Origin: Solirubrobacterales bacterium | GTDB lineage: Bacteria; Actinomycetota; Thermoleophilia; Solirubrobacterales; Solirubrobacteraceae | Assembly (NCBI GenBank): GCA_019240655.1 | Contig: JAFAXX010000191.1 | Span: forward strand, 1-44,980 | Direction: 5' to 3' | Length of the DNA stretch: 44,980 nucleotides | Shown: piece after piece, positions 1 to 44,980 of the stretch | Layout of the letters: the number at the start of each line of letters is the position of its first letter | Numbering within the stretch: position 1 is the stretch's first letter | Program-made: the position numbers and the translations under genes | Notes under the pieces: generated by a model | The model's input: only the letters and a program-made list of their open reading frames with translations | Databases searched by the model: none | Told to the model about the DNA's origin: nothing

Positions 1-794
1 GTCCCGCCCATGCCGTTGACGAAGGCGAGCACGCGGTCTCCGGAGGAGAACGGCAGATCCTCGAGGATCGGGGTCATCATGCGCTCGACGATCTGCGAGG
101 CGGGACCGATCCGCTCGCGGTATCGGCCCGGCTCGCCGTGGATGCCGATCCCGATCTCGACCTCGTCGTCGCCGAGCTCGAAGCTCGGCTCGCCCGAGGC
201 CGGCGTGATACAGGGCGTCAGGGCCATGCCCATCGAGCGCCCGCTGTCTTTGACGCGGCGGCCGAGCTCGACCACCTCGTGGAGCGAGCGGCGGTCCTCG
301 GCCGCGCCGCCGCAGATCTTCTCGAGCAGAACCGTGACGCCGACGCCGCGCCGGCCTGCGGTGTAGAGCGAGTCCTCGACCGCGACGTCGTCGTTGGTGA
401 GCACGGCCTCGACCTCGATGTCCTCGCCCCGCGCGAGATCGGCCGCCATCTCGAAGTTCATCACGTCGCCGGTGTAGTTCTTGACGATGTGCACGACGCC
501 GGCGCCGCCGCTGACCGCCTTGGTCGCCTCGAGCATCTGATCGGGTGTCGGCGAAGTGAACACCTCCCCCGGACACGCGGCATCGAGCATCCCCGGACCG
601 ACGAACCCCCCGTGCATCGGCTCGTGGCCGGAGCCGCCGCCGGAGATGAGGCCGACCTTGCCGCGAACGGGCGCGTCGGCGCGAACGATCATCGCCGGAT
701 CGAGGGAGACCCTCACGCGACCGCCGTGCGCCGCCTCGATGCCGCGCAGAGCGTCGTGGACCACGGCGTCGGGCGCGTTGATCAGCTTCTTCAT
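1..794 (-). CDS. dhaK: Dihydroxyacetone kinase subunit DhaK (partial, C-terminus outside window)
   Basis: The leftward reading frame starts with ATG at 794 and is still open at base 1, so about 264 N-terminal residues are visible. Family DhaK binds dihydroxyacetone through a covalent hemiaminal with a His; here GIGIHGEPG places that residue at about H219. A glycine-rich GGGSGHEP segment lies at residues 52-59, and the start MKKLINAP is typical of the family. DhaK works in the cytosol with DhaL (ATP- or PTS-dependent), and the partner would lie beyond the window edge. Its promoter region is shared with the divergent IclR-type regulator gene, and glpK and glpF are close by, so it belongs to a glycerol/dihydroxyacetone block. 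The predicted transcript leader is about 225 bases. No defect is seen in the visible part. Confidence 0.93.
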
Positions 795-1022
795 GTCCCT
801 TTCCTTGTTCGAGAACCGAGCGGAGACGGCGCTCGGGGCGGACACACCTTCGGATCGCCAAACGTCTCGCCGCGCCGGCCGACGGGGCCGCCGTCTCGGC
901 CCGGGGACCGCGGGGCCTCGGCGCTCTCGCGCCGGTCACCTGCGGCCACATCAGCACGGATCAAGCCGAGCAAGCGCCCTCCTTGTTGGGGCAGGCAGCC
1001 CCGTTCCACCCTCGAGCTGGGT

Positions 1023-1051
1023 TGCGACGATAACCAAAAGGGTGCGACAAT
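1023..1051 (+). promoter_or_regulatory. Possible promoter of iclR-glpK
   Basis: On the plus strand, TTGCGA (1023-1028), 17 bases, then GACAAT (1046-1051), each matching consensus at four of six positions. It overlaps the operator-like site and the oppositely oriented dhaK promoter. Its predicted start near 1058 favours the downstream GTG start of the regulator. Confidence 0.35.
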
Positions 1052-1056
1052 GTCAA
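1028..1056 (-). promoter_or_regulatory. Predicted sigma70-type promoter of dhaK
   Basis: On the minus strand there is a perfect -35 TTGACA (1051-1056), a 17-base spacer, and TTATCG (1028-1033) as -10. The -35 lies inside the sequence shared with the glpF promoter, so a bound regulator would block polymerase. Transcription would start near 1021, about 225 bases before dhaK. Confidence 0.55.
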
Positions 1057-1069
1057 ACAACGTTCGGAC
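1042..1069. promoter_or_regulatory. Operator-like site 1 (IclR/GylR-type regulon)
   Basis: The 17 bases GTGCGACAATGTCAAAC (1042-1058) occur again, identically, at 4787-4803 in front of glpF. They are followed here by AACGTTCGGAC, an imperfect second half of the inverted repeat that is perfect at site 2. The site overlaps the -35 of the dhaK promoter. The most likely ligand is the adjacent IclR-family protein, which is an inference. Confidence 0.65.
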
Positions 1070-1112
1070 GATCGCGTGGGTAGGGCCGATTCGGCCGGGG
1101 AGGGCGAGAGCG

Positions 1113-1880
1113 GTGCCTGGGCGCATCCAATCCATCGAGCGCGCGGCCGCAATTCTGCGGCTGCTGTCGGGGCGCGCGCGCCGGCTCGGCGTCGCGGAGC
1201 TCGCAGGCGAGCTGGAGCTTCCCAAGGGAACCGTTCACGGCATCCTCAGGACCCTGCAGGTCGTCGGCTACGTCGAGCAGGATCAGGAGTCGGGCAAGTA
1301 CCAGCTCGGTCCGGCGCTCCTGCACATGGGCTCGAGCTACCTCGACGGCAACGAGCTGCGCAAGCGGGCGCTCAACTGGGCCGACTCGCTGGCCACCCAG
1401 AGCGGGGAGAGCGTGCGGATCGGAACCCTGCACGAGAACCAGGTCCTGATCGTCCATCACGTCTTCCGGCCTGACAACACCCGTCAGGCGCTCGAGGTGG
1501 GCGCGCTGATGCCGGCCCACGCGACCGCGCTCGGCAAGGCGCTGCTGGCCCGTCACTCCTACGTGGCGGCTGAGCTCGCCGGGCGGGGACGACTGGTCGC
1601 CTACACGCCGGAGACCGTGACCGACGTCTACCGTCTGCGCCAGGAGCTCGAGGAGGTCTCGCGCCGCGGCTGGGCCAGCGAGGTCGGCGAGCTCGTCCCG
1701 GGTCGTGCCTCGATCGCGGCGCCGGTCGAGGACGGCCGCCGGCTCACCGTCGGGGCGATCGGCATCACCGGCTCGATCGACCGGCTGTGCGACGACGGCC
1801 GGCTCCACATCGAGCTCGTCGAGTACGTGACCGGCGCCGCCCGCGCGGTGTCCCGCGAGCTCGGCGCGATCCCGTGGTAG
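1113..1880 (+). CDS. IclR-family transcriptional regulator, probable glycerol regulator
   Basis: From the GTG at 1113 the protein has 255 residues. An N-terminal winged helix (about residues 5-65, QSIERAAAILRLLS then a recognition helix PKGTVHGILRTL) is followed by an IclR effector-binding domain (about 80-250, including the ALGKALLA and RGWASEVGEL-type segments). Family members bind a small metabolite and repress or activate neighbouring operons; GylR of Streptomyces is an IclR-type glycerol regulator. It lies 33 bases before glpK and divergent from dhaK, which fits that role. An in-frame ATG at 1050 exists, but it falls inside the conserved operator-like sequence. The GTG at 1113 has a purine-rich GGGGAGGGCGAG upstream and gives the usual family N-terminus, so I prefer it. 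It probably represses its own gene, dhaK and glpF. Confidence 0.85.
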   Translation: MPGRIQSIERAAAILRLLSGRARRLGVAELAGELELPKGTVHGILRTLQVVGYVEQDQESGKYQLGPALLHMGSSYLDGNELRKRALNWADSLATQSGESVRIGTLHENQVLIVHHVFRPDNTRQALEVGALMPAHATALGKALLARHSYVAAELAGRGRLVAYTPETVTDVYRLRQELEEVSRRGWASEVGELVPGRASIAAPVEDGRRLTVGAIGITGSIDRLCDDGRLHIELVEYVTGAARAVSRELGAIPW

Positions 1881-1900
1881 CCGGCCACCCGGCGCGCGCA

Positions 1901-1906
1901 TAGACT
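1901..1906 (+). promoter_or_regulatory. -10 box for probable leaderless glpK transcript
   Basis: TAGACT lies 7 bases before the glpK ATG, and no Shine-Dalgarno is present. This is the spacing expected if transcription begins at the start codon. glpK may also be read through from the regulator gene. Confidence 0.45.
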
Positions 1907-1913
1907 CGCGGGC

Positions 1914-3407
1914 ATGAGCGGGCGCTACGTAGCCGCGATCGACCAAGGCACGGCGTCGTCGCGGTGCTTCGTGTTCGACGAGCGCGCGCGGATCGTGTCG
2001 GTCGCCCAGCAGGAGCATCGCCAGCACTTCCCGCGCCCGGGGTGGGTCGAGCACGACCCCCAGGAGATCTGGACCAACGTTCAATCGGTGGTCGAGGCGG
2101 CGCTCGAGCGGGTTGAGGTCTCCGCGCGCGAGGTGTGTGCACTCGGCATCGCCAACCAGCGGGAGACGACCGTGCTGTGGGATCGCCGCAGCGGCGCGCC
2201 GGTCCACAACGCGATCACCTGGCAGGACGTGCGCACCGACCGCATCTGCCGGGAGATCGCTCGCGGCTACGGTGAGGACCGGGTGCGCGAGAGGACCGGG
2301 TTGCCGGTGAGCACATACTTCTCGGGTCCGAAGATCCGGTGGCTGCTCGACCACATCCCGGGCGTGCGCGAGCGCGCCGAGGCCGGCGAGGTCCTGTTCG
2401 GGACGATCGACTCGTGGCTGGTGTGGAATCTGTGCCGGCGCCATGTCACCGACGTCACCAACGCCAGCCGGACGCTGCTGATGAACCTGCACACGCTCGA
2501 CTGGGATCCCGAGCTGCTGGCGGCGATGGATGTCCCCGCCGCGATGCTGCCGGAGATCCGCGCCTCCTCGGAGGCTTACGGCGAGGCCGCCGGTCCGCTG
2601 GCCGGCGTGCCGGTGGCCTCCGCGCTCGGCGACCAGCATGCGGCCCTGGTCGGCCAGACCTGCTTCAGTCCCGGCGAGGCGAAGTGCACGTTCGGCACCG
2701 GCAGCTTCCTGCTGTTCAACACCGGTGCGCGCCCGGTCGCCTCGGGCCACGGCCTGCTCACGACGCTTGGCTACCGGCTCGGCACCGAGGCGCCGGCATA
2801 CGCGCTCGAGGGCTCGATCGCGATCACCGGAGCGCTCGTTCAGTGGTTTCGCGACAACCTCGGGCTGATCGGCAGTGCGCCGGAGATCGAGACGCTGGCC
2901 CGGAGCGTGCAGGACAGCGGCGGCTGCTACTTCGTCCCCGCGTTCTCCGGCCTGTTCGCGCCTCACTGGCGCAGCGACGCCCGCGGCGTCATCACCGGCC
3001 TGACCAGCTACATCACCAAAGGCCACCTCGCCCGGGCGGTGCTCGAGGCGACGGCGTGGCAGACCCGCGACGTGCTCGAAGCGGTCAACTCCGACGACGG
3101 CCACCGGCTCGCCGAGCTGCGCGTCGACGGGGGAATGACCGCCAATCATCTGCTCATGCAGTTCCTGGCCGACGTGCTCGACGTGCCGGTGACCCGACCG
3201 ATCGTGGCCGAGACGGTGTCGCTCGGCGCCGCCTACGCGGCCGGTCTCGCGGTCGGCTTCTGGCCCGATCTGGACAGCCTCAAGCACAACTGGCGCAAGG
3301 CGGCGGAGTGGCTGCCGAACATGGACCCGCGCGAGCGCGAGCGCGGCCACCGCAAGTGGAAGAAGGCGGTCGCCCGCGCGGTCGACTGGCTCGACGACGA
3401 CGACTGA
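1914..3407 (+). CDS. glpK: Glycerol kinase
   Basis: A 497-residue protein of normal family length. It phosphorylates glycerol to sn-glycerol 3-phosphate with ATP in the cytosol. The N-terminal FGGY phosphate loop reads DQGTASSR (residues 10-17; the usual form is DQGTTSSR), followed by the GWVEHDP and [11 protein letters not shown] segments. The second FGGY half has [11 protein letters not shown] and an [11 protein letters not shown] stretch, with [14 protein letters not shown] near the C-terminus. It follows the IclR-type regulator by 33 bases and converges on glpF across a strong hairpin. Nothing in it looks broken. A TAGACT box just before the ATG suggests it can also be transcribed without a leader. 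Confidence 0.97.
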
Positions 3408-3416
3408 GGGTGATGG

Positions 3417-3445
3417 GGCGGCGGCACCGTGACGGTGCCGCCGCC
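3417..3445. terminator. Bidirectional hairpin between glpK and glpF
   Basis: GGCGGCGGCACCGT (3417-3430) and ACGGTGCCGCCGCC (3432-3445) are perfect inverse complements around one base. The structure lies between the stop codons of two convergent genes. It has no T-run, so it resembles the long-stem terminators of high-GC bacteria. Confidence 0.75.
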
Positions 3446-3452
3446 TCGTCGA

Positions 3453-4532
3453 CTACGTGCCGGTCTGCGGACCCGGCCGCGGCGGCCGGTCCTGGTAGGT
3501 CTCGCCGACGCCGGTCCCGCCGTGGCCGCCCTCGCCGGTGCCGCCTGCGCCGTAGCCGCCCTCGCCGGTGCCGGTACGGGCGCCGCCGGCGAAGTCGGGG
3601 CGGTCCTGCACCGTCTCGCCCTCGCCGTAGACCCCGGGCTCCGGCGGCTTGCGCGCCCGCAGCACGTCCCGGATCCCGAAGTCGTAGAGGACCGAGGCGA
3701 TCGCGGCGCCGATCAGCGGCCCGACGATCGGGACCCAGAAGTAGCCGCTGATGTTCGGATAGTTGCCGGGCATCGCCAGGCTCTTCCAGCCCGCGATCCA
3801 CGCGAAGATCCGCGGCCCGAAGTCACGCGCGGGGTTGATCGCGTAGCCCGCGTTGGCGCCGAACGAGACGCCGATCGCCATCACGACCATGCCGACGATG
3901 AACGGGGCCATGTTCGATTGCACCGGCTGGTTGTACTCGTCGGTGATCGCCCACACGAACAGGGCGAGGAAGAACGTGCCGACGATCTGGTCGATCAGGG
4001 GTCCGATTATGGTGTGGAAGTACGGGGCGGGGAAGGTGGCGAAGGTGCTGTATGTGGCCAGCGATTTCGGCGTTCCCCTGATGATGTGGTTGCTCGCGTC
4101 GTAGTGGTTGATCGCGGCGTGGTAGACCAGGTAGACGAGCGCGGCCCCGACGAAGCAGCCGAGGAACTGCGCGAGCCAGTACGAGGGCACCTTGCCCCAC
4201 GGCAGCTGCTTGCGAATCGCCGCGCCGAGCGAGATCGCCGGGTTGATGTGGGCGCCGGTGACGCCGCCCGTGACCCACACCGCGAACGCGACGGCCAGGG
4301 CCCAGCCCCAGGTGATCAGCAGCCAGTCGCCGGCCGAGTTAAACGGGGCGGCCGTGTTTCCGGGGGCAGTTCGGCCGGAGCCGATGAGCGCCCACAGCAT
4401 GGCGACGACGCCGTCGCCGAGCGAAATCAGGATGAAGCACCCGAAGAACTCGGCCCACAGCTCTCCGATCAACCCCTTGCGCCAGCCGAGCGGCAACGGC
4501 CGGGCTGCCGCTCCTTCAGCTACGGTTGCCAC
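3453..4532 (-). CDS. glpF: Glycerol facilitator / aquaglyceroporin (MIP family)
   Basis: A 359-residue integral membrane protein with the two MIP pore signatures HINPAIS and AINPARDFGPR, the second carrying the pore Arg. Six membrane segments plus two half-helices can be read. The family conducts glycerol and other small neutral solutes; with glpK next door, glycerol is the obvious substrate. The start is GTG at 4532 with GGAGG seven bases upstream. Two features are unusual. There is a long loop between the first NPA and the next helices (YDASNHIIRGTPKSLATYS), and a Gly/Thr/Glu-rich cytosolic tail of about 65 residues with repeated TGEGG and QDRP units, making it clearly longer than the roughly 280-residue E. 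coli protein. Its promoter shares the operator-like sequence found in front of dhaK/iclR. Confidence 0.93.
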   Translation of the reverse strand: MATVAEGAAARPLPLGWRKGLIGELWAEFFGCFILISLGDGVVAMLWALIGSGRTAPGNTAAPFNSAGDWLLITWGWALAVAFAVWVTGGVTGAHINPAISLGAAIRKQLPWGKVPSYWLAQFLGCFVGAALVYLVYHAAINHYDASNHIIRGTPKSLATYSTFATFPAPYFHTIIGPLIDQIVGTFFLALFVWAITDEYNQPVQSNMAPFIVGMVVMAIGVSFGANAGYAINPARDFGPRIFAWIAGWKSLAMPGNYPNISGYFWVPIVGPLIGAAIASVLYDFGIRDVLRARKPPEPGVYGEGETVQDRPDFAGGARTGTGEGGYGAGGTGEGGHGGTGVGETYQDRPPRPGPQTGT

Positions 4533-4773
4533 ACAACCTCCTCGAGAAGACGTTGGGTACAGGAACCAGCGGTGGGGCTGGCTGCGGTCCCGCCGGTATG
4601 CACCAGGACCGAGCGCGGCGCCGGCGCGTCAGCGCCGGTCCGCGACCGGCAAGCGCACGGAGCAGCGGCCATCGGGGTCCGGCTCCGCGTCATGGCTGCG
4701 CTCGACTGGAACATCACCCTCAGCTCTCTGCCCACCGGGGCGCACGTCAGTTACTTGCGCCCACAGCGAAGCG

Positions 4774-4801
4774 AGCCTACCAGCCAGTGCGACAATGTCA
4801 A
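4774..4801 (-). promoter_or_regulatory. Predicted sigma70-type promoter of glpF
   Basis: On the minus strand, a perfect -35 TTGACA (4796-4801), 16 bases, then TAGGCT (4774-4779) as -10. The -35 is embedded in the inverted repeat of operator-like site 2. The predicted leader is about 235 bases, nearly the same as that predicted for dhaK. Confidence 0.6.
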
Positions 4802-4813
4802 ACGCCGTTTGAC
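4787..4813. promoter_or_regulatory. Operator-like site 2 (glpF)
   Basis: The same 17 bases as at 1042-1058 occur here. They continue into a perfect inverted repeat GTCAAAC-gcc-GTTTGAC (4797-4813). The arms overlap the glpF -35. Recurrence only at the two leftward glycerol promoters supports control by the IclR-type regulator. Confidence 0.7.
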
Positions 4814-4897
4814 GTCTCTCATCGCGCCCGCGCGCGGCCGCCGGCGCCGTGGTTATTCGCGGCTGCGCGCGCGGTTCGCCGGCTGTGCGCGGCGGTT

Positions 4898-5030
4898 CTG
4901 CGGCCGGCGCGGAGGGCTGTGAGCGGGTCGCCCCGGAGCGTCAGCGCTCGGCGGTGGTCTGCGGCCGGCGCGGACGGCTGTGAGCGGGTCGCCCGGGGCG
5001 TCAGCGCTCGGCGGTGGTCTGCGGCCGGCG
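4898..5030. repeat. Tandem duplication of the plsC 3' end
   Basis: Unit 1 (4898-4958, 61 bases) and unit 2 (4959-5018, 60 bases) are almost identical. A third partial copy, CTGCGGCCGGCG, is at 5019-5030. Unit 2 includes the last codons and stop of plsC (leftward, ending ...RRPQTTAER), so unit 1 is a non-functional copy of that gene end placed beyond the stop. Confidence 0.85.
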
Positions 5031-5831
5031 GCCGTACGGCGAGCGGTAGGGGCTGGCGCCGTTGCCCGCGGTGTCGAAGAACCGCTGCAGGCGCTCGATC
5101 AGCTCGGCGGTGTCGCCGCTGGGCGAGAGCGGCTCGCCGAATGAGACGGTGATCCGGTGGCGCTTGGAGGCGGCCGGGCTGGCTCGCAGGCGCTTGGGCC
5201 ACAGGCGGCCGGGCGGCATCGCATCGCGCGTGCCGGTGACCTTGATCGGCACGATCATCAGGCCGTGGGCGGCGGCGAGGACGGCGGCGCCGCGGCGGAC
5301 GCGTCCCGGGACGCCGCTGCGCGAGCGCGTGCCCTCGGGGTACAGGAGCAGGTTCCAGCCCTGGTCGAGCAGCCGGTCGAGGTGGCTGCCGGTCTTCGAC
5401 AGCCCGCCGCCGGTGCGGTCGATCGGGGTGGTGTTGAAGACCAGGCTGACCGCGGAGGCGACGAGCCGGTTGCGGTAGAAGTAGTCGGCGGCCGCGGCCA
5501 CCACGGTGCGCTTACGGAGCCGCCGCGGGAGGGCCGAGAGGATGACCGGTGTGTCCATGTGGCTAGCGTGGTTGGCGACCAGGATGACCGGCCCCCTGAG
5601 GCCGGCGATCTTCTCGCGGCCGTCCGCCCACCGCCGCGCGTAGTGGTTCATCACCGGGTTGAGGACGAAGCGCATGAAGTTCTCCCGGGCGACGCCGGCG
5701 ATCCAGGTTCGCGCCCACGGCAGGTCGAGTTGCGCCGCCGCGGCGGCGGTCAGCTCGCGGCTGCGCGCGGGAGCGCTGCGCGCGGCATCGGCGACGCGTC
5801 GCCGCCAGGAACGGTTCCGAGCAAACCTCAT
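5001..5831 (-). CDS. plsC: 1-acyl-sn-glycerol-3-phosphate acyltransferase family
   Basis: A 276-residue PlsC-domain protein. The catalytic HX4D is NHASHMD (H88, D93), the glycerol-phosphate binding block is YPEGTRSR (about 164-171), and the PIKVTGTRDAMPPG block follows. These enzymes move an acyl chain to lysophosphatidate at the membrane. The basic N-terminus (residues 1-25) and an amphipathic helix may anchor it. The C-terminal tail YRSPYGRRPQTTAER is encoded in a sequence that has been tandemly duplicated just downstream. It starts 71 bases after proline dehydrogenase ends. A TATAGA box lies 10 bases before the ATG. A role in membrane phospholipid synthesis is likely, but the exact acyl acceptor cannot be read. 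Confidence 0.88.
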   Translation of the reverse strand: MRFARNRSWRRRVADAARSAPARSRELTAAAAAQLDLPWARTWIAGVARENFMRFVLNPVMNHYARRWADGREKIAGLRGPVILVANHASHMDTPVILSALPRRLRKRTVVAAAADYFYRNRLVASAVSLVFNTTPIDRTGGGLSKTGSHLDRLLDQGWNLLLYPEGTRSRSGVPGRVRRGAAVLAAAHGLMIVPIKVTGTRDAMPPGRLWPKRLRASPAASKRHRITVSFGEPLSPSGDTAELIERLQRFFDTAGNGASPYRSPYGRRPQTTAER

Positions 5832-5841
5832 GACCCGACCG

Positions 5842-5847
5842 TCTATA
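5842..5847 (-). promoter_or_regulatory. -10-like box before plsC
   Basis: TATAGA on the minus strand is 10 bases before the ATG, and there is no Shine-Dalgarno. If used, the leader would be about three bases. This is the weakest member of the leaderless set in this window. Confidence 0.3.
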
Positions 5848-5902
5848 CCCGCGTACGTTGCACGCGTTACAGACTTTGTAAGAGCCGGTTTGCCGCGCCG
5901 CG

Positions 5903-7252
5903 CTACGGGGCTTCGAGCAGCCGCTCGAGTGGCGTCCCTCGCGCCTGCTCGTGCAGGAAGCTCTCGTTGCTCGTGTTCTCGAGCAGACGCCGTACCAGGT
6001 AGGCCATCCCGGAGACCAGGTCGCCGATCGGGCAGTAGGCGCGCACCCGGAGTCCCTGCCGGGCCAGGGCGTGCTGGAGCTCGTCGCCGAGACCCCGCAG
6101 GACCTGCAGCTCGAGGTCATGGTCGGGCCCGCCGGAGCGGCGGCTGACAGCGATCGCATGGGCGACCGAGCGAAGGTTGTGCGAGGCGATCGCCACGCGC
6201 ACGTCCGGGCGCGCGTCGATCAGGCGCCGGGTGAGCGATTCGAAGTTACGGTCGCACTCCGCCTTGACCTCGAAGACCGGGGCCGGCCAGCCGTGCTGGC
6301 GCGCCTGCACCAGCTCGTGATCCCAGTAGGCGCCCTTGACCAGGCGGATCTGAAGCGGCGGCGTGCGACGGCGCGACTGCGCCCAGGCGAGGATCGTGTT
6401 GAGCTGCTCGGGGGAGTCGCGCAGGTAGGCCTGCAGCACCAGCCCCGCCGATGGCCCCGAGGCGAACTCCGGCTCGGAGAGCAACTCCAGCACGAGCTCG
6501 AGCACCGCTTCGCGGGAATCGAGCGACTCCATGTCGATGTGGACGTGGGCGTCGTGCTCGCGCGCCACCCGCAACAGCGGCCGCAGCCGCTGCTCGGCGT
6601 CGCGCCGTCCGAGCTCGGGAGCGTCGGGCTTGAGCAGCGGCGTGAGGGCCGAGACCTTGACCGACACGTTGGCCCGCGGGATCGGCCCGACGCTGTCGGC
6701 CTCCAGGGCCGGCCGGCTCGGCCATCTGCGCGCGGCGGTGGCCAGCTCGCGCAGCGCGTCGTCGCAGCGCCGGGCGTAGCGGTCGGCCTCGAGCTCGGTC
6801 ACCGTCGCCTCGCCGAGCAAATCGACCGAGCTGGCCACGCCGCCCTCCCACAGCGCCCGCAGCGCGGGCAGGGCCTCGCGCGGGCTCTCGGCCACGATGA
6901 ACCGGTGAGCCATGTGCTTGACCCCGGCGGCGGCCGCGGCGCCGAGGGCGGCGCGCCCGGCCCGGGTATGGGCGACCCGCATCGCCGCGGCGATCGGCGC
7001 CGGCCGCTCGGGGAGCTCCTCGAGGAAGGACCCGAGATGCCGGGCGAGGTCGTCGAGCGACCGGCACGCAGGTGTCACGTCGACGAAGCGAAACAGGGCG
7101 GCGCGCAGCTCCCGGTCGCTGGCGGCGAGGTCCATCGCCCGGGCGTCGAAGGTCTTCAGGGGGTGGCGGGCGGCGGACGGGAACGCCGCGGCGAGCTCGG
7201 CGCCGATCCGCCGGATGTCGGCTTCGAGTCCGTCGACCGACCCCGCGACCAT
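5903..7252 (-). CDS. putA: Proline dehydrogenase (monofunctional)
   Basis: A 449-residue FAD-dependent proline dehydrogenase with a (beta/alpha)8 barrel. Recognisable blocks are NVSVKVSAL, HIDMES, QIRLVKGAYWDHE and the C-terminal YCPIGDLVSGMAYLVRRLLENTSNE. The family oxidises proline to pyrroline-5-carboxylate and passes electrons to quinone. The roughly 180-residue N-terminal part is the helical arm known from long PutA proteins. No DNA-binding domain and no P5C dehydrogenase domain is fused, and no P5C dehydrogenase gene lies in the window. It starts only 9 bases after the DUF2127 gene, so the two are probably co-transcribed. The symbol refers to the PRODH half only (pruB in some systems). 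Confidence 0.93.
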   Translation of the reverse strand: MVAGSVDGLEADIRRIGAELAAAFPSAARHPLKTFDARAMDLAASDRELRAALFRFVDVTPACRSLDDLARHLGSFLEELPERPAPIAAAMRVAHTRAGRAALGAAAAAGVKHMAHRFIVAESPREALPALRALWEGGVASSVDLLGEATVTELEADRYARRCDDALRELATAARRWPSRPALEADSVGPIPRANVSVKVSALTPLLKPDAPELGRRDAEQRLRPLLRVAREHDAHVHIDMESLDSREAVLELVLELLSEPEFASGPSAGLVLQAYLRDSPEQLNTILAWAQSRRRTPPLQIRLVKGAYWDHELVQARQHGWPAPVFEVKAECDRNFESLTRRLIDARPDVRVAIASHNLRSVAHAIAVSRRSGGPDHDLELQVLRGLGDELQHALARQGLRVRAYCPIGDLVSGMAYLVRRLLENTSNESFLHEQARGTPLERLLEAP

Positions 7253-7261
7253 GGCGGCCGG

Positions 7262-8110
7262 TCAGGCGACGCCGGCGAACTCCGGCGGCGTGGCCCGTTC
7301 GATCGCCTGCCAGTTCATGTCCTGCGCGCGGAGCCGCTCGTCGGCGGCGCCGCCGCCGCGCAGGCCGAATAGGCGCTTGGCGAACAGCAGGTAGACGACG
7401 ACGGCGAGGTTGATGATGAAGCCGATGACCTTGAGCACGGTCCCCTTGTGGATGATCTCGTAGATCTCGAGCGGCAGCAGGATCGTCGTCGCCACGAAGG
7501 TGAGGTACTCGGCCCAGCGCTTGGTCATCCACAGGCCGACCGCCTCGACGCCCTCGAGCAGGCCGTAGGCGAGCAGGGCGATTGCGACCCCTCGGAGCGT
7601 GCCCTGCTGAAGTGAGAACACCTTGTCGAACTCGCGGAGGATGCCGACGTGGCCCGCATTCTGAACCGGGCCGCCGGCGACCCCGCCCTGGAGGTCGGTG
7701 AGGACCCGGTAGAAGCGGCCCTTGAGCGCGGCCTCGTCGCCGGCGATCGCGAGTGCTGCCAGCCCCAGCAGCACGAGGATCACGAAGTGGGAGATGCGGT
7801 CGAGGGCGATCAGCCGCAGCACCACGCGGTCGCGCAGCGCCTTCCCGCGCCGCGGGATCGTGATCTCGTCCCGCTCGGGCGGGAACTGGCGGGTGGGTGC
7901 CTCGGGCCGGGGAATCGCGACCCAGCTGTCGCAGCGCAGGCAGCGGTGCCAGCGCAGGGCGCCGAATTCCCGGGCGATCAGCGCGTCCTGTGGCCGGAGC
8001 TCGGCGGCCTCGAGCCCGGCGAGCGCATGACCCGAAAACCCGCATGCGACGAGTTCCCAGTCGATCTTGCGCCGGGGGCGGGATGGACTCGTGCCGGGAG
8101 GCCGCTCCAT
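7262..8110 (-). CDS. DUF2127-type membrane protein
   Basis: 282 residues. A cytosolic N-terminus of about 100 residues contains WHRCLRCDSWVAIP, a possible CxxC metal knuckle. It is followed by four hydrophobic segments (about 105-245) including FVILVLLGLAALAIAG, GVAIALLAYGLLEGVEAVGLW, and the signature-like TKRWAEYLTFVATTILLPLEIYEIIHKGT, which I recognise as DUF2127. The function is unknown for the family. The C-terminal RAQDMNWQAIERATPPEF is polar. The gene precedes proline dehydrogenase by 9 bases and may be its operon mate by position only. A TACGGT box lies 8 bases before the ATG. Confidence 0.82.
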   Translation of the reverse strand: MERPPGTSPSRPRRKIDWELVACGFSGHALAGLEAAELRPQDALIAREFGALRWHRCLRCDSWVAIPRPEAPTRQFPPERDEITIPRRGKALRDRVVLRLIALDRISHFVILVLLGLAALAIAGDEAALKGRFYRVLTDLQGGVAGGPVQNAGHVGILREFDKVFSLQQGTLRGVAIALLAYGLLEGVEAVGLWMTKRWAEYLTFVATTILLPLEIYEIIHKGTVLKVIGFIINLAVVVYLLFAKRLFGLRGGGAADERLRAQDMNWQAIERATPPEFAGVA

Positions 8111-8118
8111 GGCTCGTT

Positions 8119-8124
8119 ACCGTA
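8119..8124 (-). promoter_or_regulatory. -10 box for probable leaderless DUF2127 transcript
   Basis: TACGGT on the minus strand lies 8 bases before the ATG at 8110, with no Shine-Dalgarno between. Confidence 0.4.
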
Positions 8125-8135
8125 GCGGCTCGGCG

Positions 8136-8825
8136 TCAGCTGAGGATGTTGACCGCGCGCGCCACCACGAGGCCCACGGTGGTCAGTGCCACCATCGACT
8201 GCGCCGTCATCAGCCACTTGGCGATCGGGGTCAGCGGCATCGTGTCGGTGGGGCTGAACGCCGTCGCGTTGGTGAACGAGAGGTACAGGTAGTCGACCAG
8301 GCCCGGCTGCCAGTCCGCCGGCGCCCAATCGGGGTTGACCATCTGGGGAAACAGGAAGTCGGCGTGGTCGCGCGCTCCGAGCCTGCGCTCGAGCGGTCCG
8401 CCGCGATCGAGCTCCCAGTACCACAGCCCGAACAGGAGCACGTTCGTCGCCCACAGGAGGATCCCGGCGCCGATCAGGTTGCGTCCGCTGGCGTTGCCGC
8501 CGCGCAGCAGATAGTGGACGAGGAGCACCAGCGAAACGCCGTTGGCGGCGCTCACGAAGCCGATCAGCAGGAGGGCGATCTTGCGGCGCAGGCCGGAGTG
8601 GCGCACTCGGAGGTTCGGCGAGGCGATCACCAGTCCGAGCAGCAGCAGCGCCTCGAGGCTCGGCAGCAGCCAGGTCGGCCTGATCGCCGCGACCTTCTCG
8701 GGCAGCGCCACGTCGAGCAGGATCGCCGCGAGCACGACGAGCGCAGGGCCCCAGAGCGGAAGCTTGCGCTCGAGCCTCGCGACGACCGAGTCGTGTGGTT
8801 GTCTTGGAGTTTCCGTGGTGCTCAT
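8136..8825 (-). CDS. Polytopic membrane protein with ion-channel-like C-terminus
   Basis: 229 residues from the ATG at 8825. Five or six hydrophobic helices are evident: LWGPALVVLAAILLDVALP, LLPSLEALLLLGLVIA, ALLLIGFVSAANGVSLVLLVHYLL, NLIGAGILLWATNVLLFGLWYW, then a re-entrant-looking segment DYLYLSFTNATAFSPTDTMPLT and a last helix. The helix, SFTNATAFSPTD turn and helix resemble the two-helix K+-channel pore layout, but no TVGYGD filter is present. Transport of a specific ion is therefore not supported. The frame is open upstream, but the divergent lipoprotein gene occupies that DNA. The ATG has GAGAG about 7 bases before it and sits within a CATG shared with the divergent gene. Confidence 0.75.
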   Translation of the reverse strand: MSTTETPRQPHDSVVARLERKLPLWGPALVVLAAILLDVALPEKVAAIRPTWLLPSLEALLLLGLVIASPNLRVRHSGLRRKIALLLIGFVSAANGVSLVLLVHYLLRGGNASGRNLIGAGILLWATNVLLFGLWYWELDRGGPLERRLGARDHADFLFPQMVNPDWAPADWQPGLVDYLYLSFTNATAFSPTDTMPLTPIAKWLMTAQSMVALTTVGLVVARAVNILS

Positions 8826-9513
8826 GTCCGCGCTCTCAGATGGTCTCACGCCGGGCGCCCGGCGTCTCGCGGCAGCGCTCGTGCTCGCGCTGTCGCTCGC
8901 GTCGTGCGGCGGATCGAGCGGCTCCGCCTCGACGTCCGCCAGCGCGCCGGGGAGCACCACCTCTACGACCAGGGCGACCCGGTCCGCCCCCGTCACGACC
9001 ACGGTGACGCGGACGGCCACCGCGACCGCCACCGCGACCGCCACCGCTACCGCGACCGCCACGGCTAAGACGTTCGCCGGTACGCGTGAGTGCGTGGCCG
9101 CCGGCCTGAGCCTGACGTTCCTCGGCCAGAACGGCGGACTCGGCCACGGCGAGCTCGGCTTCGCGCTGCGCAACACCGGGTCGGCCAGCTGCCGGACCGG
9201 CGGATATCCGGGCGTCCAGTTCCTCGACCGCGCCGGCGCGCCGCTCCCGACCGCTCCCACCCACACCACGACCGACTTCTTCGGGCACGCGCCCGTGGCG
9301 GCGCTCGAGCTGGCTCCCGGGCAGCACGCCTCCTTCCGCCTCGGCGTCACCCACGGCGGCGAGTCGACCGCCGGATGCACAACCGCCGCCGGGCTGCAGG
9401 TGATCGCTCCCAACGACACCGCGATGCTCCGGGTCACCATTCCGCAGGGGGCCTATGAGTGCCGCACGGCGACCGTCTCGCCGCTGCGCCCCGCGCTGTC
9501 GGCGTATCCGTGA
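8818..9513 (+). CDS. DUF4232-domain lipoprotein with Thr-Ala repeat linker
   Basis: The protein has an N-terminal basic segment (GARR), a hydrophobic stretch (LAAALVLALSLAS) and a lipobox Cys in LASC, so it should be exported and lipid-anchored. A Ser/Thr-rich linker contains about nine alternating Thr-Ala pairs. The C-terminal ~145 residues (CVAAGLSLTFLGQ, FALRNTGSASCRTGGYPGVQF, YEC) match the DUF4232 beta-sandwich with paired Cys. GTG at 8818 has GGAG at 8806-8809 with good spacing. ATG at 8824 is an alternative and directly overlaps the start of the divergent gene. The function of DUF4232 is not known; an envelope role is inferred. Confidence 0.82.
   Translation: MLMSALSDGLTPGARRLAAALVLALSLASCGGSSGSASTSASAPGSTTSTTRATRSAPVTTTVTRTATATATATATATATATAKTFAGTRECVAAGLSLTFLGQNGGLGHGELGFALRNTGSASCRTGGYPGVQFLDRAGAPLPTAPTHTTTDFFGHAPVAALELAPGQHASFRLGVTHGGESTAGCTTAAGLQVIAPNDTAMLRVTIPQGAYECRTATVSPLRPALSAYP
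9009..9066 (+). repeat. In-gene ACC GCG / ACC GCC Thr-Ala microsatellite
   Basis: A 12-base unit, ACCGCGACCGCC, recurs with small changes and encodes the alternating Thr-Ala linker of the lipoprotein. Length change here would alter only the linker. Confidence 0.8.
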
Positions 9514-9547
9514 TCGACGCGGACCTGCGCCAGCTCGGACTCACGGC

Positions 9548-9600
9548 CTCGTAGCCGGGCCGCTCGGCACCCGGCCTCGCTGCGGCGGCCCGGCTACGAG
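9548..9600. terminator. Bidirectional terminator hairpin
   Basis: CTCGTAGCCGGGCCGC (9548-9563) is the perfect inverse complement of GCGGCCCGGCTACGAG (9585-9600), with a 21-base loop. It sits between the convergent DUF4232 lipoprotein and MBL-hydrolase genes. There is no T-run. Confidence 0.8.
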
Positions 9601-9637
9601 TCGTCCGGCTGGACGCCGCGCGGAACGCGGCCCCGTA

Positions 9638-10675
9638 TCAGCGGCGGGGCGCGGCTTCGAAGCGCACCGAGTCGCGGTCCTCGCGCTCGTGTGCCTCACC
9701 GGCGGCGACCAGGAGGTCGAGGTGCCCCAGCACCTCCGAGAGCGTCAGGTAGGCCTGGGCGACGGCGACGTTGCCCCAGATCCGCAAGGCGATCTCGTAG
9801 GCGGTCGACGGGCCCCGGGAGAGCATCCCGAGGATCTTGCGGGCCCGCCGCTGGTGCATGCGCAGCCGCTCGTCGATCAGCGCGACGGGGTCGGCGACCG
9901 GGTCGCCGTGCCCGGTCAGGACGACGCGGGCCGGGAGCTCCCGGGTGGCCCGCATCGACTCGATGTACTGGATCAGCGCGTGCGCGCGGCCTGACGACGG
10001 CGTCGGCCCGGTGAGTGGGCGGGAGACGAGCGGGTTCGAGGAGATGTGGGCCAGAAGGTGATCGCCGGCGATCAGGATCCGCCGGCGCTCGTCCCAGAAC
10101 AGCGTGTCCGAGGGGCTGTGCCCGGGACGGTGCAGGACGGTGAGCGCTCGATCGCGGAGCACGACGCTGTCGCCGTCGCGCAGCGGCTGCGTGACCGTGG
10201 CCCGGGACCCGAAGCCCCGGAACGCCGCGCCGACGGAGGTCAGCGCGGTCGAGAGGTCCTCGGGGACGCCGTGGCGGCGCATGATCGCGTGCGAGAACTC
10301 GTCGTCGGCCGTGGCGCTGTGCGGAAAGTCCTCCAGGTAAGGCCCGAGGCCGTGGAAGGCCGCGACCTCCGCCCCGGACCGGCGCACCAGGATCTCGAGC
10401 AGCCCGACGTGGTCGAGGTGCTGATGGGTGAGAACGATCAACCCGAGGTCCTCGATCGCCCGCCCGTGCTCGGCGAGCCCCCGCTCGAGCTCGTCGAGCG
10501 CGCTGCCGGAGTTCGGCCCGGTGTCGATCAGGGTCAGCGGCTCGTCCTCGACGAGGTAGCAGTTGACCCGCCCGACCAGGAACGGGGTGGGGAGGGGAAT
10601 GCGATGGATGCCCGCCCGCGCGGCGAGGACGAGGCAGTCGTCGGCGCTCGCCGCCGGTGCCTCGAGCCCGCTCAA
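9638..10675 (-). CDS. MBL-fold metallo-hydrolase
   Basis: 345 residues with the metallo-beta-lactamase metal motif THQHLDH (83-89). Downstream ligands lie in HRPGHSPSD and IAGDHLLAHIS, and a final TGHGDPV. After the hydrolase domain (about 25-260) comes a C-terminal winged-helix-like part (HQRRARKILGMLSRGPSTAYEIA), as in LACTB2-like and other MBL proteins. The substrate is unknown; thioester or lactone hydrolysis is typical for relatives. The likely start is TTG at 10675, which overlaps the phosphomannomutase stop as TTGA, so the two genes are translationally coupled. An unrelated hairpin terminates it downstream. Confidence 0.88.
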   Translation of the reverse strand: MSGLEAPAASADDCLVLAARAGIHRIPLPTPFLVGRVNCYLVEDEPLTLIDTGPNSGSALDELERGLAEHGRAIEDLGLIVLTHQHLDHVGLLEILVRRSGAEVAAFHGLGPYLEDFPHSATADDEFSHAIMRRHGVPEDLSTALTSVGAAFRGFGSRATVTQPLRDGDSVVLRDRALTVLHRPGHSPSDTLFWDERRRILIAGDHLLAHISSNPLVSRPLTGPTPSSGRAHALIQYIESMRATRELPARVVLTGHGDPVADPVALIDERLRMHQRRARKILGMLSRGPSTAYEIALRIWGNVAVAQAYLTLSEVLGHLDLLVAAGEAHEREDRDSVRFEAAPRR

Positions 10676-12045
10676 GCGCGGATCACGGAGAGCACCTCGT
10701 CGCGGCGGCGCTCCATGTCCTCGGGCGAGCTGAGCGACTCGAGGCAGAGCCGCAGCAGAGGCTCCGTGTTCGAGGGACGCACGTTGAAGTGCCAGTCGTC
10801 GTACTCCACCGAGAGGCCGTCGAGCTCGTACTGACGTCCGTCGGAGTAGCGCTCGGCGAGCTCCTTGACCTTGGCCTCCTGGTCGGAGACCTCCGAGTTG
10901 ATCTCGCCGGAGATGAAGTAGCGCGAGCGGTAGGGCTCGAGCAGCTCGGACATCCTCGCCTCCCGGCGAGAGAGCAGCTCGAGAATCAGCAGCGCAGGCA
11001 GCGTCCCCGAGTCGGCGCAGTAGAAGTCGTGGAAGTAGTAGTGGCCCGAGACCTCGCCGCCGAACATCGCGTGCTCCTCGCGCATCCGCGTCTTGAAGAA
11101 GGCGTGGCCGACCCGGTTCATGAGCGCCCGGCCGCCGGCGCCCTCCACCGTGTCGGCGACCGCGCGGCTGGCCCGAACGTCGTAGAGGATCGTGGCGCCG
11201 GGGTGCTTCTCGAGCATCGACTCGGCCAGCAGCGCGGTGAGGAAGTCGCCGTCGACGAAGCTGCCGCGATCGTCGATGAAGAAGCAGCGGTCGGCGTCGC
11301 CGTCGAAGGCGATGCCGAGATCGGCCCGCTCTTCGGCGACCTTCCGCATGATGAACTCACGGTTCTCCGGCAGGAGGGGGTTGGGCTCGTGGTCGGGGAA
11401 GTTCCCGTCCGGCGTCCAGTAGGTGTGGATCAGCTCGAGCCCCAGCCGCTCGAGCAGCGGTCCGACCATCGGGCCGGCCATGCCGTTGCCTCCATCCACG
11501 ACCACCTTGAGCGGCTTGACCACCTCGGGATCGATGACCTTCAGGGCAAACTGGTGGAACCCGGCCCAGATGTCGACATCCTCGGCCTGCCCGCCGCCGG
11601 GCGCCTCGCCGAGCCCCGCCTCGATCCGCTGCCTGATCTCCCCGATGCCGGCGTCACCCGACAGTGCGATCGCCCCGCGCCTGACCAGCTTGGCGCCGGT
11701 GTACTTCTTCGGATTGTGCGACGCCGTGCACATCAGCCCGCCGTCGAGATCGCGCGCGCCGACCAGGTAATAGAGCATCTCGGTGCCGACCTCGCCGGCA
11801 TCGAGCACGGTCGCGCCCTCGCTGCACATCCCCTTGCGGTACTCCGCCGCCATCTCCGGCGCCGTCAGGCGCATGTCCCGGCCGAGGCCGAGCCGCAGCT
11901 CGGAGGCCGGCTTTTCCTCGAGCTCGGCGATCACCCGCACGAACGCACGGCCGATCAGCTCCGCCGCGGCGGCGTCGATCTCGGTGCCCGCCTCGCCGCG
12001 GATGTCGTAGGCCTTGAAGATCTCTGGATTGGCGATCGCGCTCAT
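10672..12045 (-). CDS. manB: Phosphomannomutase / phosphoglucomutase
   Basis: 457 residues of the alpha-D-phosphohexomutase family. The phosphoserine loop is TASHNP (107-112, Ser109), the metal loop is DGDADR (about 252), the sugar-binding loop is GEVSGHYYF, and the phosphate-binding RPSNTEP lies near the C-terminus. It interconverts hexose 1- and 6-phosphates for nucleotide-sugar synthesis. Divergent 48 bases away is a sugar-1-phosphate nucleotidyltransferase, so its product could feed that enzyme. Whether mannose or glucose is preferred cannot be told. A TAGGAT box is 9 bases before the ATG and there is no ribosome site. Confidence 0.94.
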   Translation of the reverse strand: MSAIANPEIFKAYDIRGEAGTEIDAAAAELIGRAFVRVIAELEEKPASELRLGLGRDMRLTAPEMAAEYRKGMCSEGATVLDAGEVGTEMLYYLVGARDLDGGLMCTASHNPKKYTGAKLVRRGAIALSGDAGIGEIRQRIEAGLGEAPGGGQAEDVDIWAGFHQFALKVIDPEVVKPLKVVVDGGNGMAGPMVGPLLERLGLELIHTYWTPDGNFPDHEPNPLLPENREFIMRKVAEERADLGIAFDGDADRCFFIDDRGSFVDGDFLTALLAESMLEKHPGATILYDVRASRAVADTVEGAGGRALMNRVGHAFFKTRMREEHAMFGGEVSGHYYFHDFYCADSGTLPALLILELLSRREARMSELLEPYRSRYFISGEINSEVSDQEAKVKELAERYSDGRQYELDGLSVEYDDWHFNVRPSNTEPLLRLCLESLSSPEDMERRRDEVLSVIRA

Positions 12046-12054
12046 GGTGAGGTG

Positions 12055-12060
12055 ATCCTA
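12055..12060 (-). promoter_or_regulatory. -10 box for probable leaderless manB transcript
   Basis: TAGGAT on the minus strand ends 9 bases before the manB ATG. It lies back-to-back with the GATAAT serving the divergent nucleotidyltransferase gene, so both promoters share 48 bases. Confidence 0.45.
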
Positions 12061-12079
12061 CCCCGCGGCCGCGGACGGG

Positions 12080-12085
12080 GATAAT
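12080..12085 (+). promoter_or_regulatory. -10 box for probable leaderless nucleotidyltransferase transcript
   Basis: GATAAT lies 8 bases before the GTG at 12094, with no Shine-Dalgarno. No clear -35 is visible. Confidence 0.5.
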
Positions 12086-12093
12086 CCGCCGCC

Positions 12094-12816
12094 GTGCCCG
12101 GCCTTCGACCAGACGTCGCGATCCTCTGTGGCGGCCGCGGGACCCGGCTGCAGGAGCACACGCAGTCGATCCCCAAGCCGCTCGTCGAGATCGGCGGCCG
12201 GCCGATCCTCTGGCACGTGATCCAGATCTACCTGGCGCAGGGGTTCCGGCGCTTCCTGCTCCTCACCGGATACCGGGGCGAGCAGATCTCCGCGTTCGTC
12301 GCCGCCCTCGCGTGGCCTGACGGTGTCTCGGTGCGGTGCCTCGACACCGGTGAGGAGACGCCCACCGGCGGCCGGGTGTGGCGAGCCGCCGAGGCGCTCG
12401 AGGGGGGCTCGTTCTGCCTCACCTACGGAGACGGCGTGGCCGACATCGACCTGGCCCGGCTGCTCGCCTATCACGCCGGCCACGGCGCCGCCGCTACGAT
12501 GACCGTGGTCAGGCCCCGGTTGCCGTTCGGAGTTGCCAAGCTGAACGGCGACGGGCTGGTCGACGGCTTTGCCGAGAAGCCGCGCAGCGAGGAGTGGGTG
12601 AACGGCGGGTTCTTCTGCCTCGAGCGGGCCGCGCTCGCGGCGCTCACGCCCGACAGCGTGCTCGAGGGGGAGCCGCTGCAGCGCCTCGCGGCCGACCGGC
12701 AGCTGCGCGCATTTCGCCACGAGGGGTTCTGGGACTGCATGGACACCTACAAGGACGCGGTCGAGCTCAATGACCTGTGGGCCCAGCAGCGGGCGCCGTG
12801 GAAGCTGTGGGGGTGA
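12094..12816 (+). CDS. rfbF: Sugar-1-phosphate nucleotidyltransferase, glucose-1-phosphate cytidylyltransferase-like
   Basis: 240 residues. The nucleotide loop CGGRGTRLQEHTQSIPKPLVEIGGRPILWHV (shown in part: GGRGTRL, IPKPLVEIGGRP) and the YGDGVADID, WVNGGFFCLE and FWDCMDTYKD blocks match RfbF, which makes CDP-glucose from CTP and glucose 1-phosphate. The gene is followed, with a GTGA overlap, by an SDR dehydratase of the type that acts on CDP-glucose. Together they would start a deoxysugar pathway. No later steps (aminotransferase, epimerase, ligation) are in the window. The start is GTG, probably leaderless. UDP or dTDP specificity cannot be ruled out by eye. Confidence 0.83.
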   Translation: MPGLRPDVAILCGGRGTRLQEHTQSIPKPLVEIGGRPILWHVIQIYLAQGFRRFLLLTGYRGEQISAFVAALAWPDGVSVRCLDTGEETPTGGRVWRAAEALEGGSFCLTYGDGVADIDLARLLAYHAGHGAAATMTVVRPRLPFGVAKLNGDGLVDGFAEKPRSEEWVNGGFFCLERAALAALTPDSVLEGEPLQRLAADRQLRAFRHEGFWDCMDTYKDAVELNDLWAQQRAPWKLWG

Positions 12817-13814
12817 GCGATGAGCTGCGTGGGCGCGTGGTGCTCGTCACCGGCGCCTCCGGCCTGATGGGGTCGTGGCTCGTGCGGGCGCTCCTCGCCC
12901 GTGGGGCAGAGGTCGTCGTGATCCGCCGGGAGAAGCCGGCGGTTTCCGGGCGGCGAGAGCCGGGCCTCTCCTCAGACGCGGCGGTCGAGGTCGTGGCCGG
13001 CGACGTGTGCACGGAGGGGCTGGTCGAGCGGGCGCTGGCACGCTGCGGCGCCGACACCGTCTTTCACCTCGCGGCGCAGACGATCGTGGGCGTCGCCCGG
13101 GAGGCGCCGCGGAGGACGTTCGAGACGAACATCCGCGGGACGTGGCTGGTGCTCGAGGCCTGCCGTCGGGTCGGCGTCGAGCGAGTGATCGTGGCGTCCT
13201 CCGACAAGGCCTACGGATCCCAGGAGCAGCTTCCCTACCGGGAGGACCAGTCGCTCGCGCCGATCAACCCCTACGACGTCTCGAAGGCGGCCTGCGACCT
13301 GCTGGCTCGCTCCTACTGGCCATCGTTCGGACTCGGGGTCGCGGTGACCCGGTTCGCGAACCTCTACGGCGGCGGCGATCTCAACCGCTCGCGGCTGGTC
13401 CCGGAGGTGGTCGGCGCTGCGCTGGCCGGCGTCGCGCCGGTGATCCGCTCGGACGGCTCGAGCGAGCGCGACTTTCTCTACGTGGAGGACGCGGTGGAGG
13501 CGTACCTGGCCATCTGGCGGTTGCTCGGGCGCGGAGAGGGCCGGGGCGAGGCGTTCAACGCCGGCGGCGGGGCGCCGGTCCGCGTGCGTGACGTGGTGAC
13601 GCTGGCGTGCCGGCTGGCCGGGGGGCCGATGCCGCCGACGTTTCAGGGCGCTGGAGTTCCCGCGGGTGAGATCGATCGCCAGTGGGTCGACTACTCCAAG
13701 CTCCATGCGCTGACCGGATGGCGACCACGCATCGGCCTCGAGGAGGGGCTGGCGCGGACGATCGCCTGGTACCGGGCCAACCAGCTGCTGCTCGAGCGGG
13801 CGGCTACGGACTGA
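12813..13814 (+). CDS. rfbG: NAD-dependent epimerase/dehydratase, CDP-glucose 4,6-dehydratase-like
   Basis: 333 residues from GTG at 12813, overlapping the previous stop by GTGA. It is an extended short-chain dehydrogenase with Rossmann loop GASGLMG (14-20), active-site SSDKAYG, and the Tyr/Lys pair in YDVSKAACD (about 148-156). The sugar-binding FANLYGGGDLNRSRLVPE and ERDFLYVEDAVEAYL blocks are intact. Such enzymes oxidise and dehydrate nucleotide-activated glucose to the 4-keto-6-deoxy sugar. Its neighbour and the SDKAYG motif suggest CDP-glucose, but other NDP-sugars are possible. The 3' end overlaps the convergent cupredoxin gene by 11 bases. Confidence 0.82.
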   Translation: MSDELRGRVVLVTGASGLMGSWLVRALLARGAEVVVIRREKPAVSGRREPGLSSDAAVEVVAGDVCTEGLVERALARCGADTVFHLAAQTIVGVAREAPRRTFETNIRGTWLVLEACRRVGVERVIVASSDKAYGSQEQLPYREDQSLAPINPYDVSKAACDLLARSYWPSFGLGVAVTRFANLYGGGDLNRSRLVPEVVGAALAGVAPVIRSDGSSERDFLYVEDAVEAYLAIWRLLGRGEGRGEAFNAGGGAPVRVRDVVTLACRLAGGPMPPTFQGAGVPAGEIDRQWVDYSKLHALTGWRPRIGLEEGLARTIAWYRANQLLLERAATD

Positions 13815-14250
13815 CGACGATCGACGCCTTCATGAAGGGGTGGATCGAGCAGTAGTAGTGGACCGTTCCGGCCTGGGTCAGCTTGAGGCGGAACGTGGCG
13901 CCGGGATTCATCGTCGGCGAGGAGGTGAACTTGGGACCGCTCACGTAGGTGACGTTGTGGGGCGGCCCGTCGTCGTTGGTCCAGACCACGGTCTCGCCGA
14001 CTTTGACGTGGACCACGCTCGGCGAGAACGCCAGGCTGCGCATGGTGACGTTGACCGTCTGGCCGCCCGATGCTCCGGCGCCGCCCGCACTTCCGGTGCT
14101 CGAGCCGCCGCCGCCGCCGTAGCTCGCGCTACTCGTCGGGCTCGGGCTGCCGCCGGAGGTCTTCGCGGTGGTGGGGGAGCTCGAGCTCGATCCGCACCCG
14201 GCCGCCGCCAGGGAAAGCGCCGCCACGAGCGGGAGCAGGAAACGACCCAT
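13804..14250 (-). CDS. Cupredoxin (plastocyanin-like) lipoprotein
   Basis: 148 residues. The signal segment MGRFLLPLVAALSLAAAGC has the lipid-anchor Cys at 19. A long Ser/Gly/Thr linker runs to about residue 63 and is followed by a single cupredoxin domain. The type-1 copper ligands are all visible: H98 (PPHNV), C134, H137 and M140 (YYCSIHPFM). It should carry electrons or bind copper at the outer face of the membrane. No oxidase genes are nearby, so the redox partner is unknown. Its end overlaps the SDR gene on the other strand by 11 bases. TACGCT lies 9 bases before the ATG. Confidence 0.9.
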   Translation of the reverse strand: MGRFLLPLVAALSLAAAGCGSSSSSPTTAKTSGGSPSPTSSASYGGGGGSSTGSAGGAGASGGQTVNVTMRSLAFSPSVVHVKVGETVVWTNDDGPPHNVTYVSGPKFTSSPTMNPGATFRLKLTQAGTVHYYCSIHPFMKASIVVSP

Positions 14251-14259
14251 CGGGAGATC

Positions 14260-14265
14260 AGCGTA
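14260..14265 (-). promoter_or_regulatory. -10 box for probable leaderless cupredoxin transcript
   Basis: TACGCT on the minus strand ends 9 bases before the ATG at 14250. It is 14 bases from the divergent TAGACT of yebC, so the two promoters are packed face to face. Confidence 0.4.
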
Positions 14266-14279
14266 CCGGGACCAGGGCC

Positions 14280-14285
14280 TAGACT
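14280..14285 (+). promoter_or_regulatory. -10 box for probable leaderless yebC transcript
   Basis: TAGACT lies 8 bases before the yebC ATG and no Shine-Dalgarno is present. It is identical to the box in front of glpK. Confidence 0.45.
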
Positions 14286-14293
14286 GAAACGAA

Positions 14294-15043
14294 ATGTCCG
14301 GTCACTCCAAGTGGCACTCGATCAAGCACAAGAAGGCGGTCGTCGACGCCCGGCGGGGCCAGCAGTTCACCAAGCTCGCCCGGGCGGTGACCGTGGCCGC
14401 GCGGGAGGGAGGCGGGGATCCCGACGGCAACCCGGCGCTCGCGTTGGCCATCCAGAAGGCGCGCGAGGCCTCGATGCCCAAGGACAACATCGAGCGGGCG
14501 ATCGCCAAGGGCACCGGCGAAGGCGTCGACGCCGACAACATCGAGACGGTGCTCTACGAAGGCTACGGGCCCGGCGGCGTCGCGCTGCTGATCGAGGCGC
14601 TGACCGACAACCGCAACCGCACGGGCGCCGAGGTCCGCCACGCGTTCAACAAGCACGGCGGCAATCTCGGCGAGCCGGGGTCGGTCTCATACTTGTTCGA
14701 CAAGCGTGGCGTCGTCGTGGTCGACGCCAATCGCTACGACGAGGACGACCTGATCCCGGCGATCGACGCCGGGGCCGAGGACATCGCCCGGGATGAGGAC
14801 GTGTTCGAGGTGATCGCCGAGCCGTCGGCCCTTCCGGGCATGCGCGACGCCCTGCTAGCCGCCGGCGTCGAGATCGACAGCGCGGACGTGACCCAGCGGC
14901 CGAAGACCCGGGTGCCGGTGGAGGAGAGCGACGCCGGCAAGTTGATGCGGCTGATCGATGCGCTCGAGGACTCAGACGACGTCAGCGCGGTGCACGCGAA
15001 CTTCGACGTCGACGCCTCGGTGCTCGAGCGGATCGCCTCCTGA
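14294..15043 (+). CDS. yebC: YebC/PmpR (TACO1) family protein
   Basis: 249 residues, the usual length. The N-terminal signature MSGHSKWHSIKHKKAVVDARRGQ (in part GHSKWHSIKHKK) and the later NIERAIAKGTGEG, YEGYGPGGVALLIEALTDNRNRT and FDKRGVVVVD blocks are diagnostic. The family has been described as transcriptional regulators and, more recently, as ribosome-associated factors that help with difficult peptide stretches. In many actinobacteria it lies directly before ruvCAB; here five other genes intervene, one of them on the opposite strand. The acidic C-terminal third is normal for the family. Confidence 0.96.
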   Translation: MSGHSKWHSIKHKKAVVDARRGQQFTKLARAVTVAAREGGGDPDGNPALALAIQKAREASMPKDNIERAIAKGTGEGVDADNIETVLYEGYGPGGVALLIEALTDNRNRTGAEVRHAFNKHGGNLGEPGSVSYLFDKRGVVVVDANRYDEDDLIPAIDAGAEDIARDEDVFEVIAEPSALPGMRDALLAAGVEIDSADVTQRPKTRVPVEESDAGKLMRLIDALEDSDDVSAVHANFDVDASVLERIAS

Positions 15044-15068
15044 GCCGGGCGTCTCCGGGCACGCCCGC

Positions 15069-15074
15069 TAGCCT
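15069..15074 (+). promoter_or_regulatory. -10 box for probable leaderless FKBP transcript
   Basis: TAGCCT lies 9 bases before the ATG at 15084, with no Shine-Dalgarno. Confidence 0.4.
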
Positions 15075-15083
15075 CAGCCTTCG

Positions 15084-15614
15084 ATGAGAACGAGAACCAT
15101 GGTCAAGACGCTGCCTGCCGCGCTCGCCGCGGCGGTGGCGCTGGCGGCATGCGGCAGCTCGAAGGCGCCCGGCGTGGTCACCGCGCCGTCGGCTGGAGAC
15201 ACGCAGGCGTCGATCCCAACCACGCCCACCGTGCCGCCGGCGCTGTCCAAGAAGCCGGTGGTGGTCGTGCCGAGCACCCCGCCGCCCACCCATCTGGTGA
15301 CCAAGGACATGATCACCGGGAGCGGCAAGACCGCCGCCGCAGGGTCGACGGTCACCGTCAACTACGTCGGCGTGCTGTACAAGACCGGCAAGGAGTTCGA
15401 CTCCTCGTGGAGCCGGAATCAGCCCTCGAGTTTCGCGCTGACGACCGGCAGCATCATCCCCGGCTGGGTTCAGGGAATCCCCGGTATGAAGGTGGGCGGG
15501 CGACGAGAGCTGATCATCCCGCCGAGCTTGGGGTACGGCGCCGCAGGACGTCCCCCGACTATCCCAGCCAACTCGACGCTCGTCTTCGTCGTCGACTTGC
15601 TATCGGTCAGCTGA
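15084..15614 (+). CDS. FKBP-type peptidyl-prolyl isomerase lipoprotein
   Basis: 176 residues. A signal peptide ends in the lipobox LAAC (Cys at 23), then a Pro/Thr-rich linker runs to about residue 72. One FKBP domain follows: VTVNYVGVLYKTGKEFDSSW, PGWVQGIPGMKVGGRRELIIPP and YGAAG..IPANSTLVFVVDLL. Active-site positions such as the F-D-S and the GYG-containing loop are present. It would assist folding of exported proteins at the cell surface. An internal ATG at codon 6 is an alternative start. The gene converges on the cyclase gene with a 99-base gap. Confidence 0.93.
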   Translation: MRTRTMVKTLPAALAAAVALAACGSSKAPGVVTAPSAGDTQASIPTTPTVPPALSKKPVVVVPSTPPPTHLVTKDMITGSGKTAAAGSTVTVNYVGVLYKTGKEFDSSWSRNQPSSFALTTGSIIPGWVQGIPGMKVGGRRELIIPPSLGYGAAGRPPTIPANSTLVFVVDLLSVS

Positions 15615-15713
15615 TCCCTCGATCGCCGCGACGTCGGCTTGTGCACAAAGCCGATGAAGGCATCCTGGACCTCCCCATATGCAGTCCGCAGCGACCGAGG
15701 AGCAGACCAGTGG

Positions 15714-16850
15714 CTACCGCTTCTGCTTGCGCCGCCGACCGCCGTCGTGGCGCGATGTCTCAGCGGTCAACAACTGCGCCCGGTAGAGCGGTACTCCCTT
15801 GCCCACGCCCTTGACGCGGCGCGTTCCCGCAAACGACCACTTGAAGTCCCCGGCCGCGGCGTCGTGGACCGCCTGCGTGCAGAGGACGCTGTCGGGCCGG
15901 GCGATCCCGGTGACCCGGCTCGCCAGGTTGACGGAATGGCCGTAGTAGTCGCCCGCGCGCAGCAGCGTCGGCCCGTGGGCGATCCCGGCCCGTAGGCTGG
16001 GCAGATCGGCACCTCGGACCGCCTCTACGAGCGAGAGCGCGACGGAGACCATCGGCCCAGGCTCAGGGCTGACGTACATCGCCGCGTCGCCGATCGTCTT
16101 GATGAGACGCACCGGAGACTCGACCACCTGGCCGGCGAGCTCGGCCAGGCGGCCGGCGACTCCGCCGAGTTCCTGGGCCTCGACCTGGACGCCCATGCGG
16201 GTGAAGCTAACCAGGTCGGCGAAGCACACCGCCAGCTCCTGAGCGCCGGCGGACGAACCCTGCTCGCGTTCGGCGCGGCTGATCATCCCCCGCCGCACCG
16301 CCTCCCGCAGGTGCGCGGTGTACGCCGCGGTGAGCACGGGGTGCAGCGTCGGGACCATCTCCTCGGCCAGTCCGGCGAAGCGCACGGCGACGTCGTGCTC
16401 GCTGTCGCCGGGCTCGAGAAACGCCTCCACGAACGCCGCGGCGGTGGTGGCGGTCAGGCGTGCCATCGCCTCACCGAGCACCCGCGTGATCTCGGCGATC
16501 GACTCCTCGTCGAGCCCGAGATCGAGGACGCGGCGAGTCGACAGGGCCATTGCGATGTCCTCTTCCCCAAACACCCGGTCCTCGGCCCGGGCCTCCGGGA
16601 GGCCGAGGATCCGGCGCAGGCGCAGCAGCGTCACCGCCGGGAGATCGGTCCGCGCCTCGACCTCCTCGGCCGTGTAGCGCCCGCCGAGGACGCGCTCTAC
16701 GGGCAGGAGCGCCAGCCGATCCTCGGCCACTGCGGCCTCGAGCTGCTCCAGGGAGAAGCCGTCGTCGAGCAGCTGGCGCAGCAGCGTCTCACGAGCCGCC
16801 CGCTCATGGCCCTCGAGGCCGTCCAGCAACCCGGTGGCGGCAAAGTCCAT
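15714..16850 (-). CDS. Class III adenylate cyclase with N-terminal regulatory domain
   Basis: 378 residues from ATG at 16850. Residues ~1-190 form an all-helical N-terminal region (GFSLEQLEAAVAEDRLALLPVERVL and on) like the autoinhibitory, pH-sensing domain of the mycobacterial cyclase Rv1264. Residues ~200-365 are the cyclase homology domain. Metal Asp occur in VCFADLVSFT and TIGDAAM, the adenine-type Lys in RLIKTIGD, an Asp in GDYYGHSVN, and the transition-state Asn/Arg in SVNLASRV. All catalytic positions are therefore present, and cAMP production is likely. The frame is open further upstream, but that sequence overlaps the divergent glycosyltransferase promoter region and reads as noise. 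Confidence 0.9.
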   Translation of the reverse strand: MDFAATGLLDGLEGHERAARETLLRQLLDDGFSLEQLEAAVAEDRLALLPVERVLGGRYTAEEVEARTDLPAVTLLRLRRILGLPEARAEDRVFGEEDIAMALSTRRVLDLGLDEESIAEITRVLGEAMARLTATTAAAFVEAFLEPGDSEHDVAVRFAGLAEEMVPTLHPVLTAAYTAHLREAVRRGMISRAEREQGSSAGAQELAVCFADLVSFTRMGVQVEAQELGGVAGRLAELAGQVVESPVRLIKTIGDAAMYVSPEPGPMVSVALSLVEAVRGADLPSLRAGIAHGPTLLRAGDYYGHSVNLASRVTGIARPDSVLCTQAVHDAAAGDFKWSFAGTRRVKGVGKGVPLYRAQLLTAETSRHDGGRRRKQKR

Positions 16851-16998
16851 GGTGGGAAGCTTGCCCAAAATCGTGCCGGGAGGGCGATCGGCTACTATCG
16901 GGCGCTCCTCGCGGGGTTGGGCCCTACCCGCCGCCGGCGGCTCTGCGGCCGGCGCACCCGCCGCCAGATGACCCTCCGATCCGATCTGATCCGCCGCG

Positions 16999-17685
16999 AT
17001 GCTTTCGATCCTGATGCCCGTATACAACGAGCGTGAGCGTGTCGCCGAGGCGATCAAGGAGGTACTCGAGACGGCGCTGCCAAGCGAGTTCGAGCTAGTC
17101 GTGGTCGACGACGGGTCCACCGACGGCACGCGGGAGATCCTTCGCGATGGCGGATGGGACGACCGGGTGAGGTTGCTCGAGCATGAGGTCAATCAGGGCA
17201 AGGGCGCGGCGGTGAAGACCGCCCTCGCGCAGGCGCGTGGCGAATTCGCGGCCATCTTCGACGCCGACCTCGAGTACGACCCCCGTGACCTCGGGCTGTT
17301 GATGCCGCCGTTGCTCGACGGGCGCGCCAATGCCTGCTTTGGGGTCCGTGCCTTCGACGGCTACACGAGCCACTCGTTTTTGTTCGTGCTCGGCAACAAA
17401 GGCGTGACGCTGGCCTGCAACGTCCTCTTCAACGTCTACCTGCACGACATCATGACCTGCCACAAGATGATCCGTACCGACCTCTTCCGCAGCCTTGCCC
17501 TGCGCTCGGCGGGGTTCGCGATCGAGCCGGAGATCACCGCCCGCCTGGTCCAGCGCGGCGAACGGATCTTCGAGGTTCCCGTTCACTACCGGGCCCGGTC
17601 CACCGAGGAGGGCAAGAAGCTGACCGCGCTCGACGGGTTCCGGGTCATCGCCACACTGCTGCGCTGCCGGTTCTCGCCGGCCTGA
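16999..17685 (+). CDS. Family 2 glycosyltransferase, dolichol-phosphate-mannose-synthase-like
   Basis: 228 residues forming a single GT-A domain with no membrane helix. Motifs: ILMPVYNERE, VVVDDGSTDGT (Asp37/38), NQGKGAAVKTAL and the metal motif FDADLEYDP (DAD 88-90). The C-terminal FAIEPEITARLVQRGERIFEVPVHYRAR block is typical of polyprenol-phosphate sugar transferases, which charge a lipid carrier in the membrane. It is followed 14 bases later by a multi-spanning protein that looks like a GT-C transferase, the class that uses such lipid-linked sugars. The start ATG follows a divergent region shared with the cyclase. Confidence 0.9.
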   Translation: MLSILMPVYNERERVAEAIKEVLETALPSEFELVVVDDGSTDGTREILRDGGWDDRVRLLEHEVNQGKGAAVKTALAQARGEFAAIFDADLEYDPRDLGLLMPPLLDGRANACFGVRAFDGYTSHSFLFVLGNKGVTLACNVLFNVYLHDIMTCHKMIRTDLFRSLALRSAGFAIEPEITARLVQRGERIFEVPVHYRARSTEEGKKLTALDGFRVIATLLRCRFSPA

Positions 17686-17699
17686 GAGCGGAGTTCCCC

Positions 17700-19247
17700 G
17701 TGGAGGCCAGCACCGTCATCCAGACGCCTCCCGCCTCGCCGCCGGCCGGTCGCAGCTCGCGGCCGCCGACCGGCTGGCGCTCGTGGCTGGCCTCTCCGTT
17801 CGTCATCGCCCTGGCGGCATGCGCGGCGCTGGCGGCGCTGTCGGCCGCGGTGCTCCCGACCGTCCCGAGCTATGACCCGTGGGCGTGGATCGTATGGGGG
17901 CGGGAGGTGACCGATCCGCACCTCAGCTTCGCGGTCGGCGGCGGCCCATCGTGGAAGCCGCTACCGGTCATCCTGACGACGGTCTACGGGCTCTTCGGCG
18001 GGGGGGCGCCGACGCTGTGGGTGATCACCGCGCGCGCCGGCGGTCTGCTCGGGATCGTGGCGGCGTACCGGCTGGCGGCGGCGCTGGCGCGCGGCCGCGG
18101 CCGCAAAGCGAGCGAGGACGCGGCTCGCCCCCGTTCGGCGTGGCCGATCGTCGCCGGCGGGATCGCCGCCGCCGGCGTCGCCCTCACCCAGGACTGGGCG
18201 TACTACATGTTCCGGGGCACATCGGAGCCGATGCTGATCGCTGCGGCCCTGTGGGCGATCGATCGTCACGTGGCCGGCCGGCGCGGCTCGGCCTTCGCCT
18301 TCGGCGTGGCCGCGGCGCTGATCCGGCCGGAGGCGTGGCCGATGCTGCTCCTGTACGCGGTATGGCTGTGGGTCCGCGAGCGGCGGTTGCGCGCCGAGAT
18401 CGTCATCGGGCTACTGGCAATCCCGTTCTTCTGGTTCGTGCCCCCGTGGATCGGCTCCGGCGACCCGTTCCTCGCCGCCTCGCACGCCAAGGCCTACAAC
18501 GGGCACCTGGGTAGCGATCCGTTCGTGACCGTCGTGCGGCGGGGGGTCGCGCTCCAGACGCTTGGGATCCTGGTTCTCGGGCTGGTCGGGGTGGGGATCG
18601 CCTGGCGTCGGGGGCGCGATCGCCTGACGCTCACCCTCGCCGGCTTCGCGCTCCTGTGGTGGGTGATCGTGGTGGCGATGACCCTCGACGGCTATCCGGG
18701 CCTCGAGCGCTTCTACCTCCCGGCCGCCGCCGTCACCTGCGTGCTCGCCGGCGCGGCGGTGGTGTGGCTGGCGCAGCTCGGCGCGGTGCGCTTCGGGGGA
18801 GCGGTAGGCGTGCTCACCGCGGTCGTTCTCGTGGCTGCTCTGGTGCCGTTCGTGTCCGGGCGCATCAGCACCGCGCGCGACCAGGAGAGGGTGGCCGCCC
18901 GCGCGGTGACCCGACTCGATCAGCTCTCGGCCGCGGTCGCCACGGTCGGCGGCCACGACGGCGTGTATCCCTGCCGGTCCAGCTTCGCCGCGGTCAACCA
19001 CGGAGTGCAGACCGCTCTGGCATGGAAGCTGCACGTGACGCTGGGACGGGTCGGTACGGTGATGCGCCATCAGGGCGTCCTGTTCGTCGGGCCGCACGAC
19101 ACGATCGACGGCGGGCCGCCCCCGATCAGTCGCGAGCTGACGCAGATCCGCCCGCTGGCGTCGGTGGGGGCGTGGCGGGTCTACCGGGTGACCGCGCCTG
19201 GGGCGCACACGCGCTGCGTCGGGGGCTTGAGCGCGGCGGGCGGCTGA
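17700..19247 (+). CDS. Polytopic membrane protein, GT-C glycosyltransferase-like
   Basis: 515 residues. A Pro/Ser-rich cytosolic N-terminus is followed by about ten hydrophobic segments. The first extracytoplasmic loop holds SYDPWAWIVWGREVTDPHLSF, with acidic residues placed as in GT-C enzymes. Later segments include WAYYMFRGTSEPMLIAAALWAID and IRPEAWPMLLLYAVWLWVRE. The C-terminal ~130 residues look extracytoplasmic and contain two Cys. It starts 14 bases after the lipid-carrier glycosyltransferase, so I infer that it transfers sugar from a polyprenyl phosphate onto an envelope acceptor. A specific sugar or acceptor cannot be named. The start is GTG at 17700 with GCGGAG upstream. Confidence 0.72.
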   Translation: MEASTVIQTPPASPPAGRSSRPPTGWRSWLASPFVIALAACAALAALSAAVLPTVPSYDPWAWIVWGREVTDPHLSFAVGGGPSWKPLPVILTTVYGLFGGGAPTLWVITARAGGLLGIVAAYRLAAALARGRGRKASEDAARPRSAWPIVAGGIAAAGVALTQDWAYYMFRGTSEPMLIAAALWAIDRHVAGRRGSAFAFGVAAALIRPEAWPMLLLYAVWLWVRERRLRAEIVIGLLAIPFFWFVPPWIGSGDPFLAASHAKAYNGHLGSDPFVTVVRRGVALQTLGILVLGLVGVGIAWRRGRDRLTLTLAGFALLWWVIVVAMTLDGYPGLERFYLPAAAVTCVLAGAAVVWLAQLGAVRFGGAVGVLTAVVLVAALVPFVSGRISTARDQERVAARAVTRLDQLSAAVATVGGHDGVYPCRSSFAAVNHGVQTALAWKLHVTLGRVGTVMRHQGVLFVGPHDTIDGGPPPISRELTQIRPLASVGAWRVYRVTAPGAHTRCVGGLSAAGG

Positions 19248-19342
19248 GTCGCTCGTCCCGGGGGCAGGCAGCGCCGGCGACGCCGGCCGCGACCGCCGCG
19301 GCCCGGGGAGGCGTCCGGACGCCCGCGGAGAATTCCCCTCGG

Positions 19343-19879
19343 ATGATCGTCCTCGGAATCGACCCCGGCACCGCCAGCACCGGCTTCGGCGTCGTCGAAA
19401 GAGCCGGCTCGGGTCTGCGCGCGCTCGCTGACGGGGTCATCCGCACCGCTGCCGGCGCCCCGCTCGAGCGCCGCCTGTCCCAGATCCACGCGCGGGTCGG
19501 CGAGCTCCTCGACCTGCACCGCCCCGACGCGCTCGCGGTCGAAGAGCTCTACTTCGGGGCGAACGCCCGCACCGCGTTCGCGGTCGGCCAGGCCCGCGGC
19601 GTCGTCCTGCTGGCGGCCGGGCAGCGCGGCGTCCCCTGCCGGTCCTACACCCCTCAGCAGGTCAAGGGCGCGGTCTGCGGCCACGGCCGGGCGGACAAGC
19701 CACAGGTAGCCCGGATGGTCACGCGGCTCCTCGGGCTGCCGGCGGTGCCGGCGCCCGATCACGCTTCTGACGCCCTCGCGGTGGCGATCTGCGATGTCAA
19801 CCAGACCCCGCTCCTGCGCGCGGTGACGCTCGTCGCCGCGGCCGCCGGCGCGGGAGCCGGCGTGGGAGGGGCGCGATGA
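19343..19879 (+). CDS. ruvC: Holliday junction endonuclease RuvC
   Basis: 178 residues from the ATG at 19343. The four catalytic acids are readable: D7 (GIDPGT), E67/E68 (VEELYF), and D139 and D143 (PDHASDALAV). The protein resolves Holliday junctions delivered by RuvAB. The frame is open far upstream, but that DNA encodes the GT-C protein and the ATG gives the family N-terminus MIVLGIDPG. It overlaps ruvA as ATGA. The C-terminal 25 residues are Ala/Gly-rich and variable. Confidence 0.97.
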   Translation: MIVLGIDPGTASTGFGVVERAGSGLRALADGVIRTAAGAPLERRLSQIHARVGELLDLHRPDALAVEELYFGANARTAFAVGQARGVVLLAAGQRGVPCRSYTPQQVKGAVCGHGRADKPQVARMVTRLLGLPAVPAPDHASDALAVAICDVNQTPLLRAVTLVAAAAGAGAGVGGAR

Positions 19880-20454
19880 TCGCCCTGGTCTCGGGGACGG
19901 TTGCGGTCCGCCGTGGCGACCACGTGGTCGTCGACTGCGGCGGCGTCGGGTACCGGCTGTCCGTCTCGGCGGAGACGCTCAGGCGCGTCCCGGCGGTCGG
20001 CCTCGACGTCGTCCTGCACAGCCACATGGTGGTCCGCGAGGACGCCCTGCAGCTCTACGGCTTCGCCACCGAGGAGGAGCGCGAGCTTTTCCTGATGCTG
20101 CTCGGCGTCCAGTCCGTCGGCCCCAAGGTGGCGCTGGCCGTCCTCTCGGCTGGGCCGCCGCGGGACCTCGTCGCGGCGTTGGCGGCCGGTGACACGGCCC
20201 GCTTCCAGGCCGTCCCGGGCATCGGCAAGCGCACTGCCGAGCGGATCATCGTCGAGTTGCGGGAGAAGGTCGGCGTCTCGGTGCCCGAGCGCGCGGTTTC
20301 GATCACTCGCGCGGACGATCCCCGAGCGGTCGCGCGGGAGGGCCTGATCGGCCTCGGCTACAGCGCCGGAGAGGCGGACGAGCTGCTTGACGGCGCGCCC
20401 GGCGAGCGGGCGGAGGACCTGATCGCGAACGCACTGCGGACGGCCCGGCGATGA
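19876..20454 (+). CDS. ruvA: Holliday junction branch migration subunit RuvA
   Basis: 192 residues. An N-terminal OB-fold ([28 protein letters not shown]) is followed by the double helix-hairpin-helix region with [16 protein letters not shown] and [16 protein letters not shown]. The C-terminal domain III ([18 protein letters not shown]) contacts RuvB. RuvA tetramers hold the four-way junction. It overlaps ruvC and ruvB by four bases each, a strict three-gene operon. Confidence 0.98.
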
Positions 20455-21485
20455 GCCCCGTGGGCGACCAGCACAGCCCGCGCATCCAAACCCCCGAGGC
20501 GCTTGCGGACGACGATCTCGATCGGTCGCTCCGGCCCCGGCGGCTCGAGGACTTCATCGGGCAGGACGCGGTCAAGGAGCAGCTCGCGGTCTCGATCAGG
20601 GCGGCGGTCAGCCGCAGCGAGGCGCTCGACCACGTGCTCCTGGCCGGTCCGCCAGGCCTCGGCAAGACGTCGCTGGCGCAGATCGTGGCAGCCGAGCTCG
20701 ACGTCGCGTTCGTGCCGACGGCGGGCCCGGCGCTCGAGCGCAAGGGAGACGTCGCGGCCTATCTGACCGCGCTCGAGCCGCGGTCGGTGTTCTTCGTCGA
20801 CGAGATCCACCGGCTGCCTCGCGCGCTCGAGGAAACGTTCTATCCCGCCATGGAGGATGGCTGTCTGCCGATCACCGTCGGCCAGGGCGCCGGCGCCCGC
20901 GTGGTGACGCTCGAACTGCCGCCGTTCACGCTCATCGGGGCGACCACCCGGACCGGTCTGCTGAGCACGCCTCTGCGCGACCGGTTCGGGATTCAGCATC
21001 GCCTCGAGCACTACAGTGCCGCCGACCTGGCGCGGATCGTGCTGCGCTCGGCGCGACTGCTCGAGGTGGCGATTGAGGGCAGTGGCGCGCACGCCATCGC
21101 CGAGCGCAGCCGGGGCACGCCGCGAGTCGCCAACCGGCTGCTCAAGCGGGTCCGGGACTACGCCGAGGTGCTCGCCGGCGGGGTCATCACCGGTTCCGTG
21201 GCTGCCGCGGCGCTCGACCTGCTGGAGGTCGACCACGAGGGTCTCGATCGGCTCGACCGGGAGATCCTCCGCGCGATCTGCGAGAAGTTCGGCGGAGGGC
21301 CGGTCGGCCTCTCGACGCTGGCGGTGGCGGTCGGCGAGGAGCAGGACACGATCGAGGATGTGTATGAGCCGTACCTGCTCCAGCGCGGCCTGATCGAGCG
21401 CACGCCCCGCGGAAGGGCGGCCACAAAACGCGCGTTTTCGCACCTCGGACTCGAGCCTCCCGGCGCTTCATTAACGCTTATCTAA
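20451..21485 (+). CDS. ruvB: Holliday junction branch migration helicase RuvB
   Basis: 344 residues. An AAA+ core has Walker A GPPGLGKT (66-73), Walker B VFFVDEIH (D117, E118) and sensor 1 IGATTRTG. The arginine finger lies in LRDRFG and sensor 2 in [19 protein letters not shown] winged-helix C-terminal domain with [27 protein letters not shown] completes it. It drives branch migration as a hexameric ring on RuvA-bound junctions. Confidence 0.98.
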
Positions 21486-21492
21486 GCCCGGG

Positions 21493-21498
21493 TATCCT
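21493..21498 (+). promoter_or_regulatory. -10 box for probable leaderless zinc-ribbon/PAS gene transcript
   Basis: TATCCT lies 8 bases before the GTG at 21507 and there is no Shine-Dalgarno. It suggests that expression can start here rather than only from the ruv operon. Confidence 0.4.
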
Positions 21499-21506
21499 CA
21501 GTCGCC

Positions 21507-21971
21507 GTGGCTCGCGAGCATTACTTCATCTGCCCTCACTGCGGGCATCGCTCGATGGCCGCCGACCGCAACGCCGGCTTCCGGCGGGAGGCCCGAGGCT
21601 GCGAGAAGTGCGGCTTTGCGTACCTGTTCGAACTGCTGGACGACTACTACCCGGCGCCCAACGCGGCGTTCTTCGCCTGCGACGCCGACGGGCGGATCGT
21701 CGACTGCGGCCGCGGCTCGTTCGAGCTCACCGGACTCAAGACTGAGCAAGTGATCGGGCGCCGGATCTCCGACGTGCTCGGCCTGCGCTTCGAGGATGGC
21801 AGCGATCACGTCGGCACCGCGCTCGAGTGGGAGGTTCGCGTGCAGGGCAAGCCCGTCCAGGTGAACGCCGAGCAGGATTTTCCGGCCCGGGCGGTCGCGG
21901 ACATCTTTCCGGCGTACGATGATCAAGACGGTGGGCTCCTGGTCGTGCTGACGCCGACCAACCATCACTGA
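21507..21971 (+). CDS. Zinc-ribbon plus PAS-like small protein
   Basis: 154 residues starting at GTG. Residues 1-40 carry CPHC (9-12) and CEKC (32-35), a four-Cys zinc ribbon. Residues ~50-145 look like a PAS fold: PNAAFFACDADGRIVDCGRGSFELTGLKTEQVIGRRISDVL, then a FEDGSDHVGTALEWEVRVQGKPVQVNAEQDF strand region and a final LLVVLTPT strand (quoted in part). I do not recognise a named family. PAS domains sense ligands or mediate dimerisation, and the ribbon could bind nucleic acid or protein. It lies 21 bases after ruvB and 28 before secDF, the place where yajC is usual. Confidence 0.78.
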   Translation: MAREHYFICPHCGHRSMAADRNAGFRREARGCEKCGFAYLFELLDDYYPAPNAAFFACDADGRIVDCGRGSFELTGLKTEQVIGRRISDVLGLRFEDGSDHVGTALEWEVRVQGKPVQVNAEQDFPARAVADIFPAYDDQDGGLLVVLTPTNHH

Positions 21972-21999
21972 GCCTGGCCCCTACCATCCACCGGAATCG

Positions 22000-24900
22000 A
22001 TGACTGATCGCCAGCGCAACGGGTTCATCCTGGCCTTGGTCGCGGGGCTGATCGCCGCCTCGATCGTGGTGCTCACGCAGTTCAAGACCACCCTGGGACT
22101 GGACCTCAAGGGCGGCGTCGAGCTGGTCTACCAGGGGCAGCCGACGCCGCAGACGCCGGTGGTCACCCAGACGGCGCTCGCGCGGGCGGTCGACATCATG
22201 CGCCAGCGGGTCGACCAGCTCGGCGTCGCCGAGCCGCAGATCCAGACCTCTGGCGGCAACCAGATCTCCGTCGGCCTACCTGACGTCAAGGACATCGCGC
22301 GGGCCGAGAAGCTCGTCGGGACGACCGCGCGCCTGGCGTTCTACGACTGGGAGGCCAATGCGCTGACCCCAAACGGCAAAACGGTGGCCAGCCAGCTGCG
22401 GACGCAGGATCCGAACGCGGTCACGATCAGCCAGGGATTGAATGCCGGTGCGGCGACCGGTAATCCAGGCGCCGGCAGCATGTCGCTCTACCAGGCGGTC
22501 TCGCTGGCGGCGAAGCAGCCGGTCCGGATCAGCAGCGACAACTCGCGCCAGGGACCGCAGTACTTCATGTTCGGCGGGCCCGGCAGCGCCGCCTGCGCCG
22601 CCGCGGCCAGGGCGCAGGGCGTCACGCCGGTGGTCGGGGCGCATTGCCTGCTCTCCGGGCCCGACGACAACCTTCAGGATCTGCGATCCGGGCTGCCAGC
22701 CGGAGTCAGCGCTGCTCAGGGACAGACGCTGACCGTACCTCAGGGCACGGTGGTCCTCCAGGCCGCCGATCCGAGCGCTAAGAGCACCACCGCGTTCAAC
22801 AGTCCGAGCGCGCAGTTCTTCGTGCTCAACGACCACGTCGCGCTGTTTGGCAACGACATCACCAACCCGCAGCAGACCACCGACTCGACCGGCTCTCCCG
22901 ACGTGTCGTTCGGCTTCACCTCACGCGGGGGGAGGGCGTTCCAGACCGTGACCGCAACGGTCGCCCATCGTGGCGATCTCGTCAGCGGTCTCGGCCAGAC
23001 GCTGAACCAGCACTTCGCGGTGGCGCTCGACACCAAGCTGATCACCGTCCCCCAGATTGAGTTCTCGAAATACCCGGACGGCATCCCTGGTGACAACGGC
23101 GCCGACATCACCGGCGGCTTCACGATCCAGTCCGCTCAGGATCTGGCCACGCAGCTACGCCTGGGCGCGCTGCCGATCCAGCTCAAGCTGATCTCCGAGA
23201 ACCAGGTCTCGGCCACACTCGGCAGCCAGGCGCTCCATCAGGGCCTGATCGCGGGCGCGGCGGGACTGCTGATCGTGGCGATCTTCCTGATCGCCTACTA
23301 CCGCGTGCTCGGCGTCATCGCCACCGCGGGGCTCCTGGTCTACGGGGTGTACCTGTACGCGTTGATCAAGCTGATCCCGATCACGCTGACGCTTCCGGGG
23401 ATCGCAGGCCTGATCCTGACCATCGGGGTGGCGGCCGACGCCAACATCGTGATCTTCGAGCGCGTCAAGGAGGAGATCCGCGCCGGCCGCTCCATCCGGC
23501 AGGGAATCGCGACCGGATACCGCAAGGGCCTCACCGCGATCATCGACGCGAACGTGGTGACGATCATGACCGCGTTCATCCTGTTCGTGCTGGCCACCGC
23601 GGACGTCAAGGGCTTCGCCTTCACGCTCGGGATCGGCACCTTCGTCTCGCTGTTCACCGCGGTGCTGGCCACCCAGGCGATCCTCATGACGATGGCCGGC
23701 TCGCGCACGATCTCCAGCCCCTCGGCGCTCGGCGCCGGCGGCAAGCGGCGAACCTGGCGGTTCGACTTCATGGGCGCCTCCCGGTACTTCTTCTCGATGT
23801 CCGGGGTGATCCTGCTCGTCGGCGCGCTGGCGATCGGCGGCCGTGGCCTCAACCTCGGCATCGACTTCACCTCCGGCACGCGCATGACCGCGAGCCTGGT
23901 CCAGCACGCCAGCGAGGCCGAGGTCCGCTCGGTCCTGACCGCGTCGGGCGTGGTCAACCCGCAGATCCAGGAAGTCGCCAACCGCGCGCTCGGCAGCCAG
24001 GTCTTCCAGATCTCGGCCAAGGAGCTTCAGCCGTCGAAGGTCGGCCAGGTCCGAAGCAACCTGCAGGCGCGCTTTGGCCTCAGGTCGTTCGACTTCACGT
24101 CGGTCGGGCCGACGTTCGGGAAGACCGTCGCCAACAGCGCGATGGTCGCGATCATCGCCTCGCTGCTCGTGATCTCCGCCTACGTGGCGCTGCGCTTCGA
24201 GTGGAAGTTCGCCGTGCCGGTGTTGATCGCGCTGATGCATGACCTTCTGATCACGAGCGGCATCTACTCGCTGACGGGCCGGGAGGTAACCACGGCGACG
24301 GTGGCCGCGCTGCTGACGATCCTCGGCTATTCGCTCTACGACACGATAATCGTGTTCGATCGGGTGCGCGAGAACGTCCCGCGGATGCCTCGCGCGGCGT
24401 TTTCGCAGATCGTCAACCGATCGATGTCCGAGGTGCTGACGCGGTCGCTGGCCACGACGTCGTGCACGCTGATGCCGATCCTCGCCCTGCTGCTGTTCGG
24501 CGGGTCGACGCTCAAGGACTTCGCGTTCGCGCTCTTGATCGGCGTGGCTTCGGGCGCCTACTCGTCGATCTTCATCGCCTCACCGGTGCTGACGCACTGG
24601 AAGGAGCGGGAGCCGGTGTATCGGGCCCGTCGCCATCGCATCGAAGTGGAGCTCGGGCACGTGCCCGCCTACGCCGGCGCGGGCGCTGACGTCGAGCCGG
24701 CGGCGCGCAAGGCGGCTCGTCGCGCCGGTCGCCTCACCGCGCCGGAGCCTGAGACGGTGTCCGCCGCCGAGTTCGAAGAGATGAAGCGCGGGATCCAGGA
24801 GGAGGAGCGCGAGCCGAGCGGCTCGACCTCGACCCTGACCAAGCGTCTGGCGCATACCTCGCCGACGACGCCCGCTCCGGCGCGCAAGCCTGCTTCCGCC

Positions 24901-25221
24901 CGCAAGCCCGCTCCGGCCCGCAAGCCGACTCCGACCCGCAAGCCGACTCCGCGGCCGGCCGCCGGCGAGGATGGGACCGACCAGCGCGGAGAGATCACCC
25001 GCGTGCCGGACGACGTCGGGACCGGCCAGCGCGGCGGGATCACCCGCGTGCCCGACGACTCCGGACCCTATCCGGCGCCGCCCGCAGCAGACACGCCCGA
25101 CGCCGACGGCTTCACCCGTGCTCCTGACGTGGCCGAGAACGAGGGCGTCTCGCCGGCGCAGCGTCCGAAGCGCCCGGCCAAGTCGCGGCCGCGCAACCGC
25201 CGCCACGGGAGGCCGCGCTGA
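22000..25221 (+). CDS. secDF: Protein translocase SecD-SecF fusion with long repetitive tail
   Basis: 1073 residues. SecD half: TM1 (about 8-28), the GLDLKGG motif (33-39), a large extracytoplasmic P1 region to ~410, then five helices including ADANIVIFERVKEEI. SecF half from ~596: GLNLGIDFTSGTRM, a periplasmic P4-like part, then helices with YSLYDTIIVFDRVREN. The two halves use proton motive force to help SecYEG export. A polar cytosolic tail of about 200 residues follows, with repeated ARKPxPxRKP units and two copies of a 15-residue unit (QRG-E/G-ITRVPDD). Such a tail is not part of standard SecDF. The P1 region also carries long Gly/Gln/Ser-rich insertions. The stop overlaps the next start by one base. 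Confidence 0.94.
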   Translation: MTDRQRNGFILALVAGLIAASIVVLTQFKTTLGLDLKGGVELVYQGQPTPQTPVVTQTALARAVDIMRQRVDQLGVAEPQIQTSGGNQISVGLPDVKDIARAEKLVGTTARLAFYDWEANALTPNGKTVASQLRTQDPNAVTISQGLNAGAATGNPGAGSMSLYQAVSLAAKQPVRISSDNSRQGPQYFMFGGPGSAACAAAARAQGVTPVVGAHCLLSGPDDNLQDLRSGLPAGVSAAQGQTLTVPQGTVVLQAADPSAKSTTAFNSPSAQFFVLNDHVALFGNDITNPQQTTDSTGSPDVSFGFTSRGGRAFQTVTATVAHRGDLVSGLGQTLNQHFAVALDTKLITVPQIEFSKYPDGIPGDNGADITGGFTIQSAQDLATQLRLGALPIQLKLISENQVSATLGSQALHQGLIAGAAGLLIVAIFLIAYYRVLGVIATAGLLVYGVYLYALIKLIPITLTLPGIAGLILTIGVAADANIVIFERVKEEIRAGRSIRQGIATGYRKGLTAIIDANVVTIMTAFILFVLATADVKGFAFTLGIGTFVSLFTAVLATQAILMTMAGSRTISSPSALGAGGKRRTWRFDFMGASRYFFSMSGVILLVGALAIGGRGLNLGIDFTSGTRMTASLVQHASEAEVRSVLTASGVVNPQIQEVANRALGSQVFQISAKELQPSKVGQVRSNLQARFGLRSFDFTSVGPTFGKTVANSAMVAIIASLLVISAYVALRFEWKFAVPVLIALMHDLLITSGIYSLTGREVTTATVAALLTILGYSLYDTIIVFDRVRENVPRMPRAAFSQIVNRSMSEVLTRSLATTSCTLMPILALLLFGGSTLKDFAFALLIGVASGAYSSIFIASPVLTHWKEREPVYRARRHRIEVELGHVPAYAGAGADVEPAARKAARRAGRLTAPEPETVSAAEFEEMKRGIQEEEREPSGSTSTLTKRLAHTSPTTPAPARKPASARKPAPARKPTPTRKPTPRPAAGEDGTDQRGEITRVPDDVGTGQRGGITRVPDDSGPYPAPPAADTPDADGFTRAPDVAENEGVSPAQRPKRPAKSRPRNRRHGRPR
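24970..25065 (+). repeat. In-gene 45-base duplication in the secDF tail
   Basis: Two neighbouring copies of a 45-base unit encode G-T-D/G-Q-R-G-E/G-I-T-R-V-P-D-D-V/S, and a third degraded copy may follow (FTRAPD). The preceding RKP-rich stretch (about 24880-24955) is itself a short repeat. Confidence 0.7.
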
Positions 25222-25511
25222 TGGGCATGCTCGCCTGGGTGATGATGGGCCTGGCGCTGTGGCACTTTACGATCTGGCTGCCCGATCGCTTCTGGGGTGG
25301 GATCGTCGGGGCGTTCCTCGGCGCGCTGATCGGCGCCGCGTTGTTCGGCTTGATCGTCAACGGCTTCCACGTCCCCGGCCGTCACGACACCCACCTGAGC
25401 ACCGCGCTCGAGGCGATCCCGGGCGCGCTGATCGGCATGGCGTTGGTCTACTTCGAGGGCATCAGGCGCGAGCGCGCCGGTGGCGCGCGTTCATACGCCG
25501 GACTTTCGTAG
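25221..25511 (+). CDS. Small membrane protein of unknown function
   Basis: 96 residues with an N-terminal hydrophobic start (MLAWVMMGLALWHFTIWLP), a Gly-rich helix (GGIVGAFLGALIGAALFGLIV) and a third helix (AIPGALIGMALVYFEG). The Gly pattern resembles GlsB/YeaQ-type small membrane proteins, but the match is not firm. The ATG overlaps the secDF stop (TGATG), so it is translationally coupled to the translocase. It may be an accessory membrane subunit, which is only a positional inference. Confidence 0.7.
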   Translation: MGMLAWVMMGLALWHFTIWLPDRFWGGIVGAFLGALIGAALFGLIVNGFHVPGRHDTHLSTALEAIPGALIGMALVYFEGIRRERAGGARSYAGLS

Positions 25512-25614
25512 CTCGGGGAACGGCCGACCAGACGCAGGACGCTGGCAGCATCCTGGCCCCGCTCGCTAGCCGCGCGGCCGGCGCGCGGTCGGCGGATCCG
25601 TCGGGGGCGCCCCG

Positions 25615-25620
25615 TAGGGT
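25615..25620 (+). promoter_or_regulatory. -10 box for probable leaderless recJ transcript
   Basis: TAGGGT lies 6 bases before the recJ ATG with no Shine-Dalgarno. Confidence 0.4.
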
Positions 25621-25626
25621 GGCGCC

Positions 25627-28155
25627 ATGCCGCGACCCGCGCTCCTCCTGCCAACCGAGCCGTCTGCCGCCCCGGCAAGCGCTCCCCTGTACGCCGTCCC
25701 GGCGCCGGAGGGGCGTTCCGCGCTTCGCAATCGGCCGCGCCTCGAGCTGCCGAGCTACGAACTCGGGGCGGCGATGGCGCTCGAGCGGGAGCTTCGGGTC
25801 AGCCACGTGCTCGCTCAGGTGCTGGTTCGCCGGGGCTTCCGCGACGCCGCCTCCGCGAGGGCATTCCTCGACGGCGACGACGCCCACGGTCCCGGCGAGT
25901 TCGCGGGTATCGACGACGCGGTGTCGGTCATCCGTCGGCATCTGCGCGCCGGCAGCCGGATCACCGTGCACGGCGATTACGACGTCGACGGCGTGTGCGC
26001 CACCGCCACGATGGTGCGAGCGCTCCGCGCCGCGGGCGCCGAGGTTGATTGGTTCCTGCCTGGCCGGGTCGACGACGGCTACGGGCTCTCGCACGCCACG
26101 GTTGCGCGCCTCGCCGCGCGCGGAACCAAGTTGCTGATTACCGTCGACTGCGCGATCACCGCCGTCGAGGAGGTGGCCGCCGCGCGCGCCGCCGGGATCG
26201 AGGTGATGGTCACCGACCACCACGCCCCGCGCGCGGATGGCGAGCTGCCTGCATGCCCGATCGTGCACCCGGTGGTCTGCGGGTATCCGTGCCCGGACCT
26301 GTGCGGGACCGGGGTGGCGTACAAGCTTGCGCAGGTCCTCGGTGCGCCGACCGCGGCCGAGGATGTCGAGCTCGTGGCGCTCGCCACGGTGGCCGACCTG
26401 ATGCCGCTGCTCGGCGAGAACCGGCGGCTCGTGCGCGACGGCCTCGCCGTGCTCGCGAACACCGCCAAGCCGGGCCTGCAGGCGCTTATGCAGGTCTCGC
26501 GGGCCGATCCGAGCGGGCTCGACTCGCACACGCTCGGCTTCCGCCTCGCTCCCCGGATCAACGCCGCCGGTCGGCTCCGCCGCGCCGACGCGGGACTCGA
26601 GCTCATCCTCACCGAGGATCGGCGCCGCGCCGCCGAGATCGCAGCCGAGCTCGACGCGGTGAACGCGGAACGCCGCGCGGTCGAGGAACGGATCGTGTGG
26701 GAGGCCGACGCGCAGGTCTCGGAGCTCGGCCCTCGTTCGGCCTATGTGCTCGCGGGCGACGATTGGCATCCCGGCGTGATCGGAATCGTCGCTTCGCGAA
26801 TCGTCGAGCGTTACCATCGACCGACGGTCCTCGTGGCGCTTGGCGAGGACCCGGCGAGCGGGTCCGGGCGCAGCATCCCCGGGTTTGACCTCCTCGGCGC
26901 GCTCCACGCGACCGCCGCTGAGCTCGAGCGCTACGGCGGTCATCGCGCCGCCGCCGGCCTCAGCATCCGGCCGGCGCGCCTGGAGCGCTTTCGTGCGGCG
27001 TTCGAGCGCCACGCCGAGGCCCTGCTGACCCCGGACTTGCTCGAGCCGATCGAGCGCGTCGACGCGGTCGCCTCGGGCTCGGAGCTCGGGCTGGCGCTGG
27101 CCGACGAGCTCACCCGGATGGAGCCGTGCGGGATCGGGAATCCGCGGACGCGCGTGCTCGTCCCCGGCGCCCGCTTCGACGACGTCCGGACGATGGGCGA
27201 GGGTCGCCACGCGCGGTTTTCGGTGAGCTCGGGCGGGGCCCGGGCCCGGGCGGTGGCATTCGGGTGCGACGGCCGTCCCGGACCGTGCGACGGCGAGCCC
27301 GTGGACGCCACGTTCTGCCTGGAGCGCAACGTCTGGAACGGCGCGGTCGAGCCACGGCTCGTGCTCCACCATGCCCGCCCTTGTGCACCGCCGCCGATCG
27401 ACGTGCTCGCCGAACCGGCCGACTTCCTGCGCGCCGCGATCGAGGAGGTCGAGCGGCCGCTGGCGGAGCTATCGGCCGCGGCCGCGCCGGTGGTCGTGCC
27501 GGCGCCCGAGCAGTACCGCCGCACCCAGCTGGACCGGCGCGGTGAGAGCCCGCTCGCCGTACTCGCGGACGCGGTGGCGGCCGTCGGAACGGTTCTCGCC
27601 GTGTGCGCCGACGTGCCACGCCGTCTGCCCGGGCTGAGCAGCCGCATCGGCGGCTTCGCCCTGATCTCATACCCCGCGCTCGAGCGCGCCCCCGAGCTCG
27701 GGCGGCGCTACGCCCATCTGGTCGCGCTCGACCCGCCCGCCTCGCCGCGGTCGGCCACAGCGCTCGCTTGCGGCATGGGTTTCACCCATTCAGCGTGGGG
27801 AGAGGCTGAGCTACGCTTTGCTCAGCAGATGCACGAACGGGAGTACGGTCTACGCGCTTCACTTGAAGCTCTCTACCGCGGCCTGCGGGCGCGGCGGAGG
27901 GTGGCCGGCGAGGAGCTCGAGCGCCTGCTTCGCGGAGACGCTCAGCCCGGTCGTCCGGCCCGCTTGGCCGGGAGACTGATCAGAGTCCTCGCGGAGCTCG
28001 AGCTCGTCAGCCTCGACCGGGATCTGCCGGCCCTGGCCATCGCAGGCACCGCGCCCACTGCCCTGGCGCGCTCGCCGGCGTACCGGGCCTATGCCCGACG
28101 ACTCGAGGACGGACGACTATTTCTGAGCAGCGCAAACCCCCGACGCAGCGCCTGA
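25627..28155 (+). CDS. recJ: Single-stranded-DNA-specific 5'-3' exonuclease RecJ
   Basis: 842 residues. DHH-superfamily motifs: HGDYDVDGVCA (about 117-127), ITVDCAIT (about 172; the usual form is VDCG), VTDHHAP (about 196) and LCGTGVAYKL. The DHHA1 domain has the GHRAAAGLSI block and an OB-fold follows. After about residue 590 there is a C-terminal extension of some 250 residues ending in a winged-helix-like part (RLIRVLAELELVSLDRD), reminiscent of long Firmicute RecJ proteins rather than the ~577-residue E. coli form. It degrades 5'-ended single strands in recombination and repair. It lies 92 bases before rel, an order also known from Firmicutes. Confidence 0.95.
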   Translation: MPRPALLLPTEPSAAPASAPLYAVPAPEGRSALRNRPRLELPSYELGAAMALERELRVSHVLAQVLVRRGFRDAASARAFLDGDDAHGPGEFAGIDDAVSVIRRHLRAGSRITVHGDYDVDGVCATATMVRALRAAGAEVDWFLPGRVDDGYGLSHATVARLAARGTKLLITVDCAITAVEEVAAARAAGIEVMVTDHHAPRADGELPACPIVHPVVCGYPCPDLCGTGVAYKLAQVLGAPTAAEDVELVALATVADLMPLLGENRRLVRDGLAVLANTAKPGLQALMQVSRADPSGLDSHTLGFRLAPRINAAGRLRRADAGLELILTEDRRRAAEIAAELDAVNAERRAVEERIVWEADAQVSELGPRSAYVLAGDDWHPGVIGIVASRIVERYHRPTVLVALGEDPASGSGRSIPGFDLLGALHATAAELERYGGHRAAAGLSIRPARLERFRAAFERHAEALLTPDLLEPIERVDAVASGSELGLALADELTRMEPCGIGNPRTRVLVPGARFDDVRTMGEGRHARFSVSSGGARARAVAFGCDGRPGPCDGEPVDATFCLERNVWNGAVEPRLVLHHARPCAPPPIDVLAEPADFLRAAIEEVERPLAELSAAAAPVVVPAPEQYRRTQLDRRGESPLAVLADAVAAVGTVLAVCADVPRRLPGLSSRIGGFALISYPALERAPELGRRYAHLVALDPPASPRSATALACGMGFTHSAWGEAELRFAQQMHEREYGLRASLEALYRGLRARRRVAGEELERLLRGDAQPGRPARLAGRLIRVLAELELVSLDRDLPALAIAGTAPTALARSPAYRAYARRLEDGRLFLSSANPRRSA

Positions 28156-28247
28156 GCCGCTCGCTCGCAGGCGGCCGCAGCGAGGGCGCCCGCGACGGGA
28201 ACCAACCGCGTGCCGCCTCGACCGGCGCCCGCCGCAGCGAGGCCAGG

Positions 28248-30548
28248 GTGGTCTCCCGCCCGCCGGTCGATCGGGTGATGCACCCGGAGGCGCACCCCGA
28301 CGTCGACCGGGTCGAACTCAATGCGGCCGAGCGGCGGCTGCTCAGCGACCTGTTCGCGATCCTCGAGGAACACACGCACGAGGCGGCCGTGTCGGTCGAC
28401 CGCGACCGCGTCGAGCAGGCGTTCGTGTACGCCTGCGTGCACCACGCCGACCAACGCCGCAAGTCCGGCGAGGACTTCATCAACCACCCCGTGGGCGTGG
28501 CGAAGATCTGTGCCGGCATGCGCCTCGACACCGAGACGCTGTGCGCCGCGCTGCTGCACGACACGGTCGAGGACACGTCGGCATCGCTCGACGAGGTCAA
28601 GGAGGCCTTCGGGGAGGAGATCGCCGGGCTGGTCGACGGCGTGACGAAGCTGACCGGGCTGACGTTTCAATCGCGCGACGAGGCCCAGGCCGAGAATTAC
28701 CGCAAGATGATGGTGGCGATGGCCTCGGACATCCGGGTCATCTTGATCAAGCTGGCCGACCGCCTGCACAACATGCGCACGATCGGCGCGATGCCCAAGC
28801 ACAAGCAGATCGAGAAGGCGCGCGAGACGCTTGACATCTACGCGCCGATCGCCCACCGCCTCGGCATCCATGCCATCAAGTGGGAGCTCGAGGACCTGGC
28901 GTTCCAGACCCTGCATCCGCGCAAGTACAACGAGATCAAGGGCTTGGTGGCCCAGCAGCGGACCGAGCGCGAGCGGTATGTCACCCAGGCAGGCGAATAC
29001 CTGAGCAAGGAGCTCAACGAGCTCGGCATCGAGGCCGAGATCTCCGGCCGCGCCAAGCACTTCTACTCGATCTACTCGAAGATGACCAAGAAGGGGCGCG
29101 AGTTCAACGAGATCTACGACCTCACGGCGATGCGGGTGATCGTCGGCTCGGTCAAGGACTGCTACGGCGCGGTCGGCGTGATCCACTCGCTGTGGAAGCC
29201 GCTGCCGGGGCGCTTCAAGGACTTCATCGCGATGCCGAAGTTCAACATGTACCAGTCGCTGCACACCACGGTGATCGGGCCCGAGGGCCGGCCGCTGGAG
29301 ATCCAGATCCGCACCCGGGAGATGCACGAGCTGGCTGAGTTCGGAATCGCCGCGCACTGGATGTACAAGGAGCGCGGCAATCGCCGAAGTGGCAAGGCGC
29401 CCTCCCCGGAGGCCGACGGCAAGCTCAAGTGGCTGCGCTCGCTGCTCGACTGGCAGCAGGAGGAGGCCGACCCGCGCGAGTTCATGGAGACGCTCAAGGT
29501 CGACCTGTTCGAGGACGAGGTATACGTCTTCACCCCGAAGGGCGAAGTGAAGTCGCTGGCCGCCGGGGCGACCCCGCTCGACTTCGCCTATGAGATCCAC
29601 ACCGACGTCGGCCACCGTTGCGTGGGCGCCAAGGTCAACGGCAAGATCGTTCCGCTCTCCTATCAGCTGCGCTCCGGCGACATCGTCGAGGTACTCACTT
29701 CCAAGCGCGAGCGAGGGCCCTCGCGGGACTGGCTCGCGCTCGTCAAGACCACCCGCGCCCGCAACAAGATCAAGGCGTGGTTCAAGGCCGAATCGCGCAA
29801 GGACAGCGAGCACAGCGGCCGCGAGCTGCTGCAGGACCACCTGAAGAAGCAGGGGCTCCCGGCTCAGAAGATCGTCGGCTCGCCGCTGTTGGCGGACGTG
29901 ATTCGGGAGATGGGCTACCGCAAGGCGGACGACTTCTACATCGCGCTGGGCGCCGCGAAGGTCTCAGCCAAGGTCGTCGTCAACAAGGTCATGCAGCGCC
30001 TCAAGGCGGGTGAGGCGGCCGAGTCGGAGCCGACCGCCGCGGACGATTTGCTGCAGACCCGCCGCCGCCGGTCGCGGCCGACCACCTCCTCCTCGAGCTA
30101 CGGGATCTCGGTCGAGGGCATCGACGAGGTGATGCTGCGCCTGGCCAAGTGCTGCCGCCCGGTGCCCGGCGACCCGATCATCGGCTATATCTCGCTCGGG
30201 CGCGGGATCACCATCCACCGCGAGGATTGTCCGAACGTCGCCGTGCTCAAGAAGGACCCGGAGCGCTTCACCGCGGTCTCGTGGGAGGGCGACGCCGAGA
30301 CCTCGTTCCGGGTCGAGATCGAGGTCGACGGCTGGGATCGCCACCGCCTGCTCGAGGACATGTCGAGGACGTTCGCGGAGGCCGGGATCAACATCCTCGA
30401 GGCGCGCTGCAGCGTCAACCACCCGATGGTCAAGAACCGCTTCGTTGTCGAGGTCGGCGACACGCGGACGCTCGACCAGACGATCAACCGCCTGCGCAAC
30501 ATCGACGCGGTGTTCGACGCCTACCGGGTCACTCCGAGCGCGGGGTGA
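28248..30548 (+). CDS. rel: Bifunctional (p)ppGpp synthetase/hydrolase
   Basis: 766 residues. Hydrolase domain: HHADQRRKSGEDFINHP, LLHDTVEDT (HD and ED pairs, about 100-110) and LADRLHNMRT. Synthetase domain: RAKHFYSIYSKM, YDLTAMRVIV and the charged RFKD motif (about 322) that marks Mg-dependent bifunctional enzymes rather than EXDD RelA. TGS domain about 420-485 (VYVFTPKGEVKSLAAG), a zinc-finger-like region with CCRPVPGD, and a C-terminal ACT domain (about 685-760). All catalytic sites look intact, so it should both make and degrade the alarmone. GTG at 28248 has GAGG five bases upstream; ATG at 28278 is an alternative. Confidence 0.97.
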   Translation: MVSRPPVDRVMHPEAHPDVDRVELNAAERRLLSDLFAILEEHTHEAAVSVDRDRVEQAFVYACVHHADQRRKSGEDFINHPVGVAKICAGMRLDTETLCAALLHDTVEDTSASLDEVKEAFGEEIAGLVDGVTKLTGLTFQSRDEAQAENYRKMMVAMASDIRVILIKLADRLHNMRTIGAMPKHKQIEKARETLDIYAPIAHRLGIHAIKWELEDLAFQTLHPRKYNEIKGLVAQQRTERERYVTQAGEYLSKELNELGIEAEISGRAKHFYSIYSKMTKKGREFNEIYDLTAMRVIVGSVKDCYGAVGVIHSLWKPLPGRFKDFIAMPKFNMYQSLHTTVIGPEGRPLEIQIRTREMHELAEFGIAAHWMYKERGNRRSGKAPSPEADGKLKWLRSLLDWQQEEADPREFMETLKVDLFEDEVYVFTPKGEVKSLAAGATPLDFAYEIHTDVGHRCVGAKVNGKIVPLSYQLRSGDIVEVLTSKRERGPSRDWLALVKTTRARNKIKAWFKAESRKDSEHSGRELLQDHLKKQGLPAQKIVGSPLLADVIREMGYRKADDFYIALGAAKVSAKVVVNKVMQRLKAGEAAESEPTAADDLLQTRRRRSRPTTSSSSYGISVEGIDEVMLRLAKCCRPVPGDPIIGYISLGRGITIHREDCPNVAVLKKDPERFTAVSWEGDAETSFRVEIEVDGWDRHRLLEDMSRTFAEAGINILEARCSVNHPMVKNRFVVEVGDTRTLDQTINRLRNIDAVFDAYRVTPSAG

Positions 30549-30758
30549 CCGCCCGGCATACGGCGTCCGCCCGGTAAGGGCGCCCGCCCCGTGGAGGGGA
30601 TCTCGTCTCCGCGGTGGGGCATCCCGCCCGGTGGAGGGGCATGCCGACCGGTAGTGGGGCATCCCGCCCGGTGGAGGGGCATGCCGACCGGTAGTGGGGC
30701 ATCCCGCCCGGTGGAGGGCATCCCTCCCCCGGACGCGCCCCCGGCGATGCGTGGCGCC
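30549..30758. other. Intergenic region between convergent rel and TraG-like genes
   Basis: 210 bases filled mainly by the tandem repeat at 30614-30718 and related GC-rich sequence. Frames on both strands run through it only because of the repeat. I see no gene. It probably serves as the termination zone of both genes. Confidence 0.55.
30614..30718. repeat. 40-base tandem repeat (2.6 copies, built of 20-base half-units)
   Basis: Units 30614-30653 and 30654-30693 are identical, and 30694-30718 is a third, partial copy. Each unit splits into two related 20-base halves that agree at 16 of 20 positions (GTGGGGCATCCCGCCCGGTG and GAGGGGCATGCCGACCGGTA). Degenerate traces continue upstream to about 30560. 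Confidence 0.9.
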
Positions 30759-32441
30759 TCAGTCGCGGGTCTGCCCTCGATCGCGGTCGGGGCTCGCCCG
30801 CGGGTCGGCACCGCTGCGCCGCGCGGCCAGTCGGCCGGGTGCAGGCTCTACGCCGCCGGCGGCGGCTGCGCGGGGGCGCCGCAAAGCGGGAGACACCGAG
30901 GCCGGCGAGGCGCTCGGACTCGCCGGCGGCGGCGCCGGCGCGTCGGCCACCGCGGTGCGCGGGGCGGTCGGGGCGCGCGGCGCGGGTGCCGCCGCCACGG
31001 CGGGCGGGCTGATCAGCACGCGCTCGACGCTGGTGGCGGGGACCTTGGCGATCACTACAGCCTCCCCCTGTCGGAGCGTCTTGATCTCGTTGGGATGGAC
31101 GACGAACCGCTCGACCTCGCGTCGGCTGCCGCCGTAGCCGCGCAGCCACGGTCCACCGAGCTGCTCGGTTTCCTCCCACACCCGCTCGGTCCCGATCAGC
31201 TCGGAGACTAGCTGGGCCGAGGCGGGGACCTCCTGACGGTGGACGATCTTGACCGCCGTGTTGCCAATGATCTGATCGCGCAGTCCGCGACCCGCGCGCT
31301 CGAGGTCGACGAATTCCTGCGTGACCAAGAGCGCGCTGACCCCCGCTTCACGACCCCGGGCCACCAGCGCGAGCACGTGGTCGGCACCGAGGGCGGAGAA
31401 CTCGTCGATCGCCACAATCGCCAGCCCGGAGGCGCCCGCATGCAGCCCAGCACCGCGGGCTCCTGGCGACGGGTCGAGGCGCCGGCCGGCCGCCGCGACC
31501 AGATCTTGGATCACCAGCGTGCCGATCTGGGCGGCGAGCTTGCCGTACGTGCTCGAGTTAAGGCTGAACAGAGTCACCCCCGGCTGCGTGAGGGCACGCC
31601 GGAGATCGATCGGCGGCGCCGAGCCCCGATCGCCGGGAGCCAGATACCGGCCGGTGTGTGACTCCGTAAGGATGGCCAGCCGCGCCGCCAGGCCGCGAAT
31701 AGCGCTCACCTGATCGTGCGGCAGCTCCTCCAGATAGTCCTGGACGCGGTCGATCATCGGACGCGGCAGGCCTCGAAGCGCGCCGTGCAACCGGCGCGTG
31801 TCCATCAGGGAAACGATCTCCCCTAGGGTGGGCGCGCGATCGCGCTCCGCGTACTCGAGCACCTGCAGGACTGTCTGCAGGTAGCGCTCCGCCGCCCGCT
31901 GATAATGGGGCTCGGTAAAGCGCTCGGTGGCGATCAGCTTGTCCTTGAGCTCGGTGGCGTTTCCGTGCGCGAGCGGGTTCCAGTGAGCGGGTCCGTCCGG
32001 CGTCCACAGCGCGAACGGCCGGCCGTACGCCCACGCGGAGTCGCCCAGGCGAGCCGCGAAGGCGGGGGAGCCCTTGAGGTCGATGGCCACCACCGGTGTG
32101 CCGTGGCGTACCTGTTCGGTGAGGATCCGCAGCAGCGTGGTCGATTTGCCGGCGCCGCTGGCGCCGACGATCAGTCCATGAGCCGAGAGCTGCTCGTCTG
32201 AGACCAGCACCGGCCGGCCGCCGCTCGCCACGCCCAGCGCGACCGTGCCGGACCGACCCTCCATGGCGGCGGCCCGAGCGCGCCGGGCGGCGAGCGCCCG
32301 GGCGACTGTAATCGCGACCCGCAACAGCACCGCCGCGATCGCCAGCGCCACGCCCAATGGTGGCGGGATCATCATGATCAGCGGGAACGCCAGGAGGAGC
32401 CAGTACGGAGGCCTGGAGCGCCGCCGGGCCGGTGAGCTCAT
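30759..32441 (-). CDS. VirD4/TraG-family membrane-anchored ATPase
   Basis: 560 residues from ATG at 32441. Two N-terminal hydrophobic helices (about 13-50: YWLLLAFPLIMMI and GVALAIAAVLL) are followed by the ATPase: Walker A GASGAGKST (93-101) and Walker B LAIVAIDEFSALG (about 343). VTQEFVDLERAGRGLRDQIIGNTAVKIVHRQ (in part) matches the TraM-recognition/TraD-like C-terminal half. The last ~90 residues are Ala/Pro-rich and disordered. Family members are hexameric coupling proteins that feed DNA or protein substrates to type IV secretion. The ATG overlaps the upstream stop (ATGA), so the two genes form one unit. No relaxase, VirB-like or integrase gene is nearby, which makes its job unclear. Confidence 0.88.
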   Translation of the reverse strand: MSSPARRRSRPPYWLLLAFPLIMMIPPPLGVALAIAAVLLRVAITVARALAARRARAAAMEGRSGTVALGVASGGRPVLVSDEQLSAHGLIVGASGAGKSTTLLRILTEQVRHGTPVVAIDLKGSPAFAARLGDSAWAYGRPFALWTPDGPAHWNPLAHGNATELKDKLIATERFTEPHYQRAAERYLQTVLQVLEYAERDRAPTLGEIVSLMDTRRLHGALRGLPRPMIDRVQDYLEELPHDQVSAIRGLAARLAILTESHTGRYLAPGDRGSAPPIDLRRALTQPGVTLFSLNSSTYGKLAAQIGTLVIQDLVAAAGRRLDPSPGARGAGLHAGASGLAIVAIDEFSALGADHVLALVARGREAGVSALLVTQEFVDLERAGRGLRDQIIGNTAVKIVHRQEVPASAQLVSELIGTERVWEETEQLGGPWLRGYGGSRREVERFVVHPNEIKTLRQGEAVVIAKVPATSVERVLISPPAVAAAPAPRAPTAPRTAVADAPAPPPASPSASPASVSPALRRPRAAAAGGVEPAPGRLAARRSGADPRASPDRDRGQTRD

Positions 32442-33274
32442 CGCCCGGCCCCCGAGGTGACAGGCTCCTGAGCGCGTCGATCCTCGGCGGCGGCCCTGCT
32501 CGCGCGTGCGGATGGGGCACCGCGCGCGCGTGCGGATGGCGCGCCGGCGCGCCCGCCGCCGATTTCCGCCGCCTGCTCGCTGAGACCGGTGTCGAGGACT
32601 ACCGGCCTCACCCAGACCCACGGTGAGATGCCCAGCCTCCCGGCCGAGTCGGCGATCGAGCGGCCAATTCGCACGTCCCTCACCAGGTAGATCACGCCGT
32701 CGATCCGCGCGTCCGCGCCGTACCCGGCGAGGATCCGCTCGCGCCGGCGCCGCCCCTTGCTCGTCAGCTCGAGCTCGAGCGCGAGCCGCCTCCCATCGGG
32801 GCTCACGATCAGGAGGTCCGGATAGTGCAGGCGCTCCCGGCCGGCCGGCCCGAGGCCTCCGAGGCGGACCGCGAGCGGCGGCTCGCCCGGGTCGCGGCCC
32901 GCGTCGCGGGAGCGGAGACGGCGCTCACCAACCACCGCCTGAGCGGTCCCAAAGGCGCCTCGGCGCGCCGCGAGCCACAGCCAAGTCACGCCGACGTCGT
33001 GCTCGTAGCAGCGCAGGTCGAGCCTCGGCGGCGAGAGGTCACTGCCGATCGCGTCGAGGCCGTGGCGGGTGATCCGGTGAACCGGGAGGCGTGGGAGGCC
33101 CTGCTCGCGGGTCATCAGGCTCGCTCGAGCGAGCGCGCGCAGGCGCGCGTCGGCGCTGGCCGCCGTCAGGCTCAGGAGCTCGGCGGCCTGCTCGGCGAGC
33201 ACAAACCGATGCTCGGCGGCGAAGCCGAGCAGCTCACGGTCGCGGGGATTGCGCGCAAGACGCTTTGTTCCCAC
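32438..33274 (-). CDS. Replication-relaxation-like protein (wHTH plus PD-(D/E)XK-like domain)
   Basis: 278 residues if GTG at 33274 is the start. N-terminal ~70 residues form a winged helix (RDRELLGFAAEHRFVLAEQAAELL, ALARASLMTREQG). The C-terminal part has YPDLLIVSPDGRRLALELELTSKGRRRRERILAGYG (in part PDLLIVSPDG, ALELELTSK), an arrangement of PD, acidic pair and Lys as in PD-(D/E)XK-fold nucleases and in the Replic_Relax family of plasmids and integrative elements. A low-complexity Ala/Arg tail follows. It overlaps the TraG-like gene by four bases. The frame runs further upstream, but that reading is antisense-like noise over the lipid-kinase gene. Catalytic activity is uncertain. Confidence 0.75.
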   Translation of the reverse strand: MGTKRLARNPRDRELLGFAAEHRFVLAEQAAELLSLTAASADARLRALARASLMTREQGLPRLPVHRITRHGLDAIGSDLSPPRLDLRCYEHDVGVTWLWLAARRGAFGTAQAVVGERRLRSRDAGRDPGEPPLAVRLGGLGPAGRERLHYPDLLIVSPDGRRLALELELTSKGRRRRERILAGYGADARIDGVIYLVRDVRIGRSIADSAGRLGISPWVWVRPVVLDTGLSEQAAEIGGGRAGAPSARARGAPSARASRAAAEDRRAQEPVTSGAGR

Positions 33275-33368
33275 ATCGTCATGAGCCGGGAGTGGCCGGA
33301 ATTCGCCCTCCGCCGTGCTCGTCGCCTTGCGGCACCCCGGTCGACTGCATCTCGAGGACGCGGCCGGC

Positions 33369-34352
33369 CTACGCGACCACCGCGATCCCCCGCGGCTCGA
33401 CCTCGAACTGCGCCTCCTGAGCTTCTCCGATGTAGTCCCCGTCGACCTGCAGCGGCAGCGGTCGCTCGTCGAGCGAGCGGATCCGCAGGGACGACAGCTC
33501 GGCGAACGGACGGACCTGGCGGTGGCGCGCCAGCCGGGCGCGCGCGGAGAGCGCACGCCATATGATCGTGGGAACGTCGACTGGCCAGGCGCGCCTCAGT
33601 ACCACCGCGGACAAGTCGCCGCTGTCCAGCGCCGCGCCCTCGGCCATGTGCACCGGACGATCGCCGAAGTAGCTGTACGGGGCGGCGTTCTGGACGATCG
33701 CCGTGACTCCCCGCACCCGCTCCCCGCCCAGCACGGCCTCGAGCCGCGGTGGATGTACGAGATACCCGCGGCTGAACGTGAGCAGTCCCGTCCAGGCGTA
33801 GTAGTACTCACCCAGTCGCGTCTTCATTCGCGGGTGGGCGTCGACGTGCTCGACCACGCTGGCATCGAGGCCGACGCCGGCCGAGAACAGGAACTTCCGT
33901 CCGTTCAGCTGACCGAGGTCGACCCGGCGCGGGCGCCAGTCGTCGGCCAGGCGGAGCAGGTGCTCGGTCGCGTCGACCATATCGGTGGGGATCCCGAGCA
34001 TCCGGCAGTACACGTTCGTGCGCCCGCCCGGTAGGCACGACAGCGGCGTATCGGACCTCGCCAGGCCGTTGGCGGCCTCGTTGACCGTCCCGTCGCCACC
34101 AAACGCCACCACGACGTCGTAGCCGCCGCGGGCCGCCTCGCGGCACAGTTGGGTCGCGTGATCGCGGGACTCGGTATCGACTGCGTCGACCTCATACCTG
34201 CCGCGCAGCGCGTAGACCACGAGGCTCCTCAGACGATCCGAGACCGTCGTGGCGTACGGGTTGACGATGATCAGCATCCGCCGGCTGGGCGCAGAGCGCG
34301 CGACGCCGAGCGATGCCTCGAGCCGCTCGATCGCCTCAGGGGTGGCGGTCAT
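33369..34352 (-). CDS. Diacylglycerol/lipid kinase family protein
   Basis: 327 residues from ATG at 34352. The kinase nucleotide motif is GGDGTVNE (85-92), preceded by LIIVNPYAT (28-35) and followed by PGGRTNVYCRMLG, where most relatives have a GGT(x)N motif. The second domain (ALDSGDLSAVVLR, PLPLQVDGDYIGE) completes the DagK/YegS/LCB5 fold. It probably phosphorylates a lipid such as diacylglycerol at the membrane. It precedes the replication-relaxation-like gene by 94 bases on the same strand, so co-transcription is possible, but a functional link is not implied. An open frame extends upstream through repeats and is not supported. Confidence 0.88.
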   Translation of the reverse strand: MTATPEAIERLEASLGVARSAPSRRMLIIVNPYATTVSDRLRSLVVYALRGRYEVDAVDTESRDHATQLCREAARGGYDVVVAFGGDGTVNEAANGLARSDTPLSCLPGGRTNVYCRMLGIPTDMVDATEHLLRLADDWRPRRVDLGQLNGRKFLFSAGVGLDASVVEHVDAHPRMKTRLGEYYYAWTGLLTFSRGYLVHPPRLEAVLGGERVRGVTAIVQNAAPYSYFGDRPVHMAEGAALDSGDLSAVVLRRAWPVDVPTIIWRALSARARLARHRQVRPFAELSSLRIRSLDERPLPLQVDGDYIGEAQEAQFEVEPRGIAVVA

Positions 34353-34514
34353 CGCTGATCGCGGGTTTCCGCCCCGGCGGGGGCGCCGCAGACGATCGCG
34401 GCCGGCTGAAGGCGACTCGCCACCTCGCACCAAACACCGACGGTGGACGCTCGTTACGCCGCGCCGTCGCAGCCGGCCTGCGCGGCCCCGGAGCCGGCGG
34501 GCCCGCGGCCCGCC

Positions 34515-34590
34515 GCCCCGCGGCGCGCTCGCTTCGGAGCCGGCGGCCCCGCGGCCCCCCGCCCCGCGGCGCGCTCGCTTCGGAGCCGGC
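34515..34590. repeat. 46-base-period GC-rich direct repeat
   Basis: A 30-base phrase at 34515-34544 recurs identically at 34561-34590. The 16-base interval is similar G/C sequence, and weaker traces continue on both sides (from about 34495 and to about 34625). Confidence 0.85.
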
Positions 34591-34678
34591 CGCCCCGCGG
34601 CGCGCCCGCCCCGAAGCCCCCGCCCCGCCGCGCCCCGCCGCCCGTCGCTCCGCCGATACGTTCGCGCAACTTCCGGAT

Positions 34679-34684
34679 ATACTC
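34679..34684 (+). promoter_or_regulatory. Probable -10 of the riboswitch-thrC transcript
   Basis: TATACT is the first AT-rich hexamer before the aptamer, about 19 bases upstream of the P1 helix. No good -35 is visible at 16-18 bases. Confidence 0.45.
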
Positions 34685-34702
34685 CACCCGCACATAGCTG
34701 TA

Positions 34703-34810
34703 CGCATCCAGAGGGGTGGAGGGAAATGGCCCTGTGAAGCCCCGGCAACCGCCCGCAAGGGAATGGTGCCAATTCCATCAGGCTCCAACTACAAAGGCCT
34801 GGGAGATGTG
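34703..34810 (+). promoter_or_regulatory. SAM-I (S-box) riboswitch aptamer
   Basis: The conserved core is complete and in order: AGAGGGGTGGAGGGA (34710-34724), TGGCCCTGTGAAGCCCCGG, CGGCAACC (34743-34750) and ATGGTGCCAATTCC (34763-34776). P1 can form between CGCATC (34703-34708) and GATGTG (34805-34810). P4 can form between CAGG and CCTG near 34779-34801. S-box RNAs bind S-adenosylmethionine and usually switch off sulfur-amino-acid genes. Here the switch precedes the threonine-synthase-like gene. Confidence 0.95.
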
Positions 34811-34812
34811 GA

Positions 34813-34856
34813 CTGGCGGTTAGTTCCGACCTCCGACCACTGACCCCGGCGGAGGT
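34813..34856 (+). promoter_or_regulatory. Riboswitch expression platform: two exclusive hairpins, one covering the ribosome site
   Basis: Hairpin B pairs ACCTCCG (34829-34835) with CGGAGGT (34850-34856), hiding the GGAGG that lies 8 bases before the ATG. It is followed by TTTTT, so it could also act as a terminator. Hairpin A pairs CTGG-c-GGTTAGT (34813-34824) with ACTGACCCCGG (34839-34849) and cannot coexist with B. A would leave GGAGG free. How SAM chooses between them is not evident from the sequence. Confidence 0.7.
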
Positions 34857-34862
34857 TTTTAT

Positions 34863-36098
34863 ATGCCGCCAGAGTCGCTTCGCTGCAGGGAATGCAAGAC
34901 CACCTATCCGCTCGACGCGAGGTACGTGTGCGAGTGCTGCTTCGGCCCGCTCGAGGTCGCCTACGCCGCGCCGACCGCAGCCGATCCAGACGAGATCAAG
35001 CGCCGGATTCAGGCCGGCCCGCACTCGCTCTGGCGCTACCGCGACTTCCTGCCCGTGCAGGCACCCCCGCGCGGCGCGCTGCCGGCCGGCTGGACGCCGC
35101 TGCTCCGCGCCGACCGCCTGGCCGGGGAGCTCGGCCTGCGCGAGGTGTGGATCAAGAACGACGCCGCCAACCCGACGCACTCGTTCAAGGATCGGGTTGT
35201 CTCCGTGGCGCTGGCACGGGCTCACGAACTGGGCTTCGACACCCTCGCCTGCGCCTCCACGGGAAACCTGGCCAATGCCGTCGCCGCCCATGCCGCCGCC
35301 GCGGGGCTGAACTCGTACGTGTTCATCCCCGCCGATCTCGAGGAGCAGAAGGTGCTCGCGACCGGCGTCTACGGCACCAATCTGGTCGCCGTGCGCGGCA
35401 CCTATGACGACGTCAATCGTCTCTGCACCGAGATCTCCGGCGAGCACGAGTGGGCGTTCGTGAACATCAACATGCGCCCGTACTACGCCGAGGGCTCGAA
35501 GACGCTGGCGTTCGAGACCGCCGAGCAGCTCGGCTTCGAACTACCCGATCGCGTGGTCGCGCCGATCGCCTCCGGCTCGCTGTTCACCAAGATCGCCCGC
35601 GGCTTCGAGGAGTGGCTCGCGGCCGGCCTGCTCGAGGGAACGCCGCCGACGTTCAACGGCGCGCAGGCGGAGGGATGCTCGCCGGTGGCGAGCGCCTTCT
35701 CCGCCGGCCACGACATCTGCCGGCCGGTGAAGCCGGACACGATCGCCAAGTCGCTGGCGATCGGCAATCCGGCCGACGGGCCGTACGCACTCGACCTCGC
35801 GCGCCGCACCGGCGGATCGATCGATTCGGTCAGCGACGAGGAGATCCGCGAGGGCATCCGCCTGCTCGCGCAGACCACCGGCATCTTCACCGAGACGGCC
35901 GGCGGGGTCACCGTGGCCACGCTGCGCAAGCTGGCCCGGCGCGGGGACATCGATCGCGACGAGCGAGTCGTCGCCTACATCACCGGCGAGGGGCTGAAGA
36001 CGCTCGACGCGGTCCGCGGCACGTTCGAGGCGTGGCAGATCGAGCCGACGCTCGAGTCATTCGAGCAGGCGAGCCAGCGCGTGGCCGCGATCGCGTGA
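34863..36098 (+). CDS. thrC: Threonine-synthase-like PLP enzyme under SAM riboswitch control
   Basis: 411 residues. Two CxxC pairs (C8/C11 and C23/C26) form an N-terminal zinc ribbon. A fold-type II PLP domain follows. The Schiff-base Lys is K109 in PTHSFKDR (most threonine synthases read PTGSFKDR), and STGNLANAVAAHAA is the substrate loop. The phosphate-binding loop is PIASGSLFTK instead of the usual Gly-rich GNxGN-type loop. The family acts on O-phosphohomoserine. The start ATG is 7 bases after the GGAGG hidden by the riboswitch platform. A MoaD/ThiS-like gene follows after 15 bases. The standard call is threonine synthase. The riboswitch and the sulfur-carrier neighbour make a homocysteine-forming activity a serious alternative. 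Confidence 0.85.
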   Translation: MPPESLRCRECKTTYPLDARYVCECCFGPLEVAYAAPTAADPDEIKRRIQAGPHSLWRYRDFLPVQAPPRGALPAGWTPLLRADRLAGELGLREVWIKNDAANPTHSFKDRVVSVALARAHELGFDTLACASTGNLANAVAAHAAAAGLNSYVFIPADLEEQKVLATGVYGTNLVAVRGTYDDVNRLCTEISGEHEWAFVNINMRPYYAEGSKTLAFETAEQLGFELPDRVVAPIASGSLFTKIARGFEEWLAAGLLEGTPPTFNGAQAEGCSPVASAFSAGHDICRPVKPDTIAKSLAIGNPADGPYALDLARRTGGSIDSVSDEEIREGIRLLAQTTGIFTETAGGVTVATLRKLARRGDIDRDERVVAYITGEGLKTLDAVRGTFEAWQIEPTLESFEQASQRVAAIA

Positions 36099-36113
36099 TA
36101 AGACAGCAGCGCG

Positions 36114-36386
36114 ATGGCAGTCACGGTCAAGATCCCCACTCAGCTCCGCGCCGCCACCGACGGCGAGTCGACGGCGAAGGTCGACGGCGCCACCGTCGGC
36201 GAGGTGCTCGATGCCCTGTACGCGCGCTTCGGCGAGCTCCGCAGCCGGATCGCCGAGGACGGTGGCCTGCGTCGCTTCGTGAACGTCTACGTCGGCGGGG
36301 AGGACATCCGTTTCCTCGACGGCCTCGACACGTCGGTGTCGGACGGTGACGAGGTGACGATTCTGCCTGCGGTCGCGGGCGGGTAG
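36114..36386 (+). CDS. MoaD/ThiS-family ubiquitin-like protein with C-terminal Gly-Gly
   Basis: 90 residues with a beta-grasp fold. VTVKIPTQLRAATDG, VGEVLDALYARFGELRSRI, FVNVYVGGEDIRFLDGLD and DGDEVTILPAVAGG follow the order known for MoaD, ThiS and CysO. The intact C-terminal Gly-Gly is what an E1-like enzyme adenylates and converts to a thiocarboxylate. In Mycobacterium, CysO supplies sulfur to the PLP enzyme CysM. Here the partner in the operon is the threonine-synthase-like enzyme, so it may be its sulfur donor. Molybdopterin synthase function is less likely because no moa gene is near. No MoeB-like activator or JAMM protease gene is in the window. Confidence 0.9.
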   Translation: MAVTVKIPTQLRAATDGESTAKVDGATVGEVLDALYARFGELRSRIAEDGGLRRFVNVYVGGEDIRFLDGLDTSVSDGDEVTILPAVAGG

Positions 36387-36491
36387 CAGTCGCCGCCCGC
36401 GGCGGCGTGCCGCTGGATTACTCGCGGCCGGCCCGCTCGGTGACGTGGATGCCGACGGCCCGCCGCCGCGAGCTCATCGAGGCGCTCCAGC

Positions 36492-36959
36492 TCAGACGCG
36501 GAGCAGCTTGCCGCCGGCGTTCAGGTCGTCGTTGCCTTTCTTATCCTGCGTGATCGCCGTGTTGGCCTCGGCGTGGGACAGCGGCTTGCCGCTCTGCAGG
36601 TGTTTGGCCAGAGCGGTGTTCGACCTCACGATGAGGCCGAGCCCGTTGACGATGTCGGCCTTGCCTTTGGCGCCGTTCGCGCTGGACGCCGACTCGCGTG
36701 AGAGCTTGCCCTTCAGCGCCTTCAGCACGCCGTTCTGCGTCTTGATCGCCGTTATCAGCGTCTTGGCCGAACGCGTCTTGTCGTACGTCGCGAGTCCGTC
36801 GAGGACCTTTGCCTGCGACTTGACGATCTTCGGCACCGTGCTGTTGATCGTGCCCCGGATCGTGGCGTCGCTCGCCTGAGCCGCGGCGATCGGGCCGGCG
36901 AGCGCCACGCAGGCCGTAGCCGCCGCCAACCCGCTCGAACTCCGAATTGACCGAAACAC
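36492..36959 (-). CDS. Small secreted helical protein of unknown function
   Basis: 155 residues from GTG at 36959 with GGGGGAG just upstream. The signal peptide FRSIRSSSGLAAATACVALAGPIAAAQAS probably ends at AQA-S. The mature part is polar, Ala/Lys/Thr-rich and helical (TVPKIVKSQAKVLDGLATYDKTRSAKTLITAIK), with no Cys and no family I recognise. It may be an extracytoplasmic coiled or bundle protein. It has its own divergent promoter region, shared with the small gene at 37102. Confidence 0.75.
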   Translation of the reverse strand: MFRSIRSSSGLAAATACVALAGPIAAAQASDATIRGTINSTVPKIVKSQAKVLDGLATYDKTRSAKTLITAIKTQNGVLKALKGKLSRESASSANGAKGKADIVNGLGLIVRSNTALAKHLQSGKPLSHAEANTAITQDKKGNDDLNAGGKLLRV

Positions 36960-37088
36960 ATGCTCCCCCTGGGTTGAATTCCGTTGCTCGCCGGCAAGCG
37001 TACCCGGCGGCGCAGACCTGGAAAACGCCGCCGATAGCTGGCAATCAGCGCTGGTTCGCCCGCCCCTGGGTTCCCTTCGCCCACCAGG

Positions 37089-37094
37089 TAGCCT
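37089..37094 (+). promoter_or_regulatory. -10 box for probable leaderless small-ORF transcript
   Basis: TAGCCT lies 7 bases before the ATG at 37102. The same hexamer precedes the FKBP gene at a similar distance. Confidence 0.4.
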
Positions 37095-37101
37095 CGTCGG
37101 C

Positions 37102-37350
37102 ATGACGCGCGCTGAGGCGCAGGCCAGAGCGGAGCAGCTCAACCGAGCGGCTCCCGACCGGTCCCGGCACCACTGGACGATCCGGGACCGCGGCGGCGGA
37201 GACTGGGAGGTGCTCAGGGTCACCGTGCCGGGGGTGCAGTTCGGCGCCGGGCCGCTTCGCGCGGCAACCGAGCAGCGGCCGAGGCCGGATGAGCCGCCTG
37301 ATCCCCGGCCGAGCCTCATCCGCCAGATCCCGCCGTACGGTCCGGGATGA
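37102..37350 (+). CDS. Small hypothetical protein
   Basis: 82 residues: a helical, charged start (TRAEAQARAEQLNRAAPDRSRHHWTIRDRG) then DWEVLRVTVPG and a Pro/Arg-rich tail. No family is recognised. The TAGCCT box before the ATG and the convergent neighbour support it as a real gene. It is short and Arg-rich, so some doubt remains. Confidence 0.55.
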   Translation: MTRAEAQARAEQLNRAAPDRSRHHWTIRDRGGGDWEVLRVTVPGVQFGAGPLRAATEQRPRPDEPPDPRPSLIRQIPPYGPG

Positions 37351-37485
37351 AGGCCACCGGTTCGAAGCCGTCGACGGATCGGTCGAGACCTCGTCTGCTC
37401 CCAGGAGGCCGGCGAGCAAGGGAGCGCGCGCGGGCGCGGATAGCCCTCTTGCCGGCGCTCTGCGAAGGCCGCTGGCCCGGTCAGC

Positions 37486-37755
37486 TCACAGCTCGAACTG
37501 CATCCGAGCCACCTGCTCTGCGTAGGGCGCCAGCTCGGCTCGCAACCGGTTGTCCTCCTCGTCGGCGTCGCAGCGCCAGTAGGCGTCGGCGTCGGTATCC
37601 GCGACGATCGCGAACGACCAGTCTCCATCCCGCAGCCCGGCCTCGGGGCCGATCGTATAAGCGACCGTCCCGGGGCACTCGAGCGCGGCGAGGCGCGCCC
37701 GTGGATCGGCGATCCGGTCGCGGTCGTGGTCGGCCGTGAGCTTGACCATGACCAC
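37486..37755 (-). CDS. Dabb-type (stress-responsive alpha/beta barrel) small protein
   Basis: 89 residues from GTG at 37755 (or 87 from ATG at 37749). Starting strand VVMVKLTAD, then CPGTVAYTIGPEAGLRDGDWSFAIVADTDADAYW and a final strand EQVARMQFEL match the ferredoxin-like Dabb fold. Family members dimerise, and a few are enzymes; this one cannot be assigned. No clear ribosome site is seen. It converges on the small gene at 37102. Confidence 0.72.
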   Translation of the reverse strand: MVMVKLTADHDRDRIADPRARLAALECPGTVAYTIGPEAGLRDGDWSFAIVADTDADAYWRCDADEEDNRLRAELAPYAEQVARMQFEL

Positions 37756-37856
37756 GTTGCGGATACATGACCGGAAGGCCAGCCGGAGGCCGTGGCTCGC
37801 CCGCCGGCGGTAAGCGCGCGGAGAAACAGCTGTGGCCGCGCGTCGCCGCAACCGCC

Positions 37857-38279
37857 TCAGAAGATCCGGTTGATGAGATCGTCTCCGAGGCCGATCCCCG
37901 CGCCGGTCTCGATCGCGCGGCCGAGACCGCTCCTCAGGAAGCCGCCGAACAGCCCGCCGCGGCCGCCGCCTCCCCCGCCGAACAGGCCCGGCGCCATCTG
38001 TTGGAACTGCGGGATCTGCTGGGGCATCTGCTGCTGAAGCTGCTGGTTCGAGTTGTCGACGTAGCTGTGGATGGCCTGAAGAACGTTGTTGACCTGCATC
38101 TGCTCGGCCTTCACGTCGAGCGCCACCTGTTTGAGGTCGAGCAGCCACTCGCGGGCATCTTGGTCGCCCGCCTGAGCGGCCTCCTGAAGTTTCTGAGCCA
38201 GGGTCTGGATCGAGTTGGTCACGTCCTGGAACTCCGTCTGGAGCTGGCCGTAGGCCTGATCGATGGTCGCGATCTCCAT
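37857..38279 (-). CDS. Hypothetical protein with coiled coil and Gly-rich tail
   Basis: 140 residues from ATG at 38279. Residues 1-85 are predicted helical (IATIDQAYGQLQTEFQDVTNSIQTLAQKLQEAA and on), giving a likely coiled coil. A Gln-rich segment (NQQLQQQMPQQIPQFQQM) and a Gly-rich LFGGGGGGRGGLFGGF follow, and the end GRAIETGAGIGLGDDLINRIF is hydrophobic. No family is recognised. A frame extension to 38360 exists but begins with unrelated-looking sequence. Confidence 0.65.
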   Translation of the reverse strand: MEIATIDQAYGQLQTEFQDVTNSIQTLAQKLQEAAQAGDQDAREWLLDLKQVALDVKAEQMQVNNVLQAIHSYVDNSNQQLQQQMPQQIPQFQQMAPGLFGGGGGGRGGLFGGFLRSGLGRAIETGAGIGLGDDLINRIF

Positions 38280-38420
38280 GCCGGCATGGTCGCAGGTACG
38301 AGCCGTGCCGGGCCGGCCCGCCGGCTGATGCGATCCGGTGGGCGGGCGAGCGAACCGCAAGTCAGGCCGGGGCAGCCGTCCGGAGCGTCGGCCCCAGGTC
38401 CCGGCCGGCGCCGTCGCGAG

Positions 38421-39086
38421 CTAGGACCCCGTCTGCGTCCCCACCCCCACGCCCACGGGGCAACTGACGCCGGTGCCGCCGATCCCGCAATAGCCCCACG
38501 GGTTCTTGTGCAGGTATTGCTGGTGGTAGGCCTCGGCGTAGTAGAACGGGCCGGCCGGCGCGATCTCGGTGGTGATCTCCGAGAAGCCGGCCGCGTGGAG
38601 CCGGGCGCCGTACGCCGTCTGCGAGGCCTCGGCGGCGGCGCGCTGCTCCTCGGAGTGGAAGTAAATCGCCGAGCGGTATTGCGTGCCGACGTCGTTTCCC
38701 TGGCGCATTCCTTGGGTCGGGTCGTGGCTCTCCCAGAACAGCTTGAGCATCTCGGCGTAGGAGGTTGCGGCGGCGTCGAATACCACCAGCACCACCTCGG
38801 CGTGTCCGGTCCGCCCCGTGCAGACCTCCTCGTAGGTCGGGTTCTGGGTGTAGCCGCCGGCGTAGCCGACCGCCGTCGTGTAGACGCCCGGTGCCTGCCA
38901 GAAGATCCGCTCGGCGCCCCAGAAGCATCCGAGCCCGAACACCGCCTGCTGCGTCCCGTCCGGAAACGGAGGCTTCATCGGCGTGCCGAGCACCGCGTGG
39001 CGGTCGGGGACCGGCATCGGGAGCTCGCGTCCGGGGAGCGCATCACCCGGATCGATCATGGTCGTCTTGTGGCGCAGTGTGAACAT
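38421..39086 (-). CDS. msrA: Peptide-methionine (S)-S-oxide reductase
   Basis: 221 residues from ATG at 39086. The catalytic motif is GLGCFWGAE (Cys54), followed by [33 protein letters not shown] and YRSAIYFH. Two C-terminal Cys, in GYCGIGG and VSCPVG, can act as resolving cysteines. It reduces methionine S-sulfoxide in proteins using thioredoxin. The N-terminal ~45 residues form an extra lead segment, as in other long MsrA proteins. TACCCT lies 7 bases before the ATG. Confidence 0.96.
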
Positions 39087-39093
39087 GGATACA

Positions 39094-39099
39094 AGGGTA
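39094..39099 (-). promoter_or_regulatory. -10 box for probable leaderless msrA transcript
   Basis: TACCCT on the minus strand ends 7 bases before the msrA ATG, and no Shine-Dalgarno is present. The divergent PfpI gene, by contrast, has a clear AAGGAG. Confidence 0.45.
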
Positions 39100-39172
39100 C
39101 GCGCCGCGATCAACGCGACGCCCAGCGGGTAATCCAGGAGAGGACCGTCACCGAGACACAAGGAGTTGATAC

Positions 39173-39739
39173 ATGGCGAATGAGCTTCAGGGAAAGCGCA
39201 TCGCGTTCCTGTTTACCGAGGGCGTCGAGCAGGTCGAGTTGGAGAAGCCGCTCGAGGCCGTGCGGGCTGCCGGCGCCGAGGTCGACCTGATCTCGCTCGA
39301 GACCGGGCAGGTCGAGGCCTGGAACCACTTCGACAAGGGCGACAAGTTCGAGGCCACCAAAGCGGTCTCGGACGTGGACGCCTCGGGCTACGACGGCCTC
39401 GTCCTGCCGGGCGGCGTCGCCAACCCCGACCAGCTTCGGCTGAGCCAGGACGCGGTCAAGTTCGTCCGCGGGTTCTACGAGCAGGACAAGCCGACCGGCG
39501 CGATCTGCCACGCCTTGTGGGTGCTGGTCGAGGCCGGCGTGGCCAAGGGTCGCAAGCTCACCTCGTGGCCGAGCCTGCAGACCGACCTGCGCAACGCCGG
39601 AGCCGAGTGGGTCGACGAGGAGGTCGTGGTCGACAACGGCCTCGTCACCAGCCGCAAGCCCGACGATCTGCCCGCGTTCTGCGCGAAGATCGTCGAGGAG
39701 TTCGCGGAGGGCAAGCACAAGCAGAAGGTGGCGGCGTAG
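39173..39739 (+). CDS. DJ-1/PfpI family protein (type 1 glutamine amidotransferase-like)
   Basis: 188 residues. The nucleophile elbow is GAICHALW (Cys112, His113), with an acidic residue in [13 protein letters not shown] (Glu16 region) completing the site. The block [16 protein letters not shown] is typical of PfpI/YhbO-type proteins, which act as glyoxalase/deglycase or protease-like stress proteins. The start ATG has AAGGAG seven bases upstream, the best ribosome site in this region. It is divergent from msrA, so both may serve oxidative or carbonyl stress. The stop lies inside a sequence that was tandemly duplicated downstream. Confidence 0.92.
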
Positions 39740-39740
39740 A

Positions 39741-39889
39741 GTCGCCGCCGCCGCGGGTCCCGGGGCGCCGGCGGCCGGGAGTCGCCGCCGCCGCGGCCCC
39801 CGGGGCGCCGGCGGCGTAGAGTCGCCGCCGCCGCGGCCCCGGGGCGCCGGCGGCCCAGAGTCGCCGCGGCCACGCCCCGGGGCGCCGCG
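39741..39889. repeat. 40-base tandem repeat (about 3.75 copies) after the PfpI gene
   Basis: Units: 39741-39780, 39781-39820, 39821-39859 and a partial one at 39860-39889. The junction GGCGGCGTAGA at the end of unit 2 repeats the gene's own last codons and TAG (39733-39740), so the gene end was copied. Each unit can fold (GCCGCC with GGCGGC), so the array may terminate transcription of both convergent genes. Confidence 0.85.
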
Positions 39890-39906
39890 TCAGCGGCGCC
39901 CTCTGA

Positions 39907-41265
39907 TCACAACTCGAGCGCCTCGAGCGCGTACTGGTAGGCCTCGGCGTAAGTGGGGAATTGCGGCACGGTGTCCTTCAGCACCGCCACCGGGATCTGC
40001 GCCTTGATCGCCAGCGCCGCGAAGTGGATCCACTCGCTGGCCAGCGGCCCGACGCCCCACGCGCCGACCAGCACCGAGCGGCGCCGGTCGGCCAGCAGCT
40101 GCATCTCGCCGCGCGGATCGCGCTCGTAGGTGTACGGGCGGGCGATCGCCTCCCCGAGCACGATGTGCTGGCGCGCGAGCTCGACGCCGGCCTCCCGCGC
40201 CTGCGCCTCGGACATGCCGACCACGGCCACCTCGGGGTCGCTGAACACCACGCGCGGCACGGCGCCGTAGTCGGCCCGCACCGATTCGCCGGCGATGTCC
40301 CAGCACACGAGCCGGCCCTGGTACTTGGCCACGTGCGTGAAGGCCATCACGCCGGTCACGTCGCCGATCGCCCAGATGCGCTCCCCGGCGCGGCAGCGCT
40401 CATCGACCTCGATCCCGTGCGGCCCCGGCTCGATCCCGACCGTGTCGAGGCCCAGGGCCTCGGTCCTCGGCCGGCGCCCCACCGCGACCACCAGCTCGCG
40501 GGCGCTGACCGGCTCGCCGGCCGCGTGCACGGTGCGGCGACCGTCGCCGGCGCTCACCGACGAAGCCTCGGCGCCGAGGCGGACATCGATGCCCTCGTCC
40601 CGCAGCGCCTCCAGCACGAGCTCGCCGACCCGCTCGTCCTCCCGCGCGAGCAGCCGCTCGGCCGCCTCGATCAGATGGACCTCGGCCCCGAAGCGGTGCA
40701 TCAGCTGGGCCAGCTCGATCCCCACCGGGCCGCCGCCGAGGATGATCACGCTCTCGGGCGGCTCGGAGAAGGTGGTGGCCTCGCGGTTGGTCCAGTAGCC
40801 GGCGCGCGCCAGGCCGTCGATCGGCGGAATCACCGGGTCGGAGCCGGTGGCGACGATCACCCGCTCCGTCTCGAGCCGCCGCTCGCCGACCCGCACCGCG
40901 CCGGGGCCGGCCAGCGCTCCCTCGCCCTTGAACACGCTGACGCCGCTCTCCTCATAGCTCTTGACCTCCGAGCTGTCGTCGAGGCCGCGGATCATGTAGT
41001 CGCGGTACTTCGCGACCTCGCTCCAGCCGAGCTCGGGTGTCGCGGTGCCGAAGCCGCGCTCGGCTTCGGAGCGCACCTCGCCCGGTCGCAGCAGCGTCTT
41101 CGAGGGGATGCAGGCCCAGTAGCTGCACTCCCCGCCGATCAGCTCGCGCTCGACGAGCGCGGTGCGCAGCCCCTGGGCGGCCAGCCGGGAGGTGACCACT
41201 TCGCCTCCGGGGCCGGCGCCGAGGACAATGGCGTCGAACCGATCGCTTCCCGAGCCGCCGCTCAC
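39907..41265 (-). CDS. Class I disulfide-type flavoprotein oxidoreductase
   Basis: 452 residues. FAD loop GAGPGGEV (16-23), redox motif GGECSYWACIPSK with Cys47 and Cys52, NAD(P) loop ILGGGPVGIELAQ, and FAD-binding WAIGDVTG. The dimerisation domain is present (FSDPEVAVVGMSEAQA). The C-terminal active-site His-Pro-Thr-x-x-Glu found in dihydrolipoamide dehydrogenase and mercuric reductase reads QFPTYAEAY, so the His that acts as base is missing. It may therefore be a quinone or other reductase rather than a dihydrolipoamide dehydrogenase. The start is GTG at 41265. The gene stands alone between the repeat array and a divergent membrane-protein gene. Confidence 0.88.
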   Translation of the reverse strand: MSGGSGSDRFDAIVLGAGPGGEVVTSRLAAQGLRTALVERELIGGECSYWACIPSKTLLRPGEVRSEAERGFGTATPELGWSEVAKYRDYMIRGLDDSSEVKSYEESGVSVFKGEGALAGPGAVRVGERRLETERVIVATGSDPVIPPIDGLARAGYWTNREATTFSEPPESVIILGGGPVGIELAQLMHRFGAEVHLIEAAERLLAREDERVGELVLEALRDEGIDVRLGAEASSVSAGDGRRTVHAAGEPVSARELVVAVGRRPRTEALGLDTVGIEPGPHGIEVDERCRAGERIWAIGDVTGVMAFTHVAKYQGRLVCWDIAGESVRADYGAVPRVVFSDPEVAVVGMSEAQAREAGVELARQHIVLGEAIARPYTYERDPRGEMQLLADRRRSVLVGAWGVGPLASEWIHFAALAIKAQIPVAVLKDTVPQFPTYAEAYQYALEALEL

Positions 41266-41313
41266 GTGGCCCTACCACTACCCGAAGCACGGCGGAGGAC
41301 AAACCACAGGTCA

Positions 41314-41787
41314 ATGGAGCGCCAGGCCGACCAGCGCGACGAAACCGAGCTCGAGCGGCTCGACCGCAACACCGTCGAGCTGGTGAGCGAGCTGCGCGTG
41401 GCCGCCACTGGCGTCCAAGTGCTGTTCGCATTCCTGCTCATCGTCCCGTTCAACAACCGCTTCAGCCGCGTCTCGAGCTTCGAGCGCTACGACTACTTCG
41501 TGACCCTGCTGTGCGTGGCGGTCGCGGCCGTGCTGCTGATCGCGCCCTCGGTACACCACCGGCTGCTGTTCCGTCTTGGCGAGAAGGCCTTCATCGTCAC
41601 GATTGGCAACCGGCTCGCGATCGCCGCGGCGGCCTTCCTGTGCGTCGGGCTGACCGGGATCCTGGTGCTGCTCTCGAGCTTCATCTTCGGCGGGGTCACG
41701 GCGGCGGTCGTCGGCGCCTGCGCTGCGTGCCTCGTGATCGGCGTCTGGTTCGCGTTGCCGCTGATCCACCGGCGCGGGCACCGCTAG
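41314..41787 (+). CDS. DUF6328 family membrane protein
   Basis: 157 residues from ATG at 41314. A charged N-terminus (ERQADQRDETELERLDRNTVELVSELRVA) is followed by four helices: VQVLFAFLLIVPF, FVTLLCVAVAAVLLIAPS, LAIAAAAFLCVGLTGILVLL, and the final AVVGACAACLVIGVWFALPLI. The VQVLFAFLLIVPFNNRF signature is the one I know for DUF6328. The function is unknown. Its stop overlaps the convergent acyltransferase stop as CTAG. Confidence 0.85.
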   Translation: MERQADQRDETELERLDRNTVELVSELRVAATGVQVLFAFLLIVPFNNRFSRVSSFERYDYFVTLLCVAVAAVLLIAPSVHHRLLFRLGEKAFIVTIGNRLAIAAAAFLCVGLTGILVLLSSFIFGGVTAAVVGACAACLVIGVWFALPLIHRRGHR

Positions 41788-42731
41788 CCGAACAGCGGAA
41801 GTCGCCGCCGGCACGCGAGCGTGTCGATCCCGGCCTGGATGCTCTGGCGCACCTCGCGGTATTTCGCCCCCACGTACTCGTCATCCTCGGCGCGAGCGGG
41901 ACCGCCGTCGATCGTCACCGGGGGCTGCAGCGCGGTTCGGATCTTGGTCGGCAGTGGGATCTCCGGCAGCAGCGCCGGGGAGATGCCCCAGGGCGCCTGC
42001 ACCGCGATCGGGAACACCTTCAACCGGGCCACCCGGTCGAGCGCCAGCGCCTGGGCGAGGCGCCGGCCGCGCGCGAGCACGGGCATCGAATCGGGTCCCC
42101 CCACCGTCGCGATCGGCACGATCGGGACCGCGCAGCGGATGGCCAGCTTCACGAACCCGGTGCGTCCCGCGAGCACGGCCTGGTCGCGCTCGGTCCACGG
42201 CCGCAGCGAGTCCCGCTCCCCTCCGGGCCACAGGGCGACGTCGTGGCCGGCGGCGAGCGCGGCCGAGATGCTGTCGGCCGCCGCCGGCAGCACACCCATC
42301 CGGCGGAAGTAGGCGCCGAGCCCCGGCAGCGCCATGAGGGCGTCGTGCGCGGTGCCGTGCAGCGGCCGGCTCGAGCCGAAACGCCGCCACCATTGGGCGC
42401 CGATCGTCCATGCGTCCCACACGAAGGGACCGCCGGAGTGGATGCCGACCAGCAGCGCCGGCGGCTCGGGCAGGTTCTCCCAGCCCTCCATCTCCATCCG
42501 GAACCAGTAGTCCATGAGCGGATTCCAGAAATACTTCTGGCGCTCGAAGAACTTCCAGTCGGGGCCGTCGAGGTTCCAGTGCGCCGCCCGCTCGGCGATC
42601 ACCGCGGCCGCGCCCGACTGTTTCGCGCGGCGCGCCTGCACTTTGTCTCGCGCTCTCTGCGCCTCCTGGCGGCGCGAGCGCTCCGCCGAGCCGTTGCCTC
42701 GGCGCTCGCGGTGCCGCTGCAATTCGTCCAC
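41784..42731 (-). CDS. Lysophospholipid acyltransferase family protein (divergent motifs)
   Basis: 315 residues from GTG at 42731 with AGGAGG six bases upstream. A basic, coiled N-terminus of ~50 residues precedes an acyltransferase-like domain. The block GIHSGGPFVWDAWT stands where HX4D is expected, with a longer H-to-D spacing. WPGGERDS stands in place of PEGTRS, and VPIVPIATVGGPDSMPVL matches the third block. It probably acylates a lipid or glycolipid at the membrane, but the acceptor is unknown. It is unlike plsC at 5001. It is divergent from the F420-type gene across a 121-base region with a 20-base direct repeat. Confidence 0.8.
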   Translation of the reverse strand: MDELQRHRERRGNGSAERSRRQEAQRARDKVQARRAKQSGAAAVIAERAAHWNLDGPDWKFFERQKYFWNPLMDYWFRMEMEGWENLPEPPALLVGIHSGGPFVWDAWTIGAQWWRRFGSSRPLHGTAHDALMALPGLGAYFRRMGVLPAAADSISAALAAGHDVALWPGGERDSLRPWTERDQAVLAGRTGFVKLAIRCAVPIVPIATVGGPDSMPVLARGRRLAQALALDRVARLKVFPIAVQAPWGISPALLPEIPLPTKIRTALQPPVTIDGGPARAEDDEYVGAKYREVRQSIQAGIDTLACRRRLPLFG

Positions 42732-42772
42732 GGCAGACCTCCTGAAGGTGACGCCTGTCTGCGGTTGTCTGG

Positions 42773-42812
42773 TACCCCGAGCGTTCGTCTACTACCCGGA
42801 GCGTTTGATTAC
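42773..42812. promoter_or_regulatory. Abutting 20-base direct repeats in divergent promoter region
   Basis: TACCCCGAGCGTTCGTCTAC (42773-42792) is followed immediately by TACCCGGAGCGTTTGATTAC (42793-42812), identical at 16 of 20 positions. This spacing of two full turns is typical of a regulator binding tandem sites. It could serve either divergent gene. Confidence 0.5.
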
Positions 42813-42852
42813 AACCGGGCGGCGCGGGGCATTAGCACGCGTGACTCCGGCG

Positions 42853-43806
42853 ATGAAGATCGGGTACTTTCTTTCCTGCGAGGAGTGGGGTCCGCGCGAG
42901 CTGGTGGCGCAGGCAGTGAAAGCCGAGGCCGCTGGGTTCGAGGGCCTTTGGATCTCCGATCACTACCACCCCTGGAACGATCAGCAGGGCCACAGCCCGT
43001 TCGTGTGGTCGGTGATCGGGGGGATCGCTCAGGCGACCGAGAACATGCCCGTGACCACCGCGGTGACTTGCCCGACCGTTCGGATCCACCCCGCGATCAT
43101 CGCGCAGGCGGCGGCCACCGCCGCGGTCATGCTCGAGGGCCGCTTCACGCTTGGCGTCGGCACCGGCGAGGCGCTCAACGAGCACATCCTGGGCGACCGC
43201 TGGCCGGAGGCCGACGAGCGGCTGGAGATGCTCGAGGAGGCGGTCGAGGTGATCCGGACACTGTGGAGCGGAGGCGTGCACGACCACCGCGGCCGCCACT
43301 ACCGGGTCGAGCACTGCCGGGTCTACGACCTGCCGGAGGTCCCTCCGCCGATCGTCGTGTCGGGGTTCGGCGGAAAGGCGATCGACCTGGCGGCGCGGAT
43401 CGGCGACGGCTTCTGCACCGTGCAGCCGGACCCCGAGACGGTCGAGCGCTTCCGCACGGGGGCTAGGCGCGGCAAGCTCGTGCAGGGCGGCACCAAGGTG
43501 TGCTGGGCGGCCGACGAGGCGCAGGCGCGCAAGACCGTGCACCGCTTGTGGCCGAACGAGGCACTGCCCGGCGAGCTCGCGCAGGTCCTGCCCACCCCGG
43601 AGCACTTCGAGCAGGCCAGCCAGCTGATCACCGAGGCAATGGTGGCCGAGCAGGTGCCGTGTGGACCGGACGTCGATCGTCACGTCGAAGCTCTGCGCGA
43701 ATACGAGCGCGCCGGCTTCGATGAGCTCTACGTGAGCCAGATCGGGCCCGAGTCCGACGCGTTCTTCGAGGCGTACCGGAGCGAGGTGCTGCCACGGCTG
43801 CGTTGA
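42853..43806 (+). CDS. F420-type LLM oxidoreductase (TIGR03557-like)
   Basis: 317 residues from ATG at 42853 (GTG at 42841 is also possible). A luciferase-like (beta/alpha)8 barrel starts MKIGYFLSCEEWGPRELVAQAVKAEAAGFEGLWISDH (in part). It contains SPFVWSVIGGIAQAT, RIHPAIIAQAAATAAVMLEGRFTLGVGTGEALNEHILG and VSGFGGKAIDLAARIGDGF. This is the glucose-6-phosphate-dehydrogenase-like F420 group. It likely uses deazaflavin F420; the substrate is not known. The stop overlaps the TTG start of the antiporter subunit by TTGA, so it heads the antiporter operon or is merely coupled to it. Confidence 0.9.
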   Translation: MKIGYFLSCEEWGPRELVAQAVKAEAAGFEGLWISDHYHPWNDQQGHSPFVWSVIGGIAQATENMPVTTAVTCPTVRIHPAIIAQAAATAAVMLEGRFTLGVGTGEALNEHILGDRWPEADERLEMLEEAVEVIRTLWSGGVHDHRGRHYRVEHCRVYDLPEVPPPIVVSGFGGKAIDLAARIGDGFCTVQPDPETVERFRTGARRGKLVQGGTKVCWAADEAQARKTVHRLWPNEALPGELAQVLPTPEHFEQASQLITEAMVAEQVPCGPDVDRHVEALREYERAGFDELYVSQIGPESDAFFEAYRSEVLPRLR

Positions 43807-44288
43807 TCAGGCGAGCGGGGCTGGTCGCCATCGGAGCGGTGATCGGCGGCGGCTTCTACCTGCTGCTGATCGACACCAACAGCCTTCCCGAGCTCTACGT
43901 CCTCGCGGCGGTGGCGCTGACGTGCGCGGCGGCGTTCGTGGTCTCCCGCGAGCAGGGCTTCGTCGAGGCGCGGATCAAGGCAAGCTGGGTGCTCAAGATC
44001 TGGCGCCCGGTGGCGAAGGTCCCGCTCGACATCGTGCTGGTCAGCGCGGAGGCGCTGGCGCAGCTCGTCCGCAGGCGGGCGGTCCGCGGCCAGTTCCGGG
44101 CGGTTCGCTTCGACGCCATGGGGGATACGCCCGAGGACACCGCCCGCCGGGCGTTGACGGACGTCCTCGGGTCGCTGGCGCCAAACACGATCGTCATCGG
44201 AGTCGACCAGGAGCGCGGCCTGCTTCTGGTCCATCAGCTGCGGCGTCAGGGCGAGCCGCGGAACCTCGACGTGCTGAGGCTGGGATGA
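43803..44288 (+). CDS. mnhE: Mrp-type Na+/H+ antiporter subunit E
   Basis: 161 residues from a TTG start overlapping the previous stop. Two N-terminal hydrophobic helices (LVAIGAVIGGGFYLLLI and LYVLAAVALTCAAAFVV) are followed by WRPVAKVPLDIVLVSAEALAQLVRR and a soluble C-terminus ending LAPNTIVIGVDQERGLLLVHQL, the MrpE/PhaE pattern. It is a small subunit of the multi-subunit cation/proton antiporter. Four-base overlaps link it to F and then G. Confidence 0.9.
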   Translation: MIRRAGLVAIGAVIGGGFYLLLIDTNSLPELYVLAAVALTCAAAFVVSREQGFVEARIKASWVLKIWRPVAKVPLDIVLVSAEALAQLVRRRAVRGQFRAVRFDAMGDTPEDTARRALTDVLGSLAPNTIVIGVDQERGLLLVHQLRRQGEPRNLDVLRLG

Positions 44289-44536
44289 ACGAGTGGGAGA
44301 TCGCGGCGGTGGTGCTGGCGGCGGCCATTGTTCCCTGTCTTGTGGTCTGCGTGATCACGCCGGCGACGTCGGCCCTGGCGGCGCTGGAGCTCGCGGGGAC
44401 GCTCCTGGCCAGCGCGCTGATGGCCCTGTGCGAGGGCTTTCACCGGCAGCCGTTCATCGACCTCGCGCTGCTGTTCGCGATGCTCTCGCTGATCGGGGCG
44501 ATGTTCTTCGCCCGCCTGATGGAGCGGGACCTGTGA
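44285..44536 (+). CDS. mnhF: Mrp-type antiporter subunit F
   Basis: 83 residues with three helices: IAAVVLAAAIVPCLVVCVITP, ALAALELAGTLLASALMALCEGF and FIDLALLFAMLSLIGAMFFARLMERDL. The IDLALLFAMLSLIGAMFFARL end is characteristic of MnhF/MrpF. ATG overlaps the mnhE stop (ATGA) and its stop overlaps the mnhG GTG. Confidence 0.9.
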   Translation: MNEWEIAAVVLAAAIVPCLVVCVITPATSALAALELAGTLLASALMALCEGFHRQPFIDLALLFAMLSLIGAMFFARLMERDL

Positions 44537-44856
44537 GCGCTCGTCACCTGATCGCCACCGTGCTGCTCATCGGCGGCGTCGCCCTCCAGCTGCTGGCCGT
44601 GCTCGGGCTGGTCGTCATGCGCGACGTGTTCGACCGCCTGCACTACGTCGGCATGGCGGGCTACGGCGGCCTGCTGATCGGCGTGGCGGTGCTGCTGCGC
44701 GAGTCGTTCTCGCTGATCGGCGACAAGGCGCTGGCCACCGGAATCGTGCTGGTGACCCTCGGCCCGCTGGCGGTGCACACAACGGCCCGGAGCTTCCGCA
44801 CCCGCGAGCGGGGCGACTGGCGCCAGGGAATCGAATCGGAAGCCGAGCCGAAATGA
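44533..44856 (+). CDS. mnhG: Mrp-type antiporter subunit G
   Basis: 107 residues. Three helices with the family core LGLVVMRDVFDRLHYVGMAGYGGLLIGVAVLL and a hydrophilic C-terminus after HTTARSFRTRERG. Start GTG overlaps mnhF by four bases, and the end overlaps the next gene (ATGA). Confidence 0.92.
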   Translation: MSARHLIATVLLIGGVALQLLAVLGLVVMRDVFDRLHYVGMAGYGGLLIGVAVLLRESFSLIGDKALATGIVLVTLGPLAVHTTARSFRTRERGDWRQGIESEAEPK

Positions 44857-44980
44857 GCGCGCTTCAGTTCGTCGGGCTGGTGGCCGTGGCGCTCGGAGGC
44901 GCGGCGGTGGTATTCACCGGGGAGGCGCTGCGCCAGACGATGGTGTTGGGCGTCTACGGGATCACGCTGACGTTCCTGTT
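44853..44980 (+). CDS. DUF4040/MbhD-like antiporter subunit (partial)
   Basis: Only the first 42 residues are visible, after which the window ends. A helix LQFVGLVAVALGGAAVVF is followed by EALRQTMVLGVYGITLTFLF, which resembles the start of the DUF4040 segment (C-terminal domain of MrpA, separate as MbhD in hydrogenase-type clusters). The order E-F-G-then-DUF4040 fits the split, Mbh-like arrangement. Its assignment is tentative because so little is seen. Confidence 0.65.
   Translation, partial: MSALQFVGLVAVALGGAAVVFTGEALRQTMVLGVYGITLTFL

Follow-up and report, generated by a model that had tools for sequence, protein, structure and literature searches.

Why should an enzyme of the threonine-synthase family stand behind a SAM-I riboswitch and just ahead of a small sulfur carrier that ends in Gly-Gly? 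The three elements lie in a 44,980-nucleotide stretch of DNA from a Solirubrobacterales bacterium (GenBank assembly GCA_019240655.1, contig JAFAXX010000191.1), which we call the window. The initial annotation, made from the DNA letters, had proposed that enzyme and carrier make homocysteine from O-phosphohomoserine and the thiocarboxylate of the carrier. Threonine synthesis, cysteine synthesis and homocysteine synthesis from free sulfide have to be weighed against this proposal.

Sulfur carriers and alternative homocysteine routes are known from other bacteria. The CysM/CysO/Mec system of Mycobacterium tuberculosis joins a PLP enzyme to a Gly-Gly carrier that is charged by an E1. The HcyS route of Wolinella uses O-acetylhomoserine and a MetY-type enzyme, and the HcyBio/DUF39 route (PF01837) makes homocysteine from aspartate semialdehyde. 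Hasebe et al. (2024, AEM 90:e01247-24) reportedly found that thiocarboxylated MetO is the sulfur donor of a further enzyme, MetM, and that the MetM/MetO pair is widespread.

According to a paper that cites this study, MetM is a Streptomyces homocysteine synthase that converts O-phosphohomoserine into homocysteine, and a SAM riboswitch lies upstream of metM in S. albulus (Hasebe et al. 2024, as described in PMC12172450). S. albulus MetM/MetO and the window have in common a ThrC-like PLP enzyme, an upstream SAM riboswitch, a sulfur-carrier gene and, by prediction for the window, O-phosphohomoserine as the substrate. The homocysteine proposal for the riboswitch-enzyme-carrier trio is right in kind and already published.

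A SAM-I aptamer, a threonine-synthase-family enzyme and a sulfur carrier

The RF00162 and TIGR00260 models and the open reading frames recovered all three elements claimed by the initial annotation, in the order aptamer, enzyme and carrier, with 15 bases between the enzyme stop and the carrier start:

34701..34812, + strand: SAM-I (S-box) riboswitch aptamer, complete at both ends (RF00162, 85.7 bits, gathering score 44.4, E 5e-19)
34813..34872, + strand: predicted expression platform (minimum free energy fold of 34813-34880)
34863..36098, + strand: metM, 411-amino-acid PLP enzyme related to threonine synthases, in the MetM clade (TIGR00260, identity, tree)
34884..34940, + strand: four-cysteine N-terminal segment, C8, C11, C23 and C26 (alignment columns)
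35172..35195, + strand: active-site lysine motif PTHSFKDR, residues 104-111 (sequence, alignment)
35562..35591, + strand: altered loop PIASGSLFTK, residues 234-243 (sequence, alignment)
36114..36386, + strand: metO, ubiquitin-fold sulfur carrier, 90 amino acids (PF02597, NF041918, TIGR01687)
36378..36383, + strand: Gly-Gly at the carrier C-terminus, predicted thiocarboxylate site (sequence)

No second SAM-I aptamer was found in the assembly among the 150 of 167 first-look candidates that were scored. Since the aptamer is alone among these candidates and the same arrangement is found repeatedly in the phylum (see below), the association of the three elements is beyond chance. The RF00162 match begins at position 34701, and the aptamer had been annotated from 34703.

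The enzyme belongs with MetM-type proteins

Curated families place the enzyme with threonine synthases. Its top curated family is thrC (NCBIfam TIGR00260, 288.9 bits, cut-off 167.1), which speaks for a threonine synthase, ordinary or additional, or for a synthase/deaminase, under SAM control with an unrelated carrier; it also matches Pfam PF00291. The same model gives 289.3 bits to the canonical ThrC encoded elsewhere in this genome and does not tell the two proteins apart. Pairwise identity is 55.7% over 409 amino acids to a Streptomyces-type protein (genome G023) and 37.4% to the canonical ThrC of the window's own genome. We recognised the Streptomyces members through the G023 protein, which is 98% identical to a protein of a named Streptomyces.

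We surveyed 217 genomes of the phylum and found MetM in at least 81 of them, a count from which weak or short matches could be missing. Among the matches listed, MetM-type proteins share approximately 51-75% identity with the window enzyme (itself set apart) and all others at most 43%, leaving a gap between the two groups. The corresponding loci number 80, because one further MetM gene is split over two contigs and was counted among the genomes only (G127). The window comes from a different class than Streptomyces, with an enzyme identity of about 56%, and the organisms named among the 120 relatives listed are Solirubrobacteraceae; every protein name shown among these relatives is threonine synthase.

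A tree built with a quick method places 85 MetM rows and 20 canonical ThrC rows on opposite sides of one branch (SH-aLRT 100), the split between subfamilies that had been proposed as a check in the initial annotation. The 85 rows comprise the 80 loci and five, all from Streptomyces, of 80 named loci. Because both sets were picked by their identity to the query, the separation is partly a product of that choice, and the tree is a sign of consistency more than independent proof. The underlying alignment contains 40 columns in which one residue is fixed in at least 95% of the 85 MetM rows and occurs in at most one of the 20 ThrC rows. An N-terminal extension missing from the 20 ThrC accounts for nine of these columns, and six are residues between 197 and 212, to which the loop at 236-238 is added.

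This loop reads A/S/G in MetM and G/N/A in ThrC and is 99-100% fixed in the 85 relatives; PIASGSLFTK replaces the PVGNAGNITA of canonical ThrC at a position that we take to bind the phosphate of PLP. The window enzyme has neither the GNAGN loop nor the column set typical of ThrC, although it passes the TIGR00260 cut-off. The altered active-site loops noted in the initial annotation were thus confirmed in part: PIASGSLFTK holds as a mark of the group, but PTHSFKDR, whose lysine presumably forms the Schiff base with PLP, is not diagnostic, being present in 51 of the 85 relatives, with the canonical PTGSFKDR in three. The cysteines C8, C11, C23 and C26 are 95-96% conserved in the MetM rows and fall in a gap in all 20 ThrC rows; the N-terminal segment that holds them is likely a zinc ribbon and would bind zinc.

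In the alignment and the tree, the window enzyme sides with the MetM-type proteins of Streptomyces, separately from canonical ThrC. Orthology to the published S. albulus MetM/MetO is predicted from the Streptomyces relatives and the gene order. An identity above 50% and a neighbouring carrier do not appear to settle the reaction, because a Microcystis enzyme that is 51.6% identical to S. albulus MetM, and whose gene (thrC) adjoins a sulfur-carrier gene resembling S. albulus metO, is described as mainly a threonine synthase, with deaminase activity as well, and apparently not fully a MetM in the cell (PMC12172450). Threonine synthesis also draws some support from a 2021 study of S. lividans, which lists a SAM riboswitch before a two-gene transcript labelled 'Threonine biosynthesis' (PMC8079986).

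The carrier is distinct from those of molybdopterin and thiamine synthesis

The 90-residue carrier ends in PAVAGG and exceeds the cut-offs of the SAMP1 (NF041918), MoaD_arch (TIGR01687) and ThiS (PF02597) models. Its nearest solved sequences are 4n6e_B and then 3dwg_C, the latter of which we take to be Mycobacterium CysO. Identity amounts to 48% with the Streptomyces carrier and 47% with the CysO of the same genome, and these two are themselves 48% identical to each other, so the carrier sequence does not by itself seem to separate MetO from CysO.

Four ThiS-family proteins are encoded in the genome, namely ThiS, a MoaD-type protein, a CysO-like protein and the window carrier. The ThiS protein is over its cut-off and its neighbour looks by eye like ThiG, while a MoaD-MoaE-like frame on contig C39 lies under the curated NCBIfam cut-offs and over those of Pfam. 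The window carrier adjoins the PLP enzyme and not a MoaE. Since ThiS, the MoaD-MoaE-like frame and CysO are all present separately, we rejected a molybdopterin or thiamine carrier; assignment to molybdopterin synthesis, which the initial annotation had named as a possible objection, is countered by the separate MoaD-type protein.

Genes for threonine and cysteine synthesis lie elsewhere in the genome

A canonical thrC with the GNAGN loop, followed by thrB, lies on contig C179, which bears out the expectation of a second thrC elsewhere in the genome. The CysO-like protein adjoins a CysM-like enzyme on contig C76, in the company of a rhodanese-E1 protein (MoeZ-like, scoring 575.4 bits with PRK08762 against a cut-off of 449) and of a JAMM desampylase-like protein (77.7 bits, under the model cut-off of 130). 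Apart from the MoeZ-like E1, no ThiF-family protein of the assembly exceeds the cut-off.

These genes bear on the possibility that the locus encodes another CysM/CysO pair, which would make cysteine from O-phosphoserine. The window resembles CysM/CysO in combining a PLP enzyme with a carrier of a related family (the 3dwg_C match), and the closeness of its carrier to the CysO of the same genome is in keeping with such a role. However, a cysO-cysM pair with E1 and desampylase-like protein is already at hand on C76, and the window enzyme has the kinship of ThrC rather than CysM, scoring only 45.3 bits with the cysM model, for which the cut-off is 394.2. The predicted substrate is one carbon longer, and the window carrier, which ends in GG, would need no trimming, whereas the CysO of the same genome ends in GGSR. 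Cysteine synthesis would moreover leave the SAM switch unexplained. We consider a second cysteine system extremely unlikely.

The initial annotation had suggested a check for the lack of classical homocysteine genes. In this genome the best metX match reaches 124.7 bits against 371.9-478.4 bits for the main group, and profile searches of the assembly detected neither metA nor HcyBio. Completeness of the assembly is 91.5% and contamination 4.4%, so metX could be missing from it. We judged the status of metB, metY and metZ from the one full-length Cys_Met_Meta enzyme (PF01053), which comes closest to cystathionine gamma-lyase (307.7 bits, cut-off 440); of two further PF01053 matches, one is partial and sits just on the cut-off, and the other falls short of it. 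A homocysteine-methyltransferase-domain protein is encoded in a 1243-residue frame, likely MetH. Two relatives of the same family, G100 and G121 (single contig), yielded neither metX nor metA, and a third, G154, has metX along with MetM.

Aptamer and carrier recur at MetM loci across the phylum

An RF00162 aptamer lies upstream of 54 of the 80 MetM loci, a carrier gene lies within 400 nt downstream of 59, and both are present at 44. The joint retention of aptamer, ThrC subfamily and carrier that the initial annotation had suggested searching for is therefore found in other genomes. Sequence was short at some of the remaining loci, with less than 250 nt upstream for three of the 26 that are aptamer-less and less than 400 nt downstream for two of the 21 that are carrier-less. 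All seven presumed Streptomyces loci show aptamer, enzyme and carrier in the same order as the window.

We examined 20 canonical thrC loci, of which 13 come from genomes with MetM as well, and detected neither an aptamer (0/20) nor a carrier match (0/20). Because of this, and because a separate canonical thrC-thrB pair is present in the genome, we rejected an ordinary riboswitch-controlled threonine synthase. The differing active-site columns and the mutual exclusion of MetM and HcyBio among the matches listed also argue against threonine synthesis, which we hold to be very unlikely.

Homocysteine might instead be made from free sulfide, with the neighbouring carrier helping partly or serving another acceptor. 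The 21 loci at which a carrier was not found within 400 nt lend this some weight. They include the ten loci of family f14, which have neither aptamer nor carrier, and families f6, f20 and f57 (six loci) have the aptamer and no neighbouring carrier. ThiS-family proteins are encoded elsewhere in all 20 genomes searched, 18 of which are carrier-less at metM. One genome, G175, has a nitrite/sulfite-reductase-family gene downstream of MetM, and none was seen downstream of MetM in G111, of the same family. Against free sulfide stands the carrier itself, which lies at short distance from the enzyme in 59 of the 80 loci, 15 bases in the window, and has a conserved AGG end: 37 of these 59 carriers end exactly in GG and 22 in AGG plus a tail. 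Overall, a free-sulfide reaction seems to us unlikely.

MetM and HcyBio do not co-occur

To count homocysteine routes we needed a threshold for metX. The curated cut-off of 500 bits was reached by none of the 217 genomes and none of 14 controls, and we therefore placed the threshold in the gap that separates 171.5 from 371.9 bits. With this threshold, metX is found in 75 of the 217 genomes, metA in 26, HcyBio (PF01837) in 49 and MetM in at least 81. Among the matches listed, metX accompanies MetM in 18 of the 81 genomes and metA in four (22 have one or the other). Strict exclusivity between MetM and metX was therefore not found, and genomes with MetM do not always lack metX.

HcyBio, a protein unrelated to MetM that provides an alternative homocysteine synthesis, behaves differently. 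Among the matches listed in the 217 genomes it never co-occurs with MetM (0 of 81), and it is found in 49 of the 136 genomes without MetM. The same holds at the family level, where the 25 families with MetM and the 15 with HcyBio share none of 59 numbered families (p 5e-5, among the matches listed). MetM and any other route tend to avoid each other in the matches listed (Fisher test, 2.9e-16, kinship ignored). MetM is the lone route of the four in 59 of the 217 genomes, and none of the four was found in 23, again among the matches listed. This pattern suits an enzyme that makes homocysteine; a threonine synthase would hardly account for it.

A predicted pathway with two carrier-enzyme pairs

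The metM-metO locus very probably converts O-phosphohomoserine into homocysteine with sulfur from the carrier thiocarboxylate. Kinship, context and the gene set of the genome support carrier-dependent homocysteine synthesis, the central proposal of the initial annotation, as the best reading of the locus, with the activity itself a prediction. O-phosphohomoserine would come from ThrB, whose gene adjoins the canonical thrC on a different contig, and the MoeZ-like E1 would adenylate and thiocarboxylate the C-terminus of the carrier. By kinship with the published enzyme and from its altered active site, MetM is expected to eliminate phosphate through PLP and to add sulfur at C-gamma, yielding homocysteine, rather than water, yielding threonine. 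A MetH-type enzyme could then methylate the homocysteine. The HcyS route is similar in that a protein thiocarboxylate would also be the sulfur donor for homocysteine in the window; it differs in its enzyme, which is of ThrC type here, in a genome where metX was not detected.

A wider picture is that two parallel thiocarboxylate branches share one E1-rhodanese, CysO-CysM leading to cysteine and MetO-MetM to homocysteine, that SAM shuts only the second by acting on enzyme and donor alike, and that this is the main route in actinobacteria that lack metX, metA and HcyBio. We give this picture about an even chance. Since both carrier-enzyme pairs would depend on the same activating enzyme, carrier specificity could be tested directly in this genome.

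The pathway is not new, and the locus is likely a fresh example of it from outside Streptomyces. What is added here is the count across the phylum, the signature columns, the mutual exclusion with HcyBio and a genome in which a single E1 was found for two carrier-enzyme pairs. To judge from the names shown among the 120 relatives listed, annotation still labels MetM-type genes as threonine synthase, and automated tools may as a consequence call some actinobacteria methionine auxotrophs. The ASG loop and the four N-terminal cysteines offer a sequence signature for re-annotation. Among the matches listed, the MetM route is suggested to fill the homocysteine gap in the 59 of 217 genomes where metX, metA and HcyBio were not found.

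A predicted leader hairpin covers the ribosome site

High SAM would bind the aptamer, and a downstream hairpin would hide the ribosome site and perhaps end transcription; SAM would turn down enzyme and carrier together. The minimum free energy fold of 34813-34880 (-31.5 kcal/mol) has an outer helix (34813-34820/34865-34872) that encloses a hairpin at 34828-34857, which by itself reaches -14.6 kcal/mol. The Shine-Dalgarno sequence GGAGG (34851-34855) sits in the 3' arm of this predicted hairpin. It is followed by TTTTT (34856-34860), whose first two T are paired in the stem and which stops two bases short of the ATG.

When the 5' part was shuffled, an energy as low was reached in two of 2000 shuffles, and the Shine-Dalgarno sequence of the window leader was fully paired in 394 of 2000. 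Aptamer and leader folded as a whole show a modest excess of stability (z -1.8, nine of 200 shuffles as good). Forbidding the first strand of P1 left the ribosome site closed, and folding predicted a single closed structure and no ON state. A terminator scan reported no site on the + strand because of its loop limit of 8, and the hairpin came from folding instead. The predicted shape of the leader appears compatible with an OFF state alongside a formed aptamer.

The Shine-Dalgarno sequence is mostly paired in 36 of 54 relatives' leaders, a figure to which we attach no weight, since the starts were guessed by script and the relatives had no shuffle control. At the seven Streptomyces loci the script-chosen starts lie 18-19 nt past the aptamer and the ribosome site is mostly unpaired, whereas in the window the hairpin is predicted to hide it.

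Carrier C-termini and a likely CysO region of the same genome

Residues past the AGG end are found in 22 of the 59 carriers that adjoin metM in relatives, with tails that range from one to about fifteen residues. A trimming protease would therefore be needed for these tailed carriers; the window carrier would need none. The assembly that contains the window metM (G000) also hosts the following region, which is likely the CysO cysteine route and whose CysO-like carrier ends in GGSR:

Contig C76, 32257-36419 (locus L207): MoeZ-like E1, CysO-like carrier, CysM-like enzyme and JAMM desampylase-like protein

metM without an adjoining carrier

Family f14 groups ten metM loci (L047, L051, L053, L056, L060, L069, L073, L077, L081 and L090), all encoding enzymes of the MetM clade. 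Neither the SAM aptamer (0/10) nor an adjoining carrier (0/10) was found at these loci, with only 334 nt of downstream sequence at L090. At L098, a locus of family f6 in genome G175, the SAM aptamer and MetM are present, no carrier adjoins metM, and a different gene lies downstream:

About 160 nt past the metM match, minus strand: nitrite/sulfite reductase family gene

The L098 MetM is possibly a user of free sulfide; the reductase family gene was not seen at L095, the other f6 locus.

Genomes in which none of the surveyed routes was found

In 23 of the 217 genomes of the phylum, metM, metX, metA and HcyBio were all not found, and these organisms may be auxotrophic or use another route to homocysteine.

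Elsewhere in the window, a long ORF at 28248-30548 resembles, as judged by eye only, a RelA/SpoT-type (p)ppGpp synthetase/hydrolase.
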